Below are positions 1 through 64,000 of a DNA stretch of 64,000 nucleotides, piece by piece. The notes beneath the pieces are model-generated. The model did no database searches. It worked only from the letters and a program-made list of their open reading frames with translations, and was not told the origin of the DNA. The first letter of the stretch is position 1, and each line of letters begins with the position of its first letter. The translations under genes and the position numbers were made by a program. This stretch comes from Candidatus Methanoplasma sp. (GTDB lineage: Archaea > Thermoplasmatota > Thermoplasmata > Methanomassiliicoccales > Methanomethylophilaceae), in assembly GCA_031256955.1 (NCBI GenBank), contig JAIRPP010000013.1:124001-188000 (forward strand). The letters are read 5' to 3'.

Positions 1-2
1 TC

Positions 3-194
3 GGCCTCGGCCTGCTCCTGCTCAGGAGATGGAGCCGGGCCGCCGTGTACCTCGCGCTGTCGGCGATGCTGGGGTACCACAGGCTCACGTCGGGCGGCGG
101 CCTCATGTACGTGGTCGTGGCCGCGTTCACGGTCTTCGTGTTCCTGATGCACGCGGCGGAGACGGCGGGGTGCGCCCTGTCCCGCAGGAGGTGA
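3..194 (+). CDS. C-terminal end of an integral membrane protein (partial)
   Basis: An open frame enters from the left edge and stops at TGA 192-194, giving the last 63 residues of a protein. Two hydrophobic stretches are visible: a Leu-rich one at the very edge, and a Val/Phe-rich one near residues 38-53 (VVVAAFTVFVFLM). A short Arg-rich tail (SRRR) follows, as is common for a cytoplasmic end. The stop lies 2 bases before the rfcL start, so the two genes are probably cotranscribed. The family cannot be told from this fragment. Confidence 0.55.
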   Translation, partial: GLGLLLLRRWSRAAVYLALSAMLGYHRLTSGGGLMYVVVAAFTVFVFLMHAAETAGCALSRRR

Positions 195-196
195 CC

Positions 197-1588
197 ATGG
201 CGCAGGACTGGACGGAGAAGCACAGGCCGCGGGCGCTGTCGGAGATCGCCGGGAACCCGGCGGCGGCGGACGCCCTCCTGGCGTGGGCGAAGTCCTGGGA
301 GCGCGGGATCCCCCCCAAGAGGGCCGCCGTGCTGATGGGCCCTCCCGGCGTCGGGAAGACCTCCGCCGCGTGCGCCCTGGCGAGCGACATGGGCTGGGAC
401 CTGGTGGAGATGAACGCGTCGGACCAGCGCACCGGGGACGCGATCAGGGAGGTGGCCGCCAGGGGGTCCATGTCCGGGTCCCTGGACGGGGGGAGCGGGA
501 GGAGGCTCGTCGTCCTGGACGAGGCGGACAACTTCTTCGGGAACGCGGACAGGGGCGCGATGCCGGCGGTCAGCGAGCTCATAAAGAAGACGAGGCAGCC
601 CCTGATACTGATAGTCAACGACTTCTACGCCCTGTCCAAGAAGAGCTCCGCCGCCAAGTCGGACACCCTGCAGATAACCTTCAGGAAGCCGTCCGCCGCG
701 TCGGTGGCGAAGGTCCTCCGCAAGATAGCGGCGGCGGAGGGCGTGGAGATAGACGATGAGGCGATCGCGGGCATAGCAGCCAACGCGGGGGGCGACGTGA
801 GGGCCGCGGTCAGGGACATGGAGTCCATCGCCCAGGGCGGGGGCGCGCTCACGGCCGCCGACGCGGGGCTCCTCTCGGAGAGGGACTCCAGGAGCGACAT
901 GTACGCGGTGCTGGACATGATCTTCAGGAAGCGCGACCCGTCCGGCGCCAGGAAGGCGCTGTCGAAGGCGGACGCGGACCCCGAGACCGCCATACTGTGG
1001 ATAGACGAGAACCTGCCGCACGAGTACTCCGGCGGGGACCTGGTGCGCGGCTACGAGAGGCTGGCCCGCGCGGACGTGTTCCTGGGGAGGGTCCACAGGC
1101 GCCAGCACTACGGCTTCTGGTCCTACGCCGGCGACATGATGACCGCCGGGGTGGCCGCCGCCAGGCTTGGGGGCGAGGTCTCCCGCGACAGGCTCAGGTT
1201 CCCGTCGTACCTGTCCAAGATGTCCAGGTCCAAGGCGGTGAGGGCGTCCAGGGCGGCGGTGTGCCTCAAGCTGGCGATCCTGCTGCATACGTCCACCAAG
1301 AGGATCGAGCAGGACGTGCTGGAGCCCCTGAGGTGGATCGCATCCAGGGACCCCGCGGCGGCGGCCGCCCTGGTTAGGGACGGGGGCCTGGAGCCGGAGG
1401 AGCTGGGGTTCCTGCTGGGCGAGAAGGCGGACTCCGCCGCGGTGAAGGCCGCCGCCAGGGCGGCGGAGGAGCCCGCCCCCGTCGCCCGCCCCTCCCCGCC
1501 GGCGAGCGCGGAGCGGATCCCGGACGCCCCTCCGCGGCAGGACGCCGGCGCGAGGGAGAGGGCGCAGAGGAGCCTGCTGGACTTCTGA
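197..1588 (+). CDS. rfcL: Replication factor C large subunit
   Basis: Clamp-loader large subunit (463 aa), which with RfcS opens and loads the PCNA sliding clamp at primer-template junctions using ATP. The sequence shows Walker A GPPGVGKT at residues 48-55, a Walker B DEAD box at 108-111, and the AAA+ lid followed by a helical collar. After a Pro/Ala-rich linker the protein ends in QRSLLDF, a PCNA-interacting (PIP) motif placed exactly at the C-terminus as in other archaeal RfcL. ATG 197 is chosen because the conserved MAQDWTEKHRP start follows it directly; the frame is open further upstream, but that part overlaps the preceding membrane protein. taw1 follows after 9 bases. Confidence 0.95.
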   Translation: MAQDWTEKHRPRALSEIAGNPAAADALLAWAKSWERGIPPKRAAVLMGPPGVGKTSAACALASDMGWDLVEMNASDQRTGDAIREVAARGSMSGSLDGGSGRRLVVLDEADNFFGNADRGAMPAVSELIKKTRQPLILIVNDFYALSKKSSAAKSDTLQITFRKPSAASVAKVLRKIAAAEGVEIDDEAIAGIAANAGGDVRAAVRDMESIAQGGGALTAADAGLLSERDSRSDMYAVLDMIFRKRDPSGARKALSKADADPETAILWIDENLPHEYSGGDLVRGYERLARADVFLGRVHRRQHYGFWSYAGDMMTAGVAAARLGGEVSRDRLRFPSYLSKMSRSKAVRASRAAVCLKLAILLHTSTKRIEQDVLEPLRWIASRDPAAAAALVRDGGLEPEELGFLLGEKADSAAVKAAARAAEEPAPVARPSPPASAERIPDAPPRQDAGARERAQRSLLDF

Positions 1589-1597
1589 GGGGATGCC

Positions 1598-2575
1598 ATG
1601 GACGAGGGATACCGCGACCTGCTAGCCCGCCAGCAGTACAGGCTGTGCGGCGACCACGCCGCGGTGAAGCTGTGCCACTGGCTGAAGGAGAGCCTGGTCC
1701 GCGGGAGGCATTGCTACAAGCAGGACTTCTACGGCATAGAGAGCCACAGGTGCCTGCAGATCACGCCCGCGATAAACGAGTGCAGCCACAGGTGCTCCTT
1801 CTGCTGGAGGGTCCAGGACAGCGACTTCGAGGTGACCGACTGGATGGAGCCCCGCGAGATGCTGGACTCCCTCATCGCGCACCAGAGGCTCCTCATATCG
1901 GGGTTCAAGGGGGACCCGAGGTGCTCCGGGGAGATGTTCGAGGAGGCCTGCGACCCCAACCAGGTGGCCATATCCCTCGCGGGGGAGCCCATAACGTACC
2001 CGCACCTCTCCGAGCTCCTGAGGGAGTGCCGCCGCAGGGGCATGACCACGTTCCTGGTCACCAACGGCACGTACCCCGAGCGCCTGGAGGCCCTGGACGT
2101 CCTGCCGACGCAGACGTACGTCACAGTGGCCGCCCCGGACGAGGAGACGTACAGGGCGGTCTGCCGCCCGAAGATCCCGGACGGGTGGGAGAGGCTCATG
2201 CGGACGCTGGAGATCCTGCCGTCCCTGGGCACCAGGACGGTGATAAGGCACACGCTGGTGAAGGGGCTCAACATGGGGCGGGAGGAGGGGTACGCGAAGC
2301 TGGACCGGATCGCGGACCCGTATCTCATAGAGCCGAAGGGGTACGTGTTCGTGGGGGCGTCGAGGCAGAGGCTGTCCCTGGCGTCCATGCCGTCGTTCGG
2401 GGAGATCAGGTCGTTCTCGGAGAGGCTGGGGGAGATGGTCGGCATGGAGGTCCTGAAGGAGAGGGAGGACAGCAGGGTCCTGCTCCTGGGCAGGAGGGGG
2501 GCGGAAACGGACGTGCGCCGGCTGGCCGGGACGCCCTCTGAGTCTGAAAGGAAAAACGCGAAAACCGTGCCGTGA
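1598..2575 (+). CDS. taw1: tRNA 4-demethylwyosine synthase (TYW1/Taw1)
   Basis: Radical SAM enzyme (325 aa) that condenses N1-methylguanosine-37 of tRNA-Phe with pyruvate to make the tricyclic base 4-demethylwyosine, a step of wybutosine synthesis. The radical SAM CxxxCxxC is at C62, C66, C69 (ECSHRCSFCW). Three further cysteines at C26, C39 and C52 match the ligands known for the second [4Fe-4S] cluster of the archaeal enzyme. Length is normal for the archaeal form, which lacks the eukaryotic flavodoxin domain. It lies 9 bases downstream of rfcL. The stop codon is the first TGA of an 11-bp tandem repeat. Confidence 0.95.
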   Translation: MDEGYRDLLARQQYRLCGDHAAVKLCHWLKESLVRGRHCYKQDFYGIESHRCLQITPAINECSHRCSFCWRVQDSDFEVTDWMEPREMLDSLIAHQRLLISGFKGDPRCSGEMFEEACDPNQVAISLAGEPITYPHLSELLRECRRRGMTTFLVTNGTYPERLEALDVLPTQTYVTVAAPDEETYRAVCRPKIPDGWERLMRTLEILPSLGTRTVIRHTLVKGLNMGREEGYAKLDRIADPYLIEPKGYVFVGASRQRLSLASMPSFGEIRSFSERLGEMVGMEVLKEREDSRVLLLGRRGAETDVRRLAGTPSESERKNAKTVP

Positions 2576-2608
2576 GCCAGGTTTGAGCCAGGTTTGAGCC
2601 AGGTTTGA
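2573..2608 (+). repeat. Three tandem 11-bp repeats (TGAGCCAGGTT) plus a partial fourth
   Basis: TGAGCCAGGTT occurs head to tail at 2573-2583, 2584-2594 and 2595-2605, then diverges after TGAGCCA. The first unit contains the taw1 stop codon. The array lies just before an AlbA_2-type regulator gene that lacks its N-terminal domain. An 11-bp unit shifts frame with every copy gained or lost. Confidence 0.9.
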
Positions 2609-2671
2609 GCCAAACAAAGCTGTCCAGACGGAGCAAGATAATTACGGTGCCCGTCACATGCCTCTTCGGAC

Positions 2672-3646
2672 ATGTCAACAGGACGCGAGGCCGAGAGAAG
2701 CTCGTTCGATGCCGAGGTCAATTTCGATACGGAAGTGACCGAGGAGGCTACGAACAGGATCTGCTCCGACCTTTCCGCGATATCCGGCACGAAGATAACC
2801 GTTCAGAACCTCATAAACGAGAAAGTCATCCTGAAGAGGGGGGACGGGTTCGCGCCGACCAACGCGTACGCCCTCCTCCAGGGAGGCGTGTTCGCTTTCA
2901 CGGAGGTCCGCTGCGCCCTATTCAAGGGCAGGGAGAAGAACCTGGACAGGACCATGTTCCTGGACCGGAGGGAATGCACCGGCCCAGTGTATCGACAGAT
3001 AGAGGACGCGTACGCGTTCGTCCTGAAGAACATCAGGCTGGAGTCTCGCTACGAAGGGGGCATCGCCCGCGTGGACGAGTACGAGATCCCCCACGAGGTT
3101 GTCAAGGAGGTCATAACCAACGCGGTGCTGCACCGGAGCTACATCCGCGGCAACATGCCCACGTACGTCGCCATATTCGACGACCGCGTCGAGGTCACTT
3201 CCCCCGGGAAGCTGTACGGCGGGATGACCGTCGAGCAGATGCTGGAGGGGAAGACCGAGCGCAGGAACCCCGTGCTCGGGAAGGTGTTCGCGCTCGCGCG
3301 CATCTCGGAGGGCTGGGGCCGCGGAGTCATGGGGCTGACGGCCAGGTGCGCCGAGCGTGGCCTGGAGGCGCCTGCGTTCGAGGAGTGGGGCGACGACTTC
3401 AGGGTCACCCTGTACCGCAAGCCCCTCTTCGCAGAGGCGGGCGCGCAGAGGATCCGCGAGCTCGCCGGCGCGGAGCTCAGGGTGTACGAGGCGTTCGCTT
3501 CCAACCCCTACGAGTCCATGTCCGCTGTGGCGGAGTCTCTAGGCGTGTCCGTCGCGACGGTCAAGAGACACGTCGCGGAGCTTAAAAAGAAGGGGAGGCT
3601 GGCCAGGGAAGGGGGGAGCGGGCGCGGCGCATGGATCGCCAAGTGA
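2672..3646 (+). CDS. ATP-binding/winged-helix regulator of the COG2865 type, lacking the AlbA_2 domain
   Basis: 324 aa. The centre holds a GHKL-like ATP-binding domain of the kind that follows the Schlafen AlbA_2 domain: an N-box-like VVKEVITNAVLHRSY near residues 142-156, and a GWGRGVMGL loop near 212-220. The last 60 residues form a winged helix (AVAESLGVSVATVKRHV). The relatives at 18468-19889 and 30652-32268 carry about 130 residues of AlbA_2 first; here that part is absent, and an in-frame TGA at 2606 prevents any upstream extension. The N-terminal part is also diverged from those two. Probably an N-truncated DNA-binding regulator; its target is unknown. An 11-bp repeat array lies 65 bases upstream. 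Confidence 0.7.
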   Translation: MSTGREAERSSFDAEVNFDTEVTEEATNRICSDLSAISGTKITVQNLINEKVILKRGDGFAPTNAYALLQGGVFAFTEVRCALFKGREKNLDRTMFLDRRECTGPVYRQIEDAYAFVLKNIRLESRYEGGIARVDEYEIPHEVVKEVITNAVLHRSYIRGNMPTYVAIFDDRVEVTSPGKLYGGMTVEQMLEGKTERRNPVLGKVFALARISEGWGRGVMGLTARCAERGLEAPAFEEWGDDFRVTLYRKPLFAEAGAQRIRELAGAELRVYEAFASNPYESMSAVAESLGVSVATVKRHVAELKKKGRLAREGGSGRGAWIAK

Positions 3647-3675
3647 CCCCCGCCCGCGCGGCCGCCTCCCGGAGA

Positions 3676-3945
3676 TCACGTCAGGATCAGGGCGGCGACG
3701 ATCAGGTGCGCCAGCAGGAACAGGTACGCGAGCTTGAACTTCGCCTTCCTGGTCTTATGGCGGAACGCCCTCATGCCCCCGACCGCGCCGAACGGCGCGA
3801 TCAGCGCGACGGCCAGCAGCGCCCTCTCGCTCACCCTCCTCCCTCCTGTCACCGCCCTGCGCTTGTCGAACCCGTAGGCGCACAGCGAGGCCAGGTTGAG
3901 GGCCAGGATCGCGCAGAGCGCGAGCTGCCATTCCCACGGAGTCAT
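3676..3945 (-). CDS. DUF1294 small membrane protein
   Basis: 89 aa, starting MTPWEWQLALC. It has an N-terminal membrane helix, the DUF1294 hallmark YGFDKRRAV near residues 23-31, a second hydrophobic helix (LLAVALIAPFGAVGGM), the RHKTRKAKF segment, and a C-terminal helix. These proteins are small inner-membrane proteins of unknown function. The start overlaps the stop of the upstream flavodoxin gene as ATGA, so translation is probably coupled. A longer frame extends upstream on this strand but only overlaps the flavodoxin gene in another frame. Confidence 0.85.
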   Translation of the reverse strand: MTPWEWQLALCAILALNLASLCAYGFDKRRAVTGGRRVSERALLAVALIAPFGAVGGMRAFRHKTRKAKFKLAYLFLLAHLIVAALILT

Positions 3946-4343
3946 CTCATCCTGCCTACGAAGTCGTCGAGGGCCACCTCGAACCCGTCCGGGTTCTTGT
4001 CGCCCTTCCCGCAGAAGAACGCCCACTCGGCCGCCCCGACGGCGTCGGCGGCCGCCTTGCATTGATCCGCGCCCTTCTTGTCGCCGATCTTGCAGCAGGC
4101 GAAGAGGGACACCCTCTTCTTAGCCAGGGCTGGCCTGTTGGCCTCCGCGAACTCCAAGAGGGCCTTGTACGGCTTGCCGAAGTGCATGCCCGTCCCGAAT
4201 ATGATGTGGCTGTACTCGCTCATGTCGATCAGAGTCTGCTTCTTGAGGTCGAACGAGTCCGCCCCGAGCTTCTCGGCCAAGTACTGCCCGGTCTTCCTGG
4301 TCTTCCCGGTGAGGGAAGAGTATATCACGGCTTTTGACGTCAT
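3942..4343 (-). CDS. Flavodoxin-domain protein
   Basis: 133 aa flavodoxin fold. The FMN phosphate-binding loop is visible at the N-terminus (IYSSLTGKTRKTGQYLAEKL), followed by DMSEYSHIIFGTGMHFGK, which resembles the flavodoxins related to protoporphyrinogen oxidase HemG. An electron-transfer role is likely; the partner is unknown. It is the first gene of a two-gene unit with the DUF1294 protein, overlapping by 4 bases. Start ATG 4343 fits the fold, since the first strand begins at residue 4. Confidence 0.85.
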   Translation of the reverse strand: MTSKAVIYSSLTGKTRKTGQYLAEKLGADSFDLKKQTLIDMSEYSHIIFGTGMHFGKPYKALLEFAEANRPALAKKRVSLFACCKIGDKKGADQCKAAADAVGAAEWAFFCGKGDKNPDGFEVALDDFVGRMR

Positions 4344-4487
4344 TTTATCCCATCCTCCGCCGCCCCCATATGGGCGCGGCGGCCGATACTCGATCGCCTG
4401 GATCCGTATTTTACGTTTGCGAGGGAAAGGCCGCCCGGGCGGGGATCCGCCCGAGCGTTTTGTAAGCGAGATTGCGCCGCGACGCCC

Positions 4488-7223
4488 TCACGGGGACTGC
4501 TGGCCCCAGAGGACCGTGCGCTGCCCGTTCATGTACTGCTTCGTGTCTATCCAGTCCTGATGCCATCCGGAAGGCTGTCTGGCCGCCTGCGCCTTGACGA
4601 CCGCGTAGGCGCCTATCGGATCGAACGCCCCATCCCCCATAGCGGTGACGCTGATGGGGATGAAGACGCTGGCCAGATTGATGTTGTGGGAGAACGCCCC
4701 CGCGCCTATGTCGGTCACGCCCGAAGGAATCACCAGGCTCTTGAGCGAGTTTCTGAAGAACGCATCGTTCCCTATGGTCTTCAGGGTCGAAGGCAGGGTC
4801 AGGGAGGATATGGAGTGCGCCTGGAACGACGCAAGCCCTATGGATTCCACCCCGTCGCCCAGCACGACGGTCGTCATCTTGCCGTTGAGGCCGCCCAGGG
4901 CGTCCGCCGTGAATGCGTAGTCCCCTATGGCCTTGACGCTCCCGGGTATGGTCACGCCGGGGAGGTTGTTGCATTTGTAGAACATCATTCTGCTGATGTA
5001 CGGTATCCCGTCCTCCAGCGTCAGGCTGGTCATCCTCTCGCATCCCCAGAATATCTTTTCATCCAGATTCCTGACGCTCCCGGGTATGATCGCGCTGGTG
5101 ACGCCGGATTCCTGGAACGCCCCGTTCTCGATGGTCTCCAGGCCGTTTTTGAGGACCAGGGGGCCGAGGCTCGAGGTCTTGTAGAACGACGCGATCTTTA
5201 TGGTCTTGACGCTCCCGGGTATGGTCACGCTGGCCAGGCCGGCGCATTCGTAGAACATCCCCTCGCTGACGATGGGGACCCCGTCCTCGATGACGACGGT
5301 GGCCAGTTTGTCGCATTGGTAGAACATCCATGTCCCCACGCTCCTGACGCCCCCGCCGATGGTGACGGCGGTGATGCCGGATCCCTGGAACGCAGAGTTG
5401 CCTATGGCCTTGACGCTCCCTGGGATGATCGTGCTGAACGTCCCAGTGTTTTTGAACGCCCCCTCCCCTATCGATTCTATCCCGTTCCCGAGGGCTAGGG
5501 TCGCCAGCTTGGCGTCTCCGTAGAACGCATAGTCTCCTATGGCCTTGACGCTCCCGGGGATGGAGACTCCCGACAGGGAGGTGCAGTTCCTGAACGCGCT
5601 CTTCCCGATCTCCCCTACCCCGTTCCCGAGGGCCAGGGTGGCGAGGCTGCTATCGCCGTCGAACGCCCACCCGCCTATGGCCTTGACGCTCCCGGGTATG
5701 GAGACTCCAGTGAGGGCGGTGCAGCCGGCGAAGGCGCTATCGCCTATCGACTCTATCCCGTTCCCGAGGGTCAGGGTGGCGAGGCTGGCATCTTTTTGGA
5801 ACGCGTTGTTGCCTATGGCCTTGACGCTCCCCGGGATCGATACCCCCGTGAGGGCGGTGCAGTTGGCGAAGGCGTAGCTCACGATCTCCTCTATCCCGTT
5901 CCCGAGGGCCAGGGTGGCGAGGCTGCTGTCGCTGTCGAACGCCCACTTCCCTATGGTCTTGACGCTCCCGGGGATGGATACCCCCGTCAAAGATTTGCAG
6001 TCGTCGAAAGACTGGGCGCCCAGCGACTCTATGCCGCTCCCCAGAGTCAGGGTCTTCATGCTCAAACAGTTGTGAAACGCGAGGTTCTCTACCGTCTTGA
6101 CACTCCCGGGTATGCTCACCTCGAGGATGCCCTTGCACCCGCTGAACGCCCCTTTCTTTATGATCTCGACGGTGTCTGGTATGTAGACCCCAGTGATGTT
6201 AACATAGCCCTTGAACGCCTCGGTGGTTATCGACGTGACCATCTTCCCGCGGTACCACTCCTGTATCGCCATGAGCCCGGTCGCGATCGCGGTACCCCTG
6301 TTCACTCCGCACTCTGTCGTGCTCGTGCCGGGGTAGTTCAGGTTGTCGGTCCCTAGCCAATACGCGTGCAGAGTGATGTCGCCTGCGTACGGCCACACGG
6401 GCTCGCCGTCCCACGGGGAATCCCATGCGGGCCCGCCCGCCACTGCGTTTATCCCGCCGATCTGGTCGTACCACCCGCCGAAGTCGTAGGGCCACCTTTC
6501 AGGGAACGGGAGGGTGAACGGGTCGCCCAGAGTCACGGTCAGCGTGTCTCCCCCTTTCTTGTCGTCCGCCCTCTGGTAGTCGAAGGTGACCGTGAACGTG
6601 GTGGTCCACTCGGCGTAGAGGGTCGTGTTCGTGTACACGCGGTCCCTCGAGAAGTTCCATTCGTTGCTGCACCCGGGCTCCTTGTACCACCCGCCGAAGC
6701 TGAAGCCGGGCCTGGTCGGAGGCGCGGGCGCGGAGATCTTGGTCCCCTCCCGCGCGGTCACGCTGGCCACGGGGGAGCCCCCCTGGCTGTCGAAGTCGAC
6801 CGTGTACGTCTCGTACGGGTTCCCCCCGATGACGTTCCCGCTGTCGTCGACGGCGCACCACTTGGCGTACAGGGTCATGTCGCCATCGACGGCGTCCCTG
6901 ACGAAGTTCCACTCGTTGACGCAAAGCTCGGTCCTGAACCACCCGTCGAACGCGTAGCCCTCCTTGGTGGGAGGATCGGGCGCGGAGATCTTGGATCCCG
7001 CCTCTGCGTGTATAGACCACATGTGAGGATACCCTCCCTGGCTGTCGAAAACGACCGTGTAGGTCTCCACCTTGTCGCCTATCTCGCCCGGCGGACCGTC
7101 CCCGCACGCGCATTCCTCGATCGAAAACACCGCATACGCGCTCATCGCCATCGCGAGCAGCGCGAGCAACAGCAGCGGCGCTGCCATGTACTTCCTGTCT
7201 CTCCTGTCTTTTTCGTCCCCCAT
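4488..7223 (-). CDS. BspA-type leucine-rich-repeat / InlB-repeat surface protein
   Basis: 911 aa. A charged N-terminus and one hydrophobic helix (AAPLLLLALLAMAMSAYAVF, residues 14-33) act as signal or anchor. Then come two clear InlB/Listeria-Bacteroides type repeats with the GW.....C..EW..........TLYAKW pattern (about 55-125 and 140-210) and a third, weaker one. From about residue 330 to 890 there are about 24 BspA-type leucine-rich repeats of about 23 residues (SIPGSVKTIG..AF). The tail is Trp-rich. No C-terminal membrane segment is seen, so the ectodomain is probably held by the N-terminal helix. Such proteins mediate adhesion in gut microbes. It is a close paralogue of the next gene upstream and shares its leader. 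Confidence 0.9.
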   Translation of the reverse strand: MGDEKDRRDRKYMAAPLLLLALLAMAMSAYAVFSIEECACGDGPPGEIGDKVETYTVVFDSQGGYPHMWSIHAEAGSKISAPDPPTKEGYAFDGWFRTELCVNEWNFVRDAVDGDMTLYAKWCAVDDSGNVIGGNPYETYTVDFDSQGGSPVASVTAREGTKISAPAPPTRPGFSFGGWYKEPGCSNEWNFSRDRVYTNTTLYAEWTTTFTVTFDYQRADDKKGGDTLTVTLGDPFTLPFPERWPYDFGGWYDQIGGINAVAGGPAWDSPWDGEPVWPYAGDITLHAYWLGTDNLNYPGTSTTECGVNRGTAIATGLMAIQEWYRGKMVTSITTEAFKGYVNITGVYIPDTVEIIKKGAFSGCKGILEVSIPGSVKTVENLAFHNCLSMKTLTLGSGIESLGAQSFDDCKSLTGVSIPGSVKTIGKWAFDSDSSLATLALGNGIEEIVSYAFANCTALTGVSIPGSVKAIGNNAFQKDASLATLTLGNGIESIGDSAFAGCTALTGVSIPGSVKAIGGWAFDGDSSLATLALGNGVGEIGKSAFRNCTSLSGVSIPGSVKAIGDYAFYGDAKLATLALGNGIESIGEGAFKNTGTFSTIIPGSVKAIGNSAFQGSGITAVTIGGGVRSVGTWMFYQCDKLATVVIEDGVPIVSEGMFYECAGLASVTIPGSVKTIKIASFYKTSSLGPLVLKNGLETIENGAFQESGVTSAIIPGSVRNLDEKIFWGCERMTSLTLEDGIPYISRMMFYKCNNLPGVTIPGSVKAIGDYAFTADALGGLNGKMTTVVLGDGVESIGLASFQAHSISSLTLPSTLKTIGNDAFFRNSLKSLVIPSGVTDIGAGAFSHNINLASVFIPISVTAMGDGAFDPIGAYAVVKAQAARQPSGWHQDWIDTKQYMNGQRTVLWGQQSP

Positions 7224-7274
7224 TCAGATCCCCCCTTGAAATCTCACGGAGCCGCTTTACAATCGGCTGGGCGG

Positions 7275-7283
7275 TTTAAATAA
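7275..7283 (-). promoter_or_regulatory. TATA box of the BspA gene ending at 7223
   Basis: Read on the minus strand the sequence is TTATTTAAA, about 52-60 bases before the start codon, placing transcription start near 7252. The short leader then contains ATTTCAAGGGGGGATC, with a G-run that can serve as ribosome-binding site. The same leader block is found before the gene ending at 10632. Confidence 0.6.
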
Positions 7284-7374
7284 CCATATGCCCCCGCCGT
7301 GGCCCGCGGGAGGTCCCGCCGGAACCGTCGGTTCCGCGATCATCCCCCCCGCGATCGCCCCTCGCGCCGGGCGG

Positions 7375-10300
7375 TCAGGGCGACCTGTTCCACTCCACCG
7401 GGTATCCCCCGCTGTTCCAGCTCGGGTCCCACCCGGGCTGCGGGCCGGAGGCCTGCGCCCTGATGACCATTCCTGCAGAGCATCCCTCGAACGCCCCCGC
7501 GCCTATCTTCGCCACGGTCCCGGGGATGAACGCCGACGAGAGGTTGATGCATCCGCCGAACGCGCGCGCCCCTATGCTCTCGAGGCCGCCCTTCATGGCG
7601 ACCGATGATATCCTGAGGCATTCGCTGAACGCCCCGTCGCCGATGGACTTCAGGCTCGCCGGGAGCCTCAGCGTCGCCAGCGAGGCGCAGCCGCGGAACG
7701 CGTCCTTCCCGACCGTTTCGACTCCTTCCGCGAGGGTTATCTCCGATGCGAGCCCGCAATCCCGGAACGCCCCCTCCCCTATGGCCTTCACGCTCCCGGG
7801 CACGACCAGCCTGGAGAAGGAGCAGCCTTTGAACGCCTCCTTCCCGATGGACGAGACCCCGTTGCCGATGGTTATCACCCCGACGCTCGTACATCCGTCG
7901 AACGCGTGGTCGGCTATTTGTTTCACGCTCCCGGGTATGTTCAGCGACCTCAGCGACTCGCACCTGACGAACGCGTATTCCCCGATGAAGTCCAGGCTCG
8001 CCGGGAGCGATACCGTCGCGAGGCTCTTGCACTCGTAGAACATCTGTCTGCTGATATAGGGCACCCCGTCCGCTATGGCCGCGCTCTTGAGGCTCGTGCA
8101 TTTCTGGAAGGCGAAGTTCCCCACGGCCTTCACGCTGGCCGGGATGGACACCGACTCCAGCGACGAGCATTCGATGAACATGCTCACGCTGATCTCGGGC
8201 ACCCCGTCGGCTATGGCCGCGCTCTTGAGGCTCGTGCACTCCTGGAAGACGTGCGTCCCCACGGCCTTCACGCTGGCGGGGATGGACGCCGACTCCAGCG
8301 ACGAGCATCTGAGGAACATGCCCTGGCTGAGCATGGGCACCCCGTCCGCTATGGATACGCTCCTGAGCTTGGAGCAGTCCTGGAAGACGTGCGTCCCCAG
8401 GGTCTTCACGCTGGCCGGGATGGACGCCGACTCCAGCGACGAGCATCCCATGAACATGGCCTCGCTGAGCATGGGCACCCCGTCCGCTATGGATACGCTC
8501 CTGAGCTTGGCGCAGTCCTGGAAGGCGTACTTCCCGATCGAGGACGCGCTGGCCGGTATCGACGCCGATGTTATGGACGATCTGTAGAACGCGCCCTCGC
8601 CTATGGCCCTGACCCCGTCGGCCATGTCCGCGCTCGCCATGGAGTAGCTCCTGGCGAACGCGTACTTCCCTATGGAGTCCACGCTGCCCGGGATGGACGC
8701 GGATCCGAGGGCGACGCACAGCCTGAAAGAGTACTCGCCTATGGACTTCACGCCGTCCTCGATGTCCAGGGTCGCCAGCGCGGAGCACCCGTCGAAGGCG
8801 TAGTCCCCTATGGACCTCACGCTCCCCGGTATGGAGACCGCGGCGAGCGCGACGCAGTTGTAGAACGCGTACTTGCCTATGCTCCCCGCGCCGTCCTCCA
8901 GGGCCAGCGCGGACAGCGAACCGCATTCGCTGAACGCGTAGTTCCCGATGGAATCCACGCTGCCAGGTATCGAGATCCCGGTCAGATCCTTGCAGTATTG
9001 GAACGCGCTCTGCGCGATCTCCTTCACGCCGTACCCCAGGGACGCGCTGGTCAGGCCGCTGCTCTGGAACGCCCATTTGCCTATGGTCTTGACGCTCCCG
9101 GGTATGGAGACGCTGTCCAGCTTGTCGCATCCGAAGAACGCGCTGCTGTCTATCTTTTCCACGCCGTCCTCCAGATCCGCCCAGGTCAGGCCGGATTCGC
9201 AGAACGCGGAGTCCCCTATGACCTTCACGCTCCCCGGTATGGTCACGCCGTCCAGGCTCTTGCACTTGTTGAACGCGCCCTTCGAGATGTCCCCGACCCC
9301 GCTCTCCAGCGCGACGGTGACGAGGCCGGAGTTGTAGAACGCCCATTCCCCTATGGACTTCACGCTTCCCGGCACGGCTATCCCCGCCAGGCTCGAGCAT
9401 CCGTAGAAGGACGCCTTCCCTATCTCGCCCAGGTTCTTGGACAAAACCGCGCTCCTCAGGCCCGTGCATCCGTAGAACGCGTACTCGCCCATCTCCGTCA
9501 CGCTGTCCGGAACGGACACGCCCTGGAGGCTGTCGCAGTACGAGAACGCCTGCGCGCCTATCGCCTTCACGGTGCCCGGGATGTGGACGCTGGCGACCCA
9601 GCTCTTCCTCATGAACGCGTTCTGCGCTATCGATGTCACGAGGTCCCCCTCGAAGTACTCCTGTATCGCTATCGCGGGCTCGCTCGCGCTCCCGACGGAG
9701 GCCTCGCGCTCGCCGGATGCGCTGACCTTATAGTCGAGGCCCGGGGTCCCGAGCCAGTACGCGTGCAGCGTGATGTCGCCCGCGTGCGCCCAGTCCGCCT
9801 CGTGGTCCCACGGGGTGGGCTTGCCGAGGACGGGGTTGACCCCCCCTATCCCGTCGTACCACCCGCCGAACCTGTACGGCGCCCTGTCGGGCGCCGGGAG
9901 CGTGAACGGGTCCCCGAAGACGACGGTCATGGAATCCGCCCCGTTCTTGGCATCGGCCCCCTGGTAGTCGAACGTCACCGTGAACCTCTCTATCCAGCCG
10001 GCGTAGAGCGTGGCGTCGCTGTAGACCAGCTCCTTGTCGAACTCCCATTCGAACCTGCAGCCCGGGTCCTTGTACCATCCCGCGAACGCGCTCCCCTGCT
10101 TCGTCGGCGGGGCGGGCTCGACCGCCCTGGAGCCCTCCGCGACCGCCTGGCTGGGCACGGGCGTGCCCCCCCGGCTGTCGAACGAGACCGTGTACGTCTC
10201 GTACGGGTCCCCTCCGACGATCTCGCCGCCGTCGCTGACGTACGCCCACCCGGCGTACAGAGTCATGTCGCTCACCACCGGGTAGGCGTCGAAGTCCCAC

Positions 10301-10632
10301 TCGTTGGCGCAGTCGACCTCCATGTACCACTCGTCGAACAGGTAGCCGTCCCTCGACGGCGCGGGGTCCGGCGGGCTGATCATCCCGCCGTACTCGACGG
10401 TCTGGCTGGGCACGTCGCCCCCGCCCCGGCTGTCGAACGAGACCGTGACGGGGTCGTGGCGGTCCGCTATGGACCCTCCGCCGCCCCCGTCCCCTCCGGA
10501 TCCCCCTCCGCCGCCCCCGCGGCCGTCTGCGCTCGAAAACAACGCGTATGCGCCGGCGGCCGCCCCCAGCAGGAGCAGCAGCAACAGCGCGGCTATGAGC
10601 CTCTTGTCTCTATCCCCCTCTTCCCTCTCCAT
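7375..10632 (-). CDS. Large BspA-type leucine-rich-repeat / InlB-repeat surface protein
   Basis: 1085 aa. N-terminal MEREEGDRDKR, hydrophobic helix LIAALLLLLLLGAAAGAYAL, a Gly/Asp-rich linker, then InlB-type repeats ending in TLYAGW (three, about residues 70-270). About 30 BspA leucine-rich repeats (SIPGSVKSIGDYAF type) follow to about residue 1050, with a Trp-containing tail. The start at 10632 is chosen over ATG 10698 because it follows GGGGGG at a normal ribosome-binding distance, and because the TATA box lies at 10683-10692, inside the longer version. Same layout as the 4488-7223 protein, probably a tandem duplicate. Likely an adhesin facing the gut environment. Confidence 0.9.
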   Translation of the reverse strand: MEREEGDRDKRLIAALLLLLLLGAAAGAYALFSSADGRGGGGGGSGGDGGGGGSIADRHDPVTVSFDSRGGGDVPSQTVEYGGMISPPDPAPSRDGYLFDEWYMEVDCANEWDFDAYPVVSDMTLYAGWAYVSDGGEIVGGDPYETYTVSFDSRGGTPVPSQAVAEGSRAVEPAPPTKQGSAFAGWYKDPGCRFEWEFDKELVYSDATLYAGWIERFTVTFDYQGADAKNGADSMTVVFGDPFTLPAPDRAPYRFGGWYDGIGGVNPVLGKPTPWDHEADWAHAGDITLHAYWLGTPGLDYKVSASGEREASVGSASEPAIAIQEYFEGDLVTSIAQNAFMRKSWVASVHIPGTVKAIGAQAFSYCDSLQGVSVPDSVTEMGEYAFYGCTGLRSAVLSKNLGEIGKASFYGCSSLAGIAVPGSVKSIGEWAFYNSGLVTVALESGVGDISKGAFNKCKSLDGVTIPGSVKVIGDSAFCESGLTWADLEDGVEKIDSSAFFGCDKLDSVSIPGSVKTIGKWAFQSSGLTSASLGYGVKEIAQSAFQYCKDLTGISIPGSVDSIGNYAFSECGSLSALALEDGAGSIGKYAFYNCVALAAVSIPGSVRSIGDYAFDGCSALATLDIEDGVKSIGEYSFRLCVALGSASIPGSVDSIGKYAFARSYSMASADMADGVRAIGEGAFYRSSITSASIPASASSIGKYAFQDCAKLRSVSIADGVPMLSEAMFMGCSSLESASIPASVKTLGTHVFQDCSKLRSVSIADGVPMLSQGMFLRCSSLESASIPASVKAVGTHVFQECTSLKSAAIADGVPEISVSMFIECSSLESVSIPASVKAVGNFAFQKCTSLKSAAIADGVPYISRQMFYECKSLATVSLPASLDFIGEYAFVRCESLRSLNIPGSVKQIADHAFDGCTSVGVITIGNGVSSIGKEAFKGCSFSRLVVPGSVKAIGEGAFRDCGLASEITLAEGVETVGKDAFRGCASLATLRLPASLKSIGDGAFSECLRISSVAMKGGLESIGARAFGGCINLSSAFIPGTVAKIGAGAFEGCSAGMVIRAQASGPQPGWDPSWNSGGYPVEWNRSP

Positions 10633-10682
10633 TCCGATCCCCCCTTGAAATCGATCAGAGCTGAGCCTTGATCGAATTGCGG

Positions 10683-10692
10683 ATTTAAAAAG
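10683..10692 (-). promoter_or_regulatory. TATA box of the large BspA gene
   Basis: CTTTTTAAAT on the minus strand, about 55 bases before ATG 10632. The leader carries the same TTTCAAGGGGGGATC block as the paralogue at 7223. Confidence 0.6.
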
Positions 10693-10773
10693 CCGCATGC
10701 TCGCCCGCCCGCCGCTGGGCGGCGCCGCGTTGATGCATTAAAATACGACCGCGCCCATGACAGAGCGAGGGAA

Positions 10774-11727
10774 ATGGGCTACAATGTAGAGATAGTCTCT
10801 GCGGAGGAATCCTCTCGCCTCAGATCCGAATGCGCCGGGCGGGCCCTGTTCTCGTCCAAAGTGGACATATCGGGCCTGTGCGTGGAGCTTCTGACGTCCG
10901 ACAGGGACCACGTGTCCATGTGGGAGGACAACTTCTATTCGATGTCGGAGCACACCAGGGCCCACGCCAAGATATACTCGGTGTCGGACCCGGGCAGGGG
11001 CATGGAGGTCTTCTACGACCCGTCCACCAAAGCGGCGTTCCTGTTCAACTTCGACTACTACGGGTGGATCAAGAGCATCGCCCTGGGCGTGTCCGGGGAC
11101 ATATTGGAGGAGGGGCACGGCATACACTCCGTCCACGGGGCCGCCCTGGACATAGACGGCGTGGGGGTGACGCTCATAGCCCCGTCCAAGACGGGCAAGA
11201 CCACGCAGTCGTGGGGGCTGCTCCGCATGGACAACGCCCACCTGATAACGGACGACTGGTATTTCGTCAGGCTCGGGAAGGGCAGGCCGGTGGCGTACGG
11301 GTCTGAGAAGAACTGCTACATCGACGCGGACATAGGGGACGTGTGGGAGGAGTACAAGCCCCTGGTCAAGAGCGTCAGGTTCGACAACAGGGGCCGCGGG
11401 ATCGCGAACGTGAGGTGGGTGGCCGGGGAGTCCTCGGTCATGCCGGCGGCCAGCGTCAGGCACGTGTTCCTCATGAAGCGCGACCCGTCCGACCCGACGG
11501 TGATCCGGCGCATGACCCCCGCGGAGGGGGTGGAGTACATGGCCTCCAACGACATGTGCAACCCGCACCAGATGGTCAGGGGCCCCCGCAAGTCGGAGAT
11601 CCGCCGCAGGTTCGCGTCGGAGTACTTCTCCGCGTGCGACGTCCATCTCGTGAACACGATACTGCCCCCGCGGGAGACGCAGGAGGCCATCCGCGGGGCG
11701 CTTTTCGGAAGGGAGGGGGGAGCGTGA
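10774..11727 (+). CDS. HPr kinase/phosphorylase-like P-loop protein
   Basis: 317 aa. A Walker A loop APSKTGKT at residues 136-143 is followed by the acidic pair TDDWYFV at 159-165. The P-loop is preceded by HSVHGAALDIDGVGVTL. This arrangement (buried strand, P-loop, then DD) is that of HprK-related nucleotide-binding proteins that are not true HPr kinases. No HPr gene is present here. The substrate is unknown. It is translationally coupled to the next gene, a membrane protein, by a GTGA overlap, so the two probably act together, perhaps as a membrane-attached kinase or phosphate sensor. That function is inference. Confidence 0.7.
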   Translation: MGYNVEIVSAEESSRLRSECAGRALFSSKVDISGLCVELLTSDRDHVSMWEDNFYSMSEHTRAHAKIYSVSDPGRGMEVFYDPSTKAAFLFNFDYYGWIKSIALGVSGDILEEGHGIHSVHGAALDIDGVGVTLIAPSKTGKTTQSWGLLRMDNAHLITDDWYFVRLGKGRPVAYGSEKNCYIDADIGDVWEEYKPLVKSVRFDNRGRGIANVRWVAGESSVMPAASVRHVFLMKRDPSDPTVIRRMTPAEGVEYMASNDMCNPHQMVRGPRKSEIRRRFASEYFSACDVHLVNTILPPRETQEAIRGALFGREGGA

Positions 11728-12866
11728 GCCTCCCCAAGATAGTCAACCCGCTGAAGGCCCCCGAGAAGGGGGAGAAGGACGGGGGCGGGGGGCTGGCGAA
11801 GGGCCTGTCCAAGGTGGCCGGCCCGCTGAAGCGGGCCGCCGGCGGGAAGAGCGGGCCCGCCGAGGCGGGCCCCGGGGGCGGGAGGGCCGACCAGAAGGTC
11901 GTCGACCCGTTCTCCCGCGCCCTGGGATCCGGGGGCGCCAAGGCGCCCCCGCCCAACCCGTACGCGAAGCCCGCCCCGAAGCCCCCCGCCCCGGCGGCGG
12001 AGCCGCCCAGGGCGCCGAAGGAAGCGGCCCAGGGACCCATAGGCAGGCCCATAACCCTGTTCAGGGACCGCATGTCGCAGGTGCTCCCGATATCGGTGGC
12101 GTCCATCCTGGTGGTGTCCGGGATACTGCTGGCGCTGATATTCGCCACGGGGTACCGCATGGAGCTGGGGAACGTGCTGGAGGGGATCATGGTCTGCGTC
12201 CTCGCGCTCCTGTTCGGTGTGGTGATAATGGACAACATCGTGGCCTACAGCAACGAGTCCAAGAAGAAGAGCGACGAGAGGAAGGCCATCCTCCGCCGCG
12301 ACAAGATCATAAGCCCCATAGTCGCCCACTACCGCAGCAGGATGCAGAGCATGATCACGCCGAAGGACCTGCCCTCCGACAAGCCCCCGTCCAGGAAGCC
12401 GCTGGTGAAGGACCTCAGGGACATGTACGCCGCGTCCGACAACCTCACCGACGTGGGGAAGTCCAGGATAGAGACTTACGCGCACTACCAGGGCGAGCTG
12501 AACAGGAAGATGACCAGCCTGGTGGAGGACGTGGACTTCGACTACTATGAGCCGCTGTGCGCCGCCGCCATGAGGTTCATAACAGCCACGGAGTACGGCG
12601 GGTCCGCCCTGGAGGCGGCCCTGGGGTACCAGAGCGCCCAGCCCGGGGTCAGGCCCATGAAGAGCATCATCGCCGGCCTGATCAGGGACGAGCCCGAGGC
12701 CAAGAACTTCGGGAACTCGGAGGGCCCCATGAGGAACATACACCTGCTCCACCTGACCATAGTGGAGCAGGCGGCCGCCGTGGACGACTACGAGAGGATC
12801 ATCAACCAGATAAAGGCGGAGAAGCCCGCCGGGCGGATGAGCGGGCTGAGGCTGAAGCTCAGATGA
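11724..12866 (+). CDS. Two-helix membrane protein with Pro/Gly-rich N-terminus, partner of the HprK-like protein
   Basis: 380 aa, GTG start overlapping the stop of the previous gene by 4 bases. Residues 1-110 are rich in Gly, Pro, Ala and Lys and look disordered. Two adjacent membrane helices follow at about 120-142 and 152-173. The remaining 200 residues form a charged, mostly helical cytoplasmic region (SKKKSDERKAILRRD ... YERIINQIKAE). No known domain is recognised. The hairpin followed by a cytoplasmic helical part resembles membrane assembly or sensor components. The gene ends 8 bases inside the convergent sfsA gene. Confidence 0.6.
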   Translation: MSLPKIVNPLKAPEKGEKDGGGGLAKGLSKVAGPLKRAAGGKSGPAEAGPGGGRADQKVVDPFSRALGSGGAKAPPPNPYAKPAPKPPAPAAEPPRAPKEAAQGPIGRPITLFRDRMSQVLPISVASILVVSGILLALIFATGYRMELGNVLEGIMVCVLALLFGVVIMDNIVAYSNESKKKSDERKAILRRDKIISPIVAHYRSRMQSMITPKDLPSDKPPSRKPLVKDLRDMYAASDNLTDVGKSRIETYAHYQGELNRKMTSLVEDVDFDYYEPLCAAAMRFITATEYGGSALEAALGYQSAQPGVRPMKSIIAGLIRDEPEAKNFGNSEGPMRNIHLLHLTIVEQAAAVDDYERIINQIKAEKPAGRMSGLRLKLR

Positions 12867-13554
12867 GGCGGCCGCCCGCCTCCACGGGCACCCTCTCCCC
12901 CAGCGCCACGCTCCCCTCCGAGACGTCGCAGCCGTAGGCCAGGAACCTGACCCCCGCCTCCGCCGCGGATTCCACCGCGTCGGCGAACTCCCCGTGCGCC
13001 TCCCTGTTCGGGACCAGCCTGCGGGCCCCTCCCATCTGTATGACGAAGACGACCGTCGCCTCGAACCCGTGCGACAGGGCCCTCTCCAGCTCCCTCACGT
13101 GCCTGAGCCCGCGCTCGGTGGGCGCGTCCGGGAACATCGCGACCCCGCCCCTCTCGAGCGTGACCCCCTTGACCTCCACGAGGGCCCTCCTGCCGCCGCC
13201 CTCGGCGTAGAAGTCGAACCTGGAGCCCCCCCACGCATGCTCCCTGCGGACCGTCTCCATCCCCCCGAGCCCGTCTATCTTATCGAAGGACTCGAGCGCG
13301 ACCCTGTTCGGGGCCATGGAGTCTATGTTCACCAGCGATCCCCCCTTGTACACGGACACCAGGCCGTACCGGGTGGAGCGGGCGGGGTTGCTAGAGGCGG
13401 ACAGGATCGCCTCGGCCCCGGGGACGAGCAGCTCCGCGCACCTGCCGGTGTTGCAGACGTGACACCTCTCCACCTCCCCGTCGACGTCCACGAGCGCCGC
13501 GAAGCGGTTGGGCCTCTCCAGGAAGACGCCCCTGCGTATGTCGGGGTATATCAT
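12859..13554 (-). CDS. sfsA: SfsA family protein (sugar fermentation stimulation protein homologue)
   Basis: 231 aa, starting MIYPDIRRGVFLERPNRF. It has the SfsA hallmarks: N-terminal FLERPNRFAALVDVDG, CHVCNTGR near residue 40, GSRFDFY and the VEVKGVTLE motif in the middle, FPDAPTERGLRHVREL, and FVIQMGGARRLVPN. The family has a PD-(D/E)XK-like nuclease fold and binds DNA or RNA, but its role in archaea is not settled. ATG 13554 is preferred over the far upstream ATG because family similarity begins there. Convergent with the preceding gene. Confidence 0.92.
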   Translation of the reverse strand: MIYPDIRRGVFLERPNRFAALVDVDGEVERCHVCNTGRCAELLVPGAEAILSASSNPARSTRYGLVSVYKGGSLVNIDSMAPNRVALESFDKIDGLGGMETVRREHAWGGSRFDFYAEGGGRRALVEVKGVTLERGGVAMFPDAPTERGLRHVRELERALSHGFEATVVFVIQMGGARRLVPNREAHGEFADAVESAAEAGVRFLAYGCDVSEGSVALGERVPVEAGGRLI

Positions 13555-13943
13555 GCAGCGCCCCCGCCGCGCCTGCAACAAATGGGGCCCGCGCCCCGGG
13601 CGGCGTCGCGCATGGGTCCCGCATGGGCGCGAGAGATATAAGAAACGGGGCTCCGGGGGAGGGCCGCGGGCCCGCGCGCACGGCTCCCGTGCCCCCGCCG
13701 CCCCGGATCGCCTTTTCCCACATATACGGAAACGGAGGGCGCCGCGCCGCGCCGCGCCCGCCCTCTCCCGCATATCCATCTCAGCCATGCGCCGGGCGCC
13801 CGCCCCGCTCGGATCCCCCTATTTCCGATTTTTCAGAGCGGACATCTTCGAAGTAGGGCGGCCGTTTCTCGAAACAGGGACAATATTATAGGCAAAATTT
13901 ATATCTATCGTTCTGGCTATCCAGAAATGGGGAGGATTCTTCT
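13555..13943. other. Divergent intergenic region between sfsA and the InlB-repeat gene
   Basis: No gene is seen in these 389 bases. On the minus strand a TATA-like TTCTTATATCT near 13628-13638 may serve sfsA. The right end turns AT-rich and carries the promoter of the surface gene. Confidence 0.5.
13896..13904 (+). promoter_or_regulatory. TATA box and ribosome-binding site of the InlB-repeat surface gene
   Basis: AATTTATAT lies about 40 bases before ATG 13944. GGGGAGGA at 13929-13936 is a strong ribosome-binding site at a normal distance. Together they fix ATG 13944 as the true start, even though the main coding frame downstream is different. Confidence 0.7.
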
Positions 13944-16900
13944 ATGAAAGACACCACCGAGACTGCCGCCACTAAAAAGGCAGTCATAATCGCCGCCGCC
14001 CTAGTGTTGCTAGTGGCAGGCGTAGCTGTCGTTCTTTTCTCCATTGGCGGATCGGACAACGATTCGCGGGGGGGGGGAGAAGGAACCGGTCAGGTACACT
14101 GTGACCTATGACTCTCGCGGAGGGTCGTACGTCTTCCCGTCCGTAGCCTTGGACGGGGAGAGGATCGGGGACCCGGGCCCCTCCGAGAGGGAGGGGTATC
14201 AGTTCTCCGGTTGGTTCAAAGACGCGTCCGCCACGTCCCAATGGGACTTCGGCAGGGACGTCGTGACCAAAAACACCACCTTATACGCCAAATGGGGCGT
14301 CTCCGAGGGAGACGTCGGGCCGCCTCCGTACTCCGTGTCCTTCGACACCCACGGCGGATCCTACCTAACCAGCATAACCGACGTCGAATACGATTCGCGC
14401 ATAGTCGCGCCGAAACCCGATCCCGAGAAGCTCGGGTACGTCTTCGGCGGATGGTACAAGGACGCGGCGTGCACAGTCGCATGGAGCTTCGCGTCCGACT
14501 ACGTCGTCGGCGACACGGTCCTCCACGCCAAGTGGTCCGCAATAACCTACACCGTGGCATATCACGGCAACAAGCCCGCCGCCACCGAGGGAACCGTCGG
14601 CGAACCCGACTTCCCGATAACTCACACCTACGACGAGGCCAGGGATCTCGAGCCCTTCGAGGCGTTCACCCTGACCGGGTACAGGCTCACTGGATGGAAC
14701 ACCCAAGCCGACGGGAGGGGAACCGCCTACGCCTTCGGACAGAGCGTGACCAACCTCAGGTCCGAACTGGGCGAAACGTTCGACCTGTACGCCGTATGGG
14801 TCGCGATAACCTACTGGGTGGAATACAACAACGTCGCTCCCGCCTCGACCGAATCGGTCCCGGTCGGTCCGGACGGAAACGTAAAGATAGCGGTGGAGCA
14901 CACCTACGATGCTGGGAAGACGCTCGAATCGCAAACCACGATCGGCTTCGAACTGAAGGGGTACATTATGAACTCGTGGTCGAGGGTCCCGGGCAGCACC
15001 GACGAGATGGACGCGGCCTTCACCCCGGCCCAAGGGAATGTGAAGAACCTCGCGGACACGCAGGACGCTGTCGTGCAACTGTACGCCCTGTGGCTGCCGA
15101 TACAGTACAAGGTGATATACGTGTCCGGCATGGCGGGCGTGGCTAACGTAGAGGACCCGCACACCTACGTCTACGACAAAAGCTGGAATCTGATGGCTAA
15201 CCCGCTCGCCAAGACGGGTTACGACCTGACCGGATTCACGGCGACCCGGGAGGGCGGGTCCGCGGCGGAGGCGTTCGCCCCGGGCCAGCTCGTGAAGAAC
15301 CTCGCGTACACGCACCTCGCGAAGGTGGAAATGAACCCCGTGTGGACGCCGATAACCTACGACGTGGTGTACAAAGCCAACGGGGGAACCCCGACGGAAG
15401 ACATCGTCATAGAGCACGTCTACGACCAGGCGAAGAGCCTGGAGTCCGGCGGGTTCGCCAAGACGGGATACAACCTGACTGGATGGAACACCAACTCCGC
15501 CGGGACGGGGACCGCCTACGCCCTCGGCGAGTCCAAGACCAACCTCAGGAGCACCGCGGGCGACTACGACCTGTACGCCGTGTGGACGCCGATAACCTAC
15601 ACCGTGGTATATCACGGCGACGCTCCCACGACGGCCTCGACGACCACGACAGGGAGCATAGCGAACCTGCCGTGCACATACGACGCGCTTCCGACGCTCG
15701 CGAGCGCCGGCTTCACCCTGACGGGATACACGCTCAAGGGCTGGACCCACACCTCCGGCGAGACAGTGAAGAACTACCCCCTCGGCCCGGCCCCGGCCAA
15801 CCTGAGCTCCACGGACAACGATACCGTGGACCTGTACGCCAAGTGGGAGGCTAACACCTACCGCGTGACCTTCAACAGCAACGGTGGCTCCGGATTCGCC
15901 GCCCCGATCGAGCACACCTTCGACGTCTATTACACGCTCCCGGGAGCCGCCGGGTTCTCCAAGACCGGGTACACCATGGGCGGATGGAACACCAACTCCG
16001 CCGGGACGGGGACCAACTACGACGCGGGCAGCAGCCAGCGGAACCTGTCCACGGGCGCTAACATAGATCTGTGCGTCAAATGGATCCCGGACACCTACAT
16101 CGTCTCGTTCGACGCGAACGGGGGGACGTGGGCCTCGGGATACCCCGGGGACATGACGTTCACCTACGGCGTCACTCAGAGACTGCCGCCCGCGAGCTCG
16201 GTCACCAGGACCGGGTACACCATGGGCGGATGGAACATAACCCCCGAGGGGGACGGAACCAACTACACGGTCGGTGTGGAAACCAGCAACATGCCGTATG
16301 TTGATGGCAGACTGACCCTGTACGCCAAGTGGGACCCGATAACGTACTCCCTGGAGTATCACGACGACAAGCCGGCAACCGATTCGGTCTTATACGGAAG
16401 CGTGCCGAGCGTGCCTTCGTGCACATACGGCGCGTCGATGACGCTCGCGTCCTCCGGCGGCTTCACCCTGACGGGGTACACCCAGACGGGATGGGCGAGG
16501 ACCTCGGGCGCGCTCACGGCGGATTTCGCCTGCGGCGCGACGATCACGTCGGACCTCAAGTCCGGACAGGGCGAGACCGCGAACCTGTACGCCGTGTGGG
16601 CTCCGATAACGTACTCCGTCACCTACAACGGCAACGGAGGATCGGGATCCGTGACGGGCCACACCGGGTGCAAATACGACGAGAACGTGACGTCCGCGTC
16701 TAGCGGGTTCACCAAGACGGGGTACATCTTAGAGGGATGGGCCAAGGACCCGACGCACGCGAAGGAGATCGGCCTCGGCGAACCCTTTAAGAACCTGACT
16801 TCGACCAATGGCGGCTCTGTGCCCCTGTACGCCGTGTGGAAGCCGATAGAGTACACCGTGACGTATTTCGTCCCCGTCGACGCCACCGGATCCGTCGGCG

Positions 16901-17826
16901 ACGATGATTTCATCTACGACATCGACAAGAATCTCTCGGACGGCGTGGGCATGGACAAGGGCGGGCACACCCTGACGGGATGGTCGAATTCCCTGAACGG
17001 GGCGAAGGCGTACGACCTCGGCCAGTCCGTGAGGAACCTGACCGCCGTAAATAACGACGTCAAGACCCTGTACCCTGTATGGACGCCGAAAACCTACATC
17101 GTGACGTTCTATAAGAACGACGGGACCACCGACGTCCATGCCACAGCTACCGTCTCCTATGGCTCTCCGGTGACGACGGCGCCAGCGAACCCGACCAGGA
17201 TGGGGTACGTCTTCGCCGGATGGTATCAGGAGGCCGGATGCGTAAGCGGGCATAACATCGGAAGCACCCAAGTTTACGCAGACACGCCCCTCTTCGCCAA
17301 ATGGGACCCGATAACGTACTCCCTGGAGTATCACGGAGACGCTCCCTCGGGGGCATCGACGACCACGGCCGGGAGCGTGCCGAGCGTGCCTTCGTGCACA
17401 TACGGCGCGTCGATGACGCTCGCGGGCGCCGGCGGCTTCACCCTGACGGGGTACACCCAGACGGGATGGGCGAAGACCCCGGGCGCGCTCGCGGCGGATT
17501 TCGCCTGCGGCGCGACGATCACGTCGGACCTCAAGTCCGGACAGGGCGAGACCGCGAACCTGTACGCCGTGTGGGCTCCGATAACCTATAAGGTGATCTA
17601 CAAAGCCAACTGGGGAATCCAGGAGGACGTTGTGGACTGGGTCGCCTTCGACCAGGACTATGACCTGAGGCCAGGCGCATTCACTGCACCTGAAGGAATG
17701 AGCTTTGTCGGATGGAACACCGAATCCGATCTGAGTGGTACTGACCTCAATCCACTCGCGACCGTTAAGAACCTCAAGGATGAACAGGACGAAGAGTACA
17801 CCCTCTACGCCGTGTGGGGACCATAA
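13944..17826 (+). CDS. InlB-repeat surface protein with a frame break at a G10 tract
   Basis: The start ATG 13944 opens a frame with a typical anchor: MKDTTETAATKKAVI, then the hydrophobic helix IAAALVLLVAGVAVVLFSI. As written, this frame stops at TGA 14109-14111 after 55 residues. The ectodomain lies one base out of frame from about 14062 to 17826 and holds 15 InlB/Listeria-Bacteroides repeats of about 70-90 residues, each ending in LYAVW or LYAKW, with the last one ending the protein. Removing one G from the run of ten at 14068-14077 joins the two parts into a 1293-residue protein. So the gene is phase-variable, recently broken, or misassembled. A hairpin terminator follows directly. Confidence 0.85.
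14068..14077 (+). repeat. Homopolymer of ten G between anchor and ectodomain
   Basis: Ten consecutive G follow GATTCGC. The run encodes the start of a Gly linker between the membrane helix and the first repeat. With nine G (or six, or twelve) the full protein is made; with ten it ends early. Confidence 0.9.
16328..16611 (+). repeat. Near-identical internal repeat, copy 1 (partner at 17303-17585)
   Basis: This stretch encodes repeat 10 of the surface protein (SLEYH ... LYAVWAP). Apart from a short variable stretch early in each copy, it reads almost base for base like the stretch at 17303-17585, which encodes repeat 14. The other repeats of the protein are far more diverged, so the pair must be recent or kept alike by gene conversion. 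Confidence 0.85.
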
Positions 17827-17832
17827 ACCAAC

Positions 17833-17867
17833 GAGCCCGCCCTTCGGGGCGGGCTCATCTTTTTTTT
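17833..17867 (+). terminator. Hairpin plus T-run terminator after the InlB-repeat gene
   Basis: A perfect 10-bp stem GAGCCCGCCC / GGGCGGGCTC (17833-17842 and 17847-17856) with a TTCG loop, followed by ATC and nine T. It starts 6 bases after the stop codon. Confidence 0.85.
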
Positions 17868-18000
17868 GCATCGCGCTCATTTCTGCGCCGATCCGCGCAT
17901 GGCGATCTGGGCGAGCCTCGGGTGCGCCGCGTCGGACGCCTTCCGGGAGCGCCCGCCTGAGATATCGGCGCGCACAGGGGCGATGTCTCCGCGGAGACCG

Positions 18001-18390
18001 TCACTTGGCTATCCATTGCGCCAGCGCCAGGGCGCACGCGCAGAGGGCCACGCTGAGGGCTATGTACGCCGAAGCCTCGATCGCCCTGCCGCCCTGGAGC
18101 ATGTCCACCGCCTCCATGGAGAACGCCGAGAACGTGGTGAACCCGCCGCACACCCCCACCTTGAGGAACAGGAGCAGGCGGGGGTCCATCCCAGCCTCCC
18201 TCCCGGCGACCGCGACCGTGATCCCCATCAGGAACGCGCCCGCGACGTTCACCGCCATGGTGCCCCACGGGAAGCCCCCGCCCCTCAGCGCGACCTGCCC
18301 GAAAAGATAGCGGCACACCGAGCCTATGGCCCCGCCCGCCCCCACCGCCAGGATGTTCAGGAGCACTGCGAGAGCCCCCTGGGCGGGCAT
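18001..18390 (-). CDS. crcB: Fluoride ion channel/exporter CrcB (Fluc)
   Basis: 129 aa with four membrane helices. The family hallmarks are present: GGAIGSVCRYL near residues 19-29, PWGTMAVNVAGAF in helix 2, and the pore motif GGFTTFSAFS near 81-90. Fluc proteins form dual-topology dimers and let cytoplasmic fluoride out. Only one crcB copy is seen here. No fluoride riboswitch was recognised in the leader. The length is normal. Confidence 0.93.
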   Translation of the reverse strand: MPAQGALAVLLNILAVGAGGAIGSVCRYLFGQVALRGGGFPWGTMAVNVAGAFLMGITVAVAGREAGMDPRLLLFLKVGVCGGFTTFSAFSMEAVDMLQGGRAIEASAYIALSVALCACALALAQWIAK

Positions 18391-18467
18391 GCGCCGGCCC
18401 CTGCTCCGATCAGGGCGGCCCGCGAGGCTGTCGAATCCATCATGGGCGCGATGAGAGGGAGGTTATT

Positions 18468-19889
18468 TCATATTTGCGCGCGGGTCTCCGCGGAGGATGG
18501 CCCGCCGCGCCCGGCGGGGCACCTGAGGACCCACCGCGGGCCGCCGGGGGTGGAGGCGCGCTCCGCTATGCCCGCGCGCTCCGCCCACCCTATGCTCTCC
18601 CGGACCTCCCTCAGGCTCAGGCACGCCTCCGCGGCTATGGCTTCGGCGCCGGCCCCGGGCCGCGCCGCCATGAGCCTGAGCACTTTCCTTTGAGCCTCGC
18701 TCTCCGCGAGCTCCCCCGCGGCCCTCTCCGCCAGCCCCCCGTCGCGGACGTACATGTCCGCGGCGGTGGTCTCCCTCAGGATCCTGTCGTTGTCGCGTAT
18801 GCGGAAGCACACCTCGAACCCGGTCTCCGTGATGCGGAACTCGGGCTCCGGCAGGCCGTCCTCCCTGCAGGCCGCCTTGATCTTCCCTATGCCGCGGCCC
18901 CACGCCTCGATCTGTCCCGAGCGGAAGAACGCGTTGGCGATCAGCGGGTTGTGGGGCGCGGACCTGTGCTCCCTCTGGAGGTCCAGGTCTGTGGTCCCCG
19001 GGGGGAGCCTCGCGTCGTTGAACACGTACACCCTGTCGCTGAAGACCTTGATCTGCACCGGGCTCCCCGTCTCGTACGAGCGGTGGACGACGGCGTTCAG
19101 GACCGCCTCCTTCAGGGCCTCGCGGGGCATGGGGTAGCGATCGATCCTCTGCATGCCGTCGTAGCAGATCAGCCCCTTGAAGTATTTCGTGTATATCGTA
19201 TCGATCACGCGGTCAGGTATGTTCAGGATCGGGCCGTTGATCTCGTCCTGGTACCTTATCTCGCATTCGCTCTCGAAGAAGCCTATCTTGACGTACGATC
19301 CCAGGCAGAAGCGCTCCGGATCCATATGGAACAGCAGCACCGCCGCCCTCGAGACCCTGCCCCCGTCCGCGAGCTTGAGCGACGAGAGCAGATCCGCGTC
19401 GCTCACGTCCACGTCCTCTCTCTTGAGCCTGCCGCTGCGGACCGCCTTCTCTCGGAAGACCGCGAACGCGTCGTGGTATATGTCTCCCGCGCTCACTCCC
19501 GGCACAGGCGCGGAATCCCACGTCTTGCCGTGTTTTCTAAGTATGAACTCGTCGAGCGCATGTCCTGTCAGCTCCTGCGTGGTCCCCCCGGAGCGCACAT
19601 AGTACCTTCCGCGATACGTGATCCCGTTGGGATGCGGGTGGACTTGGATGGCTATGTATGGAAGTCCGCCCTCGTGGCACAGGCTCACTTCGCATATTAT
19701 GCCCATCGTGGCCTTTATTTTATTGGGCAGCTCGTCCAGAAGCCTTCTAGGGTCGGAGACGCCTATGACTTCTCCGTCGTCGGTGCGGCCTATCTCCAAT
19801 CTCCCGCCCTGAGAGTTGGCGAAGCCGCATATCCCTTTGAGAAACTCGTCGCTCCATTTTTCTTTCCACTCGACGGTCTGATGCTCCAA
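18468..19889 (-). CDS. Schlafen AlbA_2 / ATP-binding / winged-helix regulator (COG2865), full length
   Basis: 473 aa. N-terminal AlbA_2 domain (residues 1-120; EWKEKWSDEFLKGICGFANS, then GGRLEIGRTDDG and YYVRSGGTTQEL). The middle carries a GHKL-like ATP-binding domain with LKEAVLNAVVHRSYE near 266-280 and the EAWGRGIGKI loop. A C-terminal helix-turn-helix part (ACLSLREVRESIGWAERAGI) ends in a disordered tail. This is the only complete, simple member of the family in the window and the reference for the altered copies at 2672, 30652 and 53241. Such proteins are predicted DNA-binding regulators. ATG 19889 aligns with the AlbA_2 start of relatives. Confidence 0.85.
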   Translation of the reverse strand: MEHQTVEWKEKWSDEFLKGICGFANSQGGRLEIGRTDDGEVIGVSDPRRLLDELPNKIKATMGIICEVSLCHEGGLPYIAIQVHPHPNGITYRGRYYVRSGGTTQELTGHALDEFILRKHGKTWDSAPVPGVSAGDIYHDAFAVFREKAVRSGRLKREDVDVSDADLLSSLKLADGGRVSRAAVLLFHMDPERFCLGSYVKIGFFESECEIRYQDEINGPILNIPDRVIDTIYTKYFKGLICYDGMQRIDRYPMPREALKEAVLNAVVHRSYETGSPVQIKVFSDRVYVFNDARLPPGTTDLDLQREHRSAPHNPLIANAFFRSGQIEAWGRGIGKIKAACREDGLPEPEFRITETGFEVCFRIRDNDRILRETTAADMYVRDGGLAERAAGELAESEAQRKVLRLMAARPGAGAEAIAAEACLSLREVRESIGWAERAGIAERASTPGGPRWVLRCPAGRGGPSSAETRAQI

Positions 19890-20009
19890 TTCGACTGCCT
19901 CCTTCGACGCGCTTCAACGGCGCACGCGCTTCTGTCGATCTGCATCCCTATCTATTTTTTCATAGATAAACCAAATCTCCGGGGGCGGGGGCTGTGCCTT
20001 CTGTCACGA

Positions 20010-20579
20010 TCACTTCACCCATCCGAGGATCCTCGCCTCCGGCCTCCGGCTCCCCCCGGCCTCGCCGTCCGGCCTGCCCAGGGTCATGCACGCCAGGTAC
20101 CTGCGGTCCGCGGGGGCGCCCAGCTCGGCCATGAGCCCGCGGTCCCCCCCTATGGCGGCCGCCAGGCCTATGTAGCACGTGCCGTACCCCATGGAGCGCG
20201 CCGCCAGCATCATGTTGCCTATGGCCAGAGCCCCGTCCTCCACGGGGGTGGCCGCGTCGGGGCGGGCGAAGACGAACACCACCGCGGGCGCGCCGTAGAA
20301 TATGTCCGAGGACGGGTCCGCCGCAAGGCTCCTGGCCATCGCGCCTATCCCGTCGGACGGGTCGGCGGACTCCGCCAGGAGCGACACCGCCCTCCGCCCG
20401 CACCTGCGTATGAACCCGGGGTCCTCCGCCACGGAGAACTCCAGCGCCTGGCGGTTCATCCCGGTGGCCGCGTGGAACCCCGCCCTTATTATCTCGCGCA
20501 CGTCCTCTTCCGGGACCCTGTCCGCCCTGTACCTCCTGACCGACGACCTGCCGTATATGCTCTCGAGCGTCTCGTTCAT
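20010..20579 (-). CDS. Nitroreductase family protein
   Basis: 189 aa FMN-dependent oxidoreductase. It begins with the classical SIYGRSSVRRYRADRVPEED, then IIRAGFHAATGMNRQALEF (FMN contact region), DGALAIGNMMLAARSMGYGTCYIG, and a C-terminal LACMTLGRPDGE. The start MNETLES at 20579 is chosen by family alignment and because a TATA-like TTTATAT lies about 25 bases upstream, which would make the mRNA leaderless. The substrate cannot be told from sequence. Confidence 0.9.
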   Translation of the reverse strand: MNETLESIYGRSSVRRYRADRVPEEDVREIIRAGFHAATGMNRQALEFSVAEDPGFIRRCGRRAVSLLAESADPSDGIGAMARSLAADPSSDIFYGAPAVVFVFARPDAATPVEDGALAIGNMMLAARSMGYGTCYIGLAAAIGGDRGLMAELGAPADRRYLACMTLGRPDGEAGGSRRPEARILGWVK

Positions 20580-20875
20580 GCCTGGAGGATCGCCCGGCCG
20601 AGATATAAAGCAGAGGACGGGCCGGATCCCGCCGCGGCGCGGCCACGAGTCGGAAAGAGTTAAGCAACTGGGAGCCGGATCGCGATCCAGGCGTAAGTCC
20701 GGGATAAGGGGCGTAAAAATCGCGCACCCCCCGGTCGCTCTCTTCTCCACTGTGCGCATCAGGCGCCTAGATCGTCTTTTTCATCGCATCCCGCGCCTCG
20801 GATCCCGCCCCTATGCGAACGCGAGGCGCTCCCGGCGAGAAAGATTATCTTGTGCCGCGCCCATGGCCCCTCGGA

Positions 20876-22435
20876 ATGAGGCTGGTGGAAATGGCGGACG
20901 ACGGGGCGCGGGCGCATCTGGAGCGCGCCTCCAGGTCCGAGAGGAGGGAGACCGGGCAGTTCTTCACGCCCCCGCACATAGCTCGGCTCATGGCGGGCGG
21001 GCTCGATGCGGGCTCGGACAGCGTCAGGATCCTGGACCCGGGCGCGGGCGCGGGAACGCTCGCCGCGGCCGCGCTGGAGAGGATCGCATCCGTCGGGCGC
21101 GCGCGTTCGGTGCACGCGGACCTGTTCGAGACCGACGCGGGCGTAATCCCCATCCTGCGCGAGAACATGGCCGCCGCCAGGGAGGCGATGGCGCTGTCCG
21201 GGATAGACTTCACGTTCGAAATCGCGCCCCTGGACTTCATATCGGGCAACAGGGCTAAGTGGTCGGGCGAGGAGGGCTTCGAGCCCTACGACATAGCGAT
21301 TTCCAATCCTCCGTACGTCAAGATAGGCGCGGGGTCGGAACAGGCCCGCGCCATGGAGTCCGTGGTCTTCGGACAGCCGAACCTGTACTGCCTCTTCATG
21401 GCCATGGCATCCAGGCTGCTGAGGGACGGGGGGGAGCTGTCGTTCATAGTCCCGCGGAGCTTCACCAGCGGGCTGTACTTCTCCAGATTCAGGAAGTGGT
21501 TCCTGAGCGAGATGAAGATCCGCTGGATGCACTCGTTCGAATCCAGGGATTCCGACTTCGCGTCGGACAGGGTGCTGCAGGAGACCATGATCGTCCGCGC
21601 CGCCAAGACCGGGGAGGCGCCCGCGCGGGTGGCCGTATCGGAGAGCGCGGGCGTGTCCTCGCCGGGGCCCGTTCGATCCATGCTCGTGGACTACGGCGTG
21701 TGCGTGTCCGGGGACGGGTTCATATTCATGCCGACCAGCGAATCCGATCTGGAGGCCATGTCCCTCGTGAACGGCTGGGGAGGCTCCCTCAGGAGCCGCG
21801 GGTACGCGCTCAGGACGGGGGGCGTGGTGGAATTCAGAGAGAGGGAGTGGCTCAGGGAAGAGGCGGGGGAGGGCACCGTCCCGCTGATCAGGGCGCGCGA
21901 TTTCAAGGGCGGGCGCATAGACGCGCCCGGACCCCGCGGGGGGAGGCCTGGGCATTTCGAGAGGCGCGCGGAGACCGAGCGCGTCATGCTCCCCAGGGGG
22001 AACTACGTGCTGGTCAAGCGCTTCGCGGCCAAGGAGGAGGCGCGGCGCCTGCAGTGCGCCATGCTCCCGGAGAGCTTCTTCGACGAACACGGCGGAGCGT
22101 GCGCGGAGAACCACGTGAACGTCCTGACGAAGATCGGGGGCGGCATGAGCGAGGACGAGATGAGGGGGCTGTACGTCCTGTTCGGCTCCTCGTACGCGGA
22201 CAGGTACTACAGGATGCTCAACGGGTCCACCCAGGTGAACGCCACCGAGTTCAACTCCATGCATGCGCCCCCGGCGGAGAAGATCGCCGAGTTCGGGGCC
22301 GCGTCCCGCGGATACCCGATGCTGGATGCGAGGGCGTGCGACGAGATAATAGACGAGTCCATGGGCGGGACGATGCCAAGAGAGAAGAAGGATGGGGTAA
22401 CATGGGAAAACTGGGTGAAGCCAAAGATATACTGA
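20876..22435 (+). CDS. Type II N6-adenine DNA methyltransferase (PstI/BsuBI-type)
   Basis: 519 aa from ATG 20876 (ATG 20891 is a close alternative). Motif X (TGQFFTPPHIA) lies near residues 27-37, the AdoMet loop DPGAGAG at 54-60, and the catalytic NPPY at 144-147, the order of gamma-class adenine methylases. The C-terminal half, the probable target recognition domain, has few landmarks. Its 3' end overlaps the start of a BsuBI/PstI-like nuclease gene by 34 bases, so the two form a restriction-modification unit. By analogy the target may be CTGCAG; this is inference. A TATA-like GATTATCTT lies about 30 bases upstream of the chosen start. Confidence 0.88.
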   Translation: MRLVEMADDGARAHLERASRSERRETGQFFTPPHIARLMAGGLDAGSDSVRILDPGAGAGTLAAAALERIASVGRARSVHADLFETDAGVIPILRENMAAAREAMALSGIDFTFEIAPLDFISGNRAKWSGEEGFEPYDIAISNPPYVKIGAGSEQARAMESVVFGQPNLYCLFMAMASRLLRDGGELSFIVPRSFTSGLYFSRFRKWFLSEMKIRWMHSFESRDSDFASDRVLQETMIVRAAKTGEAPARVAVSESAGVSSPGPVRSMLVDYGVCVSGDGFIFMPTSESDLEAMSLVNGWGGSLRSRGYALRTGGVVEFREREWLREEAGEGTVPLIRARDFKGGRIDAPGPRGGRPGHFERRAETERVMLPRGNYVLVKRFAAKEEARRLQCAMLPESFFDEHGGACAENHVNVLTKIGGGMSEDEMRGLYVLFGSSYADRYYRMLNGSTQVNATEFNSMHAPPAEKIAEFGAASRGYPMLDARACDEIIDESMGGTMPREKKDGVTWENWVKPKIY

Positions 22436-23334
22436 GATCCATAGGCATGCCCGAGAGGCAATGCAACGACCGGAGCGCGCACGTCCTGCTAGCTCTGTGC
22501 CACCTCGAAGAGAGCGACCCCTGGTCCTCCGCCCGGAGCGAGCTCATCGGAGTGACCGAGATCATGAAGACCATGGAGGTCAATTACGATGTCGTATACA
22601 TGCCGAACACACGCGAGGCTGTTAGAAAGGGTTCCATACACCAGTTCAGGGACGCGGGGGTGATCGAAGACAACGGAGAGGCTACCAACAGCCCCAATTA
22701 TAGATACGCCCTCACCCGGGAGATGCTGGCGCTCGTTTCATCATACGGCTCTTCAGAATGGAGAGGTGAATTGGAGAGGTTCCTGGACGGCAGAGAGACT
22801 TTGAAAGAGAGATACAGGCAGAAGAGGCTCTCGAAGCGCATACCTGTGAATGCGGGAGGCGCCTCGCTGGAGTTCGGCCCCGGGGCGCACAATCAGCTGC
22901 AGAAGGACGTGATCGAGGGGTTCGCGCCCGTTTTCGCCCCAGGGGCGATCCTGTTATATGTGGGCGACGCGGAGAGGAAGGATCTAGTGAGAAACGCGGA
23001 TGCGTTGGAGAGGCTGCATGTGAAGATCACCGATCACGATAAGCTGCCTGACGTGGTGCTGTATTCGGAAGAGCGGGGCTGGCTGTTCTTCGTGGAAGCC
23101 GTGGTGTCCTCTGGCGCGATGTCGAAGAAGCGCGTGGATGAGATCGAAAGGATGACCGCGGGATCCGAATGCGGAAAGATCTTCGTGACCGCGTTCCCGG
23201 ACAGGAAGACTTTCAAAGCGCACGCGGACGAGCTCGCATGGGAGACGGAGGTCTGGATAGCGGATGCCCCGGAACATCTGATCCATCTCGACGGGGAGCG
23301 GTTCCTAGGGCCGTATCGGCAGAATCGGGCCTGA
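22402..23334 (+). CDS. Type II restriction endonuclease, BsuBI/PstI family
   Basis: 310 aa, ATG 22402 preceded by ATGGGGTAAC. The N-terminal half is helical. The C-terminal half carries the family core: VFAPGAILLYVGD, LPDVVLYSEERGWLFFVEAV with the acidic catalytic residues, then SSGAMSKKRVDEIERM and KIFVTAFPDRKTFKAH. The enzyme should cut DNA left unmethylated by the neighbouring methylase. The gene overlaps the methylase in another frame by 34 bases, so nuclease synthesis is likely tied to methylase translation. Compared with PstI, where the two genes are divergent, the arrangement is tandem. tRNA-Ser lies 55 bases downstream on the other strand. Confidence 0.88.
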   Translation: MGKLGEAKDILRSIGMPERQCNDRSAHVLLALCHLEESDPWSSARSELIGVTEIMKTMEVNYDVVYMPNTREAVRKGSIHQFRDAGVIEDNGEATNSPNYRYALTREMLALVSSYGSSEWRGELERFLDGRETLKERYRQKRLSKRIPVNAGGASLEFGPGAHNQLQKDVIEGFAPVFAPGAILLYVGDAERKDLVRNADALERLHVKITDHDKLPDVVLYSEERGWLFFVEAVVSSGAMSKKRVDEIERMTAGSECGKIFVTAFPDRKTFKAHADELAWETEVWIADAPEHLIHLDGERFLGPYRQNRA

Positions 23335-23388
23335 GACTGCAAAGTCGGCGCATCGCCTGCAAGGCCATGGGGCATATGAAGCGGGATA

Positions 23389-23476
23389 TGGCGCGGAGGG
23401 GGAGATTCGAACTCCCGAGGCGGATCGCCACCGGTTTTCAAGACCGGCGCCGTGGGCCGGGCTTAGCTACCTCCGC
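23389..23476 (-). tRNA. tRNA-Ser (anticodon UGA)
   Basis: Read on the minus strand it starts GCGGAGG at 23476 and pairs with CCTCCGC. The anticodon stem CCGGT/ACCGG encloses the loop CTTGAAA with anticodon TGA. A long variable arm marks it as a class II tRNA, and the T arm contains GTTCGAATC. The discriminator is G and CCA appears to be encoded (23391-23389). All elements fit serine; no intron is seen. Confidence 0.93.
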
Positions 23477-23580
23477 TCAGACCTCAAACCCCGGATCCGT
23501 ATATAACTCAACCGACGGGATGGCGCGATCGCACATGCGTCGCATGCTCCTTTCGCAAATCCACTGTGCCCTCTTCGAAA

Positions 23581-23645
23581 GTTTTTCGACTATAACGGAA
23601 AAACTCTGCCTTACCGAGGAGTTTTTCGACTATAACGGAAAAACT
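23581..23645. repeat. Two 25-bp direct repeats, each an imperfect palindrome, with a 15-bp spacer
   Basis: The same 25-bp sequence occurs at 23581-23605 and 23621-23645. Each copy has arms GTTTTTC and GAAAAAC around GACTATAACG. They lie just beyond the stop codon of the BASS transporter and about 100 bases before the 5' end of tRNA-Ser. They may be operators, a termination signal or a recombination site. Confidence 0.8.
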
Positions 23646-23650
23646 TCGCC

Positions 23651-24601
23651 TCACGATCCGTTCGGGTCCGGGGCGCTCCCCGGCAGGGGCCCCCCGTCCG
23701 CGGGCCAGCGCTTGTTGAGGTAGTCTATTATCACCGCGAACCAGATCATCTCCGCCACTATGGCGGTCATCGCGGGGATGACCGCCTCCGACGCGTCCGC
23801 GAGGAGCACCATGCACAGCGACATCGCCAGCCCGCTGTTCCTCCAAACCGCCATGGACACGTAGATTATCCCCCTGGACCTGTCCGTCCCGCGCTTCTTG
23901 AAAACGCGAACCATCAGCAGGGTTGCCCCGAATATCCTGGCGATGTTCAGGGCGAACATCGCCAGCACCGCTCCCGGCTCGCTCAGGACGTACCCCCTGT
24001 TGTGCCCCAGGGAGAGCATGATCAGCAGGAATATCATGACGTTTATTATGGATACCTTGACCCTCCTGTCTATGTTCGCCCTGCCTATGGGCACGTTCAG
24101 CGCAAGGGGCACGGCGATGAACAGGACGACGTACTTGAATATCTGGAGCGGGCTCACCGCGTCGCCGATCAGGGCGAGCGTGACCAGAGGCGCCGTCGCC
24201 AGCGACAGGAGGTACACCGCGGTCATGCTGAGTATGCTCAGCCTGAGGTTCCCCCTGGCGAACAGGGATATGGTTATGGAGGACACGGCGCACGGCATGG
24301 CCGCCATGAGGGCCCACCCCTTCCATATGGGCGCGTCCCCCAGGAACAGGAGGCCGCACAGGACGCACATCCCCCCTCCCGCCGCGTAGCATACCAGGAC
24401 GGCCGCGGCGACGTCCCTCCCGCGGCCCTTCAGATCCGCCCTCTTGAAGGATACTCCGTCCATTGACAGGACCATCTGGACCATGAGCACCGCTATGACC
24501 ATCGTCGGCGTCTCCGGCCCGAGCGAGCCGAATATGAGGCCGCACGCGATCCCCAGCGCCACCCAGATCCTCACGTTTGCGAAGACCTCCGCGAGAGCCA
24601 T
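23651..24601 (-). CDS. Bile acid:sodium symporter (BASS) family transporter
   Basis: 316 aa with about nine membrane helices evenly spread through the protein. Family features are the conserved small-residue helices (MAAMPCAVSSITISLFARGN near 100-120), a Pro-rich re-entrant region (FIAVPLALNVPIG) and the late helix with AVWRNSGLAMSL near 250-261, which corresponds to the conserved crossover of BASS/ACR3 proteins. Transport of an organic acid or oxyanion coupled to sodium is likely; the substrate is unknown. The stop is 6 bases from the palindromic repeats at 23581-23645. ATG 24601 directly precedes the first helix region. Confidence 0.8.
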   Translation of the reverse strand: MALAEVFANVRIWVALGIACGLIFGSLGPETPTMVIAVLMVQMVLSMDGVSFKRADLKGRGRDVAAAVLVCYAAGGGMCVLCGLLFLGDAPIWKGWALMAAMPCAVSSITISLFARGNLRLSILSMTAVYLLSLATAPLVTLALIGDAVSPLQIFKYVVLFIAVPLALNVPIGRANIDRRVKVSIINVMIFLLIMLSLGHNRGYVLSEPGAVLAMFALNIARIFGATLLMVRVFKKRGTDRSRGIIYVSMAVWRNSGLAMSLCMVLLADASEAVIPAMTAIVAEMIWFAVIIDYLNKRWPADGGPLPGSAPDPNGS

Positions 24602-24740
24602 GGCCAGCCAACGCCAGCCATGTATTTACGCTTGCCTCAAAGCGGGCGGGCGAGAGCCCGCCGCTCTCGGAGCGCGCGTTCGATGCGCCGGGCCGCCGCG
24701 GGACCCGCGAGGCGCCGAACCGGGGGCTCGCGAACCGTCG

Positions 24741-24750
24741 CTTTTTAAAG
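24741..24750 (+). promoter_or_regulatory. TATA box of the candidate structured RNA
   Basis: CTTTTTAAAG lies about 25-30 bases before the region where paired stems begin. No open frame follows, which suggests it drives a non-coding RNA. Confidence 0.5.
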
Positions 24751-24774
24751 CGCTGAAAACGATCTCTCGATGCA

Positions 24775-25055
24775 TCGATATCGCATGAGCCAGTACGGGA
24801 GGCGTCGCATCATGGGAAGCCCGGGTCGCCGTGCTTTCAGGGTGTGGCGACCCGGACCGTGACGACAGGAGGTGGATGCCCTGGTATCCGTTCACCGTCG
24901 CAAAGACGGTCTGACCGTTAGGATACGCGTCGGGGCTATGTCGATTACCATCGACATAGACTGGCCGTAACTTGACGGAACGCATGGCTCCGCGTTACGG
25001 GCCCGGTCCTCTTTCAGAGGGCCGTCACCTCCCTTGGTCAGACTATTATTTTTTT
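24775..25055 (+). ncRNA. Candidate structured non-coding RNA of about 280 nt, family not recognised
   Basis: A gene-free stretch with a TATA box upstream and a T-run (25049-25055) at its end. It holds several stable stems. The outermost is GGGAGG 24797-24802 with CCTCCC 25028-25033. A perfect 10-bp stem joins 24821-24830 and 24846-24855. ACGGT/ACCGT forms a hairpin at 24906-24918. A perfect 10-bp stem joins 24936-24945 and 24950-24959 around TACC. GGTCCTC/GAGGGCC closes TTTCA at 25005-25023. CTTTCAG recurs in two hairpin loop regions. The closing long-range stem suggests one folded molecule. I looked for the conserved cores of RNase P RNA and SRP RNA and did not find them on either strand. 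Confidence 0.6.
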
Positions 25056-25101
25056 GATATATATCTCTGCCTGTCTCCGAGCCGGGGGCCCGCGGGCGCG
25101 C

Positions 25102-27159
25102 TCACCCCTCGCCGAAGAACCTGGCCGCGTCCCCCACGGGGTCCAGCGACAGCGTCGCGTCCAGCTGCCTCTCGTACCTGGACGCCCTGGAATCCAGTAT
25201 GACCGCCATGCCCCTGTCGGTCTCGGTCCTTATGAGGCGGCCCACCGCCTGCCTGATCTTCCTGACCGCGGGCGTCTCGCTGGTGAACTTCCACCCCGTC
25301 CCCGGCCCGTACCTCGCGTCCAGCAGGTCCTGCGCCGCCTTCGCCTCTATGGACGGCGGGGGGTACGGGATCCCTACTATGACCGCGAAGCACAGCTCGT
25401 CCCCGGGGAAGTCTATGCCCTCCGCCACGGACCCCCCCATGACGCTGAAGAAGACCCCGTTCCTGCCCCTCCTGAACGCGTCCAGGGACCTGGAGGTGCT
25501 CTTCTGCCTCCCGGACTCCTCCCAGAACAGGCTCTTGGCTATGCCCCTCTCCATGGCGGGGCGCATGCTCCTCATCATCCTGTACGACGTGAAGAACACC
25601 AGCGTGTTCTTCTCCACCGCGTTGCAGAGCCTCACGATCCTGTCCTCCATCCTGGAGACCACGGCGGGGTTCTGCATGTCCTCGTACTTCGTGCTCATGT
25701 CCCCCACGTACACGACCTTCTTGTTCTCCTTCGGGAACGGGGACGGGTACGTCCTGGGGACGGAGTTCTTGGGCAGCCCCATGATCTTCTGGTACTGCTC
25801 CAGCGGGGCGAGCGTCCCGGACATGTGGACCGCCCCCGGCAGCCCCTGCATGAACTCCACTATCCTCTTGGGGTCTATGCACGCGGCGTGGAGGTACTCG
25901 CCGTCGTCGCCGGTCTTGACCCCCCTGACGTACCCGTCGGAGGGGGTGCCGATCCACAGGGAGAGGGCGGTCCCGACGGCCAGTATCTCCGACGAGGCGC
26001 GGGCCCCGTCCTCGGACAGGGCCTCCATCCTGGCCTCGCCTATGCCTATGAGGTCCCCTATGGCCGCGGACAGCCCCTCCCTCCCGATCTTGAGCCTGGA
26101 CAGCATCGCGTCCTCCAGCGCGTCCTTCGGGAGCACCGCCTCCGTCTTGGAGAACGGGATGTGCTCCGAGGCCAGCCGCTTCACCGAGGCCCTGAGATGC
26201 CTGAGGAAGTCATCGATGGCGATCCCGCCCGCTATGGACCTCGACTTCACCGCGGCGCACTCGTCCAAGGCCGATTCTATGGACCTCATGGTCAGGGAGA
26301 AGCTCTCCTGCTCCCTGGCCGCGTCCGCCAGGTTGTGCGCCTCGTCCACTATCAGCGTCATGGGCGCGTCCTCCCCGCCGAGGTTGCTGAGGAAGTTCGC
26401 CCTTATGTCTTCCGAGAGCACCTGTATGTACGGCGCGACCACCACGTCCATGCGCCTCATGAGCATCTTCTTGACCTCGTACGGGCACGCGCCCAGGCTC
26501 TCGCAGTGCCTGTCCAGCTCGTCCGACGTCGGGAAGCTCGCCCTGCAGTAGGCCTCGGCGGAGTCCAGCGCGCCCTTGGTCCGGTCGTAGTACCTGCACC
26601 CGCCCGCCTGCCCCCTGTTGCTCCTCTGCTTCCTGTCCTCGCACATCAGCGAGAGGACTCCGGGCGGCAGGGGGTCCTGCCCCGTGGCGGCGTGGAGGGG
26701 GCAGGACTTGCTCCTGCCCGTGACGGTCATGCCGGACACGTCCCTTATGCACGATATCGCCTTGAGCTCCTTCATAACCTGGTCGCACTGCGATATGGTG
26801 CGGGTGAGGTACACTATCTTCTTGCCCCTGGCCTTGGCGTGCTCCAGCGCCCCCGCGAGGGACACTATGGTCTTCCCGGTGCCCGTGCCGGACTCCATCA
26901 GGATGTGCCTTCCCTCGTCCAGGGCCCTGCGTATGTCGGACACCATGTCCCCCTGGCACGCCCTGGGGACGTAGGGCATGTAGGGCATGCCCTCGTTCTC
27001 CGCCGTCAGGACCTTCGGCGGGAGCGCGCGGTCGTCGTAGTCGGACAGGGACCTCCTCTCGACCACCGAATCGCCGTCCAGCGGCCTCCTGCACCTGGAG
27101 CACCATCCGCGGCCCGGGAGGACCAGCGTGCCGCACCTCGCGCAGAACTGACTAGCCAT
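25102..27159 (-). CDS. XPD/DinG-like superfamily 2 DNA helicase with N-terminal zinc ribbon
   Basis: 685 aa. It starts with a zinc ribbon (C6, C9, C20, C23). The helicase has Walker A GTGTGKT at 91-97 and a Walker B DEAH box in LIVDEAHNLAD. Between them is a Cys-rich segment (SCPL, MCED, GCRYYD, YCRASF, ACPYE), as expected for the [4Fe-4S] domain of Rad3/XPD helicases. C-terminal motifs include the SVMGGSVAEGIDFPG block and QAVGRLIRTETDRG. A 5'-3' helicase in DNA repair is likely. It is divergent from the pyridoxal kinase gene. Confidence 0.9.
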   Translation of the reverse strand: MASQFCARCGTLVLPGRGWCSRCRRPLDGDSVVERRSLSDYDDRALPPKVLTAENEGMPYMPYVPRACQGDMVSDIRRALDEGRHILMESGTGTGKTIVSLAGALEHAKARGKKIVYLTRTISQCDQVMKELKAISCIRDVSGMTVTGRSKSCPLHAATGQDPLPPGVLSLMCEDRKQRSNRGQAGGCRYYDRTKGALDSAEAYCRASFPTSDELDRHCESLGACPYEVKKMLMRRMDVVVAPYIQVLSEDIRANFLSNLGGEDAPMTLIVDEAHNLADAAREQESFSLTMRSIESALDECAAVKSRSIAGGIAIDDFLRHLRASVKRLASEHIPFSKTEAVLPKDALEDAMLSRLKIGREGLSAAIGDLIGIGEARMEALSEDGARASSEILAVGTALSLWIGTPSDGYVRGVKTGDDGEYLHAACIDPKRIVEFMQGLPGAVHMSGTLAPLEQYQKIMGLPKNSVPRTYPSPFPKENKKVVYVGDMSTKYEDMQNPAVVSRMEDRIVRLCNAVEKNTLVFFTSYRMMRSMRPAMERGIAKSLFWEESGRQKSTSRSLDAFRRGRNGVFFSVMGGSVAEGIDFPGDELCFAVIVGIPYPPPSIEAKAAQDLLDARYGPGTGWKFTSETPAVRKIRQAVGRLIRTETDRGMAVILDSRASRYERQLDATLSLDPVGDAARFFGEG

Positions 27160-27255
27160 GCCGGCGTGAGTCCCGTGGAGGTTATAATGGTATCTGGCGG
27201 GCGCGGGCGCCCGCGACAGGTTGTATTATATCCCCGCTACGGCGTTGAAAGGGGC

Positions 27256-28167
27256 ATGCAGAAGCGGGTGCTCGCGATACACGACGTCTCATGCTTCGGG
27301 AAGTGCTCCCTGACCGTGGCGCTGCCCATAATATCCGCCGCGGGCGCGGAGTGCGCGGTGCTCCCCACCGCCGTCCTGTCCACCCACACCGGCGGGTTCG
27401 AGGGCTTCACGTACAGGGACATGACCGGGGACCTGCTGCCGATCGTGGACCACTGGAAGTCCCTGGGGCTGAGGTTCGACTACATATACACCGGGTTCCT
27501 GGGGTCCTTCGAGCAGATTGACATGGTCGGGGGCATAATCGATCGCCTCCGGGACGGGGGGACCACGGTGGTCGTGGATCCCGTCATGGCGGACAACGGG
27601 GAGCTCTACAAGGTCTTCCCGGAGGAGTTCCCGGAGGGGATGAGGGGGCTCTGCGGGAAGGCGGACGTCATCCTGCCGAACATCACGGAGGCGTCCCTGC
27701 TGACCGGCTCGGAGTACCGCGAGGGGCCGCACTCGGAGGGCTATGCGGAGGGGCTCCTCTCCGAGCTGCGGTCGGTGTGCCCCGGGAGCTCCGTCCTCAC
27801 GGGGGTGGAGTTCGACGGGGGTGCGCTGGAGCCCGTGCTGTTCGGCCCCGGCGGGAGGGGCGCCTACGCCGTCATCACGCCCGGGGCGCGCCACTACCTC
27901 GGCGCGGCGTGCGGGTCGCCGGACGGGAGGGTGTCCTACGCGCTCCACTCCCTGATCCCGGGGAGGTACCACGGCACGGGGGACGTGTTCGGGTCGGCGG
28001 TGGTGGCCGCCCTGGCCAACGGGCTGAGCCTGGACAAGGCGGCGGAGATCGCCGTGAGGTACACCGCGGGGAGCATACTGAGGACGGCGGAGGCGGGCAC
28101 GGACGTGAGGTTCGGTGTCGACTTCGAGGCGGGCATAGGCGGCCTCATAGAGGATCTGAAGAGATGA
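27256..28167 (+). CDS. pdxK: Pyridoxal/pyridoxine kinase
   Basis: 303 aa ribokinase-fold enzyme that phosphorylates B6 vitamers in the salvage of pyridoxal phosphate. Visible features: AIHDVSCFGKCSLTVALPI at the N-terminus, LPTAVLSTHTGGFEG, DPVMADNGELYKVF near 115-128, LPNITEASLLTG near 151-162, and the catalytic anion hole PGRYHGTGDVFGSAVVAAL near 240-258. ATG 27256 follows AAAGGGGC and matches the family start; the very long frame upstream overlaps the helicase and is not coding. The stop overlaps an ATG of the acetyltransferase gene. Confidence 0.9.
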   Translation: MQKRVLAIHDVSCFGKCSLTVALPIISAAGAECAVLPTAVLSTHTGGFEGFTYRDMTGDLLPIVDHWKSLGLRFDYIYTGFLGSFEQIDMVGGIIDRLRDGGTTVVVDPVMADNGELYKVFPEEFPEGMRGLCGKADVILPNITEASLLTGSEYREGPHSEGYAEGLLSELRSVCPGSSVLTGVEFDGGALEPVLFGPGGRGAYAVITPGARHYLGAACGSPDGRVSYALHSLIPGRYHGTGDVFGSAVVAALANGLSLDKAAEIAVRYTAGSILRTAEAGTDVRFGVDFEAGIGGLIEDLKR

Positions 28168-28184
28168 CCGAGGAGGGAGGATGC

Positions 28185-28688
28185 ATGGCGGGAGCGGGCG
28201 TCGGGCTGGAGTTCCTGGGCGAGTCCAGCGCGGGCAGGCTGTCGGAGATAGCGCGCCCCATATGGATGGAGTGCTATCCGGGCATGATCGGGCGGGAGGC
28301 GACGGAGCTCATATTCGAGGACTGGCAGTCGGAGGAGGCCATAAGGAGGCAGATCCGCGAGGGGTACCTGTACTCCTTCGTGATGTCGGACGGGGAGGTC
28401 GCGGGGTACGTGTGCGTCCGCCCGGAGGGGAGGGACCTGTGCATAAGCAAGGTGTACGTGGACGCGGCGCACCGCGGGACCGGGCTGGGGTCCAGGGCGA
28501 TATCGAGCCTGATAGAGTACGGCAGGGGCATAGGCTCCGAGAGGGCGTACCTCCACGTGAACAAGAAGAACGCGCAGGCGATACGCGCATACGAGGCCAA
28601 CGGCATGGAGATAGTGAGCTCCAGGACGGTCCCGTTCAGGGACGGCATAGTCATAGACGACTACGTCATGGAATACAGGTACGTGTGA
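28185..28688 (+). CDS. GNAT family N-acetyltransferase
   Basis: 167 aa. Core GNAT features: strand VAGYVCVRPEGRDLCISKVYVD, then the acetyl-CoA loop HRGTGLGSRAISSLIEYG, and the motif B region AYLHVNKKNAQAIRAYEANGM. The acceptor is unknown. ATG 28185 is chosen for its GGAGGGAGG ribosome-binding site; an alternative ATG at 28164 overlaps the pdxK stop as ATGA and would add seven residues. The gene is 2 bases upstream of the radical SAM gene, so pdxK, this gene and ygiQ probably form one operon. Confidence 0.85.
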   Translation: MAGAGVGLEFLGESSAGRLSEIARPIWMECYPGMIGREATELIFEDWQSEEAIRRQIREGYLYSFVMSDGEVAGYVCVRPEGRDLCISKVYVDAAHRGTGLGSRAISSLIEYGRGIGSERAYLHVNKKNAQAIRAYEANGMEIVSSRTVPFRDGIVIDDYVMEYRYV

Positions 28689-28690
28689 CC

Positions 28691-30403
28691 ATGTTCCTGC
28701 CGACCTCCCTGGAAGAGGCCCGGAGGCTGGGGTGGGACCGCGTGGACGTCGCCATCGTCTCGGGGGACGCGTACATAGACTCCCCGTACAACGGCGCGGC
28801 GGTGATAGGGCGCTGGCTGACGGAGAGCGGGTTCAGGGCGGGGATCATATCGCAGCCCCGCATGGATTCCGGCGAGGACATAGGGAGGCTGGGGGAGCCG
28901 AGCCTGTTCTGGAGCGTGACGGCGGGGTCCGTGGACTCCATGGTGGCCAACTACACGCCCACGGGCAAGTTCAGAAAGGACGACGACTTCACGCCGGGCG
29001 GAGCCAACGACAGGCGCCCGGACAGGGCGGCCATAGCCTACTCCAACCTCATACGGAGGCACTTCAAGGGGAGGCCCATAGCGCTGGGGGGGATCGAGGC
29101 GAGCCTCCGGCGCGTCGCCCACTACGACGCGTGGTCCGACTCCGTCCGGAGGAGCGTCCTGTTCGACGCGAAGGCGGACTTCATAACGTACGGCATGGCG
29201 GAGCTCTCGAACCTGGAGCTGGCCCGCGCCCTGAGGGACGGGGGGGACGCGCGGGGGATCAGGGGGACGTGCGTGATATCGAGGGAGGCCAGGAAGGGAT
29301 ACGCGGAGATGCCGTCGTTCGAGAGGTGCCGCGACGACCCGGGGGCGTTCCTGGAGGCGTTCCGGATGTTCCGCGACAACGGCGACCCCGCGACCGCGTC
29401 GGGGCTCTGCCAGGCGCACGGCGACAGGTTCCTGGTCCAGAACCCCCCGTCGCGCCACCTGAGCCAATCGGAGCTGGACCGGATCCATTCGATGGGCTAC
29501 GAGCGCTCGGTGCACCCGAGGTGCGCCGCGAGGGGCCCCGTGAGGGCGATGGAGACCATCAAGAACTCCGTAACCACCCACCGCGGGTGCTACGGGGGCT
29601 GCTCGTTCTGCGCCATATCGGCGCACCAGGGGAGGTGCGTGGTGTCCAGGTCCGAGGAGTCGATAATCGCGGAGATCGAGGCGATCGCGTCCTCCCCGGG
29701 GTTCAACGGCATAATCTACGATCTGGGCGGGCCCACGGCCAACATGTACGGCATAGAATGCCCCGCGAAGCCCGTCCGCGGGGCGTGCAGGGACAGGGAG
29801 TGCCTGTACCCGTCCCCGTGCAGGTACCTCCCCATAGACCACTCGGCGCAGATCAGGCTGCTGGAGAGGGCGTCGTCCGTCCCGGGCGTGAAGAGGGCGT
29901 TCGTGTCGTCGGGGGTGCGGCACGACATGGTGGTGGCGGACCGCGCGCACGGGAGGGAGTACGTGGACGCGCTGGTGGGCGGGGGGCACGTGTCGGGGCA
30001 GCTGAAGATCGCCCCGGAGCATTCGTCGGAGAAGGTCCTGGGCCTCATGGGGAAGCCGGGGCCGGAGGCCCTGCTGAGGTTCAAGGAGATGTTCGACGAT
30101 TCGGCGAGGTGCGCCGGGAGGGACCTGTTCCTGACGTACTACCTGATGGCGGCGCATCCGGGGTGCACGGAGGAGGACATGAGGGAGCTGGGGGACTTCG
30201 CGAGGAGGGAGCTCAGGACGAACCCGGAGCAGGTCCAGATATTCACGCCGACCCCGTCGACGGCGTCCACGGCGATGTATCACGCCCGTCGGAACCCGAG
30301 GGACGGCTCGGAGGTGAGGTCGGAGAGGTCCCCCCAGATGAAGCAGAGGCAGAAGGAGGCGGTGACCCGCGGGAGGGCGCGGGACGGAAGGGGGAGAGGC
30401 TGA
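28691..30403 (+). CDS. YgiQ/UPF0313 radical SAM protein
   Basis: 570 aa. N-terminal MFLPTSLEEARRLGWDRVDV and the diagnostic SGDAYIDSPYNGAAVIGRWL of the family, followed by GGIEASLRRVAHYDAWSD. The radical SAM CxxxCxxC lies near residue 300 (RGCYGGCSFCAIS). A second Cys group (CRDRECLYPSPC) and APEHSSEKVLGLMGKPG come later, with a C-terminal TPTPSTASTAMYH. The reaction is not established for this family. The start ATG lies 2 bases after the acetyltransferase stop. It is the last gene before the variable region. Confidence 0.9.
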   Translation: MFLPTSLEEARRLGWDRVDVAIVSGDAYIDSPYNGAAVIGRWLTESGFRAGIISQPRMDSGEDIGRLGEPSLFWSVTAGSVDSMVANYTPTGKFRKDDDFTPGGANDRRPDRAAIAYSNLIRRHFKGRPIALGGIEASLRRVAHYDAWSDSVRRSVLFDAKADFITYGMAELSNLELARALRDGGDARGIRGTCVISREARKGYAEMPSFERCRDDPGAFLEAFRMFRDNGDPATASGLCQAHGDRFLVQNPPSRHLSQSELDRIHSMGYERSVHPRCAARGPVRAMETIKNSVTTHRGCYGGCSFCAISAHQGRCVVSRSEESIIAEIEAIASSPGFNGIIYDLGGPTANMYGIECPAKPVRGACRDRECLYPSPCRYLPIDHSAQIRLLERASSVPGVKRAFVSSGVRHDMVVADRAHGREYVDALVGGGHVSGQLKIAPEHSSEKVLGLMGKPGPEALLRFKEMFDDSARCAGRDLFLTYYLMAAHPGCTEEDMRELGDFARRELRTNPEQVQIFTPTPSTASTAMYHARRNPRDGSEVRSERSPQMKQRQKEAVTRGRARDGRGRG

Positions 30404-30429
30404 CAGAACCGCTCCTGTCCGATATTCGC

Positions 30430-30577
30430 TATCCGCCTGCCTGTTTTGTCCGACCCTCCGCAATCGATCAGTCCCGCCTCGCGCATGGCCGCGAGGTCCG
30501 TCGCGGTCGTACGACCGTCTCTGCGGAGCGCGTCGAGGATCCTCGCCCAGGACTCGTTTGCGAAGACATTCTCATGG
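30430..30577 (-). pseudogene. Decayed third helix-turn-helix unit of the AlbA_2 gene
   Basis: On the minus strand this stretch reads NVFANESWARILDALRRDG, the same start as the second HTH unit of the gene at 30652-32268. It then loses the middle of the unit and resumes at LAAMREAGLIDCGG. It lies beyond the present stop codon, across the minisatellite, and is no longer translated with the gene. It marks an earlier, longer form of the protein. Confidence 0.7.
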
Positions 30578-30679
30578 ACTCCATCATGGACTTCTCATGG
30601 ACTCCATCATGGACTCCATCATGGACTTCTCATGGACTTCTCATGGACTTCTCATGGACTTCTCATGGACTTCTCATGG
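30578..30679 (-). repeat. Minisatellite of mixed 11-bp and 12-bp units at the 3' end of the AlbA_2 gene
   Basis: Nine units are visible on the plus strand: 12-bp ACTCCATCATGG at 30578, 30601 and 30613, and 11-bp ACTTCTCATGG at 30590, 30625, 30636, 30647, 30658 and 30669. The related 12-bp unit also sits in frame in the linker before the second HTH unit (30893-30916). The 12-bp units keep frame and encode HDGV-like repeats. The 11-bp units shift it, and the third 11-bp unit entered creates the TGA stop at 30652. Confidence 0.9.
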
Positions 30680-32268
30680 ACATTTACAGAGACCTTCACG
30701 ATCCACCTGCCCCCCATATCGGGACCCTTACGATCGATCAAGCCCGCCTTGCGCATGGCTCCTAGGTGGCGCCACACGGTCTTCTCCGAGATGCCCAGCG
30801 TGGCCGACAGGTCCGCGATGGTCATGAACCCGTCTCTGCGGAGCGCGTCGAGGATCCTCGCCCAGGACTCGTTTGCGAAGACATTCTCATGGACACCATC
30901 ATGGACACCATCATGGACATTTACAGGGACGTTCACGATCCACCTGCCCCCATTGTCAGGGCCCTCGCGATCGATCAGTCCCGCCTCGCGCATGGCTGCG
31001 AGGTGGCGCCATGCTGTCTTCTCCGAGACGCCCAGCATGACCGACAGGCCCGCGATGGTCATGGACCCGTCTCTGCGGAACGCGTCGAGGATCTTCACCC
31101 AAGACTCGTTTTCATAGATGTCTCCATTGGTCCCTATCAGGCCGTACGCCCTCAGGCGCGAGAGATACGCCTTGTCCACGTTCAGAGTGAGGATTATGTT
31201 GGACGGGTTCATGTAATACGACGGCTCGGGCTTTTTCGCCGCGCGGCACGCGTTCCGGATGCGCTCGACCCCCCTGCCCCACGCCTCGGTGTGCCCGCAT
31301 TTGAAGAACGCGTCGGCCACGAGCGGGTTGTGCGGGCGCGACTGGTGCGGGCCGATCAGGTCGTCGAGGCTCCAGTCCTCCGGAAGGCGCCAGTCGTTCA
31401 TGACCATGACCTTGTCGTCGTACACCCTGATCTGGATGGGGGCGCAGGCGCTGTAGTTCTTGTGCGCGATGGCGTTTATGACCGCCTCCCTGATGGCGCC
31501 CTTGGCGACGGGGTAATCCTCCACGCGCTGTATGCCCTCGTAGCTTATCAGGCCCTTGAAATATTTGGAGAAGAGCACCTCGAGCACGCGGTCGGGCATG
31601 GTTACCAGGGGGCCGTGGACCTCGTCCTGGTACTTGATCTCCGCATCGTCGGTGAAGTAGGCGATCTTCACGTATGCGCCGCGGATCCACCTCTCCGAAT
31701 CCTCATGGAACAGCAGCACTGCGGCGCGGGTCAGGAATCTCCCCTCGACGAGCCGCAGGATCTTGAGCAGGTCGGCGTCGCCGACGTCGAGATCCTCCTT
31801 GGTGAGGCGCTCGCGCGACAGGGCGAGCCTGCGGAACGCGCGGAACGCGGACGGATCCAGGTCGTCCGCCGCCACTCCGGGCAGGGGCACCGAATCCCAC
31901 GTTCTGCCGTATGCGCGGAGGACGAACTCGTCCAGGGACGCGCCGGAGATCTCCTGCGTCGTGCTGCCGGAGCGGCGGTAGTAGCGCCCGTGGAGATTGA
32001 TCGGATTCGGATAGCGCTCCACGCTTATCGACACGATATCCCTGCCGCCTTCGCGGACGAGGTCCGCTCCGACTATGACGCCGAGAACGTTGCGGATCTT
32101 GTTCGGGATCTCCTCCAGCATCCTGTCCGCGTCGGGGACGCCCACGGGGGCCCCGTCGTCGCTCCTGCCTATCTCGAGGACTCCCCCCTGCGTGTTCGCG
32201 AAGGCGCATATCGTCTTCAGATGGTCGTCCTTCCAGGACTCCTTCCATTCCCTGTTCTGGCTTTCCAA
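30652..32268 (-). CDS. Schlafen AlbA_2 / ATP-binding regulator with duplicated C-terminal HTH units
   Basis: 538 aa from TTG 32268. AlbA_2 domain first (EWKESWKDDHLKTICAFANT, YYRRSGSTTQEI), then the ATP-binding domain (AVINAIAHKNYSACAPIQI; EAWGRGVERIRNACR). Two near-identical units of about 80 residues follow, each a winged helix (TIAGLSVMLGVSEKTAWRHL and TIADLSATLGISEKTVWRHL) with a linker made of HDGV repeats. A third unit lies beyond the stop. TTG 32268 aligns with the ATG of the 18468-19889 relative; GTG 32277 is possible. The ATG at 32424 is unlikely, since it lies within a TATA-like GCATATATGG. The protein ends inside the minisatellite. Confidence 0.78.
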   Translation of the reverse strand: MESQNREWKESWKDDHLKTICAFANTQGGVLEIGRSDDGAPVGVPDADRMLEEIPNKIRNVLGVIVGADLVREGGRDIVSISVERYPNPINLHGRYYRRSGSTTQEISGASLDEFVLRAYGRTWDSVPLPGVAADDLDPSAFRAFRRLALSRERLTKEDLDVGDADLLKILRLVEGRFLTRAAVLLFHEDSERWIRGAYVKIAYFTDDAEIKYQDEVHGPLVTMPDRVLEVLFSKYFKGLISYEGIQRVEDYPVAKGAIREAVINAIAHKNYSACAPIQIRVYDDKVMVMNDWRLPEDWSLDDLIGPHQSRPHNPLVADAFFKCGHTEAWGRGVERIRNACRAAKKPEPSYYMNPSNIILTLNVDKAYLSRLRAYGLIGTNGDIYENESWVKILDAFRRDGSMTIAGLSVMLGVSEKTAWRHLAAMREAGLIDREGPDNGGRWIVNVPVNVHDGVHDGVHENVFANESWARILDALRRDGFMTIADLSATLGISEKTVWRHLGAMRKAGLIDRKGPDMGGRWIVKVSVNVHEKSMRSP

Positions 32269-32532
32269 GGCGCTCACTCCCCGGCCTCGCCCCGCGCCCC
32301 CGGCTTCGATCTCGACTTCGGCGCGGGCTCGGATCCGTCGCGGGATCCCCTCCGAGCCATCGTTTCGCTGATACGCATGCGTCCCATCGTCTTCACATCC
32401 TCTGTCTCCGCCCATATATGCCAACCGATCAAAAATAGCTATCTGTCCCTCGGCCGCATGCGTTCCGCCATCTGCGACGGCGATGCCTAAGCGAAGCTGA
32501 AAAGAGAGCGAGATCGCCCAGACGCAGGGGGG

Positions 32533-32542
32533 TTTGTATATC
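32533..32542 (+). promoter_or_regulatory. TATA box of the DUF3990 operon
   Basis: TTTGTATATC lies about 50 bases before TTG 32586, with GGAGG at 32572-32576 as ribosome-binding site. This placement argues against the ATG at 32547, which would lie upstream of the expected transcription start. The gap 32269-32585 otherwise holds only the divergent promoters. Confidence 0.55.
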
Positions 32543-32585
32543 TTCGATGCGATCCGCGTCCAGCCTGCAACGGAGGACGGAGCGC

Positions 32586-33128
32586 TTGGAAACCGATGCC
32601 ATTACCCTATATCATAGCTCGACGCGCGAGCTCGAGGGGATAGACGCGGGCGGAGGCAAGCCGTTCAGAGACTTCGGGAGGGGCTTCTACGCTATGGAGA
32701 GCCGCGAGGCGGCCGCCGGCGAGGCGATCCGCCTCTCCGAGATCGAGTCCCGGCGGCTCGAGCGCATCGGGGCGCCCCAGAAAGTCGCGCCATGGGTCTA
32801 CGAGCTGGAGCTGGACGCGGGCGGGCTCGCGGGCCTGGATGCGAAGAGGTTCGGCCGCGCGAACGGGGATTGGGCCAGATTCGTCGCATCCTGTCGCTCG
32901 GGCGGTTCGGGCCACGGCTTCGACGCGGTAATCGGCCCCGCCGCGGACGGAGAGGCGATCGCCGGGATGCAGGTCTACCTGTCGGGCGGGTTCGGCGACG
33001 CGGATGGCGACGAGGCCGTCGAATTCTTTCTGAAGCGCGTTCGCCCGGAGCGCCTGCCCGTGAAATACCTGTTCGCCACTCAGAGGGCCGCGGGCCTCCT
33101 GGCGCTGAAGGGGAGGTCGATGGCGTGA
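32586..33128 (+). CDS. DUF3990 protein, predicted ADP-ribosyltransferase-like toxin or effector
   Basis: 180 aa from TTG 32586. DUF3990 core: ITLYHSSTRELEGID, then KPFRDFGRGFYAMESREAA (DFG.GFY is the family signature), and a middle part with GHGFDAVIGPAADG. The family is predicted to share the ADP-ribosyltransferase fold, with the H of YHSS as NAD contact. This is fold prediction, not shown activity. It is the first gene of a tight three-gene unit; the next gene starts with GTG overlapping this stop. In other gut microbes DUF3990 is found with DUF3791-like genes, suggesting a toxin-antitoxin or effector-immunity set. Confidence 0.7.
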   Translation: METDAITLYHSSTRELEGIDAGGGKPFRDFGRGFYAMESREAAAGEAIRLSEIESRRLERIGAPQKVAPWVYELELDAGGLAGLDAKRFGRANGDWARFVASCRSGGSGHGFDAVIGPAADGEAIAGMQVYLSGGFGDADGDEAVEFFLKRVRPERLPVKYLFATQRAAGLLALKGRSMA

Positions 33129-33370
33129 CCGTCTCGGGCGATAAGGGCATAGAAATCTGTCAGGACATCGTCGCGACCAGGGCGTCGGAGATGATCTCGG
33201 AGCGCGAGGGCGTCGGCATGACGGAGGCCATAAGGATGCTGATGGCGACGAAGACGTACGCGCTGCTCCTGGACCCGAGATCGTATCTATATCTGGAGAG
33301 CGCGGAATACGTCCTGGACATGTTCCTCGCGGAGCTGCGCGGAGACTGGGAATACTGGGCGAGGGCGTGA
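33125..33370 (+). CDS. Small partner protein of the DUF3990 operon
   Basis: 81 aa, GTG start overlapping the DUF3990 stop by 4 bases. All-helical, acidic. The pattern SYLYLESAEYVLDMFLAELRG near the C-terminus is shared with the protein at 37814-38056 (SYLYHESVEYVLDM..DERRG). Its tight coupling to the DUF3990 gene suggests an antidote or partner role, but no function is known. The next gene follows after 4 bases. Confidence 0.65.
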   Translation: MTVSGDKGIEICQDIVATRASEMISEREGVGMTEAIRMLMATKTYALLLDPRSYLYLESAEYVLDMFLAELRGDWEYWARA

Positions 33371-33374
33371 TCCG

Positions 33375-33605
33375 ATGGACGACGAGGCTTTCCTGCAGGT
33401 GATGATGTCGAACATGTACATGCGCAGGCACGGGATATCCCCGGAGGAGTTCCTCAGGATAGACGCGGAGTGCGACCTGCTGGGCTTCCTGCGCGACGGG
33501 TACGTGCCCTTCCACCTGACGGGGCCCGAGGGGGTCCTGCGGGAGATGGAGGAGTTCATCGCCATCAGGCCCGAAGGGCGGGATCGCCGGGATGCGCGAG
33601 AATGA
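33375..33605 (+). CDS. DUF3791-like small protein
   Basis: 76 aa. The sequence YMRRHGISPEEFLRIDAECD, then LLGFLRDGYVPFHLTGPEGV and LREMEEFI, follows the DUF3791 layout (helix, G...ELF..Y.....I...Y..LH..G...I.DI). It is the third gene of the DUF3990 operon and a paralogue of 38053-38289. Function unknown; association with DUF3990 points to a toxin-antitoxin-like role. Confidence 0.65.
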   Translation: MDDEAFLQVMMSNMYMRRHGISPEEFLRIDAECDLLGFLRDGYVPFHLTGPEGVLREMEEFIAIRPEGRDRRDARE

Positions 33606-33703
33606 GGCCGCGCGCCCTCGGACCCGCGCGCATCTGGCCATAACTGGCGCGGAGCGCCGTTTCAGAGGCAATCCGTTATATTGTCCTAGCGGGATGGGGC
33701 GCC

Positions 33704-34303
33704 ATGGCGAACAAACCGCTGCCAGTTGAAGAGCCCGCATCGGACGCGGGCGAGCCCGTCCTCGAGGCGTCGAAGTGGCTCACGATGAGCGACGAAGAGA
33801 TAGGCGCGATCATACGCCGCACCATCGACAGGAAGAGGAAGGAGCTGGAGCGGGCGGAGTCCAAAGCCAAGGCGGACCCCGAGTTCACCGATTGGCTCAG
33901 AAAAGACATCGCCTCGTATGCGGCCCTGTTCTCCGAGTTCACCGGGATAGAGGCGGACGAGGATGCGCTGAGGCTCTTCGAAGACGGGCCCAGCATGTTC
34001 TACGGGACCGAGAGGCACGCCGCGTACGTCTCCAAGCTCTCCAAGAGGGCGGCGGCGGACGAGCGCGCGGCGGACGAACTGAGGATGGGGATCCTGGAAG
34101 AGATATACGGCGACATCGCGTACGGCGTCGGGATGGATGCGCTGAGCGACAAGAAGACCCTCAAGCTGCTGATGGAGGACGAGTACGCCGTCTCCGAGAT
34201 CGGGAAGATCATCATGGAGGACGAGTTCCTGATGGCCCTGTTCGACAAGGCCGCCTCTTCCAAGCAGGGAAAGAAGAAGGACAAGAAGAAAAAGGATAAA
34301 TGA
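33704..34303 (+). CDS. Acidic helical protein of unknown function with Lys-rich tail (paralogue of 34356-34859)
   Basis: 199 aa, not recognised. It is mostly helical, with WLRKDIASYAALFSEFTGIEAD in the first half, and ends in an extreme lysine tail (KKKDKKKKDK). A TATA-like TTATATT at 33676-33682 lies about 25 bases before ATG 33704, so the mRNA may be leaderless. The next gene has the same length class and a similar start of domain (FLKKDISGYKLVIDDF), so the two are likely old duplicates. Confidence 0.6.
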   Translation: MANKPLPVEEPASDAGEPVLEASKWLTMSDEEIGAIIRRTIDRKRKELERAESKAKADPEFTDWLRKDIASYAALFSEFTGIEADEDALRLFEDGPSMFYGTERHAAYVSKLSKRAAADERAADELRMGILEEIYGDIAYGVGMDALSDKKTLKLLMEDEYAVSEIGKIIMEDEFLMALFDKAASSKQGKKKDKKKKDK

Positions 34304-34355
34304 GGCCTGATCCATACGGGGGTTAGACGAGTCATTGTCGATGTGGGTGAAGAAA

Positions 34356-34859
34356 ATGGATGGGAACCTGAAAGAGCAGATAATCCTGATGCGCGCGGTG
34401 ATAGGCCGCAAGATCATGGAGATGGACGGATTCGAGATCAAGGCCGAGGGCAGCACCGGCGACGAGGCCGCGAAGTACCTCGACCTCATAGATTTCCTGA
34501 AGAAGGACATAAGCGGGTACAAGCTGGTCATAGACGACTTCAAGGAGGGCAACTACAACGACCTCCTGGCGAAGCTGTGGGACGTGGCCAACATGCCGGA
34601 CGAGTCCCTCGCCCTGTATTCCGACGTGTATCTCCCCGCGCTCCCCTCCGAGGACCGCGAGGAAGAGAACAGGGCGATGGAGATCAAGGCGAAGCACGCC
34701 AAGGAGATCAGGAAGGCGTACATAATCTCCCTGGGGAGATCCGCGCTCATGCACACCCGCGCGCTGGACATAATCATGTCCAAAGAGGAGCTCGTGACCA
34801 TCATCGGCAACGCGGTGCTGGACGACCCCGAGCTCATGAACGCGCTGGACAAACAGTGA
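34356..34859 (+). CDS. Helical protein of unknown function (paralogue of 33704-34303)
   Basis: 167 aa from ATG 34356, preceded by GGGTGA at a good distance (ATG 34341 is an in-frame alternative). Not recognised. Features: FLKKDISGYKLVIDDFKEG in the middle, an acidic stretch SEDREEENRAMEIKAKHAKE, and a C-terminal EELVTIIGNAVLDDPELMNAL that resembles KIIMEDEFLMALF of its neighbour. Both soluble, no signal peptide. The pair lies between the DUF3990 operon and a DNA glycosylase. Confidence 0.6.
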   Translation: MDGNLKEQIILMRAVIGRKIMEMDGFEIKAEGSTGDEAAKYLDLIDFLKKDISGYKLVIDDFKEGNYNDLLAKLWDVANMPDESLALYSDVYLPALPSEDREEENRAMEIKAKHAKEIRKAYIISLGRSALMHTRALDIIMSKEELVTIIGNAVLDDPELMNALDKQ

Positions 34860-34887
34860 ACCGGTCCTCCGGGCCGCTCAAACCCCT

Positions 34888-35400
34888 TCAAACCGCTTCC
34901 TTTTTATCTTCCAGCGCCCGGCGCACCAAGGACCACCGCTCCATGAACGCGGGGTCCGACCTCATGCGCCTGTTGGCGGGGCTGGTCGACGGGAGGTATG
35001 TCGCCTCCATGCCGGCGCCGGCGGCGCATCCGGAGTTGAACAGGCGCGTCGCCGCCTTCCCGGTTGCGAATATCGCCCTGATGGGCGCAGAGCCCATGAT
35101 CTCCCTGAAATCGTTGAACTCCGGGTTCCGGATGCTCCCGTCGGACGCGCCGTCGATCTCGCACGACCTGAGCACGTCCCATAGCGCCACGCGGCTCCTC
35201 AGGAGGAACTCCCTGCGGGACGCGGGGTCGGGGGCCGGCTCCTCCTCGCCGAGGACCTCCGACAGGACGTGCCAGAAGCAGTTCTGCGGATGGCCGTACG
35301 GGAACCCCGCCCTCAGGGACGCGGGAGACGGGATCGTCCCCAGGATCAGGACCTCCGACCTCTCGTCGAACACGGGAGGCCACGGATGGCGGACTATCAT
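34888..35400 (-). CDS. DNA-deoxyinosine/uracil-DNA glycosylase family protein (family 6 type)
   Basis: 170 aa from ATG 35400. Features of the hypoxanthine-DNA glycosylase group: LILGTIPSPASLRAGFPYG (motif 1), GHPQNCFWHVLSEVLGEE, VALWDVLRSCEIDGASDGSI, FATGKAATRLFN, and LPSTSPANRR near the C-terminus, the usual active-site loop. It should excise deaminated purines from DNA. The upstream part of the open frame has no family similarity. Divergent from the serine protease gene. Confidence 0.88.
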   Translation of the reverse strand: MIVRHPWPPVFDERSEVLILGTIPSPASLRAGFPYGHPQNCFWHVLSEVLGEEEPAPDPASRREFLLRSRVALWDVLRSCEIDGASDGSIRNPEFNDFREIMGSAPIRAIFATGKAATRLFNSGCAAGAGMEATYLPSTSPANRRMRSDPAFMERWSLVRRALEDKKEAV

Positions 35401-35485
35401 CGGCGACCGATACGCGCGCCGAGCATATAAGCCGGGCAGGGGGCGGAGAGGGGCTCCGCAGAGATCCTTTTCGGCGCATGCGCCC

Positions 35486-35495
35486 ACATAAATAC
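35486..35495 (+). promoter_or_regulatory. TATA box of the serine protease gene
   Basis: ACATAAATAC centred about 27 bases before ATG 35517, which would make the transcript leaderless and supports 35517 rather than the ATG at 35478. Confidence 0.6.
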
Positions 35496-35516
35496 GAAGA
35501 TAACGATACTCCTGGC

Positions 35517-36398
35517 ATGTTTGTGAGCGCCTTTGAAAAGGCATCGAACTTCACCCGCCCGCTGGTGGTTTCCACCAGGCACGTGGACGGGACCGTGCGC
35601 ACCTCGTGCGGATCGTTCATCGTGATCAACGACGAGGGGTGGGTGATGACCGCGGGGCACATGTTCGATTCCTTCGCCGCGTTCCAGACCGACCAGAAGA
35701 AGATAAGGGAGGTGAGGGAGCTTAACGCCTCCCGCGACAGCGTGCAGGGGGCTCCCGGGAACGCGTCCAGGATGGACCCGGGATGGATCACCAACCACTC
35801 CTTCTGGTGGAGCTGGGACGAGGCCAAGCTCGCCAACGCCTACGTGAACAGGCAGATAGACCTGTGCGTCGGGAGGCTGGAGCCGTTCAACCCCAAATGG
35901 GTGAGGGAGTACCCCGTGTTCCGCGACCCGAACTCCCTCCGCATCGGAACGAGCGTGTGCAGGCTCGGGTTCCCGTTCGCGGGGGTGGAGTCCTCCTTCG
36001 ACGACTCGCTCGGCGTGTTCCGCCTCAACAGGGCCGCGCTGCCGATACCTTTCTTCCCGAACGACGGCATCCACTCGAAGACCACCAACCGCGGGCAGAG
36101 CGCGGACAGGGGGATAGACATGCTGTACGTGGAGACCTCCACCCCCGGGCTCACCGGGCAGTCGGGCGGACCGATAGTGGACAGGGACGGGAAGGTGTAC
36201 GCGATGCAGGTTCAGACCAGCCACGCCCCGCTGGGGTTCCAGCCCTCGGTGGAGATCGATGGGAAGAGGGTGGTCGAGAACCAGTTCATCAACATAGGCA
36301 TAGGGGTGCACACCAAGACCATAGTCGACGTCCTCAGGAGCCAGAACGTCAGGTTCCGCATGGATTCCGACGAGCTCGGGTTCCGCATACTCGACTGA
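35517..36398 (+). CDS. Trypsin-like serine protease (S1/HtrA-type catalytic domain)
   Basis: 293 aa. Catalytic triad visible: H48 in TAGHMFD, D115 in RQIDLCVGRL, S216 in TGQSGGPIVD. No signal peptide, membrane helix or PDZ domain is seen, so it is probably cytoplasmic. A Trp-rich insertion (NHSFWWSWDEAK) lies between H and D. It stands alone between a DNA glycosylase and the AT-rich island. Solitary proteases of this type occur in defence islands, but that role here is only a possibility. Confidence 0.82.
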   Translation: MFVSAFEKASNFTRPLVVSTRHVDGTVRTSCGSFIVINDEGWVMTAGHMFDSFAAFQTDQKKIREVRELNASRDSVQGAPGNASRMDPGWITNHSFWWSWDEAKLANAYVNRQIDLCVGRLEPFNPKWVREYPVFRDPNSLRIGTSVCRLGFPFAGVESSFDDSLGVFRLNRAALPIPFFPNDGIHSKTTNRGQSADRGIDMLYVETSTPGLTGQSGGPIVDRDGKVYAMQVQTSHAPLGFQPSVEIDGKRVVENQFINIGIGVHTKTIVDVLRSQNVRFRMDSDELGFRILD

Positions 36399-36740
36399 GG
36401 AGCTACAGCGATATTATTTAATCTGATATCTAAACAAAGTTGAATAATAACGCATCATCTCTGTTTCGAAGATTCACAGGATACAAGTGCGATATTATTT
36501 TATCATGTTTAGATACTATCTTAATTTATTGCGCTGTATCTCGACTTGCGATCGGACGCAAAAGACACAGCGCACAAAATATAGTATGTTTAGGTACGAC
36601 ATTAATTAAATGCACAGTGGAATAAAAAGACCGTCGAAACGCGGGATTCGAGCGCAAAAACGCCGTTTTTGCGCGAAAAAGCTGTAAAATCCATCGGATC
36701 CGCATGGAAAAGGCGTCAACGACGGTACCCCGAATATCAA
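36399..36740. other. AT-rich gene-free stretch with short dispersed repeats
   Basis: Base composition drops sharply from the GC-rich surroundings. GCGATATTATTT-ATC occurs at 36409-36424 and 36489-36504. TGTTTAG(A/G)TA occurs at 36506 and 36587, and inverted at 36425-36436. The copies are about 80 bp apart. No convincing gene is seen. Confidence 0.7.
36652..36674. repeat. Perfect 23-bp palindrome
   Basis: Arms GCGCAAAAACG and CGTTTTTGCGC of 11 bp surround a single C. It may be an operator, a recombination site or a hairpin. It sits at the right edge of the first AT-rich stretch. Confidence 0.8.
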
Positions 36741-37190
36741 CTTGGAAACGCCGATTCGACATGAAAAGGGGTGGGGCGCCGTGCGCGACGCGCAGAGCGC
36801 GGGCGACGGGGCGGAAACGCCTGTGCAGGGGCCGATTTTTGCCTCAAGAAGGCTCCGGAGAGGCGGAGAAGGCCCTGCTGCGAGGATATGGCCGAGAGGT
36901 CTGAAGGAGATGCAGACTCACGGAGGCGGCGCGGAGGGGGAAGGGAGCCGCGTTCGGAGGGCGAATCGAACCTCGATGGGGTGAGCTCCGAGGCGCGGCG
37001 CACAGGATCGCGCCCGCACAGGCGAGGGGGGGCGATCCGAGAAACGCGGAGCGGATGGGTGCGCCCGACGCGCAAAGGCGCCTCGGCGACAAGGCTCGTT
37101 CGAGGCGCTAGCCCGCTCCGTCTGATTGGAACCCGCGCATCTCGAACTGACACGGCGAGCCGCCGCGAAAAAACGACTGAAAACGCAGAG
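36741..37190. other. GC-rich stretch without convincing genes
   Basis: Open frames exist on both strands but give only Arg, Pro and Ser-rich products with no family resemblance and no ribosome-binding sites. I take it as non-coding or decayed. It is flanked on both sides by AT-rich sequence. Confidence 0.5.
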
Positions 37191-37204
37191 CAAAATAGAT
37201 GTGC

Positions 37205-37338
37205 GATAAAAATAATCTAAATAAAGATACCTACTTAATTATTTGCACCGTAACTCTATTTTTTTCAAAAACGGATCCGCCCGACGCAAGCACCTGATAA
37301 AAATAACTACAGTAAAGATATTTGCTTTATTAATTACA
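37205..37338. repeat. Pair of AT-rich imperfect direct repeats about 43 bp long
   Basis: Copies begin with GATAAAAATAA at 37205 and 37296, 91 bp apart, and stay similar for about 43 bases with scattered differences. They lie in the second AT-rich stretch (37191-37440). Confidence 0.65.
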
Positions 37339-37430
37339 TGCTTGCTATTTTTAAGAGACATATGGAGCAATAGTATGATAATAATAAATGAAATAAAGTA
37401 ATCAGTTTAACTAATTAATGTGTATTGAAA

Positions 37431-37529
37431 TCAAGACACAAAAACCGACGCGGCTACCACGAACACGACGAAGAACATGATAGCGACCATGAACCAAGCC
37501 ATGATTTTCTTCTTCTTCTCTTCCCGCAT
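37431..37529 (-). CDS. Candidate 32-residue single-span membrane protein
   Basis: A short frame on the minus strand reads MREEKKKKIMAWFMVAI and continues hydrophobic to VAASVFVS before TGA at 37431-37433. It has a positive N-terminus and one membrane helix. GGAGG lies about 14 bases before the ATG, with a TATA-like TTTTTATTG further upstream. It resembles the signal/anchor segment of the surface proteins without any ectodomain, so it is either a true small membrane protein or the relic of a surface gene. Confidence 0.4.
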   Translation of the reverse strand: MREEKKKKIMAWFMVAIMFFVVFVVAASVFVS

Positions 37530-37813
37530 GCTTATCCTGCGCCTCCAATGCTCTCTCCCAATAAAAACATTGTTTCAGGAAGCCTGGCTTGTTTCAAAGG
37601 CGACATGCGCGAGGGCTCGGGTTTCATCTGAACTACTCTTCTTCAGAACCGTCTCGAAGACGCCTGGCGATCTCGGATGCGGGTAAAATGAATATATCCC
37701 GACGCGATCCAGAATATGAGGTTAAGACTGTTGAGAGGTCGCTTGGACCGCGGATGCTCGTCGCGCTTACAGACGATCGATGCGCTTGGATCGGAATCAA
37801 GAGAGGAATCTAA

Positions 37814-38056
37814 ATGAAGGACACCCCGGAGGTCGCCGAATATCTCATCGACATCACCACGGCCAAGGTCGCGGAGATCATGGCGAGGGAGAGCGGGAGG
37901 ACCACTGCGGAATGCATGCGCGAGTTCATGTCCACGAGGACGTTCGAAGTCCTGGACTGCAGGGAATCCTACCTCTACCACGAGAGCGTGGAATACGTGC
38001 TGGACATGCTCGACGACGAACGCAGGGGCGACTTCGAAAGCTGGAGGGAGATATGA
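37814..38056 (+). CDS. Small partner protein, paralogue of 33125-33370 (orphan DUF3990-type locus)
   Basis: 80 aa. Shares RESYLYHESVEYVLDML and RRGDFESW with the partner protein in the DUF3990 operon. GAGAGGA precedes the ATG. Its stop overlaps the next start as ATGA. Unlike the first locus there is no DUF3990 gene upstream; only a short open frame (37688-37813, about 41 codons) of unclear status ends right before it. Confidence 0.65.
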   Translation: MKDTPEVAEYLIDITTAKVAEIMARESGRTTAECMREFMSTRTFEVLDCRESYLYHESVEYVLDMLDDERRGDFESWREI

Positions 38057-38289
38057 AGCTCGATCTGGATCTCGTAGCCTATATGCAGGCGGAGGCTGGG
38101 CGCGCCTACATGCGCAGGCACGGGCTGAAGCCGTCGGAATTCGTCAAGCTCGACGAGAGATACGACATACTGGGCTTCATAGAGGCGGGATACGGCGTGT
38201 TCCACATGACCGGGATCGAGGGGGTCTTGGACGAAATCGACGACTACGTCGAGTTCAAAAGAGGGCGGGAGGCTCGGAGCGAGTCTTAG
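38053..38289 (+). CDS. DUF3791-like small protein, paralogue of 33375-33605
   Basis: 78 aa. AYMRRHGLKPSEFVKLDER, DILGFIEAGYGVFHMTG and IEGVLDEIDDYVEF match the DUF3791-like protein at 33375-33605 along the whole length. Coupled to the previous gene by a 4-base overlap. A solitary pair without the effector could give immunity against the first locus or against other cells; this is inference. Confidence 0.65.
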   Translation: MKLDLDLVAYMQAEAGRAYMRRHGLKPSEFVKLDERYDILGFIEAGYGVFHMTGIEGVLDEIDDYVEFKRGREARSES

Positions 38290-38414
38290 AGCGTGCGAGA
38301 AAGCCGCTGAAAGAGACGGGCTCTGATCCCGACATAGCGTTTTCGAATGGTTTTTCGCAAACGGCGACGGTCCCGCCATATATGTTTCAAATACAGGTTA
38401 GGCATCGGAGGCTC

Positions 38415-39614
38415 ATGTTCGGCAGGACGGTCTCCGCGGCGATAGAGCGCAGCCTGGAGCAGCGCGCCGCGACGCTGGTCACCGGCGCGAGGAGGGTCGG
38501 CAAGACCGCGCTCTGTCGCGAGCTGGCCTCCAAGCGCGGCTTCGGGTACGTCTCCCTGGCGAGCGAGAGGGACCGCTCGGAGGCCTCGGCCGATCCCGAG
38601 GCGTTCCTGAGATCTCGCGGAACCCCCTTGATCATCGACGAGATCCAATATGCGCCGTTCCTGTTCGACTACATAGAGGCCGTGGTCGACAGAGCTCTCT
38701 TCGAAACCGACTTCAACAAAGGCATGTACCTGCTCATAGGAAGCCGCGATTACAATCTCATGAAGGGCGTGACGCAGTCCATGGCGGGCAGGATCGGCAT
38801 AATAAAGATGTCTCCGCTGAGCCTGAGCGAGATCCATTCCCGCGAGGAGGTCCCCTTCAGAATAGATCTTGAAAAGAACTCCGCGAGGGGCGCGGAGCTG
38901 GAGCTCTCCGTGGGCGAGATGTACGAGGCGATCGTCCGCGGGATGTACCCCGACCTTCATGCGGATGAAGGGATCGATGCGGGCGCGTTCTACTCAGGAT
39001 ACGCGAGAGAGTATGTTGAACGGGACCTGCCGCAGCACCTCAAGGTCAGGGACGGGGCCAGGTTCGCCAGATTCATGAGACATATGGCATCTCTCACGGG
39101 GAGGGAGCTGTCGTACGGGGGCATAGCCCGGGAGCTGGGGATGGACGCGAGGACGGTCGAATCCTGGGTGGGCGCGCTGGCCGCGAACGGCCTGGTGCAC
39201 CTGTTGAGGGCGCATCCGCTAGCATCCGCGTCCAAGCGCCCGAAGATATACTTCAGCGACACGGGGCTCGCGTGCCACCTGGCGGGCGTGAAGGATGCTG
39301 GGAGCCTGATGGAGAGCGCTCTCCGCAGGCAGATGGAGGAGACGTTCATAGTGAACGAGATCCTCAAATCCTATCAGAACAACCGCGAGAACGCCGGATT
39401 CTACCATTACAGCGGGCCTCGGGGGGATGCGGTAGAGCTTATGATCTTCCAGAACGGGCGCATGTCGCTGATCGGATGCGGATCCGCGCGCGGCGCGCTC
39501 TGCCGCCCGCCGGAGGCGGGCTTCGAGATCGGGGCGTCGTGCGCGATATGCATGATTGAGAAGCCGCGCCTTTTGAGCGACGGATCCTATGCGCTCCCCC
39601 CGACCTCGATATGA
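38415..39614 (+). CDS. AAA ATPase with DUF4143, degenerate nuclease-like motif
   Basis: 399 aa. Walker A GARRVGKT at 24-31, Walker B TPLIIDEIQ near 74-82, arginine-finger region GSRDYNLMKGVTQSMAGR, and the DUF4143 part with IARELGMDARTVESWVGAL and KIYFSDTGLACHLAG. Relatives end with EVDFVI...IEVKA, a PD-(D/E)XK-like signature; here the place reads AVELMIFQNGRMSLIGCG, so the acidic and Lys residues are missing. ATG 38415 follows CGGAGG. The ATG at 38382 lies within a TATA-like CATATATG. Function of these ATPases is not established. Confidence 0.8.
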   Translation: MFGRTVSAAIERSLEQRAATLVTGARRVGKTALCRELASKRGFGYVSLASERDRSEASADPEAFLRSRGTPLIIDEIQYAPFLFDYIEAVVDRALFETDFNKGMYLLIGSRDYNLMKGVTQSMAGRIGIIKMSPLSLSEIHSREEVPFRIDLEKNSARGAELELSVGEMYEAIVRGMYPDLHADEGIDAGAFYSGYAREYVERDLPQHLKVRDGARFARFMRHMASLTGRELSYGGIARELGMDARTVESWVGALAANGLVHLLRAHPLASASKRPKIYFSDTGLACHLAGVKDAGSLMESALRRQMEETFIVNEILKSYQNNRENAGFYHYSGPRGDAVELMIFQNGRMSLIGCGSARGALCRPPEAGFEIGASCAICMIEKPRLLSDGSYALPPTSI

Positions 39615-39703
39615 TTTGATCAAAGGTCGAACGGGGGGTGCGACTGGGATAGATTGAGAAATAAGTGGTTTGGGAAGGGGTTTGTCCTTTTAGGATCGCC
39701 GGA

Positions 39704-40219
39704 TCAGACTATCGGGAGTTTGTTCTCCAGCGCCAGGGCGTAGGCGAGGTAGATGTTGAACAGGAAGTTGAACAGAGCCACTATGCCTATGATCCAGTGC
39801 CAGTAGTCGCCGCCGATTATGCTCGGGTCGCTCAGGCCCACGGTCAGGAATATGAGCGCGGTCGTGACCAGTATGAGCGACAGGACCTTCGGGGTCTTGG
39901 CCAGCAGGGACCAGATTATCGCGAGTATGAACACGATGGCGAAGGTTATGTTCTCCAGCGGACCCATTCCGTACCCCGTCATCGCCACCGCGGCTCCGAC
40001 GAGCGCGAAGACGACGAACCCGAAGTTGCTGTCGGATCTGTACGCGAGCAGAGCTACGCCGATGATCATTATGCCGAGCAATTTAAAGAAGTTGGCAGTC
40101 GGGACGACTCCGAGGACGGGGTCGTTCCAGAGCATCAATACGGCCAGCGGCAGCGAGACCACGGCCACCATGAACAGACCCAACGACGTCGGGTCCAGGC
40201 ACTTTTGGCATTCTACCAT
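39704..40219 (-). CDS. GPR1/FUN34/YaaH (SatP) family acetate/succinate transporter
   Basis: 171 aa with six membrane helices. N-terminal DPTSLGLFMVAVVSLPLAV corresponds to the family motif N-P-A-P-L-G-L with changes, and GYGMGPLENITFAIVFILA is the middle helix region. Such proteins carry acetate or other short acids with protons or as hexameric channels. ATG 40219 has GGAGGAAAAAAATC before it. A TATA-like TTTATATATT (40271-40280, minus strand) lies further up. Acetate uptake would suit a heterotroph-dependent methanogen; that is inference. Confidence 0.82.
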   Translation of the reverse strand: MVECQKCLDPTSLGLFMVAVVSLPLAVLMLWNDPVLGVVPTANFFKLLGIMIIGVALLAYRSDSNFGFVVFALVGAAVAMTGYGMGPLENITFAIVFILAIIWSLLAKTPKVLSLILVTTALIFLTVGLSDPSIIGGDYWHWIIGIVALFNFLFNIYLAYALALENKLPIV

Positions 40220-40418
40220 GATTTTTTTCCTCCTTTGAGGGATTATCCTCACTGTCGGCTTGCACTCGTAAATATATAAACCAGACGGTGCGATCGCGCC
40301 TTTTCAAGGAAGACCCAGAACGATCAAAACTATTTGAGCGAATATAGCCGCGAAGCCTGTCCAGATGGATGAAAAAATAGAAACACGTATATAGTGGTTA
40401 ACGTAACGACGGCTGAAA

Positions 40419-41264
40419 TCAATCCTCGAAATCCCCCGGCAGGAGGCATATCCTGCGCTTCTTGGGGTCTTTCACCCTCGACGCGATGATCTCCTGCACC
40501 GAGTTGAATCCCTCCGGGGATACGGCGGATCCCGCGAAATGCCTCACCAGCACCCCGTCCCACCTCATGTACCCCGCGTATATCGGGTTGTGCAGCAGCT
40601 TCCCCAGGTTGAACTGGTTCCACGGGTTGCCCCTCCTGGTGGATATCCCCTCCTTGTTGAGGCGGTACGCTATGGAGTCCATGGTAGACCCCGAGAGGTA
40701 CGAGCCGAATATGCCCTCCGCCACCTCCATCTCCTCCGGAACCGATTCCAACAGGCCCCCCGACAGGCGGTACCCGAACGGCGGGTTGAACCCCAGCGTC
40801 CTGCTCCCGGCGGGGGTGTTGCTCATGGATTCTGCCTTCTCCCTCATCCCCATGTGCGTCCTCTCGCCGATCTGCTCGCTCTCCAGCTGGGCTATCCTCT
40901 GAATCATGTCCACCACGAACCTGCCCAAGGCGTTGGTGGTGTCCAGGGCCTCCATGGAGGAGACGAACATCTTCCCGCTCTTGCCGAGCGAATCCATCAT
41001 GGCCATGAAGTTGCGGCTGTTCCTGTGGATCCTGTCCATCTTCATGACCAGGACCACGTCCCAAGAATCCATCTCCGCCATCATCCTGGCGTAAGCGGGG
41101 CGCCTGGCGTTGGTCCCTGAATACCCGTCGTCCTCGTACACCGCGTGCACGTCCCATCCCTCTGCGACGCAATAGCTGGCCAGGATCTCCTTCTGCGCGT
41201 CCAGGGAGTATCCCCCCATGGCCTGCTCGTCCGTCGAGACCCTGACGTATACCGCGGCCCTCAT
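40419..41264 (-). CDS. Serine site-specific recombinase, compact form (copy B)
   Basis: 281 aa. Resolvase domain with YVRVSTDEQ (catalytic Ser10), then SWDVVLVMKMDRIHRNS (catalytic Arg helix), and QRIAQLESEQIGER at the start of the long helix. A recombinase domain follows (PPFGYRLSGG ... LHNPIYAGYMRWDGV). The zinc ribbon and coiled coil of large phage integrases are absent, so it is a shortened form. GTG 41270 overlaps the stop of the upstream recombinase; ATG 41264 is two codons later. Tandem paralogue of the next gene. Confidence 0.88.
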   Translation of the reverse strand: MRAAVYVRVSTDEQAMGGYSLDAQKEILASYCVAEGWDVHAVYEDDGYSGTNARRPAYARMMAEMDSWDVVLVMKMDRIHRNSRNFMAMMDSLGKSGKMFVSSMEALDTTNALGRFVVDMIQRIAQLESEQIGERTHMGMREKAESMSNTPAGSRTLGFNPPFGYRLSGGLLESVPEEMEVAEGIFGSYLSGSTMDSIAYRLNKEGISTRRGNPWNQFNLGKLLHNPIYAGYMRWDGVLVRHFAGSAVSPEGFNSVQEIIASRVKDPKKRRICLLPGDFED

Positions 41265-41266
41265 GG

Positions 41267-42043
41267 TCACGCGTCCGGGAGCGCCGCTCCGTTAACCCGC
41301 TCGTACTCCTCGCGCTCGACTATCGCCTCGTGGCGGCCCTTGCGGACTATCCCGTCCCACCGGACGTATCCCGCGTACAGCGGGTTCTCCAGTATGTTCT
41401 TGACGGACTGCCCGCTCCATCTGGAGCTGATCTTGGGCCTCACGCCCGTCTCGTTGAGCGTCTCCGCTATGCCTCTGTAGGATCTCCCCTCCGCCCTCAT
41501 GGAGTATATGAGGCGGACCGCGTCCGCCTCGTAGTCGACCACGCCCATCTCGCCCCTGCGGTAGACGTACCCGTACGGGTGCCCGGACCCCATGGGCCCG
41601 TCCCCGCTCCTGGCCTTCCTGGCCATGCCTATCTTGACCCTCTCGCCGATCTGCTCGCTCTCCAGCTGCGCTATCCTCTGTATCACGTCCATGACGAACC
41701 TCCCCATGGCCGTGGTGGTGTCGAACTTCTCCTGGAGGGACATGAACTCCTTGCCCCTCCTGCGGAGGTCGTCCATCATGAGCGTGAAGTTGACGCTGTT
41801 CCTGTGTATGCGGTCCATCTTCAGGACCAGCAGGAGGTCCCAACCGTCGGATTCGGACATCATGCGCTCGTATTCCGGGCGGGACGCGCTGCGCCCGGAG
41901 AAGCCCTCCTCCCGGTATACGCCCGCGGCGTTCCAGCCGCGTACCTTGCAGTATGCCTCAAGCCTTTTCTGCTGAGCGTCCAGAGAGAAGCCCTCCTTGG
42001 CCTGATCCTCCGTGGACACCCTCATGTAGAGCGCCGCTCGCAT
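41267..42043 (-). CDS. Serine site-specific recombinase, compact form (copy A)
   Basis: 258 aa. Resolvase domain with YMRVSTEDQ (catalytic Ser10) and LLVLKMDRIHRNSVNF, long helix QRIAQLESEQIGERV, and recombinase domain YGYVYRRGEMGVVDYEAD ... LENPLYAGYVRWDGIV. No zinc ribbon. It shares its layout and many residues with copy B, with which it overlaps by a few bases, so the two are made together and may act as a pair. They lie directly downstream of the second adhesin cluster on the same strand. The att or inversion sites were not identified. Confidence 0.88.
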   Translation of the reverse strand: MRAALYMRVSTEDQAKEGFSLDAQQKRLEAYCKVRGWNAAGVYREEGFSGRSASRPEYERMMSESDGWDLLLVLKMDRIHRNSVNFTLMMDDLRRRGKEFMSLQEKFDTTTAMGRFVMDVIQRIAQLESEQIGERVKIGMARKARSGDGPMGSGHPYGYVYRRGEMGVVDYEADAVRLIYSMRAEGRSYRGIAETLNETGVRPKISSRWSGQSVKNILENPLYAGYVRWDGIVRKGRHEAIVEREEYERVNGAALPDA

Positions 42044-42118
42044 AGGATTCCCATCCTAGGGGCTCATCGCCGTGGCGGGATATAAATTAGGCCGTCTCCC
42101 GGAAGCCCCGGGGACGCG

Positions 42119-42162
42119 TGAAAAAAAGGCCGGGCCCGCCCTCCGCGCGGAGGGCGGGCCCG
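42119..42162 (-). terminator. Long hairpin terminator after the BspA gene 42168-44099
   Basis: A perfect palindrome with 16-bp arms (42131-42162) is followed on the minus strand by GCC and seven T. It begins 5 bases beyond the stop codon of the adhesin gene and separates the adhesins from the recombinases. Confidence 0.85.
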
Positions 42163-42167
42163 TGCGT

Positions 42168-44099
42168 TCACGGGACCTGGGAGTACGGCCTGCCGCCGTT
42201 CCAGTTCGCGTCCCAGCCATGGTTGGGGGCCGGAGACTGGACGGAGATCGAGAGCTGCGGGGAGCAGCCTTCGAACACCTCTTCGCCCATGGTCGCGATG
42301 GTGTTGGGCAGATACACGCTCGCCAGGCTCGTGCACTCTTCGAAGGCGCGCTCGCCTATGTGGGCGACGCTCCCGGGTATCGAGACCGAGGCCAGGGACG
42401 AGCATCCGTAGAACGCGTAGTCCCCTATGCTCGACGCCGTCGCGGGTATCGTCACGGACTCCAGGCTGGAGCATCTGAAAAACAGGTCGCGCGGTATGGA
42501 CGACAGCCCGCTGGGCAGGGTGACGCTCTTCAGGCCGGAGCATCCCAGAAAGGCGCCGTCCCCGAGGCTGGTCACGCTGTCCGGGACGATCACGGCGAGC
42601 AGGCTCCTGCATTCGTAGAACGCGGCCGTGCCTATGCTGGCGATGCCGCTCCCCAGAGACAGGGAGGCCAGCTCCAGGCAGTGGTTGAAGGCGCCCCCGC
42701 CTATAGAAGCCACGCTGCCGGGGATGGATACCGACTTCAGGGCGCAGCCCTCGAAGGCGCGCTGGCCTATGGCGGAGAGGCCGTCCGGGAGGCTTATGGA
42801 CGACAGCATCGAACAGTAGTCGAACGCCTCGCCCCCGATCTCGGCCAGGCTCGCGGGCATGACCACGGACGAGAGGCTGTCGCACCATCTGAACGTTCTG
42901 TCCTCTATCTTCGCCAGGGTCCTCGGGAGGGTCGCGCTCACGAGCGCGGCGCACTCTTCGAAGGCGCCCGGGCCGATGTAGCCCACGCTGTCCGGTATTA
43001 CCACGGAGGTCAGGCGCGGGCATTCCGCGAACGCGCGCCTGCCTATGCTCTCGACGGTCTCGGGGATGTACGCGGATCCGATGTGCGCGTTGCTCTCGAA
43101 GGCCCCCTCCCCTATGGAAGCCACCTTCCTGCCCAGGCTCCACTCGGGTATGGCGACGAGCGCGTCCCTGGACGCGAGCGCGTCGTAGAGCTCGCACTCC
43201 CCCTGCCCCGAATCCGCGAATCCCAGGCCGACGGTCCCCTTCCAGTACGCGTAGAGGGTGATCTCGCGATCGTACGCCCACTGCCCGCTGTCGGGAACGC
43301 CCGCGGTGTTCGACGGGTCCGGGTCCCCTACGGCGTAGTTGACCCCTCCCATCATCAGGAACCATCCTCCGAAGGAGTACGGCCACCTGGTGGGGCCGGA
43401 CGGGAGCGAGTACGCCTCGCCGAGGTCCAGGACCATGGACTTCAGGGAGTCGCCCCCGTCCGCCTTCTGATAGTCGAACGTCACCGGGTATCCCTTCTTC
43501 CACCCGGCGTACAGGGTGACGTCGCGGTACACGCGGTCCGTCGAGAAATCCCAATCGTTAGTGCATTCGGGCTCCATGTACCATCCCAGGAACGCGTAGC
43601 CCTGGCGGAACGGGGCGAGGGGCGCGGCTATCCTGGACCCCTCCTCCACGTCAGCGAGGCCGGCGACGGGGGACCCGCCCCGGCTGTCGAAGGTCACGGT
43701 GTACCTCTCGCGCGTCGCCGACCCGTCCCCGGGGACCCATTTCGCGTACAGCACCGTGTCGCTGTGGATCGTGTCCGAGACGAAGTCCCATCTGTTCGCG
43801 CACGCGGCCTCCCTGTGCCACCCGTCGAACAGGTATCCCTCCTTCGTCGGCGGGTCCGGCGTGTGGACCTTGCCGCCGTCGCGGACGGTCTCCCTGATGA
43901 AGGCGGGCCTGCCGCCCTGGCTGTCGAAGGTGACTTCGAACTCGAGCGGCGCGTCTATGTCCCCGCCCCCGTCGCCGCCGCCGTCCCTGCCGCCCGTCGG
44001 CGAGGCGGCGATGAACGCGGCGAACGCGGCCGATGCTATCAGCAGCGCGATCAGCGCTATGAGCAGCGCTCTCCTCTTCTTCTTTTCATTTCTCTCCAT
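42168..44099 (-). CDS. BspA-type leucine-rich-repeat / InlB-repeat surface protein
   Basis: 643 aa. N-terminus MERNEKKKRR, hydrophobic helix ALLIALIALLIASAAFAAFI, Gly/Asp linker, then InlB-type repeats with KW or GW ends (residues about 50-260). About 13 BspA leucine-rich repeats follow, with asparagine-poor SIPGSVASIGGGAF-like units. The C-terminal tail has VQSPAPNHGWDANWNGG and ends YSQVP. The leader has CCAAGGGGG before the start. Very similar in layout, and in both ends, to the next gene and to the small remnant at 46289. Probable adhesin. Confidence 0.9.
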   Translation of the reverse strand: MERNEKKKRRALLIALIALLIASAAFAAFIAASPTGGRDGGGDGGGDIDAPLEFEVTFDSQGGRPAFIRETVRDGGKVHTPDPPTKEGYLFDGWHREAACANRWDFVSDTIHSDTVLYAKWVPGDGSATRERYTVTFDSRGGSPVAGLADVEEGSRIAAPLAPFRQGYAFLGWYMEPECTNDWDFSTDRVYRDVTLYAGWKKGYPVTFDYQKADGGDSLKSMVLDLGEAYSLPSGPTRWPYSFGGWFLMMGGVNYAVGDPDPSNTAGVPDSGQWAYDREITLYAYWKGTVGLGFADSGQGECELYDALASRDALVAIPEWSLGRKVASIGEGAFESNAHIGSAYIPETVESIGRRAFAECPRLTSVVIPDSVGYIGPGAFEECAALVSATLPRTLAKIEDRTFRWCDSLSSVVMPASLAEIGGEAFDYCSMLSSISLPDGLSAIGQRAFEGCALKSVSIPGSVASIGGGAFNHCLELASLSLGSGIASIGTAAFYECRSLLAVIVPDSVTSLGDGAFLGCSGLKSVTLPSGLSSIPRDLFFRCSSLESVTIPATASSIGDYAFYGCSSLASVSIPGSVAHIGERAFEECTSLASVYLPNTIATMGEEVFEGCSPQLSISVQSPAPNHGWDANWNGGRPYSQVP

Positions 44100-44250
44100 T
44101 TTCAGTTTCCCCCTTGGTAGTCGTGTATGTTTGAAAAAATGTTGGGGTTTGGACCCCGCGATCCCGTCCCGGCTCGGATGCCCCGAGCTGGGGCGGGATC
44201 GCGGGTAAGCGATATCGGGCGCCGCTCGCCTGAGAGGGCGTCCTATCGGT

Positions 44251-46125
44251 TCATGGGACCTGCACGTAAGGTATCCCGCCGTTCCAGTCCGACGCCCACC
44301 CGGAGTGGGGGGCGGGGGACTGGACGGTTATGGAGGTCAGAGACGAGCATCCCGCGAACGCTTTGCTTCCCATGGACGTCACGCTGTTGGACACGTACGC
44401 GCTCGTGAGACCGCTGCAATCCTCGAACGCCTCGTCGCCTATGCTGGCCACGCCGCTCTGCAAGGTGACGGACTTCAGTCCGTCGCAGTACGAGAACGCC
44501 TCGTCGCCTATGCTGGCCACGCTTCCCGGTATGGTTACGGACGTCAGGCTGGCGCAGCTTTCGAACGCGCGGTTCCCGATGCTGGCCACCTTGTCGGGTA
44601 TGGATACGGCGGCCAGATCCACGCAGTAGCCGAAAGCGCTCTCCCCGATGCCGGTAACGCCGCTCGGTATCGTTATCGACGTCAGGCCGCATCCGAAGAA
44701 CAGGTTATCCTCTATCGTCGTCAGCTTGTTGGGGAGGACCGCGCTCGTGAGGCCGCTGCAATCCGCGAACGCGCCCACGCCTATGCTGGTGACCGTGTCC
44801 GGTATGACGATCGACGTCAGTTCGACGCAATTGACGAACGCATTCTCTTCGATGGCGGTCACGCCGCTCTGTATGGTCACCGACTTCAGTTCTATGCAAT
44901 TGTAGAATGTGCGGTCTTCAATGACTTTCAGGCTCTTCGGGAGAACTATCGCCTCCAGATTGGAGCAGTATTCGAACGCCTCGTATCCTATGCTTTCGAC
45001 CGCGTCGGGGATGCGGACGCTTTTGAGGTTGCTCAAGGCGGCGAACGCCCTGAACCCGATGCTGGCGACCGTATCCGGTATGTATATGCTCTCGGTGTAG
45101 TAGCTTCTGGCGAATGCCTCTTCCATTATGGACGTGACCTTCCTCCCCAGGCTCCACTCTGGTATCACTATCGACACGTCGCTCGCGTATCCGAAACTCT
45201 TGAACTCGCATTCTCCGGGAAGGGTGTCTTCGTAGTCCATGCCTATGCTCCCGTTCCAGTGGGCGTACAGCGTCATGTTCTGGGCGTACGGCCACGACTG
45301 GCCGTCCCACAGGCCCGCTATGTTCGCGGGATCGTCGTCTCCGATGGTCGCGTTGACCCCGCCGACCATCAGGAACCACCCCCCGAAGTCGAACGGCGAC
45401 CTGGTGGGCCTGGGCAGCTGGAACTGGTCCCCGAAGTCGATCACCATGGCCTTGTCGGAGTCCCCGCCGGTCGCCTTCTGGTAGTCGAAGGTCACCAGGT
45501 ACCCTTTGGCCCATCCCGCGTACAGGGTTAGGTCCTCGTAGACGCGGTCCATGGAGAAGTCCCATCCGTCGGTGCAGGCGGCCTCCTTGTACCATCCCCT
45601 GAACACGTATCCGCCGCGGGTCGGATCCGCGGGGGGAGATATCCTGGACCCCTCCCTGACGTCGGTCAGGCCTGCCACGGCGGAACCACCCTGGCTGTCG
45701 AACGCGACGGAATACGTCTCGTACGGCGCCTGGCTGTCCTCCGAGACCCATTTCGCGTAGAGGGTTATGTCGTTGTGGACCGTGCGGCTGGCGAAGTCCC
45801 ATTCGTTGACGCAGTCCCTCTCGGCGTACCACTCGTCGAAAAGGTACCCGTCCCTGGTCGGCGGGTCGGGAGTGTGGACCTTGCCCCCGTCGCGCACCTT
45901 CACGGTGATGCTGCCGGGGCTCCCCTCGTGCGCGTCGAACCGGCCTCCCTGGCTGTCGAAGGTGACGTCGAACTCTAGCGGGTTCTGCGTGCTCCCGCCG
46001 TCGCCCCCCTTGTCGCCGCATTGGCACCTGCCCTCGGCGGAGGACGTTATCGCGTACGCGGACGCGGCGATGGACGCGAGCAGCAATATGATCAGAATTA
46101 CAAGCAGTATGCTTCGTTTCCCCAT
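44251..46125 (-). CDS. BspA-type leucine-rich-repeat / InlB-repeat surface protein
   Basis: 624 aa. MGKRSILLVILIILLLASIA anchor, short Cys-containing linker (CQCGDKGG), InlB-type repeats (about residues 50-240), a third repeat starting YLVTFDYQKATGG, then about 14 BspA repeats of the SIVIPDTVTSIG type. The tail is VQSPAPHSGWASDWNGG ending YVQVP, nearly the tail of the 42168-44099 protein. A TATA-like AATATATC lies near 46181-46189 on the minus strand and CAAAGGGGG near the start. Tandem paralogue and probable adhesin. Confidence 0.9.
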   Translation of the reverse strand: MGKRSILLVILIILLLASIAASAYAITSSAEGRCQCGDKGGDGGSTQNPLEFDVTFDSQGGRFDAHEGSPGSITVKVRDGGKVHTPDPPTRDGYLFDEWYAERDCVNEWDFASRTVHNDITLYAKWVSEDSQAPYETYSVAFDSQGGSAVAGLTDVREGSRISPPADPTRGGYVFRGWYKEAACTDGWDFSMDRVYEDLTLYAGWAKGYLVTFDYQKATGGDSDKAMVIDFGDQFQLPRPTRSPFDFGGWFLMVGGVNATIGDDDPANIAGLWDGQSWPYAQNMTLYAHWNGSIGMDYEDTLPGECEFKSFGYASDVSIVIPEWSLGRKVTSIMEEAFARSYYTESIYIPDTVASIGFRAFAALSNLKSVRIPDAVESIGYEAFEYCSNLEAIVLPKSLKVIEDRTFYNCIELKSVTIQSGVTAIEENAFVNCVELTSIVIPDTVTSIGVGAFADCSGLTSAVLPNKLTTIEDNLFFGCGLTSITIPSGVTGIGESAFGYCVDLAAVSIPDKVASIGNRAFESCASLTSVTIPGSVASIGDEAFSYCDGLKSVTLQSGVASIGDEAFEDCSGLTSAYVSNSVTSMGSKAFAGCSSLTSITVQSPAPHSGWASDWNGGIPYVQVP

Positions 46126-46288
46126 TTCCCCTTTCCCCCTTTGAAGATTTAAGCGCGTTTGGGATAAGATTGTCGTTCTAGGATATATTAGATTCCGCCT
46201 TCCAGCCTCATCGCCTCCCTTTCCGGCGCGATGCGCGGATCATAAAAAGGCGCGGCGCCTCCCGTCCGAGGGCGGGGGCGCCGCTCGG

Positions 46289-46459
46289 TCACGGGACCTG
46301 CGTCCACAGGACCCCGCCGTTCCACCCCCTAGCCCATGCCGCATGGGGGGCGGGGGACTGGACGGATATGGAGGACGCGGACGCGGCCAGCGCGGACGCG
46401 GCCAGTATGATCAAAACCAATAGAATCAACGCCGCCAGCGGCAGATCTCTCTTCTCCAT
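46289..46459 (-). pseudogene. Collapsed adhesin gene: anchor fused directly to C-terminal tail (56 aa)
   Basis: An intact frame of 56 codons. It starts MEKRDLPLAA, continues with a hydrophobic helix to ALAASASS, and passes straight into ISVQSPAPHAAWARGWNGG and the end LWTQVP. The first part matches the anchors and the last part matches the tails of the two neighbouring adhesins, while all InlB and LRR repeats are missing. Its promoter and G-rich leader are still in place and it keeps an open frame, so it may still be expressed as a tiny membrane protein. A hairpin terminator follows at 46245-46284. Confidence 0.85.
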
Positions 46460-46508
46460 TCCCCCTACCCCCTTGGAGCCGCGAGGCTCGGGGAAGGATC
46501 GGCGTCCA

Positions 46509-46517
46509 GTTTATATT
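46509..46517 (-). promoter_or_regulatory. TATA box of the collapsed adhesin gene
   Basis: TAATATAAA on the minus strand, about 50 bases before ATG 46459, with CCAAGGGGGTAGGGGG between. Its survival suggests the small gene is still transcribed. Confidence 0.6.
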
Positions 46518-46596
46518 ACGGTTCGCGTGGGCAGAGCGCGAGGGGCCGGGCCCCCCTGGAGAAAAGAGGTAAGGGGTTTGGGATGCGCTCCCGAGA

Positions 46597-48219
46597 TCAC
46601 ATCGGGGGCATGCCCGGCATCCCGCCGGCCCCTCCGGGGGGCGCGGGCTGGGACCTGCGGGCCGCGATGACGTCGTCGATCCTGAGGATCATGTTGGCCA
46701 CCTCCTCGGCGGAGTTGATGGCCTGTATCTTCACCTTCAGGGGCTCGACCACGTTCAGCTTCAGCATGTCCACGGCCTCCCCGGAGTCCAGGTCTATGCC
46801 GTAGTATTTGCCGTTCTTCTGCTTCTCGTGGGCGTTCTTCAGCTTTATTATGCTGTCGATCGCGTCTATGCCGGCGTTCTCGGAGAGGGTCCAGGGGATG
46901 ATCTCCATGGCCTTCGCGAACTTCTCTATGGCCAGCTGCTCCCTGCCGCCCACGGATGAGGCGTAGTCCGCCAGCCTGAGGCTGAGCTCTATCTCGGGCG
47001 CGCCCGCGCCCGCGACGACCTTTCCGTCCTCGATGGTCACTCCCACGGTGCGGATCGCGTCGTTGAGGGACCTCTCGATCTCCTCCAGGACGTGCTCGGT
47101 CCCGCCGCGCACGAAGATCGTTATCGCCTTGGGGTTCTTGCACCCGGTGATGAACGCCATGCCGTCCTCCCCGACGAGCTTCTCCTCGACGCACCCGGCG
47201 TGGCCGAGGTCCTTCGAGGTGATCTCGTTTATGTTGCCGACGATGTTGGCGCCGGTCGCCTTGGCGATGGCCTCGAGGTCGCTCTCCTTGAGCCTCCTGT
47301 ACCCGAGTATGCCCGCCTTGGCCATGTAGTGCTGGACGAGCTCGTCCACGGCCTTGGACCCGAAGACCACGTTGGCCCCGGCGGCCTTGATCTTCTCGAC
47401 CATCTCCTTCATCGTGTTCTCCTCCTCGGCGAGGAAGGTGCCCATCGATGCGGGGTCGGTTATCTGTATCTGGGCGTCGAACTCGGTCTTCTTGACCTCG
47501 AGGCCGCAGGAGAAGAGGGCGATCTTGGCGTTCTCGACCTTCTTGGGCATGCGGGAGTGGACGGCCTCCTTGTCTATCACGACGCCCTCCACGAGGTAGG
47601 TGTCGCCGATGACCCCGCCGACCTTCTTCTGTATGCGGATGTTCTTGGTGTCGACCTTGCCGCCGTCCTCGACCGCCTTCGCCGCCTTGACGACTATGTC
47701 CGCGAGGTGCTGGTACTCCTCTCCGACGGACTTGCCGGTGAGGGTGGTGATCGCGACCTTCTTCAGTATGTCGTCCTTCTTGGCGTCGACGGCTATGCTC
47801 TTGAGGACCTCGACCGCCTTGTCGGCGGCCAGCTTGAACCCGTTGGTTATGACCGTGGGGTGGACGTTGGAGTCTATGAGCTCCTCGGACTGCTTGAGGA
47901 GCTCCCCGGCGAGGACGACCGCGGTGGTGGTCCCGTCGCCGCACTCGCTGTCCTGAGTCTTGGCGACCTCGACGACCATCTTGGCCGCGGGGTGCTGGAC
48001 CTCGATCTCCTTGAGGATCGTCACTCCGTCGTTGGTGATCACGACGTCGCCGATCGTGTTGACCAGCATCTTGTCCATGCCCTTGGGCCCGAGGGTGGAC
48101 CTGACCGCGTCCGCGACCGCCTTCGCGGCGGCTATGTTGTTGAACTGGGCCTCTTTGTCTTTGGTTCTCTCGGTGCCTTCCTTCAGCACGATGATTGGTT
48201 GGTTTCCGTTTGCGTACAT
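46597..48219 (-). CDS. ths: Thermosome subunit (group II chaperonin)
   Basis: 540 aa from ATG 48219, which follows AGGAGATCACCCT. Typical sequence throughout: [33 protein letters not shown], the ATP-binding [19 protein letters not shown], and a C-terminal [16 protein letters not shown] with the ATPase Asp region. It ends with the flexible Gly/Met tail [12 protein letters not shown] typical of thermosomes. It folds proteins in the cytosol. A TATA-like AATATAGAAG is seen near 48263-48272 (minus strand). It probably assembles with other subunits encoded elsewhere. Confidence 0.97.
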
Positions 48220-48491
48220 AGGGTGATCTCCTATATCTCTGAAGGACAAGTAATTTTGTTCTTCTATATTAATGTTGTTTTTATTCCGCGTTTTTCAGCC
48301 AAAATCGGAGGAGGCTTGGACGTCCGTTCGGAATAAGGGGCGCTCGACGTCCGATCGGCTGGATTTGATTGAAAAACGATGCGCACAACAGCGTTAATAG
48401 TTTGTTTGACTGTTTATTTGAGCATAATTTGAAATACAATATGCTCATTTGTCCATTCAGTCTCAAACAAAGGAGACGAAGGAGGAAAAAA

Positions 48492-49781
48492 ATGACTTTC
48501 GATACCGGTTCCTTATCGGCGCTCGCCGCGGGCGAGGTGTTCTCCGACGGCTCGGTCGTGATGGCTGACGCCATTTGGATCATGATCTCAATACTGCTGG
48601 TGTTCATCATGGCGCCCGCCCTGGCGCTGTTCTACGGCGGGATGCTCAGGAAGCAGAGCATGACGTCCACCATCGCCCAGTGCGCCCTGGCGTCGGCGGT
48701 GGTGTTCCTGTTCTGGGCGCTGCTGGGGTATTCGTTCGCGTTCGACGGGAACAACCTCGGGATAATCGGAGGGTTCGAGTACGCCCTCATGAACAACGTG
48801 CCGTTCGATTCGGCGGTGGTGGCGGGGTCCATACCCGACCTGGAGTTCCTGGTGTTCCAGGGGCTGTTCGCCATGGTGACCGCCTGCATAGTGATCGGGG
48901 CCACCGCGGAGCGCGTGAGGTTCTCCGCCATAATGGTGTTCCTCGCGCTGTGGTGCGTGTTCGTGTACGCGCCGATGACGAACATGGTCTGGGGAGGCGG
49001 GCTCCTCTCCCCGGGCTACCTCGGCGAGATAGGGCTCACCTCCCTGGACTACGCCGGCGGGACCGTGGTGCACATCTGCTCCGGGGTGTCCGGCTTCGCG
49101 GTCGCCATGGTGGTCGGCAGGCGCAGCAAGAGGATCATCAAGGACAGGCCGCACAACGTGCCCTTCATGTTCCTGGGCGCGGCCATGCTGTGGCTCGGGT
49201 GGCTCGGGTTCAACGGGGGCTCGGGGCTCGCGTTCGACGAGAGGCTGATCAACGTCATCGCGGTCACCATAATCAGCTCCTTCGTGGGCATGATCGCCTG
49301 GGCGGCGGTCCAGACGCTGCAGGTGGGGCGCGTGAGCGTGACCGGGCTGTGCGCCGGATCCATAGCCGGGCTGGTGGGGATAACCCCCGCGTGCGGGTTC
49401 GTGGACGTCCCGGCGGCGGTGGCGATAGGCGCCATAACGTCCGTCCTGTGCTACTTCGCGGTCTCGTTCATGAGGAGGAAGTCCGGCGTGGACGACGCGC
49501 TGGACGTGTTCGGGCTGCACGGCGTCGGCGGGATAGCCGGCGCGATCATGACCGGGGCCCTGGCGGTCCCGGCGCTGACGGACACGCCCGGCCTGATCTA
49601 CGGCGGGGCGGACCTGTTCGGCGGGCAGCTGGTGGCGGTGGCGTTCACCTTCGCGTACTGCATGGCCGTGTCCTTCGCCATAATGAAGGTTATCTCGCTC
49701 TTCATGCGCGTCCGCCTCACCGAGGAGGAGGAGCAGGTGGGCGCGGACATAGTGGAGCACGGGGAGTCGGCGTACAACTGA
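48492..49781 (+). CDS. amt: Ammonium transporter
   Basis: 429 aa with eleven membrane helices. Conserved Amt features: GALFYGGMLR-type start (ALALFYGGMLRKQS), the Phe-gate and Ser region, TAERVRFSAIMVFLALWC, DYAGGTVVHICSGVSGFA with pore His1, GWLGFNGGSGLAF, and DALDVFGLHGVGGIAGA with pore His2. ATG 48492 has GGAGGAAAAAA just before it; the longer upstream frame lacks similarity. Forms an operon with glnK, 9 bases downstream, the usual arrangement by which PII blocks the channel when nitrogen is plentiful. Confidence 0.96.
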   Translation: MTFDTGSLSALAAGEVFSDGSVVMADAIWIMISILLVFIMAPALALFYGGMLRKQSMTSTIAQCALASAVVFLFWALLGYSFAFDGNNLGIIGGFEYALMNNVPFDSAVVAGSIPDLEFLVFQGLFAMVTACIVIGATAERVRFSAIMVFLALWCVFVYAPMTNMVWGGGLLSPGYLGEIGLTSLDYAGGTVVHICSGVSGFAVAMVVGRRSKRIIKDRPHNVPFMFLGAAMLWLGWLGFNGGSGLAFDERLINVIAVTIISSFVGMIAWAAVQTLQVGRVSVTGLCAGSIAGLVGITPACGFVDVPAAVAIGAITSVLCYFAVSFMRRKSGVDDALDVFGLHGVGGIAGAIMTGALAVPALTDTPGLIYGGADLFGGQLVAVAFTFAYCMAVSFAIMKVISLFMRVRLTEEEEQVGADIVEHGESAYN

Positions 49782-49790
49782 GGCGATCCC

Positions 49791-50108
49791 ATGAAGATGA
49801 TAGTCGCGATAATAAGGCCAGAGAGGCTCCAGAGCGTGAAGGCCGCCCTCACCGAGGCGGGGATCAGCGGGATGACCATAGTGCCCGTCAGGGGGAGGGG
49901 CTCCCAGGCGGGCATAAGGTTCACGACCAGGGTGGGCTCGTTCTGCGTGGACGAGATAGAGAAGACCATGCTGGAGATCGTGGTGGAGGACGACAGGAAG
50001 CAGGACGCAATCGACGCGGTCAGGAGGTCCGCGGCGACCGGCAGCATAGGCGACGGCAGGATCTTCGTGATCCCCGTGGAGGAATCCCTGAAGGTCGGCG
50101 GAGAGTGA
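49791..50108 (+). CDS. glnK: PII nitrogen regulatory protein (GlnK type) with altered T-loop
   Basis: 105 aa. PII fold is clear: MKMIVAIIRPERLQSVKAAL, GISGMTIVPVRGRGSQAG, and the B-loop TGSIGDGRIFVIPVEES that binds ATP. The T-loop keeps its length but reads RFTTRVGSF where the usual form is ELYRGAEY, so the Tyr51 uridylylation site is absent. Control is then likely by effector binding (ATP/ADP, 2-oxoglutarate) alone. It directly follows amt and should plug that channel. Confidence 0.93.
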   Translation: MKMIVAIIRPERLQSVKAALTEAGISGMTIVPVRGRGSQAGIRFTTRVGSFCVDEIEKTMLEIVVEDDRKQDAIDAVRRSAATGSIGDGRIFVIPVEESLKVGGE

Positions 50109-50176
50109 TCTGACAAAGGCCCCCCAAACCCCTTACTTTTTTCTTTTCGGATCCGCGCCCCCCGCGGGCGCGGCGG

Positions 50177-50869
50177 TCACCAGTCGAACAGCGCGTCGAA
50201 CAGGCCCTCGCGCCTCTTCTGGGAGTCGGAGGGCTTCTCGGCCGGTTGCGCGGGCGGCCGCGCCTGAGGCCCCCCTCCCTCGGCCTGCAGGCGGGGCGGA
50301 GGCTGCGGCGCGCGCCTGCCCGGAGGCTCCGCCCGGGGCGGGGACGCGGCCTTCCGGGCCCTCTCCGCCCTTGCGGCCTCCGCCTTCCTCCTCCTCTCCT
50401 CCTGCCTGACCCTGGACTTGAGGGACATGTAGGACAGCATCGTGTCCTCCTCTGTGGGCAGGTTGTAGGCGAACACCCCGCCGGAATGGAAGACCACGAT
50501 GACCTGCTGGACCTTCCTGGTCACGTGCGCGGAGTACGTGCCGAACTCCCTGTTCCTGTACCTGCCGGAGACCGTCCTGGCCCCCGACACGGAGTACATC
50601 CCCGCCCCGTAGTCTATGCTCTGCCTCGCCTCCGCGCGGGTTATGCTCCCATAGGGGATGAACACGGGCGCGACGGCGCTCCTCAGGCGTATCCCGTCCT
50701 CGTCGAGGGAAGGCCCCCTCCCCTTGGACGGGGACCTGGCGGCGGACGCGAGCAACGCCAGCGCGGCGGTCAGGGCCAGCGGTTCCCAGGCATCGCCGCC
50801 CGCCATGCGGAGGGCCGCGAATGCAGCTATGGCGGCGAGCGCCGCGAAGACGAGGGCGTATCTGTTCAC
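50177..50869 (-). CDS. Membrane protein with PH-like domain and Pro/Arg-rich tail
   Basis: 230 aa. Two N-terminal hydrophobic helices (ALVFAALAAIAAFAAL and PLALTAALALLA), then a beta-rich domain (IRLRSAVAPVFIPYGSITR ... VQQVIVVFHSGGVFAYNL) resembling bacterial PH domains. A helical segment and a long Pro/Arg/Ala-rich tail end in FDALFDW. The function is unknown. The stop lies 68 bases from glnK, convergent. Confidence 0.55.
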   Translation of the reverse strand: MNRYALVFAALAAIAAFAALRMAGGDAWEPLALTAALALLASAARSPSKGRGPSLDEDGIRLRSAVAPVFIPYGSITRAEARQSIDYGAGMYSVSGARTVSGRYRNREFGTYSAHVTRKVQQVIVVFHSGGVFAYNLPTEEDTMLSYMSLKSRVRQEERRRKAEAARAERARKAASPPRAEPPGRRAPQPPPRLQAEGGGPQARPPAQPAEKPSDSQKRREGLFDALFDW

Positions 50870-50920
50870 GCCTCTCCATCTCGTCCCCGCCTTTTTACGT
50901 TTCGCCTCTCGATGCGCCCA

Positions 50921-51703
50921 TCAGAACGCCCTCTCCGCGCGCATCCCCCGCGCCTCGGCCAGGGCCCTGACCCTCTCGGCGGCGCCGGGGGCGCCGGATA
51001 TCCCCATCCTGTTGAGCCGGGCGGCGAGCCCGGGGCGGAGGTTGAGGTCGTCCGTCACGACCCTGCGGGCGCCCGCGGCGGCGAGCGCGTCCACCAGCTC
51101 GCCCTCGCGCCCGCCGAGCGCGTCCAGGACGGGGCCCACCAGGGCGTACACGTCGACCCCCGCGTCCGCCAGCCCCCTGATCGCCGCCAGCCTCCTGCCG
51201 GGGAGCGGCGCGCCGGGCTCGGTGATCTTGGACCTGCGGTCGTCCAGCGTGGTGACGGTCACCCCGACCTCGCCCCTCATGCGGGATATGAGGTCTATGT
51301 CGCGCAGCACGAGGTCGGACTTGGTGTGGACGTGGATCCTGGCGCCCCTCTCCGCGATCGCCTCCAGGCACCCGCGGGTCAGCTCGAAGCGCCTCTCGGC
51401 GCCCTGGTACGGGTCCGTGACGGTGCCCACGCCTATGGTGCCCGAGACCCCCCGCAGCTCCAGCGCCAGCCTCTCGCATATGTTGGACCTCACCCTCACC
51501 ACCCTCCACCCGGCCCAGTCGGAGTGGGTGACCTCCGGCGCGTAGCAGTAGACGCAGCCGTGCTCGCACCCCCCGTAGGGGTTCAGGGCGTAGTCTATGC
51601 CGGGGAGGCGGGACGGCGACAGCGCCCGCCTGCACGGGGAGATCTCGTACGGGCCGTCCCATTCCCCTGCGTTGCCGAACTCGATGAGCTCAGTAGAACT
51701 CAT
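50921..51703 (-). CDS. Radical SAM protein (SPL/Rv2578c-like)
   Basis: 260 aa. Radical SAM CxxxCxxC in YGGCEHGCVYCYAPEVTH near residues 43-59, then GTVTDPYQGAERRFELTRG, a stretch typical of the Rv2578c/spore photoproduct lyase-like group, and HVHTKSDLVLRDIDLI. The reaction is not known. It overlaps the end of the nre gene by 14 bases on the same strand, so a DNA-repair link is plausible but unproven. Confidence 0.85.
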   Translation of the reverse strand: MSSTELIEFGNAGEWDGPYEISPCRRALSPSRLPGIDYALNPYGGCEHGCVYCYAPEVTHSDWAGWRVVRVRSNICERLALELRGVSGTIGVGTVTDPYQGAERRFELTRGCLEAIAERGARIHVHTKSDLVLRDIDLISRMRGEVGVTVTTLDDRRSKITEPGAPLPGRRLAAIRGLADAGVDVYALVGPVLDALGGREGELVDALAAAGARRVVTDDLNLRPGLAARLNRMGISGAPGAAERVRALAEARGMRAERAF

Positions 51704-52964
51704 CGAGCCTCCTCTGGACCATCCAGTCCCTCAGGACCCCGGAGTGCCGTATCCAAGTGCCCTGCTTTATGTCCATGACGCGGTCCACGTGCGCCAGCGC
51801 CGGGCCCAGCGAATCGTATCTGTGCGGCTCGGTCAGCAGGGCGGCGCGGACGTTCTCCCGCACGTTCCACACCCCCACGGGCATGACGTACCCCGGGTGG
51901 GCCTCCCTGAATATGACCGCGCCCGCGGTCCTCCGCTCGCGGATGAGCAGCTCGTTGACGGCCATCCTGGCCGCGTAGTAGCACCCGCCTATGTGGGCGT
52001 ACTCGGAGCGGCCGTCGAAGAACTCGCAGTCGGAGATTATGTCGATCTCCTTGCCCAGGGGGTTCCAGGTGGTGTTGGGGTACCACGCCTCTATGAGCTC
52101 GTACCTCCAGGTGCAGGGCATCAGCAGGATGCACCACCTGTTGTCCAGCTGCTCCCACTGGTAGATCCTGAACTCGTCTATGGTCTCGAGGTGCTTGGTG
52201 GTCTTCAGGAGGTCCTTGCCGATCATGTCGTCCACGGCGGTTATGCTCCACCGGGTCGGGACGAACCTCCTGTTCTTCTCCAGGCCCATGGTCCCCACCG
52301 CGAACGCCTTCTGTATCTCCGATATGAGTGTGCCGTTGCGATACGCGCTCACGACCGCCCCCGACGCCTTCAGGTCGGTGTCGTAGAAGCTCCTCTCCAG
52401 GTTCCTCTCGAACCTGCCGTTCCCGACCCTCATCGAATCCAGCCTGGCGGACGGCCCGAACGGCTGGACCTCGTCGTCCAGGATCACCCTGCCCGCGGGC
52501 CTCTGGCGGAAGCTCGCCTCCACCTCCACGGGCCTCTCCGCCAGGGCGAGGCCCTGGATGTCGTCCACGATCCTCCCGGCGGCCTTGAAGTCCCTGGCGT
52601 CTATCCTGAACTTGCCCCTGACCAGGCGGAACCTCATGTCGACGATGTCGTCGATGGTCTTGCCCATCCACCTCTCGGGGGTGTCCATTATGGACGTGTC
52701 CCCGAACTCGGGGGGCAGGAGGGGCCCGATGTCCACCTTCGGGTACCCGTGCCTGCCGACGAAGACCGCGGGGGGGCTGCACCCCGCCAGGTCCTTCGCA
52801 TCTATCAGGGGCATGGTCTTCTGCTGGGAGTAGAACTTGATCATCAGCGGGCATCTGTCCTTTCCGCACAGCCTGCGGGACCCCTTGCATATGGAGCACA
52901 GCCCCGCGCCGCTCGCGGCGCTGTTGGCCTCCGCCATCCTGTCGAAGAAAGAAGTGTCTGCCAT
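51690..52964 (-). CDS. nre: Archaeal DNA repair protein Nre
   Basis: 424 aa from ATG 52964. Zinc-finger-like N-terminus (CSICKGSRRLCGKDRC), then the DUF650 core (PPAVFVGRHGYPKVDIGPL, DTPERWMGKTIDDIVDMRF) and the DUF651 part (YFDGR-like FFDGRSEYAHIGGCYYAARM). It ends with VQRRLDEFY, which fits the PCNA-interacting box found at the C-terminus of archaeal Nre proteins. These proteins act in tolerance of DNA damage. Clear family member of normal length. Confidence 0.93.
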   Translation of the reverse strand: MADTSFFDRMAEANSAASGAGLCSICKGSRRLCGKDRCPLMIKFYSQQKTMPLIDAKDLAGCSPPAVFVGRHGYPKVDIGPLLPPEFGDTSIMDTPERWMGKTIDDIVDMRFRLVRGKFRIDARDFKAAGRIVDDIQGLALAERPVEVEASFRQRPAGRVILDDEVQPFGPSARLDSMRVGNGRFERNLERSFYDTDLKASGAVVSAYRNGTLISEIQKAFAVGTMGLEKNRRFVPTRWSITAVDDMIGKDLLKTTKHLETIDEFRIYQWEQLDNRWCILLMPCTWRYELIEAWYPNTTWNPLGKEIDIISDCEFFDGRSEYAHIGGCYYAARMAVNELLIRERRTAGAVIFREAHPGYVMPVGVWNVRENVRAALLTEPHRYDSLGPALAHVDRVMDIKQGTWIRHSGVLRDWMVQRRLDEFY

Positions 52965-53180
52965 GCTCGCGTCGGCATCCGCTATGGCGTGGCGGTAAAA
53001 AATGGTTCCTGAAAAGCGACGGATTGAGCGGGCGGAGACTGGCCGAAGCCTGTGCAAGGGGCCTCCTCCCGCCTTGAGCGGGCATTAGCCTTCATGATAT
53101 TTCAAATTGACTTGAAGGCGCGGGTAGGTTCGGCGAGGCGCTTCGCTTTGAAAGATCTTTAGAGGGCGTGCGCACAAACG

Positions 53181-53224
53181 GGTAGGAAGGTCGGTAGGAA
53201 GGTGGGAAGGTCGGTAGGAAGGTG
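53181..53224 (-). repeat. Short tandem repeat (GGTAGGAAGGT units) after the collapsed AlbA_2 gene
   Basis: GGTAGGAAGGT(C/G) occurs at 53181, 53193 and 53213 with an 8-bp partial unit between the last two. It lies just past the stop codon of the 53241-53681 gene. It resembles in position the minisatellite after the AlbA_2 gene at 30652. Confidence 0.85.
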
Positions 53225-53240
53225 GGCCACGATCGGGGGC

Positions 53241-53681
53241 TCATTCGAGGCTCCTGCCCTTCTCCGTTGCGCGATACCTCTGCAGCATGCTCCTCGGCTT
53301 GTCCGCTATGGTCATCTCCACGCATCCGGAGTCTATCAGGGGCTTCAGGACGCGCCTGCGGAAGCTCTCCCTGTTCTCGGCCGACGCGATCCTCATCAAG
53401 TCCTCCATCGAGTGCTCTCCCGCGCCCATGCCCGCCAGCGAAGCCGACTGGGCGCCGGTGAGCGCGGCGCCGCCGAAGGCGTCTCCGCCGCCGCCGAAGT
53501 TGGAATCGAACAGCGTGACTGTGAACTCGAACCCCGTGAACCTGAACGAGGGCGTCTCCGCCGCGCCCCCGTCGCCGGATATGCCGACATAGATGGTTCC
53601 GCCCTCGGAGTTGGCGAGCGCGGCTATGTCGCATAGGATCTTCGGATCCCATGCTTGCATGAATTCCTCGCCTCCGGCCAT
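53241..53681 (-). CDS. Internally deleted AlbA_2-type regulator (146 aa)
   Basis: Starts MAGGEEFMQAWDPKIL and CDIAALANSEGGTIYVGISG, which is the beginning of an AlbA_2 domain (compare EFKESW...ICAFANAQGG of relatives). It then jumps to RFTGFEFTVTLFD, which matches the end of the ATP-binding domain (RITETGFEVCFRI in the 18468 relative), and finishes with a winged helix (MEDLMRIASAENRESFRRRV ... GCVEMTIAD). About 300 residues are missing in between. The frame remains open, so a small regulator may still be made. Start chosen by alignment; ATG 53660 with GGAGGCGAGG is an alternative. Confidence 0.65.
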   Translation of the reverse strand: MAGGEEFMQAWDPKILCDIAALANSEGGTIYVGISGDGGAAETPSFRFTGFEFTVTLFDSNFGGGGDAFGGAALTGAQSASLAGMGAGEHSMEDLMRIASAENRESFRRRVLKPLIDSGCVEMTIADKPRSMLQRYRATEKGRSLE

Positions 53682-53857
53682 GCGGTCGCGCATGCGTCCC
53701 GGCCAGATAAAGCCGACCGTCCGGGCATGCGCCCGCGCCGGGCGGCGCGGGGCTCTATTCCGGAGGCCTCTCTTAAACAGCCGGAAGCCCCCGGGCAGAT
53801 TTTCCTTTTTCCCAATGTTCCCGCCTATTCGGCGGATTCGCGCCGCGATACTACGTC

Positions 53858-53867
53858 TTTTATAAAT
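53858..53867 (+). promoter_or_regulatory. TATA box of the CDGSH gene
   Basis: TTTTATAAAT lies centred about 22-25 bases before ATG 53884, pointing to a leaderless mRNA. Confidence 0.65.
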
Positions 53868-53883
53868 AGATACAGAGCCGTCC

Positions 53884-54549
53884 ATGCTCCAAGGTGATCG
53901 GTTGCCTTGCGACGATGGAAAGATAGAAGTCACCAGGAACGGGCCGTATCTGGTGAGCGGGGGGGTTCCTCTGTCGGACGGGTCCATAAAGACGGACGTT
54001 CTTGGAAAAGCGATCGGATGGAAGAAGGGCGAGCCCTACGGCCCCGCCGGCGCGTACGCGCTGTGCAGGTGCGGGATGTCCGGCGAGAAGCCGTTCTGCG
54101 ACGGCTCCCACGCCGTGGGGTTCGACGGGACCGAGACGGCCCATATGGGGCCGTTCGAGGAGGGCGCGGGCGTGGTCAGGAGCGCGAACGGGGTGGATCT
54201 CCTGCAGGACCCGCGCCTGTGCACCGGCTCCGGGTTCTGCCACGGCAGGGACGACGTGGGCAGGACGATGTCGAAGGAGAAGACGCTGGGCGTCGCCAAG
54301 GCCCAGTGCGCCGACTGCGCCGGCGGGAGCCTTACCCTACGCATAGGGGGGGAGCTGTCCGAGGAGGAGCTCCCGAGGGAGATACTGGTGACGACCGCGT
54401 CCGGCAGGACGGGGCCGCTGAGGGTCACCGGCGGGATCCCCGTGTCCTCGCAGGACAGGGGGGATTACGCCGACAGGAACAGGGTGGCCCTGTGCAGGTG
54501 CGGGAAGTCCCGCAACAAGCCGTTCTGCGACGGGGCGCACCTCAGGTGA
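53884..54549 (+). CDS. CDGSH iron-sulfur domain protein (two CDGSH motifs)
   Basis: 221 aa. First CDGSH motif CRCGMSGEKPFCDGSH at 61-76. Second CRCGKSRNKPFCDGAH at 204-219, with Ser to Ala in the last triplet but all ligands (three Cys, one His) kept. Each should bind one [2Fe-2S] cluster. The middle contains CTGSGFCHGRDDVGRT, a related Cys/His stretch. Proteins of this family are redox or cluster-transfer proteins. No membrane helix. The end overlaps the convergent ppx gene by 8 bases. Confidence 0.9.
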   Translation: MLQGDRLPCDDGKIEVTRNGPYLVSGGVPLSDGSIKTDVLGKAIGWKKGEPYGPAGAYALCRCGMSGEKPFCDGSHAVGFDGTETAHMGPFEEGAGVVRSANGVDLLQDPRLCTGSGFCHGRDDVGRTMSKEKTLGVAKAQCADCAGGSLTLRIGGELSEEELPREILVTTASGRTGPLRVTGGIPVSSQDRGDYADRNRVALCRCGKSRNKPFCDGAHLR

Positions 54550-56059
54550 CCCTCTCCACGGCCAGATCCGCTCCGAAAACCCCTTTGAACTCTTCTTTTA
54601 TGGTCTCCAGCTTCCACATCTCCATGCTCATGTCCTTTTCAGAGGCCAGGCGCAGGGTGGCCGCGCCGCCGGAGGCGGAGAGGCCCCTGATGGACACGGA
54701 CCCGTCGTGCTGCCTGTCCAGTATGTCCGCCACCTTCAGGATCATGGCGCACTTCAGGACCTCGTCCCTCTCGCGGGGGCCCAGGCCCGCCAGCTGCTTC
54801 GCCTTGGCGTCGGGGAACCTCTTGTGATGGAACCGGGCCATGAGCGCCATGGCCATCAGCTCGGAATCGTCGAACCCGGCCATGCTGGAGCTCTGGATTA
54901 TGAGCTGCGAGTGCATGTGGTGCCTGGCGTAGCTTATGAACTCGCCGACGTCGTGCAGCGCGGCGGCGTACTGCAGCAGGAGCCTGGGGGCCTCGCCCAT
55001 GCGGTGCAGGCCCGCCGCCTTCATCTCGTCGAACAGGCGCATCGAGTTCGCCTTCACGGTCTCCGCGTGGGCGAGGTCGCACTGGCAGCGGCTCGCCAAA
55101 GCGGCGACGGAGGAGCGCTTCACGTCGAAGTCCGTGTGGCCGCTGCTGAGCAGGTAGTCCATCTCCATCCCCTGCTTCAGCCCGCCCTGGCTTATCTCGA
55201 TCCTGTCCACGCCCAGCAGGTCCATCAGCTCCTCGGCTATGGCCCCGCCCGCGACTATTATGTCCGCCCTGGACGGGCTCATGCCCGGGACGCCCCTCCT
55301 CTCCTCGGACGTCTTCGGGTACAGGTCCCGCATGAGCGAGGACAGCTCGCGGAGCGTCATGTACGACGGGTCCCTGTCGGGCCTCCTCAGCGCGCACATC
55401 TCCGCCAGGGCGATCATGGTCCCCGAGGAGCCGTACGCCTTCTCGAACCCCGCGTCCCTCACCATCCTGCGCGTGCGGTACGACAGCAGGTCCACGCTCC
55501 TCCTGAGGAGGTCGTACTCGGAGTGCGACATCGCCGCCGACGGGTCCGCGCCCAGGCCGTGGGCGAACCTGACGGAGCCCATGGACAGGCTGTCCAGGTA
55601 CGCGTCCCTCCCCCCCTCGCACAGCGCGATCTCCGTGCTCCCGCCCCCTATGTCGATGACGAGGGACCTCTCCGGCGGCCCGCCGGGGCCGAACACGCCC
55701 AGCCTTATCAGCCTGGCCTCCTCCAGCCCCGATATTATCCTCACGTCCGCCCCGCAGGCGTTCAGCGCGGATATGAGCTCCCTCCTGTCGGGGGCCTCCC
55801 TGGCGGCGCAGGTGGCGTACGCCACCGTCTCCTCCGACCCCAGCGCCCTGGCCCTGTCCATGAACCTGGACATGACCAGCGCGGCCTTCCCTATGGCCTC
55901 GGGGCCTATCCTGCCGGACTCGTACAGGCTCCGGCCCAGCCTCACGGCCTCCTTGTCCTGGTATATGACGGTGCCCATGGCCCCCTCGAAGAACCTGGCG
56001 ACCAGGATGTGTATGGAGTTGGTGCCCACGTCGATGAACGAGGCCGTCCTGGCCTTCAT
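54542..56059 (-). CDS. ppx: Exopolyphosphatase (Ppx/GppA family) with HD domain
   Basis: 505 aa. N-terminal ASKHA phosphate loop DVGTNSIHIL (10-19), VIDIGGGSTEIALCEGG (second loop), and SSGTMIALAEM. The C-terminal third is an HD-type domain (ALHDVGEFISYARHHMHS, FHHKRFPDAKA). It removes terminal phosphates from polyphosphate or pppGpp. ATG 56059 overlaps the ppk stop as ATGA, so the enzyme making and the enzyme breaking polyphosphate are translated together. Longer upstream frames are shadows. Confidence 0.93.
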   Translation of the reverse strand: MKARTASFIDVGTNSIHILVARFFEGAMGTVIYQDKEAVRLGRSLYESGRIGPEAIGKAALVMSRFMDRARALGSEETVAYATCAAREAPDRRELISALNACGADVRIISGLEEARLIRLGVFGPGGPPERSLVIDIGGGSTEIALCEGGRDAYLDSLSMGSVRFAHGLGADPSAAMSHSEYDLLRRSVDLLSYRTRRMVRDAGFEKAYGSSGTMIALAEMCALRRPDRDPSYMTLRELSSLMRDLYPKTSEERRGVPGMSPSRADIIVAGGAIAEELMDLLGVDRIEISQGGLKQGMEMDYLLSSGHTDFDVKRSSVAALASRCQCDLAHAETVKANSMRLFDEMKAAGLHRMGEAPRLLLQYAAALHDVGEFISYARHHMHSQLIIQSSSMAGFDDSELMAMALMARFHHKRFPDAKAKQLAGLGPRERDEVLKCAMILKVADILDRQHDGSVSIRGLSASGGAATLRLASEKDMSMEMWKLETIKEEFKGVFGADLAVERVT

Positions 56060-58155
56060 CCGTGCCAGCTCCCCCTGTGCTCGATGAACCACTTCTGCGA
56101 GCGGACCTTCTTCCCGCCCCTGCCCACCGGCGCGTAGGTCCCGTCCGGCAGGAGGCGCTTCGCCTTCTGGTTGTCCGAGAGGTGCACCTTCAGTATGCGG
56201 TCCCTTATGAGCCTCATCATCTCCCCGTCCAGGACGGGGAAGAGGACCTCCACCCGGGCCATTAGGTTCCGGGGCATCACGTCGGAGGACCCCATGTACA
56301 TCTCCGGATTCCCGCCGTTCTCGAAGTAGTATATCCTGGAGTGCTCCAGGAACCTGTCCACTATGCTGGTGACGGTTATGTTCTCCGATATCTTCGGGAG
56401 CCCGGGCCTGAGGCAGCAGAGCCCGCGTATGTTCAGGTCTATCTTCACGCCCGCCATGGAGGCCCTGTACAGCTCGGCGATGACGTCGGAATCCACCAGG
56501 CCGTTGCATTTGATCGCTATGTACGACTTCGCCCCCGCCCTCTGGTTCTCCGCCTCCCTGCGTATCTTGCCTATGAGCGAGCTCTTGAGCGTGGTGGGGG
56601 CCACCAGGAGGTGCTTGTAGTCCCTCGGGCTGAAGAAGCCCGTGAGCGCGTTGAACAGCTCGCCCACGTCCTCGCCCAGGGCCTGGTTGGACGTGAGGAA
56701 GGATATGTCTATGTACTGCCTGGCGGTGCCCACGTTGTAGTTGCCGGAGCCCATGTGCGTGTACCTCACCAGGCGGTCCTTCTCCAGCCTCACTATCTGC
56801 AGGAGCTTGGAGTGCACCTTGAGCTCCACCGGCCCGTAGACCACGTGCACGCCTATCTTCTCCAGCTCCCTGGCGAAGTGGATGTTGTTGTCCTCGTCGA
56901 ACTTGGCGCGCAGCTCCATCAGCACGGACACGGTCTTCCCGCGGTCCCTGGCCTTCATGAGCGACGAGATTATGGGGCTGTCCTTCCCTATCCTGTAGAG
57001 GCATATCTTGATGCTGCGGACGCTATCGTCCTCCGCCGCCGCGTCTATGAGGCGGACTATTGCGTCGAACGATTCGTACGGGTGCATCAGGATCCAGTCC
57101 CTCTTCTTTATAGCCTGGAATATGTCGGACCCGTCCGCCAGCTCGGGCGGGACGTACGGGGACAGGGGCTCCTCCCTGAGGGAGGGTATCTTCAGGTTCG
57201 CGATCTGCCACAGGTCGGTGAGGAGCATGCCCTCGGGGGACGCGCGGTGGGTCTGGTAGTCGCGGAGCTTGAGGTTCTTGGCGAAAAGCCTCACCATCTC
57301 GGACGGCATCTTGCTCTCGACCATCATCATGACAGGGAACCCCGCGTCCCTGGAGTCCAGCGAGGTCTCCACCGCCGCCATCAGGTCGCACGCCTCGTCT
57401 ATGGTGACCTTCACGTCGGCGTTCCTGGTGACCCTGAACGTGTACGCCCCCATCACCTCCAGGTCGGGGAACATCTCCCCCGCGTTGGCCTTGATGACGT
57501 CCTCCAGCTTGATGTACAGCAGGCCGGGGGAGTCGGAGGGCACGCCCACGAACCGGGGGATGATCCCCACGGGGACCTTCACCCTGGCGTAGAGGTGCGC
57601 CCCGTCGCCCCTCCTGCGGAGCTTGACGGCGACGTTGAGCGAGTTGCTGGAGATGAACGGGAACGGGTGGGAGATGTCCAGCGCGAGGGGCGTGAGCAGC
57701 GGGTGGACCCTCTCGCGGTAGTATGACCGCATCCAGTCCCTCTGCGCCTCGGTGAGCGAGCACACGTCCGCCACCGTCACGCCGTTGGACGCCAGCTCCC
57801 TCCTCAGCCTGCCCCAGCACTCCTCGTACCCCTTCATGAGGGCGTCCACCGACGCGTTTATCTCCGACAGGAGCAGGCCGGGGTCGCTGTAGCCGTCGGG
57901 CCCCACGGCCTCCAGGCTCTGGCCGCTCAGGCTGGTTATGAGCCCCGGGACCCGTATCATGAAGAACTCGTCCATGTTCCCGTACGCTATCGCCAGGAAC
58001 TTCACCCTGTCCAGCAGGGGGGTGCGGGGGTTGTCCGCCTCCGACAGGCACCTCCGGTTGAACTCCAGCCAGGACAGCTCCCTGTTGATGTAGAGCCTGT
58101 GGTCGTAGAGGTCTATCTCCTCGGCGGCCTTCGCCCTCTCCTCCACGGCGGTCAC
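56056..58155 (-). CDS. ppk1: Polyphosphate kinase 1
   Basis: 699 aa, GTG start overlapping the hisD stop as GTGA. All PPK1 parts are visible: N domain with NRELSWLEFNRRCLSEA and FLAIAYGNMDEFFMIRVPG, head domain with PVGIIPRF, catalytic His regions KVHSKLLQIVR and RYTHMGSGNYNV, and C2 with KCNGLVDSDVIAELYRAS, NIRGLCCLRPG and MGSSDVMPRNLMARVEVL. Makes polyphosphate from ATP. Operon hisD-ppk1-ppx. Confidence 0.95.
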   Translation of the reverse strand: MTAVEERAKAAEEIDLYDHRLYINRELSWLEFNRRCLSEADNPRTPLLDRVKFLAIAYGNMDEFFMIRVPGLITSLSGQSLEAVGPDGYSDPGLLLSEINASVDALMKGYEECWGRLRRELASNGVTVADVCSLTEAQRDWMRSYYRERVHPLLTPLALDISHPFPFISSNSLNVAVKLRRRGDGAHLYARVKVPVGIIPRFVGVPSDSPGLLYIKLEDVIKANAGEMFPDLEVMGAYTFRVTRNADVKVTIDEACDLMAAVETSLDSRDAGFPVMMMVESKMPSEMVRLFAKNLKLRDYQTHRASPEGMLLTDLWQIANLKIPSLREEPLSPYVPPELADGSDIFQAIKKRDWILMHPYESFDAIVRLIDAAAEDDSVRSIKICLYRIGKDSPIISSLMKARDRGKTVSVLMELRAKFDEDNNIHFARELEKIGVHVVYGPVELKVHSKLLQIVRLEKDRLVRYTHMGSGNYNVGTARQYIDISFLTSNQALGEDVGELFNALTGFFSPRDYKHLLVAPTTLKSSLIGKIRREAENQRAGAKSYIAIKCNGLVDSDVIAELYRASMAGVKIDLNIRGLCCLRPGLPKISENITVTSIVDRFLEHSRIYYFENGGNPEMYMGSSDVMPRNLMARVEVLFPVLDGEMMRLIRDRILKVHLSDNQKAKRLLPDGTYAPVGRGGKKVRSQKWFIEHRGSWHG

Positions 58156-59399
58156 CCGACCCTTCTGAGAACCGATTCGGCGTGCGCGTGGAGGCCCTCC
58201 GCCCTGGCCAGGGCGGCTATCGTGGAGGCCATGGACCTGAGGCCGTCCTCGGTGATCATCTGGACGGTGGAGGTCTTGCGGAAGTGGGCGACGTTGAGGC
58301 CCGACCTGGTGGCGGAGCGCCCCGCCGTCGGCAGGACGTGGTTGGTCCCGGACGCGTAGTCGCCCGCCGCCACGGGCGTGTGCGGGCCTATGAATATGGA
58401 TCCGGCGTTGGACACCCGGGACAGAACGCTCAGCGGGTCGCGGGCCTGTATGGACAGGTGCTCGGGGGCGACCTCGTTCATGACCTCGACGGCCAGGTCC
58501 ATGCTGTCGGCCACGATGTACCCGGAGTTCTCCAGGGCCTTCTTCATTATGTCCTTGCGGGGGGCCGCCTCTATCATCCCCTCCATGGCGCGCCAGACCT
58601 CGCCCGGGAGCTCGGGGTCGTCGGTGACCAGGAGGCACGCCGACGAGGGGTCGTGCTCCGCCTGGGCGACCATGTCCAGGGCTATGTACTCGGGGTCGGC
58701 GGACGAGTCCGCTATCACGCCTATCTCGCTGGGCCCCGCGGGGAAGTCTATGTCCACGACCTTGGACAGGATCATCTTGGCGGCGGTCACGTAGACGTTG
58801 CCCGGCCCGACTATCTTCTGCACGGGGCATATGGTCTCGGTCCCCAGGGCCATGGCGGCTATGGCCTGCGCCCCGCCGGCCTTGTATATCTCGGTGGCCC
58901 CGGCCACGTCCAGCGCCACCAGGGTCAGCGGGTTGACGGGCGGGGGGGTGCACGCCACCACCTCGGACACGCCCGCCACCATGGCGGGCACGACGCACAT
59001 GAGGGCGGTGGACGGGTACGCGGCCCTGCCCCCGGGGATGTAGCAGCCCACCCTCTCCAGGGGGGTGCTCTTCACGCCCAGGGTGACTCCCGGCTCAACC
59101 TCCTTCAGCCAGAGGTCGGGCGGGGTCTGCATCTCGTGGAACCTCTGTATGTTGTACGCCGCGGCCTCGATCTCGTCCACGAGGTCGGGGTCCGCCTGCT
59201 CGTACGCCTCCTCTATCTCGTCCCTGGACACGGCCACGCTCGACAGGGAGACCTTGTCGAACCTGAAGCCCAGGTCGATGAGGGCCTTGTCGCCCTCGAA
59301 CTTCACCAGGTCTATTATGTCCTGGACGGCGTCGGCGACGGCGTCCATCTTAGACTCGCGGTTCTCCTTCCAGAGGCTCTCGGAGGTGTGCTTCCACAT
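58152..59399 (-). CDS. hisD: Histidinol dehydrogenase
   Basis: 415 aa. Last two oxidations of histidine synthesis, histidinol to histidine with NAD and zinc. Family features: VGCYIPGGRAAYPSTALM near 115-132, AGGAQAIAAMALGT, KIVGPGNVYVTAAK, DFPAGPSEIGVIAD, AQAEHDPSSACLLVT, VAPEHLSIQ with the catalytic Glu-His, and AGDYASGTNHVLPT. It is the first gene of a coupled operon with ppk1 and ppx rather than with other his genes. Confidence 0.96.
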   Translation of the reverse strand: MWKHTSESLWKENRESKMDAVADAVQDIIDLVKFEGDKALIDLGFRFDKVSLSSVAVSRDEIEEAYEQADPDLVDEIEAAAYNIQRFHEMQTPPDLWLKEVEPGVTLGVKSTPLERVGCYIPGGRAAYPSTALMCVVPAMVAGVSEVVACTPPPVNPLTLVALDVAGATEIYKAGGAQAIAAMALGTETICPVQKIVGPGNVYVTAAKMILSKVVDIDFPAGPSEIGVIADSSADPEYIALDMVAQAEHDPSSACLLVTDDPELPGEVWRAMEGMIEAAPRKDIMKKALENSGYIVADSMDLAVEVMNEVAPEHLSIQARDPLSVLSRVSNAGSIFIGPHTPVAAGDYASGTNHVLPTAGRSATRSGLNVAHFRKTSTVQMITEDGLRSMASTIAALARAEGLHAHAESVLRRVG

Positions 59400-59511
59400 G
59401 GTTTCCCCATCCTCCTGAAACGATAAAAACGCATGGGTCGGGCGGCTCGGGCCCCCGTCGGCCCGCGCCTGCGATCCGCGATCCCGCGGGCCGCTCCGGC
59501 TCGCGCGGGGC

Positions 59512-60843
59512 TCACCCCCAGGCGGGGCGCCTCGCCCCCGGCAGGAGCCGGAGGCACCACGCGGCGTACAGGGGCACGCTCTTTATGCCGTTCTCGAAGC
59601 CGAAGTTCCTGCCGGAGACCCTTATGGAGTATTCGGGGGAGTACGTGTCCCTGAACACGCCCAGGCTCCTGGACCTGGTGTTCTCGGCCGCCTTCACCTC
59701 CACGGGGATCGCCCCCCTCTCGCCCTGGATGACGAAGTCCACCTCCGCCCTGCCCTCGCTCTCCCAATAGTACAGGTCCCTGCCCCCGGCGGCTATCTCC
59801 TGCGCCACGTAGTTCTCGGCGAGGGCGCCCCTGGCCTCTCCCCCCATGCCGGCGTCCGATATTATCGATGACGGTATGAAGTCCCCCTTCGCCGCCAGCA
59901 GCCCCACGTCGGACATGTACACCTTGTACGAGAGGGGGTCCGAGTAGAACGAGAGGGGGGCCTTGCCTTGGGTCTTCCTGCACTCCAGGGCTATGCCGGC
60001 GGTCTTCAGCCACTCGAGGCTGCCCTCGTACTCCTTCGCCCTCGCGCCGCTCTTGATCAGGTTGTATTGGAACCTGCGGTTCTCCTTGGCGAGCTGGAAG
60101 GGCAGGCTGTTGTACGCGGCCCTGGTCCTATTGGCTTCTTGCGGCGTGGAGTGCTTCCCCATGTCGGTCGCGTACGCGTCCAATATGGACATCTGCTTGG
60201 CCTTCACCAGCATGAGGTCCCCCCTCTCCGCGTACGTCTTGACGGCCTCCGGCATCCCGCCCACCACCAGGTACCTCCTGTACGCCTCCATGGCCTTGGA
60301 GTGCAGGGCCGGCGGCAGCGGCGAATCCGATTCGAACCCGTCCCTGATCGCGTCCAGGAGCGGGGCGTTGCCGAGGGCCGACAGGGACTCCTCGAAGCTC
60401 ATGGGGCGCATGTGCATCGCGTCCGCCTTGCCCACGGGGAAGGAGAATCCCCCCCTCTCCAGCGCGAGGCCGAGGGCGCTGCCGGCGCACGCGACGTGGT
60501 ATTCGGGCGCGTCCTCGCAGAACCTCTTCAGAGACGAGAGGGCCGCGCCGCACGCCTGTATCTCGTCGAATATTATCAGGGTCGACCCGGGCGATATGGC
60601 CCTCCCGGAATACGCCGACAGGTCCTCGACCAGGGAATGGGCGTCCTCCACGCCCCTGTCGAAGAGGCTCTGGAGCCGGGGGTTGTTCTCGAAGAAGAAG
60701 TAGGCCACGTCCCCGTACTCCCTTGCGCCGAACTCGGTGAGGGTGTGGCTCTTCCCCACCTGCCTCGCCCCGAACAGGACGAGGGGCTTCCTGTCGGGGC
60801 TCTCCCTCCACCGGGACAGGTCCTTCTCTATGAGCCTCTCCAT
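59512..60843 (-). CDS. AAA ATPase with DUF4143 and intact nuclease-like C-terminus
   Basis: 443 aa. Walker A GARQVGKS at 25-32, Walker B TLIIFDEIQACGAALSSLKR, the SALGLALERGGFSFPVGK region, then DUF4143 with KVYMSDVGLLAAKGDF. The C-terminal AEVDFVIQGERGAIPVEVKA keeps the PD-(D/E)XK-like signature that is degenerate in the 38415-39614 relative. Such ATPases are common in archaea and gut bacteria; function unknown. A 30-bp palindrome lies upstream of the promoter. Confidence 0.85.
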   Translation of the reverse strand: MERLIEKDLSRWRESPDRKPLVLFGARQVGKSHTLTEFGAREYGDVAYFFFENNPRLQSLFDRGVEDAHSLVEDLSAYSGRAISPGSTLIIFDEIQACGAALSSLKRFCEDAPEYHVACAGSALGLALERGGFSFPVGKADAMHMRPMSFEESLSALGNAPLLDAIRDGFESDSPLPPALHSKAMEAYRRYLVVGGMPEAVKTYAERGDLMLVKAKQMSILDAYATDMGKHSTPQEANRTRAAYNSLPFQLAKENRRFQYNLIKSGARAKEYEGSLEWLKTAGIALECRKTQGKAPLSFYSDPLSYKVYMSDVGLLAAKGDFIPSSIISDAGMGGEARGALAENYVAQEIAAGGRDLYYWESEGRAEVDFVIQGERGAIPVEVKAAENTRSRSLGVFRDTYSPEYSIRVSGRNFGFENGIKSVPLYAAWCLRLLPGARRPAWG

Positions 60844-60896
60844 TTTCGCCTCTGCTTGAATTTACATCGTCATACTATATCAATGATTCTATTTAG

Positions 60897-60926
60897 ATCG
60901 CATTTTTAGGATCCTAAAAGTGCGAT
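60897..60926. promoter_or_regulatory. 30-bp palindrome upstream of the AAA ATPase promoter, probable operator
   Basis: The centre TTTTAGGATCCTAAAA is a perfect 16-bp palindrome. It is flanked by ATCGCA and TGCGAT arms with one mismatched pair between. A TATA-like GATATAGTA follows at about 60872-60880 on the minus strand, and the start codon is 54 bases from the palindrome. The position fits a regulator-binding site. Confidence 0.65.
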
Positions 60927-60972
60927 GTGACTCGAATCCGCATCCCTCTGCCATAGAAGGCGCCCGCAGGGC

Positions 60973-61713
60973 TCAGACCCGGACCCATTTCCCGTCGATG
61001 GCCGCGACGCCCTCGGCGGCGACGGTCCCGTCCTCGAGGAACAGCGTCCCCCCGGACGGAACCCAGTCGTCGAACTCGCCCTCGTAGCGGAAGCCGTCCT
61101 CGTGGAACAGCGTCCCCTCTACGGGGGCGCCGCCGCTCCATGTCGCGTCTATGTACAGCCTCCCGTCGGGCTCGTAGAGCCTGCCGCGCCCGCTCTTCTC
61201 GCCGCATGACATCTGCCCCACGTATTCGTACCCGTCGGAGTGCACGTACCTGCCCTCCCCGTCCGGCGCGTTGTCCCTGAACCCCCCCTCGTAGATGCAT
61301 CCGTCCGAGAACCACATCTTGCCCTCGCCCTCCCGCTTGTAGTCCTCGAACCTCCCCTCGTAGCGGGAGCCGTCGGAATACTTCGCCGTGAGGAAGCCGG
61401 TGACCCCTCCCTCGAACTCTCCCTCTATGACGATCCCGCCTTCCCTGGTCAAATGGAACACGCCCCGCCCCTTGTAGTTCCCCTTCTCGAAGCCGCCCTC
61501 GTAGCGGGAGCCGTCCGCATGCACGAGGACCCCCTGCCCGCTGTAATACCCCGTGTCGAAGCCCCCCTCGTAGCGGGCGCCGTCCTCGAACGTCATGACG
61601 CCGCGGCCGTGGGGGACGCCCCCGACCGCGTCCCCGACGTACTTCCTGCCCGCGCCGCGGCCGGTGCCGGTTATCTCCTTCGCGTTTCCCTTCTTCTTGC
61701 CCCAGAGCGCCAT
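60973..61713 (-). CDS. MORN-repeat protein
   Basis: 246 aa made almost wholly of about nine MORN-type repeats (YEGGF..G...G.G.....DG; clear examples YEGGFDTGYYSGQGVLVH and YEGGFRDNAPDGEGRYVH). The N-terminus MALWGKKKGNAKE is basic. MORN repeats form beta-hairpin sheets that bind lipids or proteins, but the partner is unknown here. No signal peptide. Not linked in an operon with its neighbours. Confidence 0.8.
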   Translation of the reverse strand: MALWGKKKGNAKEITGTGRGAGRKYVGDAVGGVPHGRGVMTFEDGARYEGGFDTGYYSGQGVLVHADGSRYEGGFEKGNYKGRGVFHLTREGGIVIEGEFEGGVTGFLTAKYSDGSRYEGRFEDYKREGEGKMWFSDGCIYEGGFRDNAPDGEGRYVHSDGYEYVGQMSCGEKSGRGRLYEPDGRLYIDATWSGGAPVEGTLFHEDGFRYEGEFDDWVPSGGTLFLEDGTVAAEGVAAIDGKWVRV

Positions 61714-62132
61714 CTCCTATCCTCCGTCCCGCCCGCGAGCGCGGGCCTGTGCGACGGGATCGCGCCGCGCGTATTTCAGGGGAGCGCGAGATTCTCGGGC
61801 GGCGCGAACCCCGCGCCGGGGCGGGGCGGCGCCGCGCAACGGTTTTATCGCGCCCCGCCCATGCATCGCGGACGCCGGGTGATGATGCACGGAAGCCGAT
61901 CCGGTGACGATCCCTATGAGTTCTGACGGCGTCGCGGCCCGCGCTCCGCGCGCCTCCCGCCGCGCCGGTCGTAAGCCGCCGCTCGGGGGCGGCTTACGGG
62001 GGATCCATCCTAAGCATATCGTAAGAGTATGGATTTAATTAGCCATATCTTGTCATATCAGAAAATCCGCCCGATTATTCAGGTAAATTCATAAAGTTAT
62101 ATATTGGGGGCACCTTCTAGGTCGTCACTGAT
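61714..62132. other. Divergent intergenic region with a hairpin and the promoter of the GLUG surface gene
   Basis: No gene is seen in these 419 bases. A perfect 10-bp stem GTAAGCCGCC/GGCGGCTTAC lies at 61971-61980 and 61988-61997, without a T-run. The sequence becomes AT-rich after 62005. TTATATATT at 62097-62105 is a good TATA box about 30 bases before ATG 62133. Confidence 0.55.
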
Positions 62133-64000
62133 ATGGGCGCATATTACAAACACAGCAAGAACAAGATGGTCATAATCGCTATAGCCATCGCGATGGAGGC
62201 CGCGTCTTTTATCGCGGTCGCCACCTCTGACCTCGCATACGCCGCGCCGAACGCGGTTTCGACTCCCGATGACTTGAAAAACATCGCGAGCGACATGGCG
62301 GGCGATTACGAGCAGACGCAGGACATAGATTTTACGGGGATCGATCTGAACGGGGGGTATGACCTGACAGTGAGCGTAGTATCCGCAAGCTCATCGGACA
62401 TAACCTTCAAAGTGGAGCCCGCCAATGGCGGGAGCATCGCCGTGAAGGGATACCTCGCATCCGGGCCGAGGATATGGACCGCGTCCTCCTCGGGAACAGA
62501 TTCGGCGAACGTCCAATTCACATACGATTCGTCATATTCGCCTGCCAAGAGCACTCTGCTCCTGGCCGGCAAGGTCGGCTCGGAGCCTTTCGCCATCGCG
62601 ATCGACGCGTCCGGCGCGGACGCGTCCTTCTCCGTAACCAAGAGCTCGAACGGCAACTTCGACCCCATACCGGGGTCGTTCACCGGGACATACAACGGAA
62701 ACGGCCACGCCATAATCGGGTTGGAGGTCAACATCAACTCCTCCATCGATGACATAGTGCGGGCGGGCATTTTCAGAGAACTGGGAGCTGGCGCGACCAT
62801 AGAGAACCTCGAGCTCAGAGGCGGATCCTCCTTCGCATACAACAGCTCCACTACCGGAACCGTCGCGACCGATGCGGTCGGCGCACGTGCTGGGAGCATC
62901 GCATCCGAGGCGCACGGGACTGCCGCCAGCGGAGTCGGGATCGAGAACGTGTCCAACTCTAACATAGTCGCAGGAATCAGAGAGTCTCCCAAGCATTACG
63001 TCCAGGAGGCGTTCGTCGGGGGGCTCGTAGCCTTCGCATGGTGCACCGAGATCGATAACAGCTCCAATGCGGGAGACGTAATCGCCTATGCGGAATCCTC
63101 GTCCGCCTCCCTGAACGGCAGGGTGCGCGTGGGAGGCCTCATCGGGGTGGCTGGAGACTATCGCGACAAGAACCATAACGGCGCGATGACCGTGAGCGAC
63201 TCGCGTAACGAAGGAAACGTGATTGCAGAAGGCTCCTGGGCGAGCTTAGGCGGGCTTATCGGCTTTGCAAGGAACGCCCCTCTGACAATCACAGGCAGTT
63301 CTAACATAGGCGACGTGTCCCTGAACGTCTCCCCCCATATCGGAAACGCGGGAAGCGGAGCGGCCATGGCGCCCAACATATATGTGGGGGGCCTCATCGG
63401 CGAAACGTACAACGCACTGACCCCGAACTCAGAGATCCTGATAAAAGACAGCTTTAATGCTGGGAACGTCCGCCTCGACAGAACGACCGCTAATGTAGGA
63501 TATGGATATCAGGTTGCAGTCGGTGGCTTGGCGGGATATCTATCGGGCGATTACCATCCCAACACCACTGGAAGTGCCTGGCGGCCCGACGCGGCCAAAG
63601 TGTCAGTTACGGGAAGCTACAACTCCGGCGAAGTGTATTCGATGACCCGCGCAAACGACACACTATCGATCGGGGGCATCGTCGGGTTCATAATATACCA
63701 CGACAAGATCGAGGACTGCTACAATTCAGGCCAGATCACGGTCGACGGGACGCAGAGGAGATACGCATTCGTTGGCGGCATCGCGGGGGAGATCGATGAT
63801 GCGAATCCGACCACCAAGGGAATCATCGCTAACTGCTACAGCTACGGATTCATAGAGATACCTTCGAATTCCGGATGCTACATCGGGGGCTTCGTCGGAT
63901 ATATATTTAAATATGCTGGAACTCAGAGCTCCACCCAGCTAGACGTGTCACGCTCCATCTATGTCTATTCCGGATCCGGGCCCGCGCCGAACACATCGGG
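62133..64000 (+). CDS. GLUG-repeat surface protein, N-terminal part (runs off the window)
   Basis: Open from ATG 62133 to the window end (at least 622 residues). N-terminal KHSKNKMVIIAIAIAMEAAS is a signal or anchor with the helix continuing to about residue 32, then VATSDLAYAAPNA suggests cleavage. From about residue 280 there are at least seven repeats of the pattern GGL.G......I..S.N.G.V (FVGGLVAFAW, VGGLIGVAGD, LGGLIGFARN, VGGLIGETYN, VGGLAGYLSG, IGGIVGFIIY, VGGIAGEI), which is the GLUG motif of bacterial adhesins. Probably an exported adhesin; the C-terminus is not seen. It is a different family from the BspA/InlB proteins. Confidence 0.8.
   Translation, partial: MGAYYKHSKNKMVIIAIAIAMEAASFIAVATSDLAYAAPNAVSTPDDLKNIASDMAGDYEQTQDIDFTGIDLNGGYDLTVSVVSASSSDITFKVEPANGGSIAVKGYLASGPRIWTASSSGTDSANVQFTYDSSYSPAKSTLLLAGKVGSEPFAIAIDASGADASFSVTKSSNGNFDPIPGSFTGTYNGNGHAIIGLEVNINSSIDDIVRAGIFRELGAGATIENLELRGGSSFAYNSSTTGTVATDAVGARAGSIASEAHGTAASGVGIENVSNSNIVAGIRESPKHYVQEAFVGGLVAFAWCTEIDNSSNAGDVIAYAESSSASLNGRVRVGGLIGVAGDYRDKNHNGAMTVSDSRNEGNVIAEGSWASLGGLIGFARNAPLTITGSSNIGDVSLNVSPHIGNAGSGAAMAPNIYVGGLIGETYNALTPNSEILIKDSFNAGNVRLDRTTANVGYGYQVAVGGLAGYLSGDYHPNTTGSAWRPDAAKVSVTGSYNSGEVYSMTRANDTLSIGGIVGFIIYHDKIEDCYNSGQITVDGTQRRYAFVGGIAGEIDDANPTTKGIIANCYSYGFIEIPSNSGCYIGGFVGYIFKYAGTQSSTQLDVSRSIYVYSGSGPAPNTS

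Follow-up and report, generated by a model that had tools for sequence, protein, structure and literature searches.

A poly-G tract in an archaeal surface-protein gene: a very likely contingency locus in a genus with a probable phasome

Results

The window, by which we mean the whole 64-kb stretch of DNA analysed, carries on its forward strand a large surface-protein gene which is recorded in two reading frames. The gene is preceded by a putative TATA box, TTTATATC (13898..13905), and by a ribosome-binding-site-like GGGGAGG (13929..13935), located 8 nt 5' of the ATG at 13944. Both elements were recognised by their sequence, and they agree with the promoter and ribosome-binding site proposed in an earlier note on this DNA. 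The ORF starting at this ATG (13944..14111) encodes 55 residues, MKDTTETAATKKAVIIAAALVLLVAGVAVVLFSIGGSDNDSRGGGEGTGQVHCDL, comprising a short charged N-terminus and a hydrophobic signal anchor. Towards its end lies an uninterrupted run of G (14068..14077), the proposed hypermutable switch. A second frame, offset by one base from that of the anchor, is open from 14080 to 17826 on the same strand and was matched by PF09479 (List_Bact_rpt) with an E-value of 1.7e-96 and 316.8 bits, against a curated cut-off of 27; fifteen repeat ends were counted in it. This ectodomain exceeds 1240 codons, has a strong coding signal and contains no additional defects. Downstream of the stop there is a terminator-like hairpin followed by a T run (17833..17867, hairpin 17833-17856). 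The gene product thus has the composition of a List_Bact_rpt surface protein, with its anchor in the other frame as recorded. The count of ten bases in the G run, the 55-residue product and the one-base offset of the 15-repeat ectodomain, all claimed in the earlier note, were reproduced exactly. The anchor and ectodomain frames part precisely at G10, so that a change by one unit shifts the reading frame, and the length of the tract is of the hypermutable kind that defines simple-repeat contingency loci. No orthologue of the gene was found at the DNA level among 17 genomes of the genus, only distant repeat proteins and no close orthologue were matched in GTDB contigs, and a pattern search of viral contigs returned nothing. 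The window also encodes a thermosome and the large subunit of replication factor C, which marks the DNA as archaeal.

Two tract-less genes on the reverse strand of the window served as internal controls. The first encodes an anchored surface-repeat protein of 911 aa (4488..7223), and its linker between anchor and repeats is free of G runs; the second encodes an anchored protein of 1085 aa (7375..10632), and its Gly-rich linker is written in mixed codons. In the same genome, the linker DAGRGGGEDLSAVTYS recurs in three clustered paralogues: the copy in an intact, in-frame gene has G7, and the other two, both in out-of-frame genes, have G9 and G11.

Runs of G or C in the window were distributed unevenly: there were 18 runs of length 7, none of length 8 or 9, and a single run of 10. 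A first-order Markov model for 64 kb at 64% GC predicts about 0.95 G or C runs of at least 10, and the length of G10 alone is therefore not the evidence. Each of the 16 length-7 runs located inside a called gene of the window left that gene open (16/16), and hence homopolymer errors are not widespread in the assembly. In 449 kb of DNA from the same genome, sampled as stretches around tracts, we counted 1548 runs of 5, 417 of 6, 133 of 7 and 3 of 8. Genome-wide (G000), there were 17 runs of exactly 8, 5 of 9 and 37 of 10-16, i.e., 42 runs of at least 9, with the tract of the window gene among them. Consequently, 37 of the 59 runs of at least 8 reached 10, versus about 9% expected under a geometric tail (P about 1e-24). 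Runs of 8 and 9 are purged, and runs of at least 10 form a separate class. The numbers of runs of exactly 8 versus those of at least 10 were 17/37 in this genome, 2/94 in the sister species G002 and 6/63 in genome G003. The repeats are retained beyond chance, as follows from the length gap in the window, the bimodality across the genome and the fact that tracts recur behind the anchors of surface proteins.

The G10 locus is one among dozens, which the earlier note had missed. Eighteen of the 42 tracts of at least 9 are situated within a recognised gene or break one. Eleven are found no more than about 70 codons from the start of genes for anchored surface proteins, at or beside the anchor (the window gene, L040, L045, L047, L048, L055, L060, L062, L063, L068, and L072), while the density at which anchored genes occur in the window predicts about 1.4 (P 3e-7 for eleven). 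The domains of these surface proteins include PF09479 and PF13306. Loci L040 and L045, at the ends of contigs C2 and C3, have near-identical surface-gene 5' ends with G9 in each; both contigs end 28 nt past the tract, indicating that the assembly breaks at these repeats. The state of a gene was scored from the frame of its anchor or of a paralogue. Taking the longest open frame through the tract as the gene was rejected, since in L048 that frame has no anchor; the anchor frame of L048, confirmed by tract-less siblings, places this gene out of frame. Among the scorable tract genes, six were in frame (L047, L055, L062, L072, L061, and L042) and nine were out of frame (the window gene, L048, L060, L063, L068, L057, L071, L050, and L066).

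The scored genes are not limited to surface proteins. A Type ISP restriction-modification (R-M) gene of 1611 aa (L061:4864-9699) carries G11 in its helicase region and is in frame. A GT87 glycosyltransferase gene (L057:5118-6459) is out of frame at G12; its frame reading is confirmed by L235, an intact GT87 paralogue without a tract. A second copy of the GT87 5' end, with G10 and apparently decayed, lies 1.46 kb 3' of it. Locus L071 harbours a two-TM gene, out of frame at G11 (around 5143-5153), with a match to PycTM of Pycsar effectors, and judging from this match it is possibly a phase-variable phage-defence effector. Three further in-gene tracts (L042, L050, and L066) were located in genes for membrane or regulatory proteins without a Pfam name.

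Across the 17 genomes of the genus, the number of runs of at least 10 ranged from 0 to 94 per genome, and in the remainder of the family from 0 to 25. McrA was found in 10 of the 17 genomes, identifying the genus as methanogenic; it had no match in G000, which is 88% complete, and incompleteness is probably the reason. The genus probably belongs to the Methanomethylophilaceae. None of the 17 genomes yielded MutS, which is compatible with tolerance of slippage and is no proof of it. The highest number of runs of at least 10, 94, together with two runs of exactly 8, was recorded in G002, at 49% GC in the stretches taken. This genome encodes about 50 anchored surface-protein paralogues (L204, L207, L210, L213, and L215-L233 among the loci analysed), nearly all of which have G11-G13 at one site, between a short leader (MN.KS.K...) and the anchor NYNFPSRLNITVLFAAALFLAAAFFVTYSEPNESDA. 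Out of 23 members scored, two were in frame and 21 out of frame, a pattern that fits a mostly-off family and also allows for another route of expression. Among the 11 pairs whose flanks shared at least 90% identity, 8 had tracts of unequal length; the length thus evolves more rapidly than the neighbouring sequence, and a tract is still kept at flank identities as low as about 70%. A D12 DNA methyltransferase gene of G002 (L157) is out of frame with a G11 tract, so that R-M or methyltransferase genes with in-gene tracts occur in both genomes. In G003, a repeated and mostly intergenic element was noticed (L178, L184, L187, L191, and L192), several copies of which apparently have G12-G17 at one position.

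Discussion

We consider it very likely that the window gene is a poly-G contingency locus and belongs to a genome-wide phasome in an archaeal genus. Replication slippage on G10 would add or remove single Gs at high frequency. One of the three length classes would join the anchor with the 15-repeat ectodomain into a membrane-anchored surface protein, and in the other two translation would end after some 50 residues, leaving no anchored ectodomain; the sequenced population would have been recorded in an off class. We infer reversible changes of tract length in a single strain, with expression changing accordingly. The idea of an on/off switch, put forward for this gene in the earlier note, which named a sequencing error and a fresh null mutation as the other options, gained support from the many tracts, their bimodal lengths and recurrent site, the mixed frames, the length differences between paralogues and the classes of genes concerned. 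On a wider scale, the genus probably has a full poly-G phasome: several of its species would each carry 20 to 90 hypermutable tracts per genome, and the surface family of roughly 50 mostly-off members would be part of it. Besides surface proteins, the phasome would take in a restriction-modification enzyme, a GT87 glycosyltransferase and a protein that is a candidate for phage defence, and the switching of R-M and phage-defence genes would accompany what would be the first slippage-driven system of phase and antigenic variation described in archaea.

The rival which best keeps to the facts acts at the level of RNA: transcriptional slippage or ribosomal frameshifting would yield a fixed full-length minority, and the tract would set dosage and not an on/off state. 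RNA polymerase slippage is possible on long homopolymers, and 21 of the 23 G002 members scored are out of frame with their ORFs intact, as if out-of-frame copies were still in use. However, near-identical paralogues differ in tract length, so the DNA does change, six tract genes of the window's own genome are in frame, and many tracts are intergenic, where frameshifting is meaningless. The DNA differences and the intergenic tracts speak against RNA-level slippage as the sole role, and we regard it as unlikely. A sequencing or assembly error, by which the tract would have been miscounted by one base in a gene that is in fact intact, seems quite unlikely as the explanation, even if homopolymers of 10 bases are error-prone, the genome is a draft of 17 contigs and several tracts are close to contig ends. 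A one-base miscall can produce neither tracts of 10-16 bases nor a gap at 8-9, it cannot explain why about 50 paralogues in another species have their tract at the same position, and the genes of the window stayed open through their runs of 7. The recorded state of the window gene could be a one-base miscall; the tract class cannot. Even with a wrong count of G, the gene stays a candidate for poly-G contingency.

A recent null mutation, or decay into a pseudogene, with the break at a homopolymer by coincidence, would agree with a window gene that is recorded broken and has no intact orthologue among the genomes of the genus. Either is very unlikely, given the long ectodomain frame, which is open and strongly coding without a second defect, and a break at the structural position where ten further anchored surface genes have their tracts. 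We give hardly any credence to the tracts being a neutral by-product of coding Gly-rich linkers in a GC-rich genome. The linkers of the family are indeed Gly-rich, and 45% of all Gly codons are GGG, but the tract-less siblings use mixed codons in their linkers, and all-GGG Gly triplets (GGG-GGG-GGG) are otherwise avoided, with 6 seen versus 18.6 expected. The effect is stronger in G002 in spite of its lower GC content, tracts are present in intergenic DNA too, and the observed distribution, with its gap at 8-9 and a hump at 10-12, is contrary to what a neutral by-product would give.

Among the systems known, the poly-G contingency reading brings the genus closest to the phasome of Campylobacter, where poly-G tracts peak at 9-10 with few at 7-8, and where tracts of C. 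jejuni were seen to vary from a limit of 8 G, a limit that G10 exceeds (PMC6321876). Alike are the tracts of at least 8 with a peak (at 9-10 there, at 10-12 here) and their tens per genome, the many tracts within ORFs with G on the coding strand, the mixture of on and off states, and the genes concerned, i.e., those for surface structures, glycosyltransferases and R-M systems (PMC6321876). Unlike Campylobacter, the host here is archaeal, with a GC-rich genome in the species of the window, and more tracts are intergenic. The dominant site is directly behind the signal anchor in large paralogous families of repeat proteins, and the differences in tract length are known from paralogues, not from isolates. 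The gene classes are in common with bacterial phase variation more generally: surface structures, glycosyltransferases, R-M and phage defence. The Type ISP R-M gene and the D12 methyltransferase gene, each with G11, may be regarded as candidates for phasevarions, which elsewhere involve Type I/III systems, in contrast to the Type ISP gene here. A survey of archaeal R-M systems mentions phase-variable ones only when citing largely bacterial studies (PMC10609329). Part of the text of Orsi et al. (2010; PMC2831843), whose data included 18 archaea, describes homopolymers near gene starts as allowing reversible inactivation, with poly-A/T of 5-8 bases enriched and with poly-G/C and tracts over 8 lacking a 5' preference; unlike the present case, archaeal contingency genes are not described in that part. 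The proteins themselves resemble the adhesin-like proteins of gut methanogens (List_Bact_rpt / BspA-type LRR) in sharing PF09479, PF13306 and an N-terminal anchor, and expression switching of those by tract length was not found reported in the literature searched.

The mechanism is known from bacteria, and slippage-driven phase variation has been treated as a bacterial trait. We found no report of it in archaea in the open-access full-text literature; subscription papers were mostly outside this search and priority is not certain. A 2025 review leaves the distribution of slippage-driven phase variation in archaea to future work (PMC11868660). If our reading is true, archaea too create surface diversity via local hypermutation. 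Since surface repeats and a glycosyltransferase would be switched along with R-M and a Pycsar-type effector, the selective pressure could come from archaeal viruses, in addition to hosts or neighbours. Caution is also advisable in annotating these genomes, as a frameshift in an adhesin gene may in many cases not indicate a pseudogene.

About half of the tracts in the window's own genome are intergenic, some of them with no obvious surface gene nearby, which means that tracts also occur outside switch positions. A G13 tract (L067:10732-10744) is placed within the loop of an intergenic hairpin, with G16 close by (10856-10871), both upstream of a tRNA gene; an Rfam search of this region returned the tRNA only, and the hairpin had no match. 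A surface gene of 1071 aa is flanked by two tracts, G10 located 63 nt 5' of its start (L059:5467-5476) and C10 located 24 nt 3' of its stop (L059:8780-8789). In another locus (L064:4374-4387), C14 separates a TATA-like sequence from the start codon (ATG) of a gene for a small zinc-ribbon membrane protein, and this tract is a candidate for a promoter-spacing switch.

Follow-up and report, generated by a model that had tools for sequence, protein, structure and literature searches.

Results and Discussion

An internally deleted BspA paralog is probably what we observe in a 56-codon open reading frame (ORF) within the window, that is, the whole 64,000-nucleotide stretch of Candidatus Methanoplasma sp. 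DNA that was analyzed; the short ORF would be a young relic, and its function is doubtful. Most probably it arose in an unremarkable way, by in-frame deletion, and is not a new kind of gene. The original prediction had described a frame that fuses the N-terminal segment of BspA proteins to their C-terminal tail, and this frame is real, with both ends matching the neighboring gene. The join was said to be in frame, and indeed the sequence from 46459 to 46289 is uninterrupted from ATG to TGA. The observation is confirmed to lie well beyond chance. The short ORF and its signals, in order of transcription, are as follows.

46518 to 46510, minus strand: TATA-like box TAATATAAA, 51 to 59 nt 5' of the ATG
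46476 to 46460, minus strand: G-rich leader CCAAGGGGGTAGGGGGA, directly 5' of the short ORF
46459 to 46289, minus strand: short ORF with ATG start and TGA stop, 56 codons, frame open, reading MEKRDLPLAALILLVLIILAASALAASASSISVQSPAPHAAWARGWNGGVLWTQVP
Codons 1 to 28 (approximately) of the short ORF, minus strand: basic and hydrophobic N-terminal segment, resembling that of the neighboring BspA genes
Codons 29 to 56 (approximately) of the short ORF, minus strand: C-terminal end of a BspA LRR protein, fused in frame
46284 to 46244, minus strand: GC-rich hairpin (about 46284 to 46251) followed by a T-run (TTTTT), within a 60-nt fold

Expression signals and the N-terminal segment

The promoter, leader, and terminator claimed for the short ORF are all retained, as a TATA-like box, a G-rich leader, and a hairpin with its T-run. 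The leader CCAAGGGGGTAGGGGGA, a CAAGGGGG leader, is probably the ribosome-binding region. An AAGGGGG-like leader is found 5' of about a dozen BspA-type genes of the same genome, and the full-length neighbor at 44251 to 46125 has a TATA-like TAATATAT at a similar place. The 60-nt fold containing the hairpin has a free energy of -30.8 kcal/mol (z, -3.3), and the hairpin and T-run together are the probable terminator; a consensus terminator scan did not list the hairpin at about 46284 to 46251, but the fold supports it. An Rfam scan of the window found a single tRNA and nothing else.

A Pfam search of the 56-amino-acid product matched 0 families, and the product thus lacks the LRR_5 domain (PF13306) by which a BspA-type protein is recognized. 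Its basic and hydrophobic N terminus, preceded by the G-rich leader of the BspA family, does have the character of an export segment. The frame is open, and the TATA-like box, leader, and terminator are all there, unlike what would be expected of a degraded pseudogene. Many leaders of the BspA family end in A-(Y/F/L)-A, and that of the short ORF ends in S-A-L-A, a motif with which a cleavable signal peptide is possible instead of a membrane anchor. A-x-A is common after the hydrophobic segment of the family, so that this segment may not be a membrane anchor.

Likeness to the neighboring adhesin genes

Two full-length genes on the same strand adjoin the short ORF.

44251 to 46125, minus strand: full-length BspA-type protein of 624 amino acids, the nearest paralog (PF13306, E value of 1.3e-136; PF09479, E value of 2.4e-42)
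42168 to 44099, minus strand: second full-length BspA-type protein, 643 amino acids (PF13306, E value of 1.6e-93)

The 624-amino-acid neighbor carries LRR_5 and List_Bact/Flg_new repeats. The predicted kinship with these two genes holds: the tail of the short ORF (about 27 codons) is 57% identical at the amino acid level to the gene at 44251 to 46125 (E value of 1.5e-9) and 59% identical to that at 42168 to 44099 (E value of 9e-6). At the DNA level, identity to the nearer gene is 76% over 99 bp (E value of 1.8e-12), and positions 46289 to 46399 constitute the third copy of a 111-bp direct-repeat family (D5). Elsewhere in the window, the longest exact match to the short ORF measures 22 nt and falls in the tail of the gene at 44251 to 46125; this adjacent paralog is the best match for both ends.

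The tail as a probable C-terminal cap

There are about three dozen BspA-like genes in the genome, and most of their products end in I-x-V...GW...WN.... The tail of the short ORF is this same C-terminal end of the LRR domain, with a W...W motif common to about 27 other genes of the genome. Lying as it does at the extreme end of the LRR array, the motif is probably a C-terminal LRR cap. The tail does not form a domain of its own. A profile of the cap finds about 28 places in the genome, the short ORF among them, and a profile built without the short ORF still finds it (E value of 0.0013; next nonmember, 0.41). Both cap tryptophans and the Asn-Gly-Gly are kept in the short ORF, where an A replaces the G that usually precedes the first W.

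The profile gave zero matches against 101 other genomes of the family and 146 of the order, the motif being short enough that very diverged versions could escape, and some of the genomes being incomplete. About 27 of the BspA-like genes of this genome thus have a C-terminal end unmatched in the other sampled genomes of the order. The cap motif therefore looks lineage specific, which would place the origin of the short gene in the BspA family of its own lineage. Because about 27 longer LRR proteins end in the cap, a cap without LRRs would be derived and not ancestral. Two congeners, G012 and G014, have BspA expansions of their own with different leaders, and among their BspA proteins with a readable end, most have a C-terminal transmembrane anchor instead of the W...W cap. 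Such confinement of gene ends to a lineage suggests that the ends are homogenized within species. A search of genome contigs with the full-length neighbor returned only bacterial LRR proteins, mainly from gut and rumen samples. List_Bact and LRR proteins have been reported in Methanomassiliicoccales (PMC7883539); a literature search for BspA together with Methanomassiliicoccales found no paper.

A variable spot between thermosome and recombinase genes

The three-gene BspA cluster lies between two conserved borders.

46597 to 48249, minus strand: thermosome (Cpn60_TCP1) gene, conserved border of the variable spot, from domain search and synteny with congeners
40419 to 42043, minus strand: two serine recombinase genes (PF00239 and PF07508), the other conserved border, from synteny

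The thermosome-recombinase interval (40419 to 48249) is a variable spot. G014, whose thermosome gene is the most similar among the congeners, has a short interval without a recognizable gene. A small antitoxin/PIN-like pair, identified by reading, occupies the interval in four others (G006, G009, G013, and G016), and a decayed pair of this kind is present in G004. In G012, a different and unrelated BspA gene is found 3' of the thermosome gene. With the interval empty, filled by a PIN-like pair, or carrying BspA across congeners, the three-gene cluster is an insertion or expansion of its own lineage.

Origin of the short gene

The short gene is most simply explained as a tandem duplicate that underwent an illegitimate deletion. 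The short gene would be a third tandem copy of the adjacent BspA-type (LRR_5) genes that was internally deleted. The DNA lost would comprise the glycine-rich linker, the List_Bact repeats, and nearly all of the LRRs, some 1.7 to 1.8 kb if the copy was the size of its neighbors, and the 5' signals, export segment, and C-terminal LRR end would have been joined in frame by an event that required short homology or none. We infer that the loss came after duplication and was one single deletion event. The change presumably ran from the full-length to the short form. The product, if made, may be a non-adhesive exported or membrane micropeptide of little or no function, and the gene a young relic. Counted against a relic are the intact frame, start context, terminator, and cap residues, which amount to more order than an old pseudogene has.

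The original prediction invoked a precise deletion between repeated sequences, and in this it does not stand. The longest exact match between the leader and the tail of the full-length paralogs is 9 nt and lies away from the junction, so that there is no support for repeat-mediated deletion or for an assembly collapse. By inspection, the sole in-phase match of leader and tail near the junction in the neighbor is ATAAC, which would allow a microhomology event but is no proof of one.

It is unlikely that, after the deletion, selection kept the short form as a working small protein, exported or in the membrane, such as one that regulates the BspA adhesins or serves as their decoy. It would fit the open frame and the retained promoter-like box, leader, and terminator, and also the conserved cap residues, which give a leave-one-out score of 32.5 bits, mid-range among the caps. 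However, a cap is without purpose where LRRs are lacking, the usual G ahead of the first W has been replaced, and the form is known as a single copy in one genome. Within the 83% of the genome read as stretches (1.295 Mb), there was neither a second leader-plus-cap ORF nor any other short ORF with the cap; the remainder was covered by search only. Comparison of the 56-amino-acid protein with 60 relatives yielded no genuine homolog, and a search of genome contigs with it found no relative. Weak matches in relatives (E values of 0.03 to 0.9) were inspected and discarded as unrelated frames or proteins. Conservation of the short form as an independent gene, named beforehand as the refuting observation, is absent from every relative sampled, and nothing shows it to be a gene in its own right. 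Nor does selection analysis inform: the ratio of nonsynonymous to synonymous substitution (dN/dS) between the tail and the neighboring paralog is 0.49 (bootstrap range, 0.14 to 1.5), which over 27 codons is compatible with constraint or relaxation and, since most of the divergence may predate the deletion, says nothing on the short form itself. Between the two full-length genes, dN/dS is 0.21 (0.05 to 0.52). A slimmer chance still is given to a more specific idea: expression of the collapsed gene under selection, yielding a small exported cap peptide with a modulating effect on the cell's own BspA adhesins.

Loss of the central part of a full-length gene during assembly is very improbable. The genome is fragmented (17 contigs, 88% complete), but the paralogs offered the assembler no leader-tail repeat to join, the ends of the short gene differ throughout from both neighbors, and the flanking chaperonin and recombinase genes are those of the genus. 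Least credible is a landing site for new ectodomains, as suggested in the original prediction, or a donor site, with ectodomains swapped by homologous recombination via the shared leader and tail: the ends are common to the BspA family and serine recombinases adjoin the cluster, but those ends are only about 65 to 76% identical to their nearest neighbors, with no exact match above 22 nt, making homologous exchange unlikely; the recombinase pair is also conserved in congeners whose spot has no BspA gene; and no gene pair was found with these ends and different ectodomains.

Other relics of the family

BspA relics are not unusual, with examples in this genome and in G012. A relic at C5:20273-20545 (L168:1134-1647) consists of about two LRRs and a cap without an export segment. 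G012 has an orphan BspA C-terminal tail in L255 near 6658.

Poly-G tracts and candidate phase variation

Several BspA genes carry poly-G tracts that set the export segment in a different frame from the ectodomain, the arrangement classically seen in slipped-strand phase variation. At 13944 to 14077 (plus strand) of the window, an ATG with GGGGAGG upstream is followed by a hydrophobic segment and then by G10 (14068 to 14077), after which the frame from 13944 differs from that of a large List_Bact ectodomain ORF extending to 17823. Its sequence makes the gene at 13944 to 17823 a candidate for a phase-variable surface gene that is switched OFF. Elsewhere in the genome, the hydrophobic segment and ectodomain are out of frame at G11 in L171 (C5, near 17537) and at G9 in L103 (C14, minus strand), and three other BspA genes have G10 in frame. 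In L107, near 11523 (plus strand), G14 precedes a 1,104-codon open frame that starts with a hydrophobic segment, and an upstream ATG is, by reading, in frame with it.

Comparable tracts occur in both congeners with expansions. In G012, 28 BspA-like genes have G10 to G13 just before the hydrophobic segment (e.g., G012:C22:1072-1083, L166, L255, and L261); among those that also have a Shine-Dalgarno-like ATG upstream (n = 23), the frame matches in 4 and differs in 19. In G014 (e.g., L237 near 7485, L243, and L244), an ATG, often ATGACAGCATCAAGA, and then G11 to G14 stand just upstream of BspA ORFs. These arrangements suggest slipped-strand phase variation of archaeal BspA adhesins, with homopolymer errors in assembly as the main caveat. 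Homopolymer tracts in coding genes have been surveyed in a set of genomes with 18 from archaea, and poly(A) and poly(T) were reported to be overrepresented (PMC2831843). Judged by titles and abstracts, a literature search on phase variation in archaea yielded nothing on adhesins of this kind.

Significance and comparison with known systems

Taken alone, the short ORF is a small example of an expanding adhesin family shedding truncated copies. The wider context, a large BspA-like gene set with separate expansions in two congeners, is weightier, and the poly-G tracts would allow phase variation of archaeal adhesins to be tested directly. Compared with BspA-type LRR_5/Listeria-Bacteroides proteins (PF13306 and PF09479), the short ORF shares the leader, the N-terminal export segment, and the C-terminal LRR end but is without any LRR_5 or List_Bact repeat and any detected Pfam domain. 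Like the gene relics and internally deleted paralogs of expanded surface-protein families, it is a remnant that lies within a tandem cluster and lacks a counterpart in relatives; unlike them, it has an intact reading frame and expression signals.
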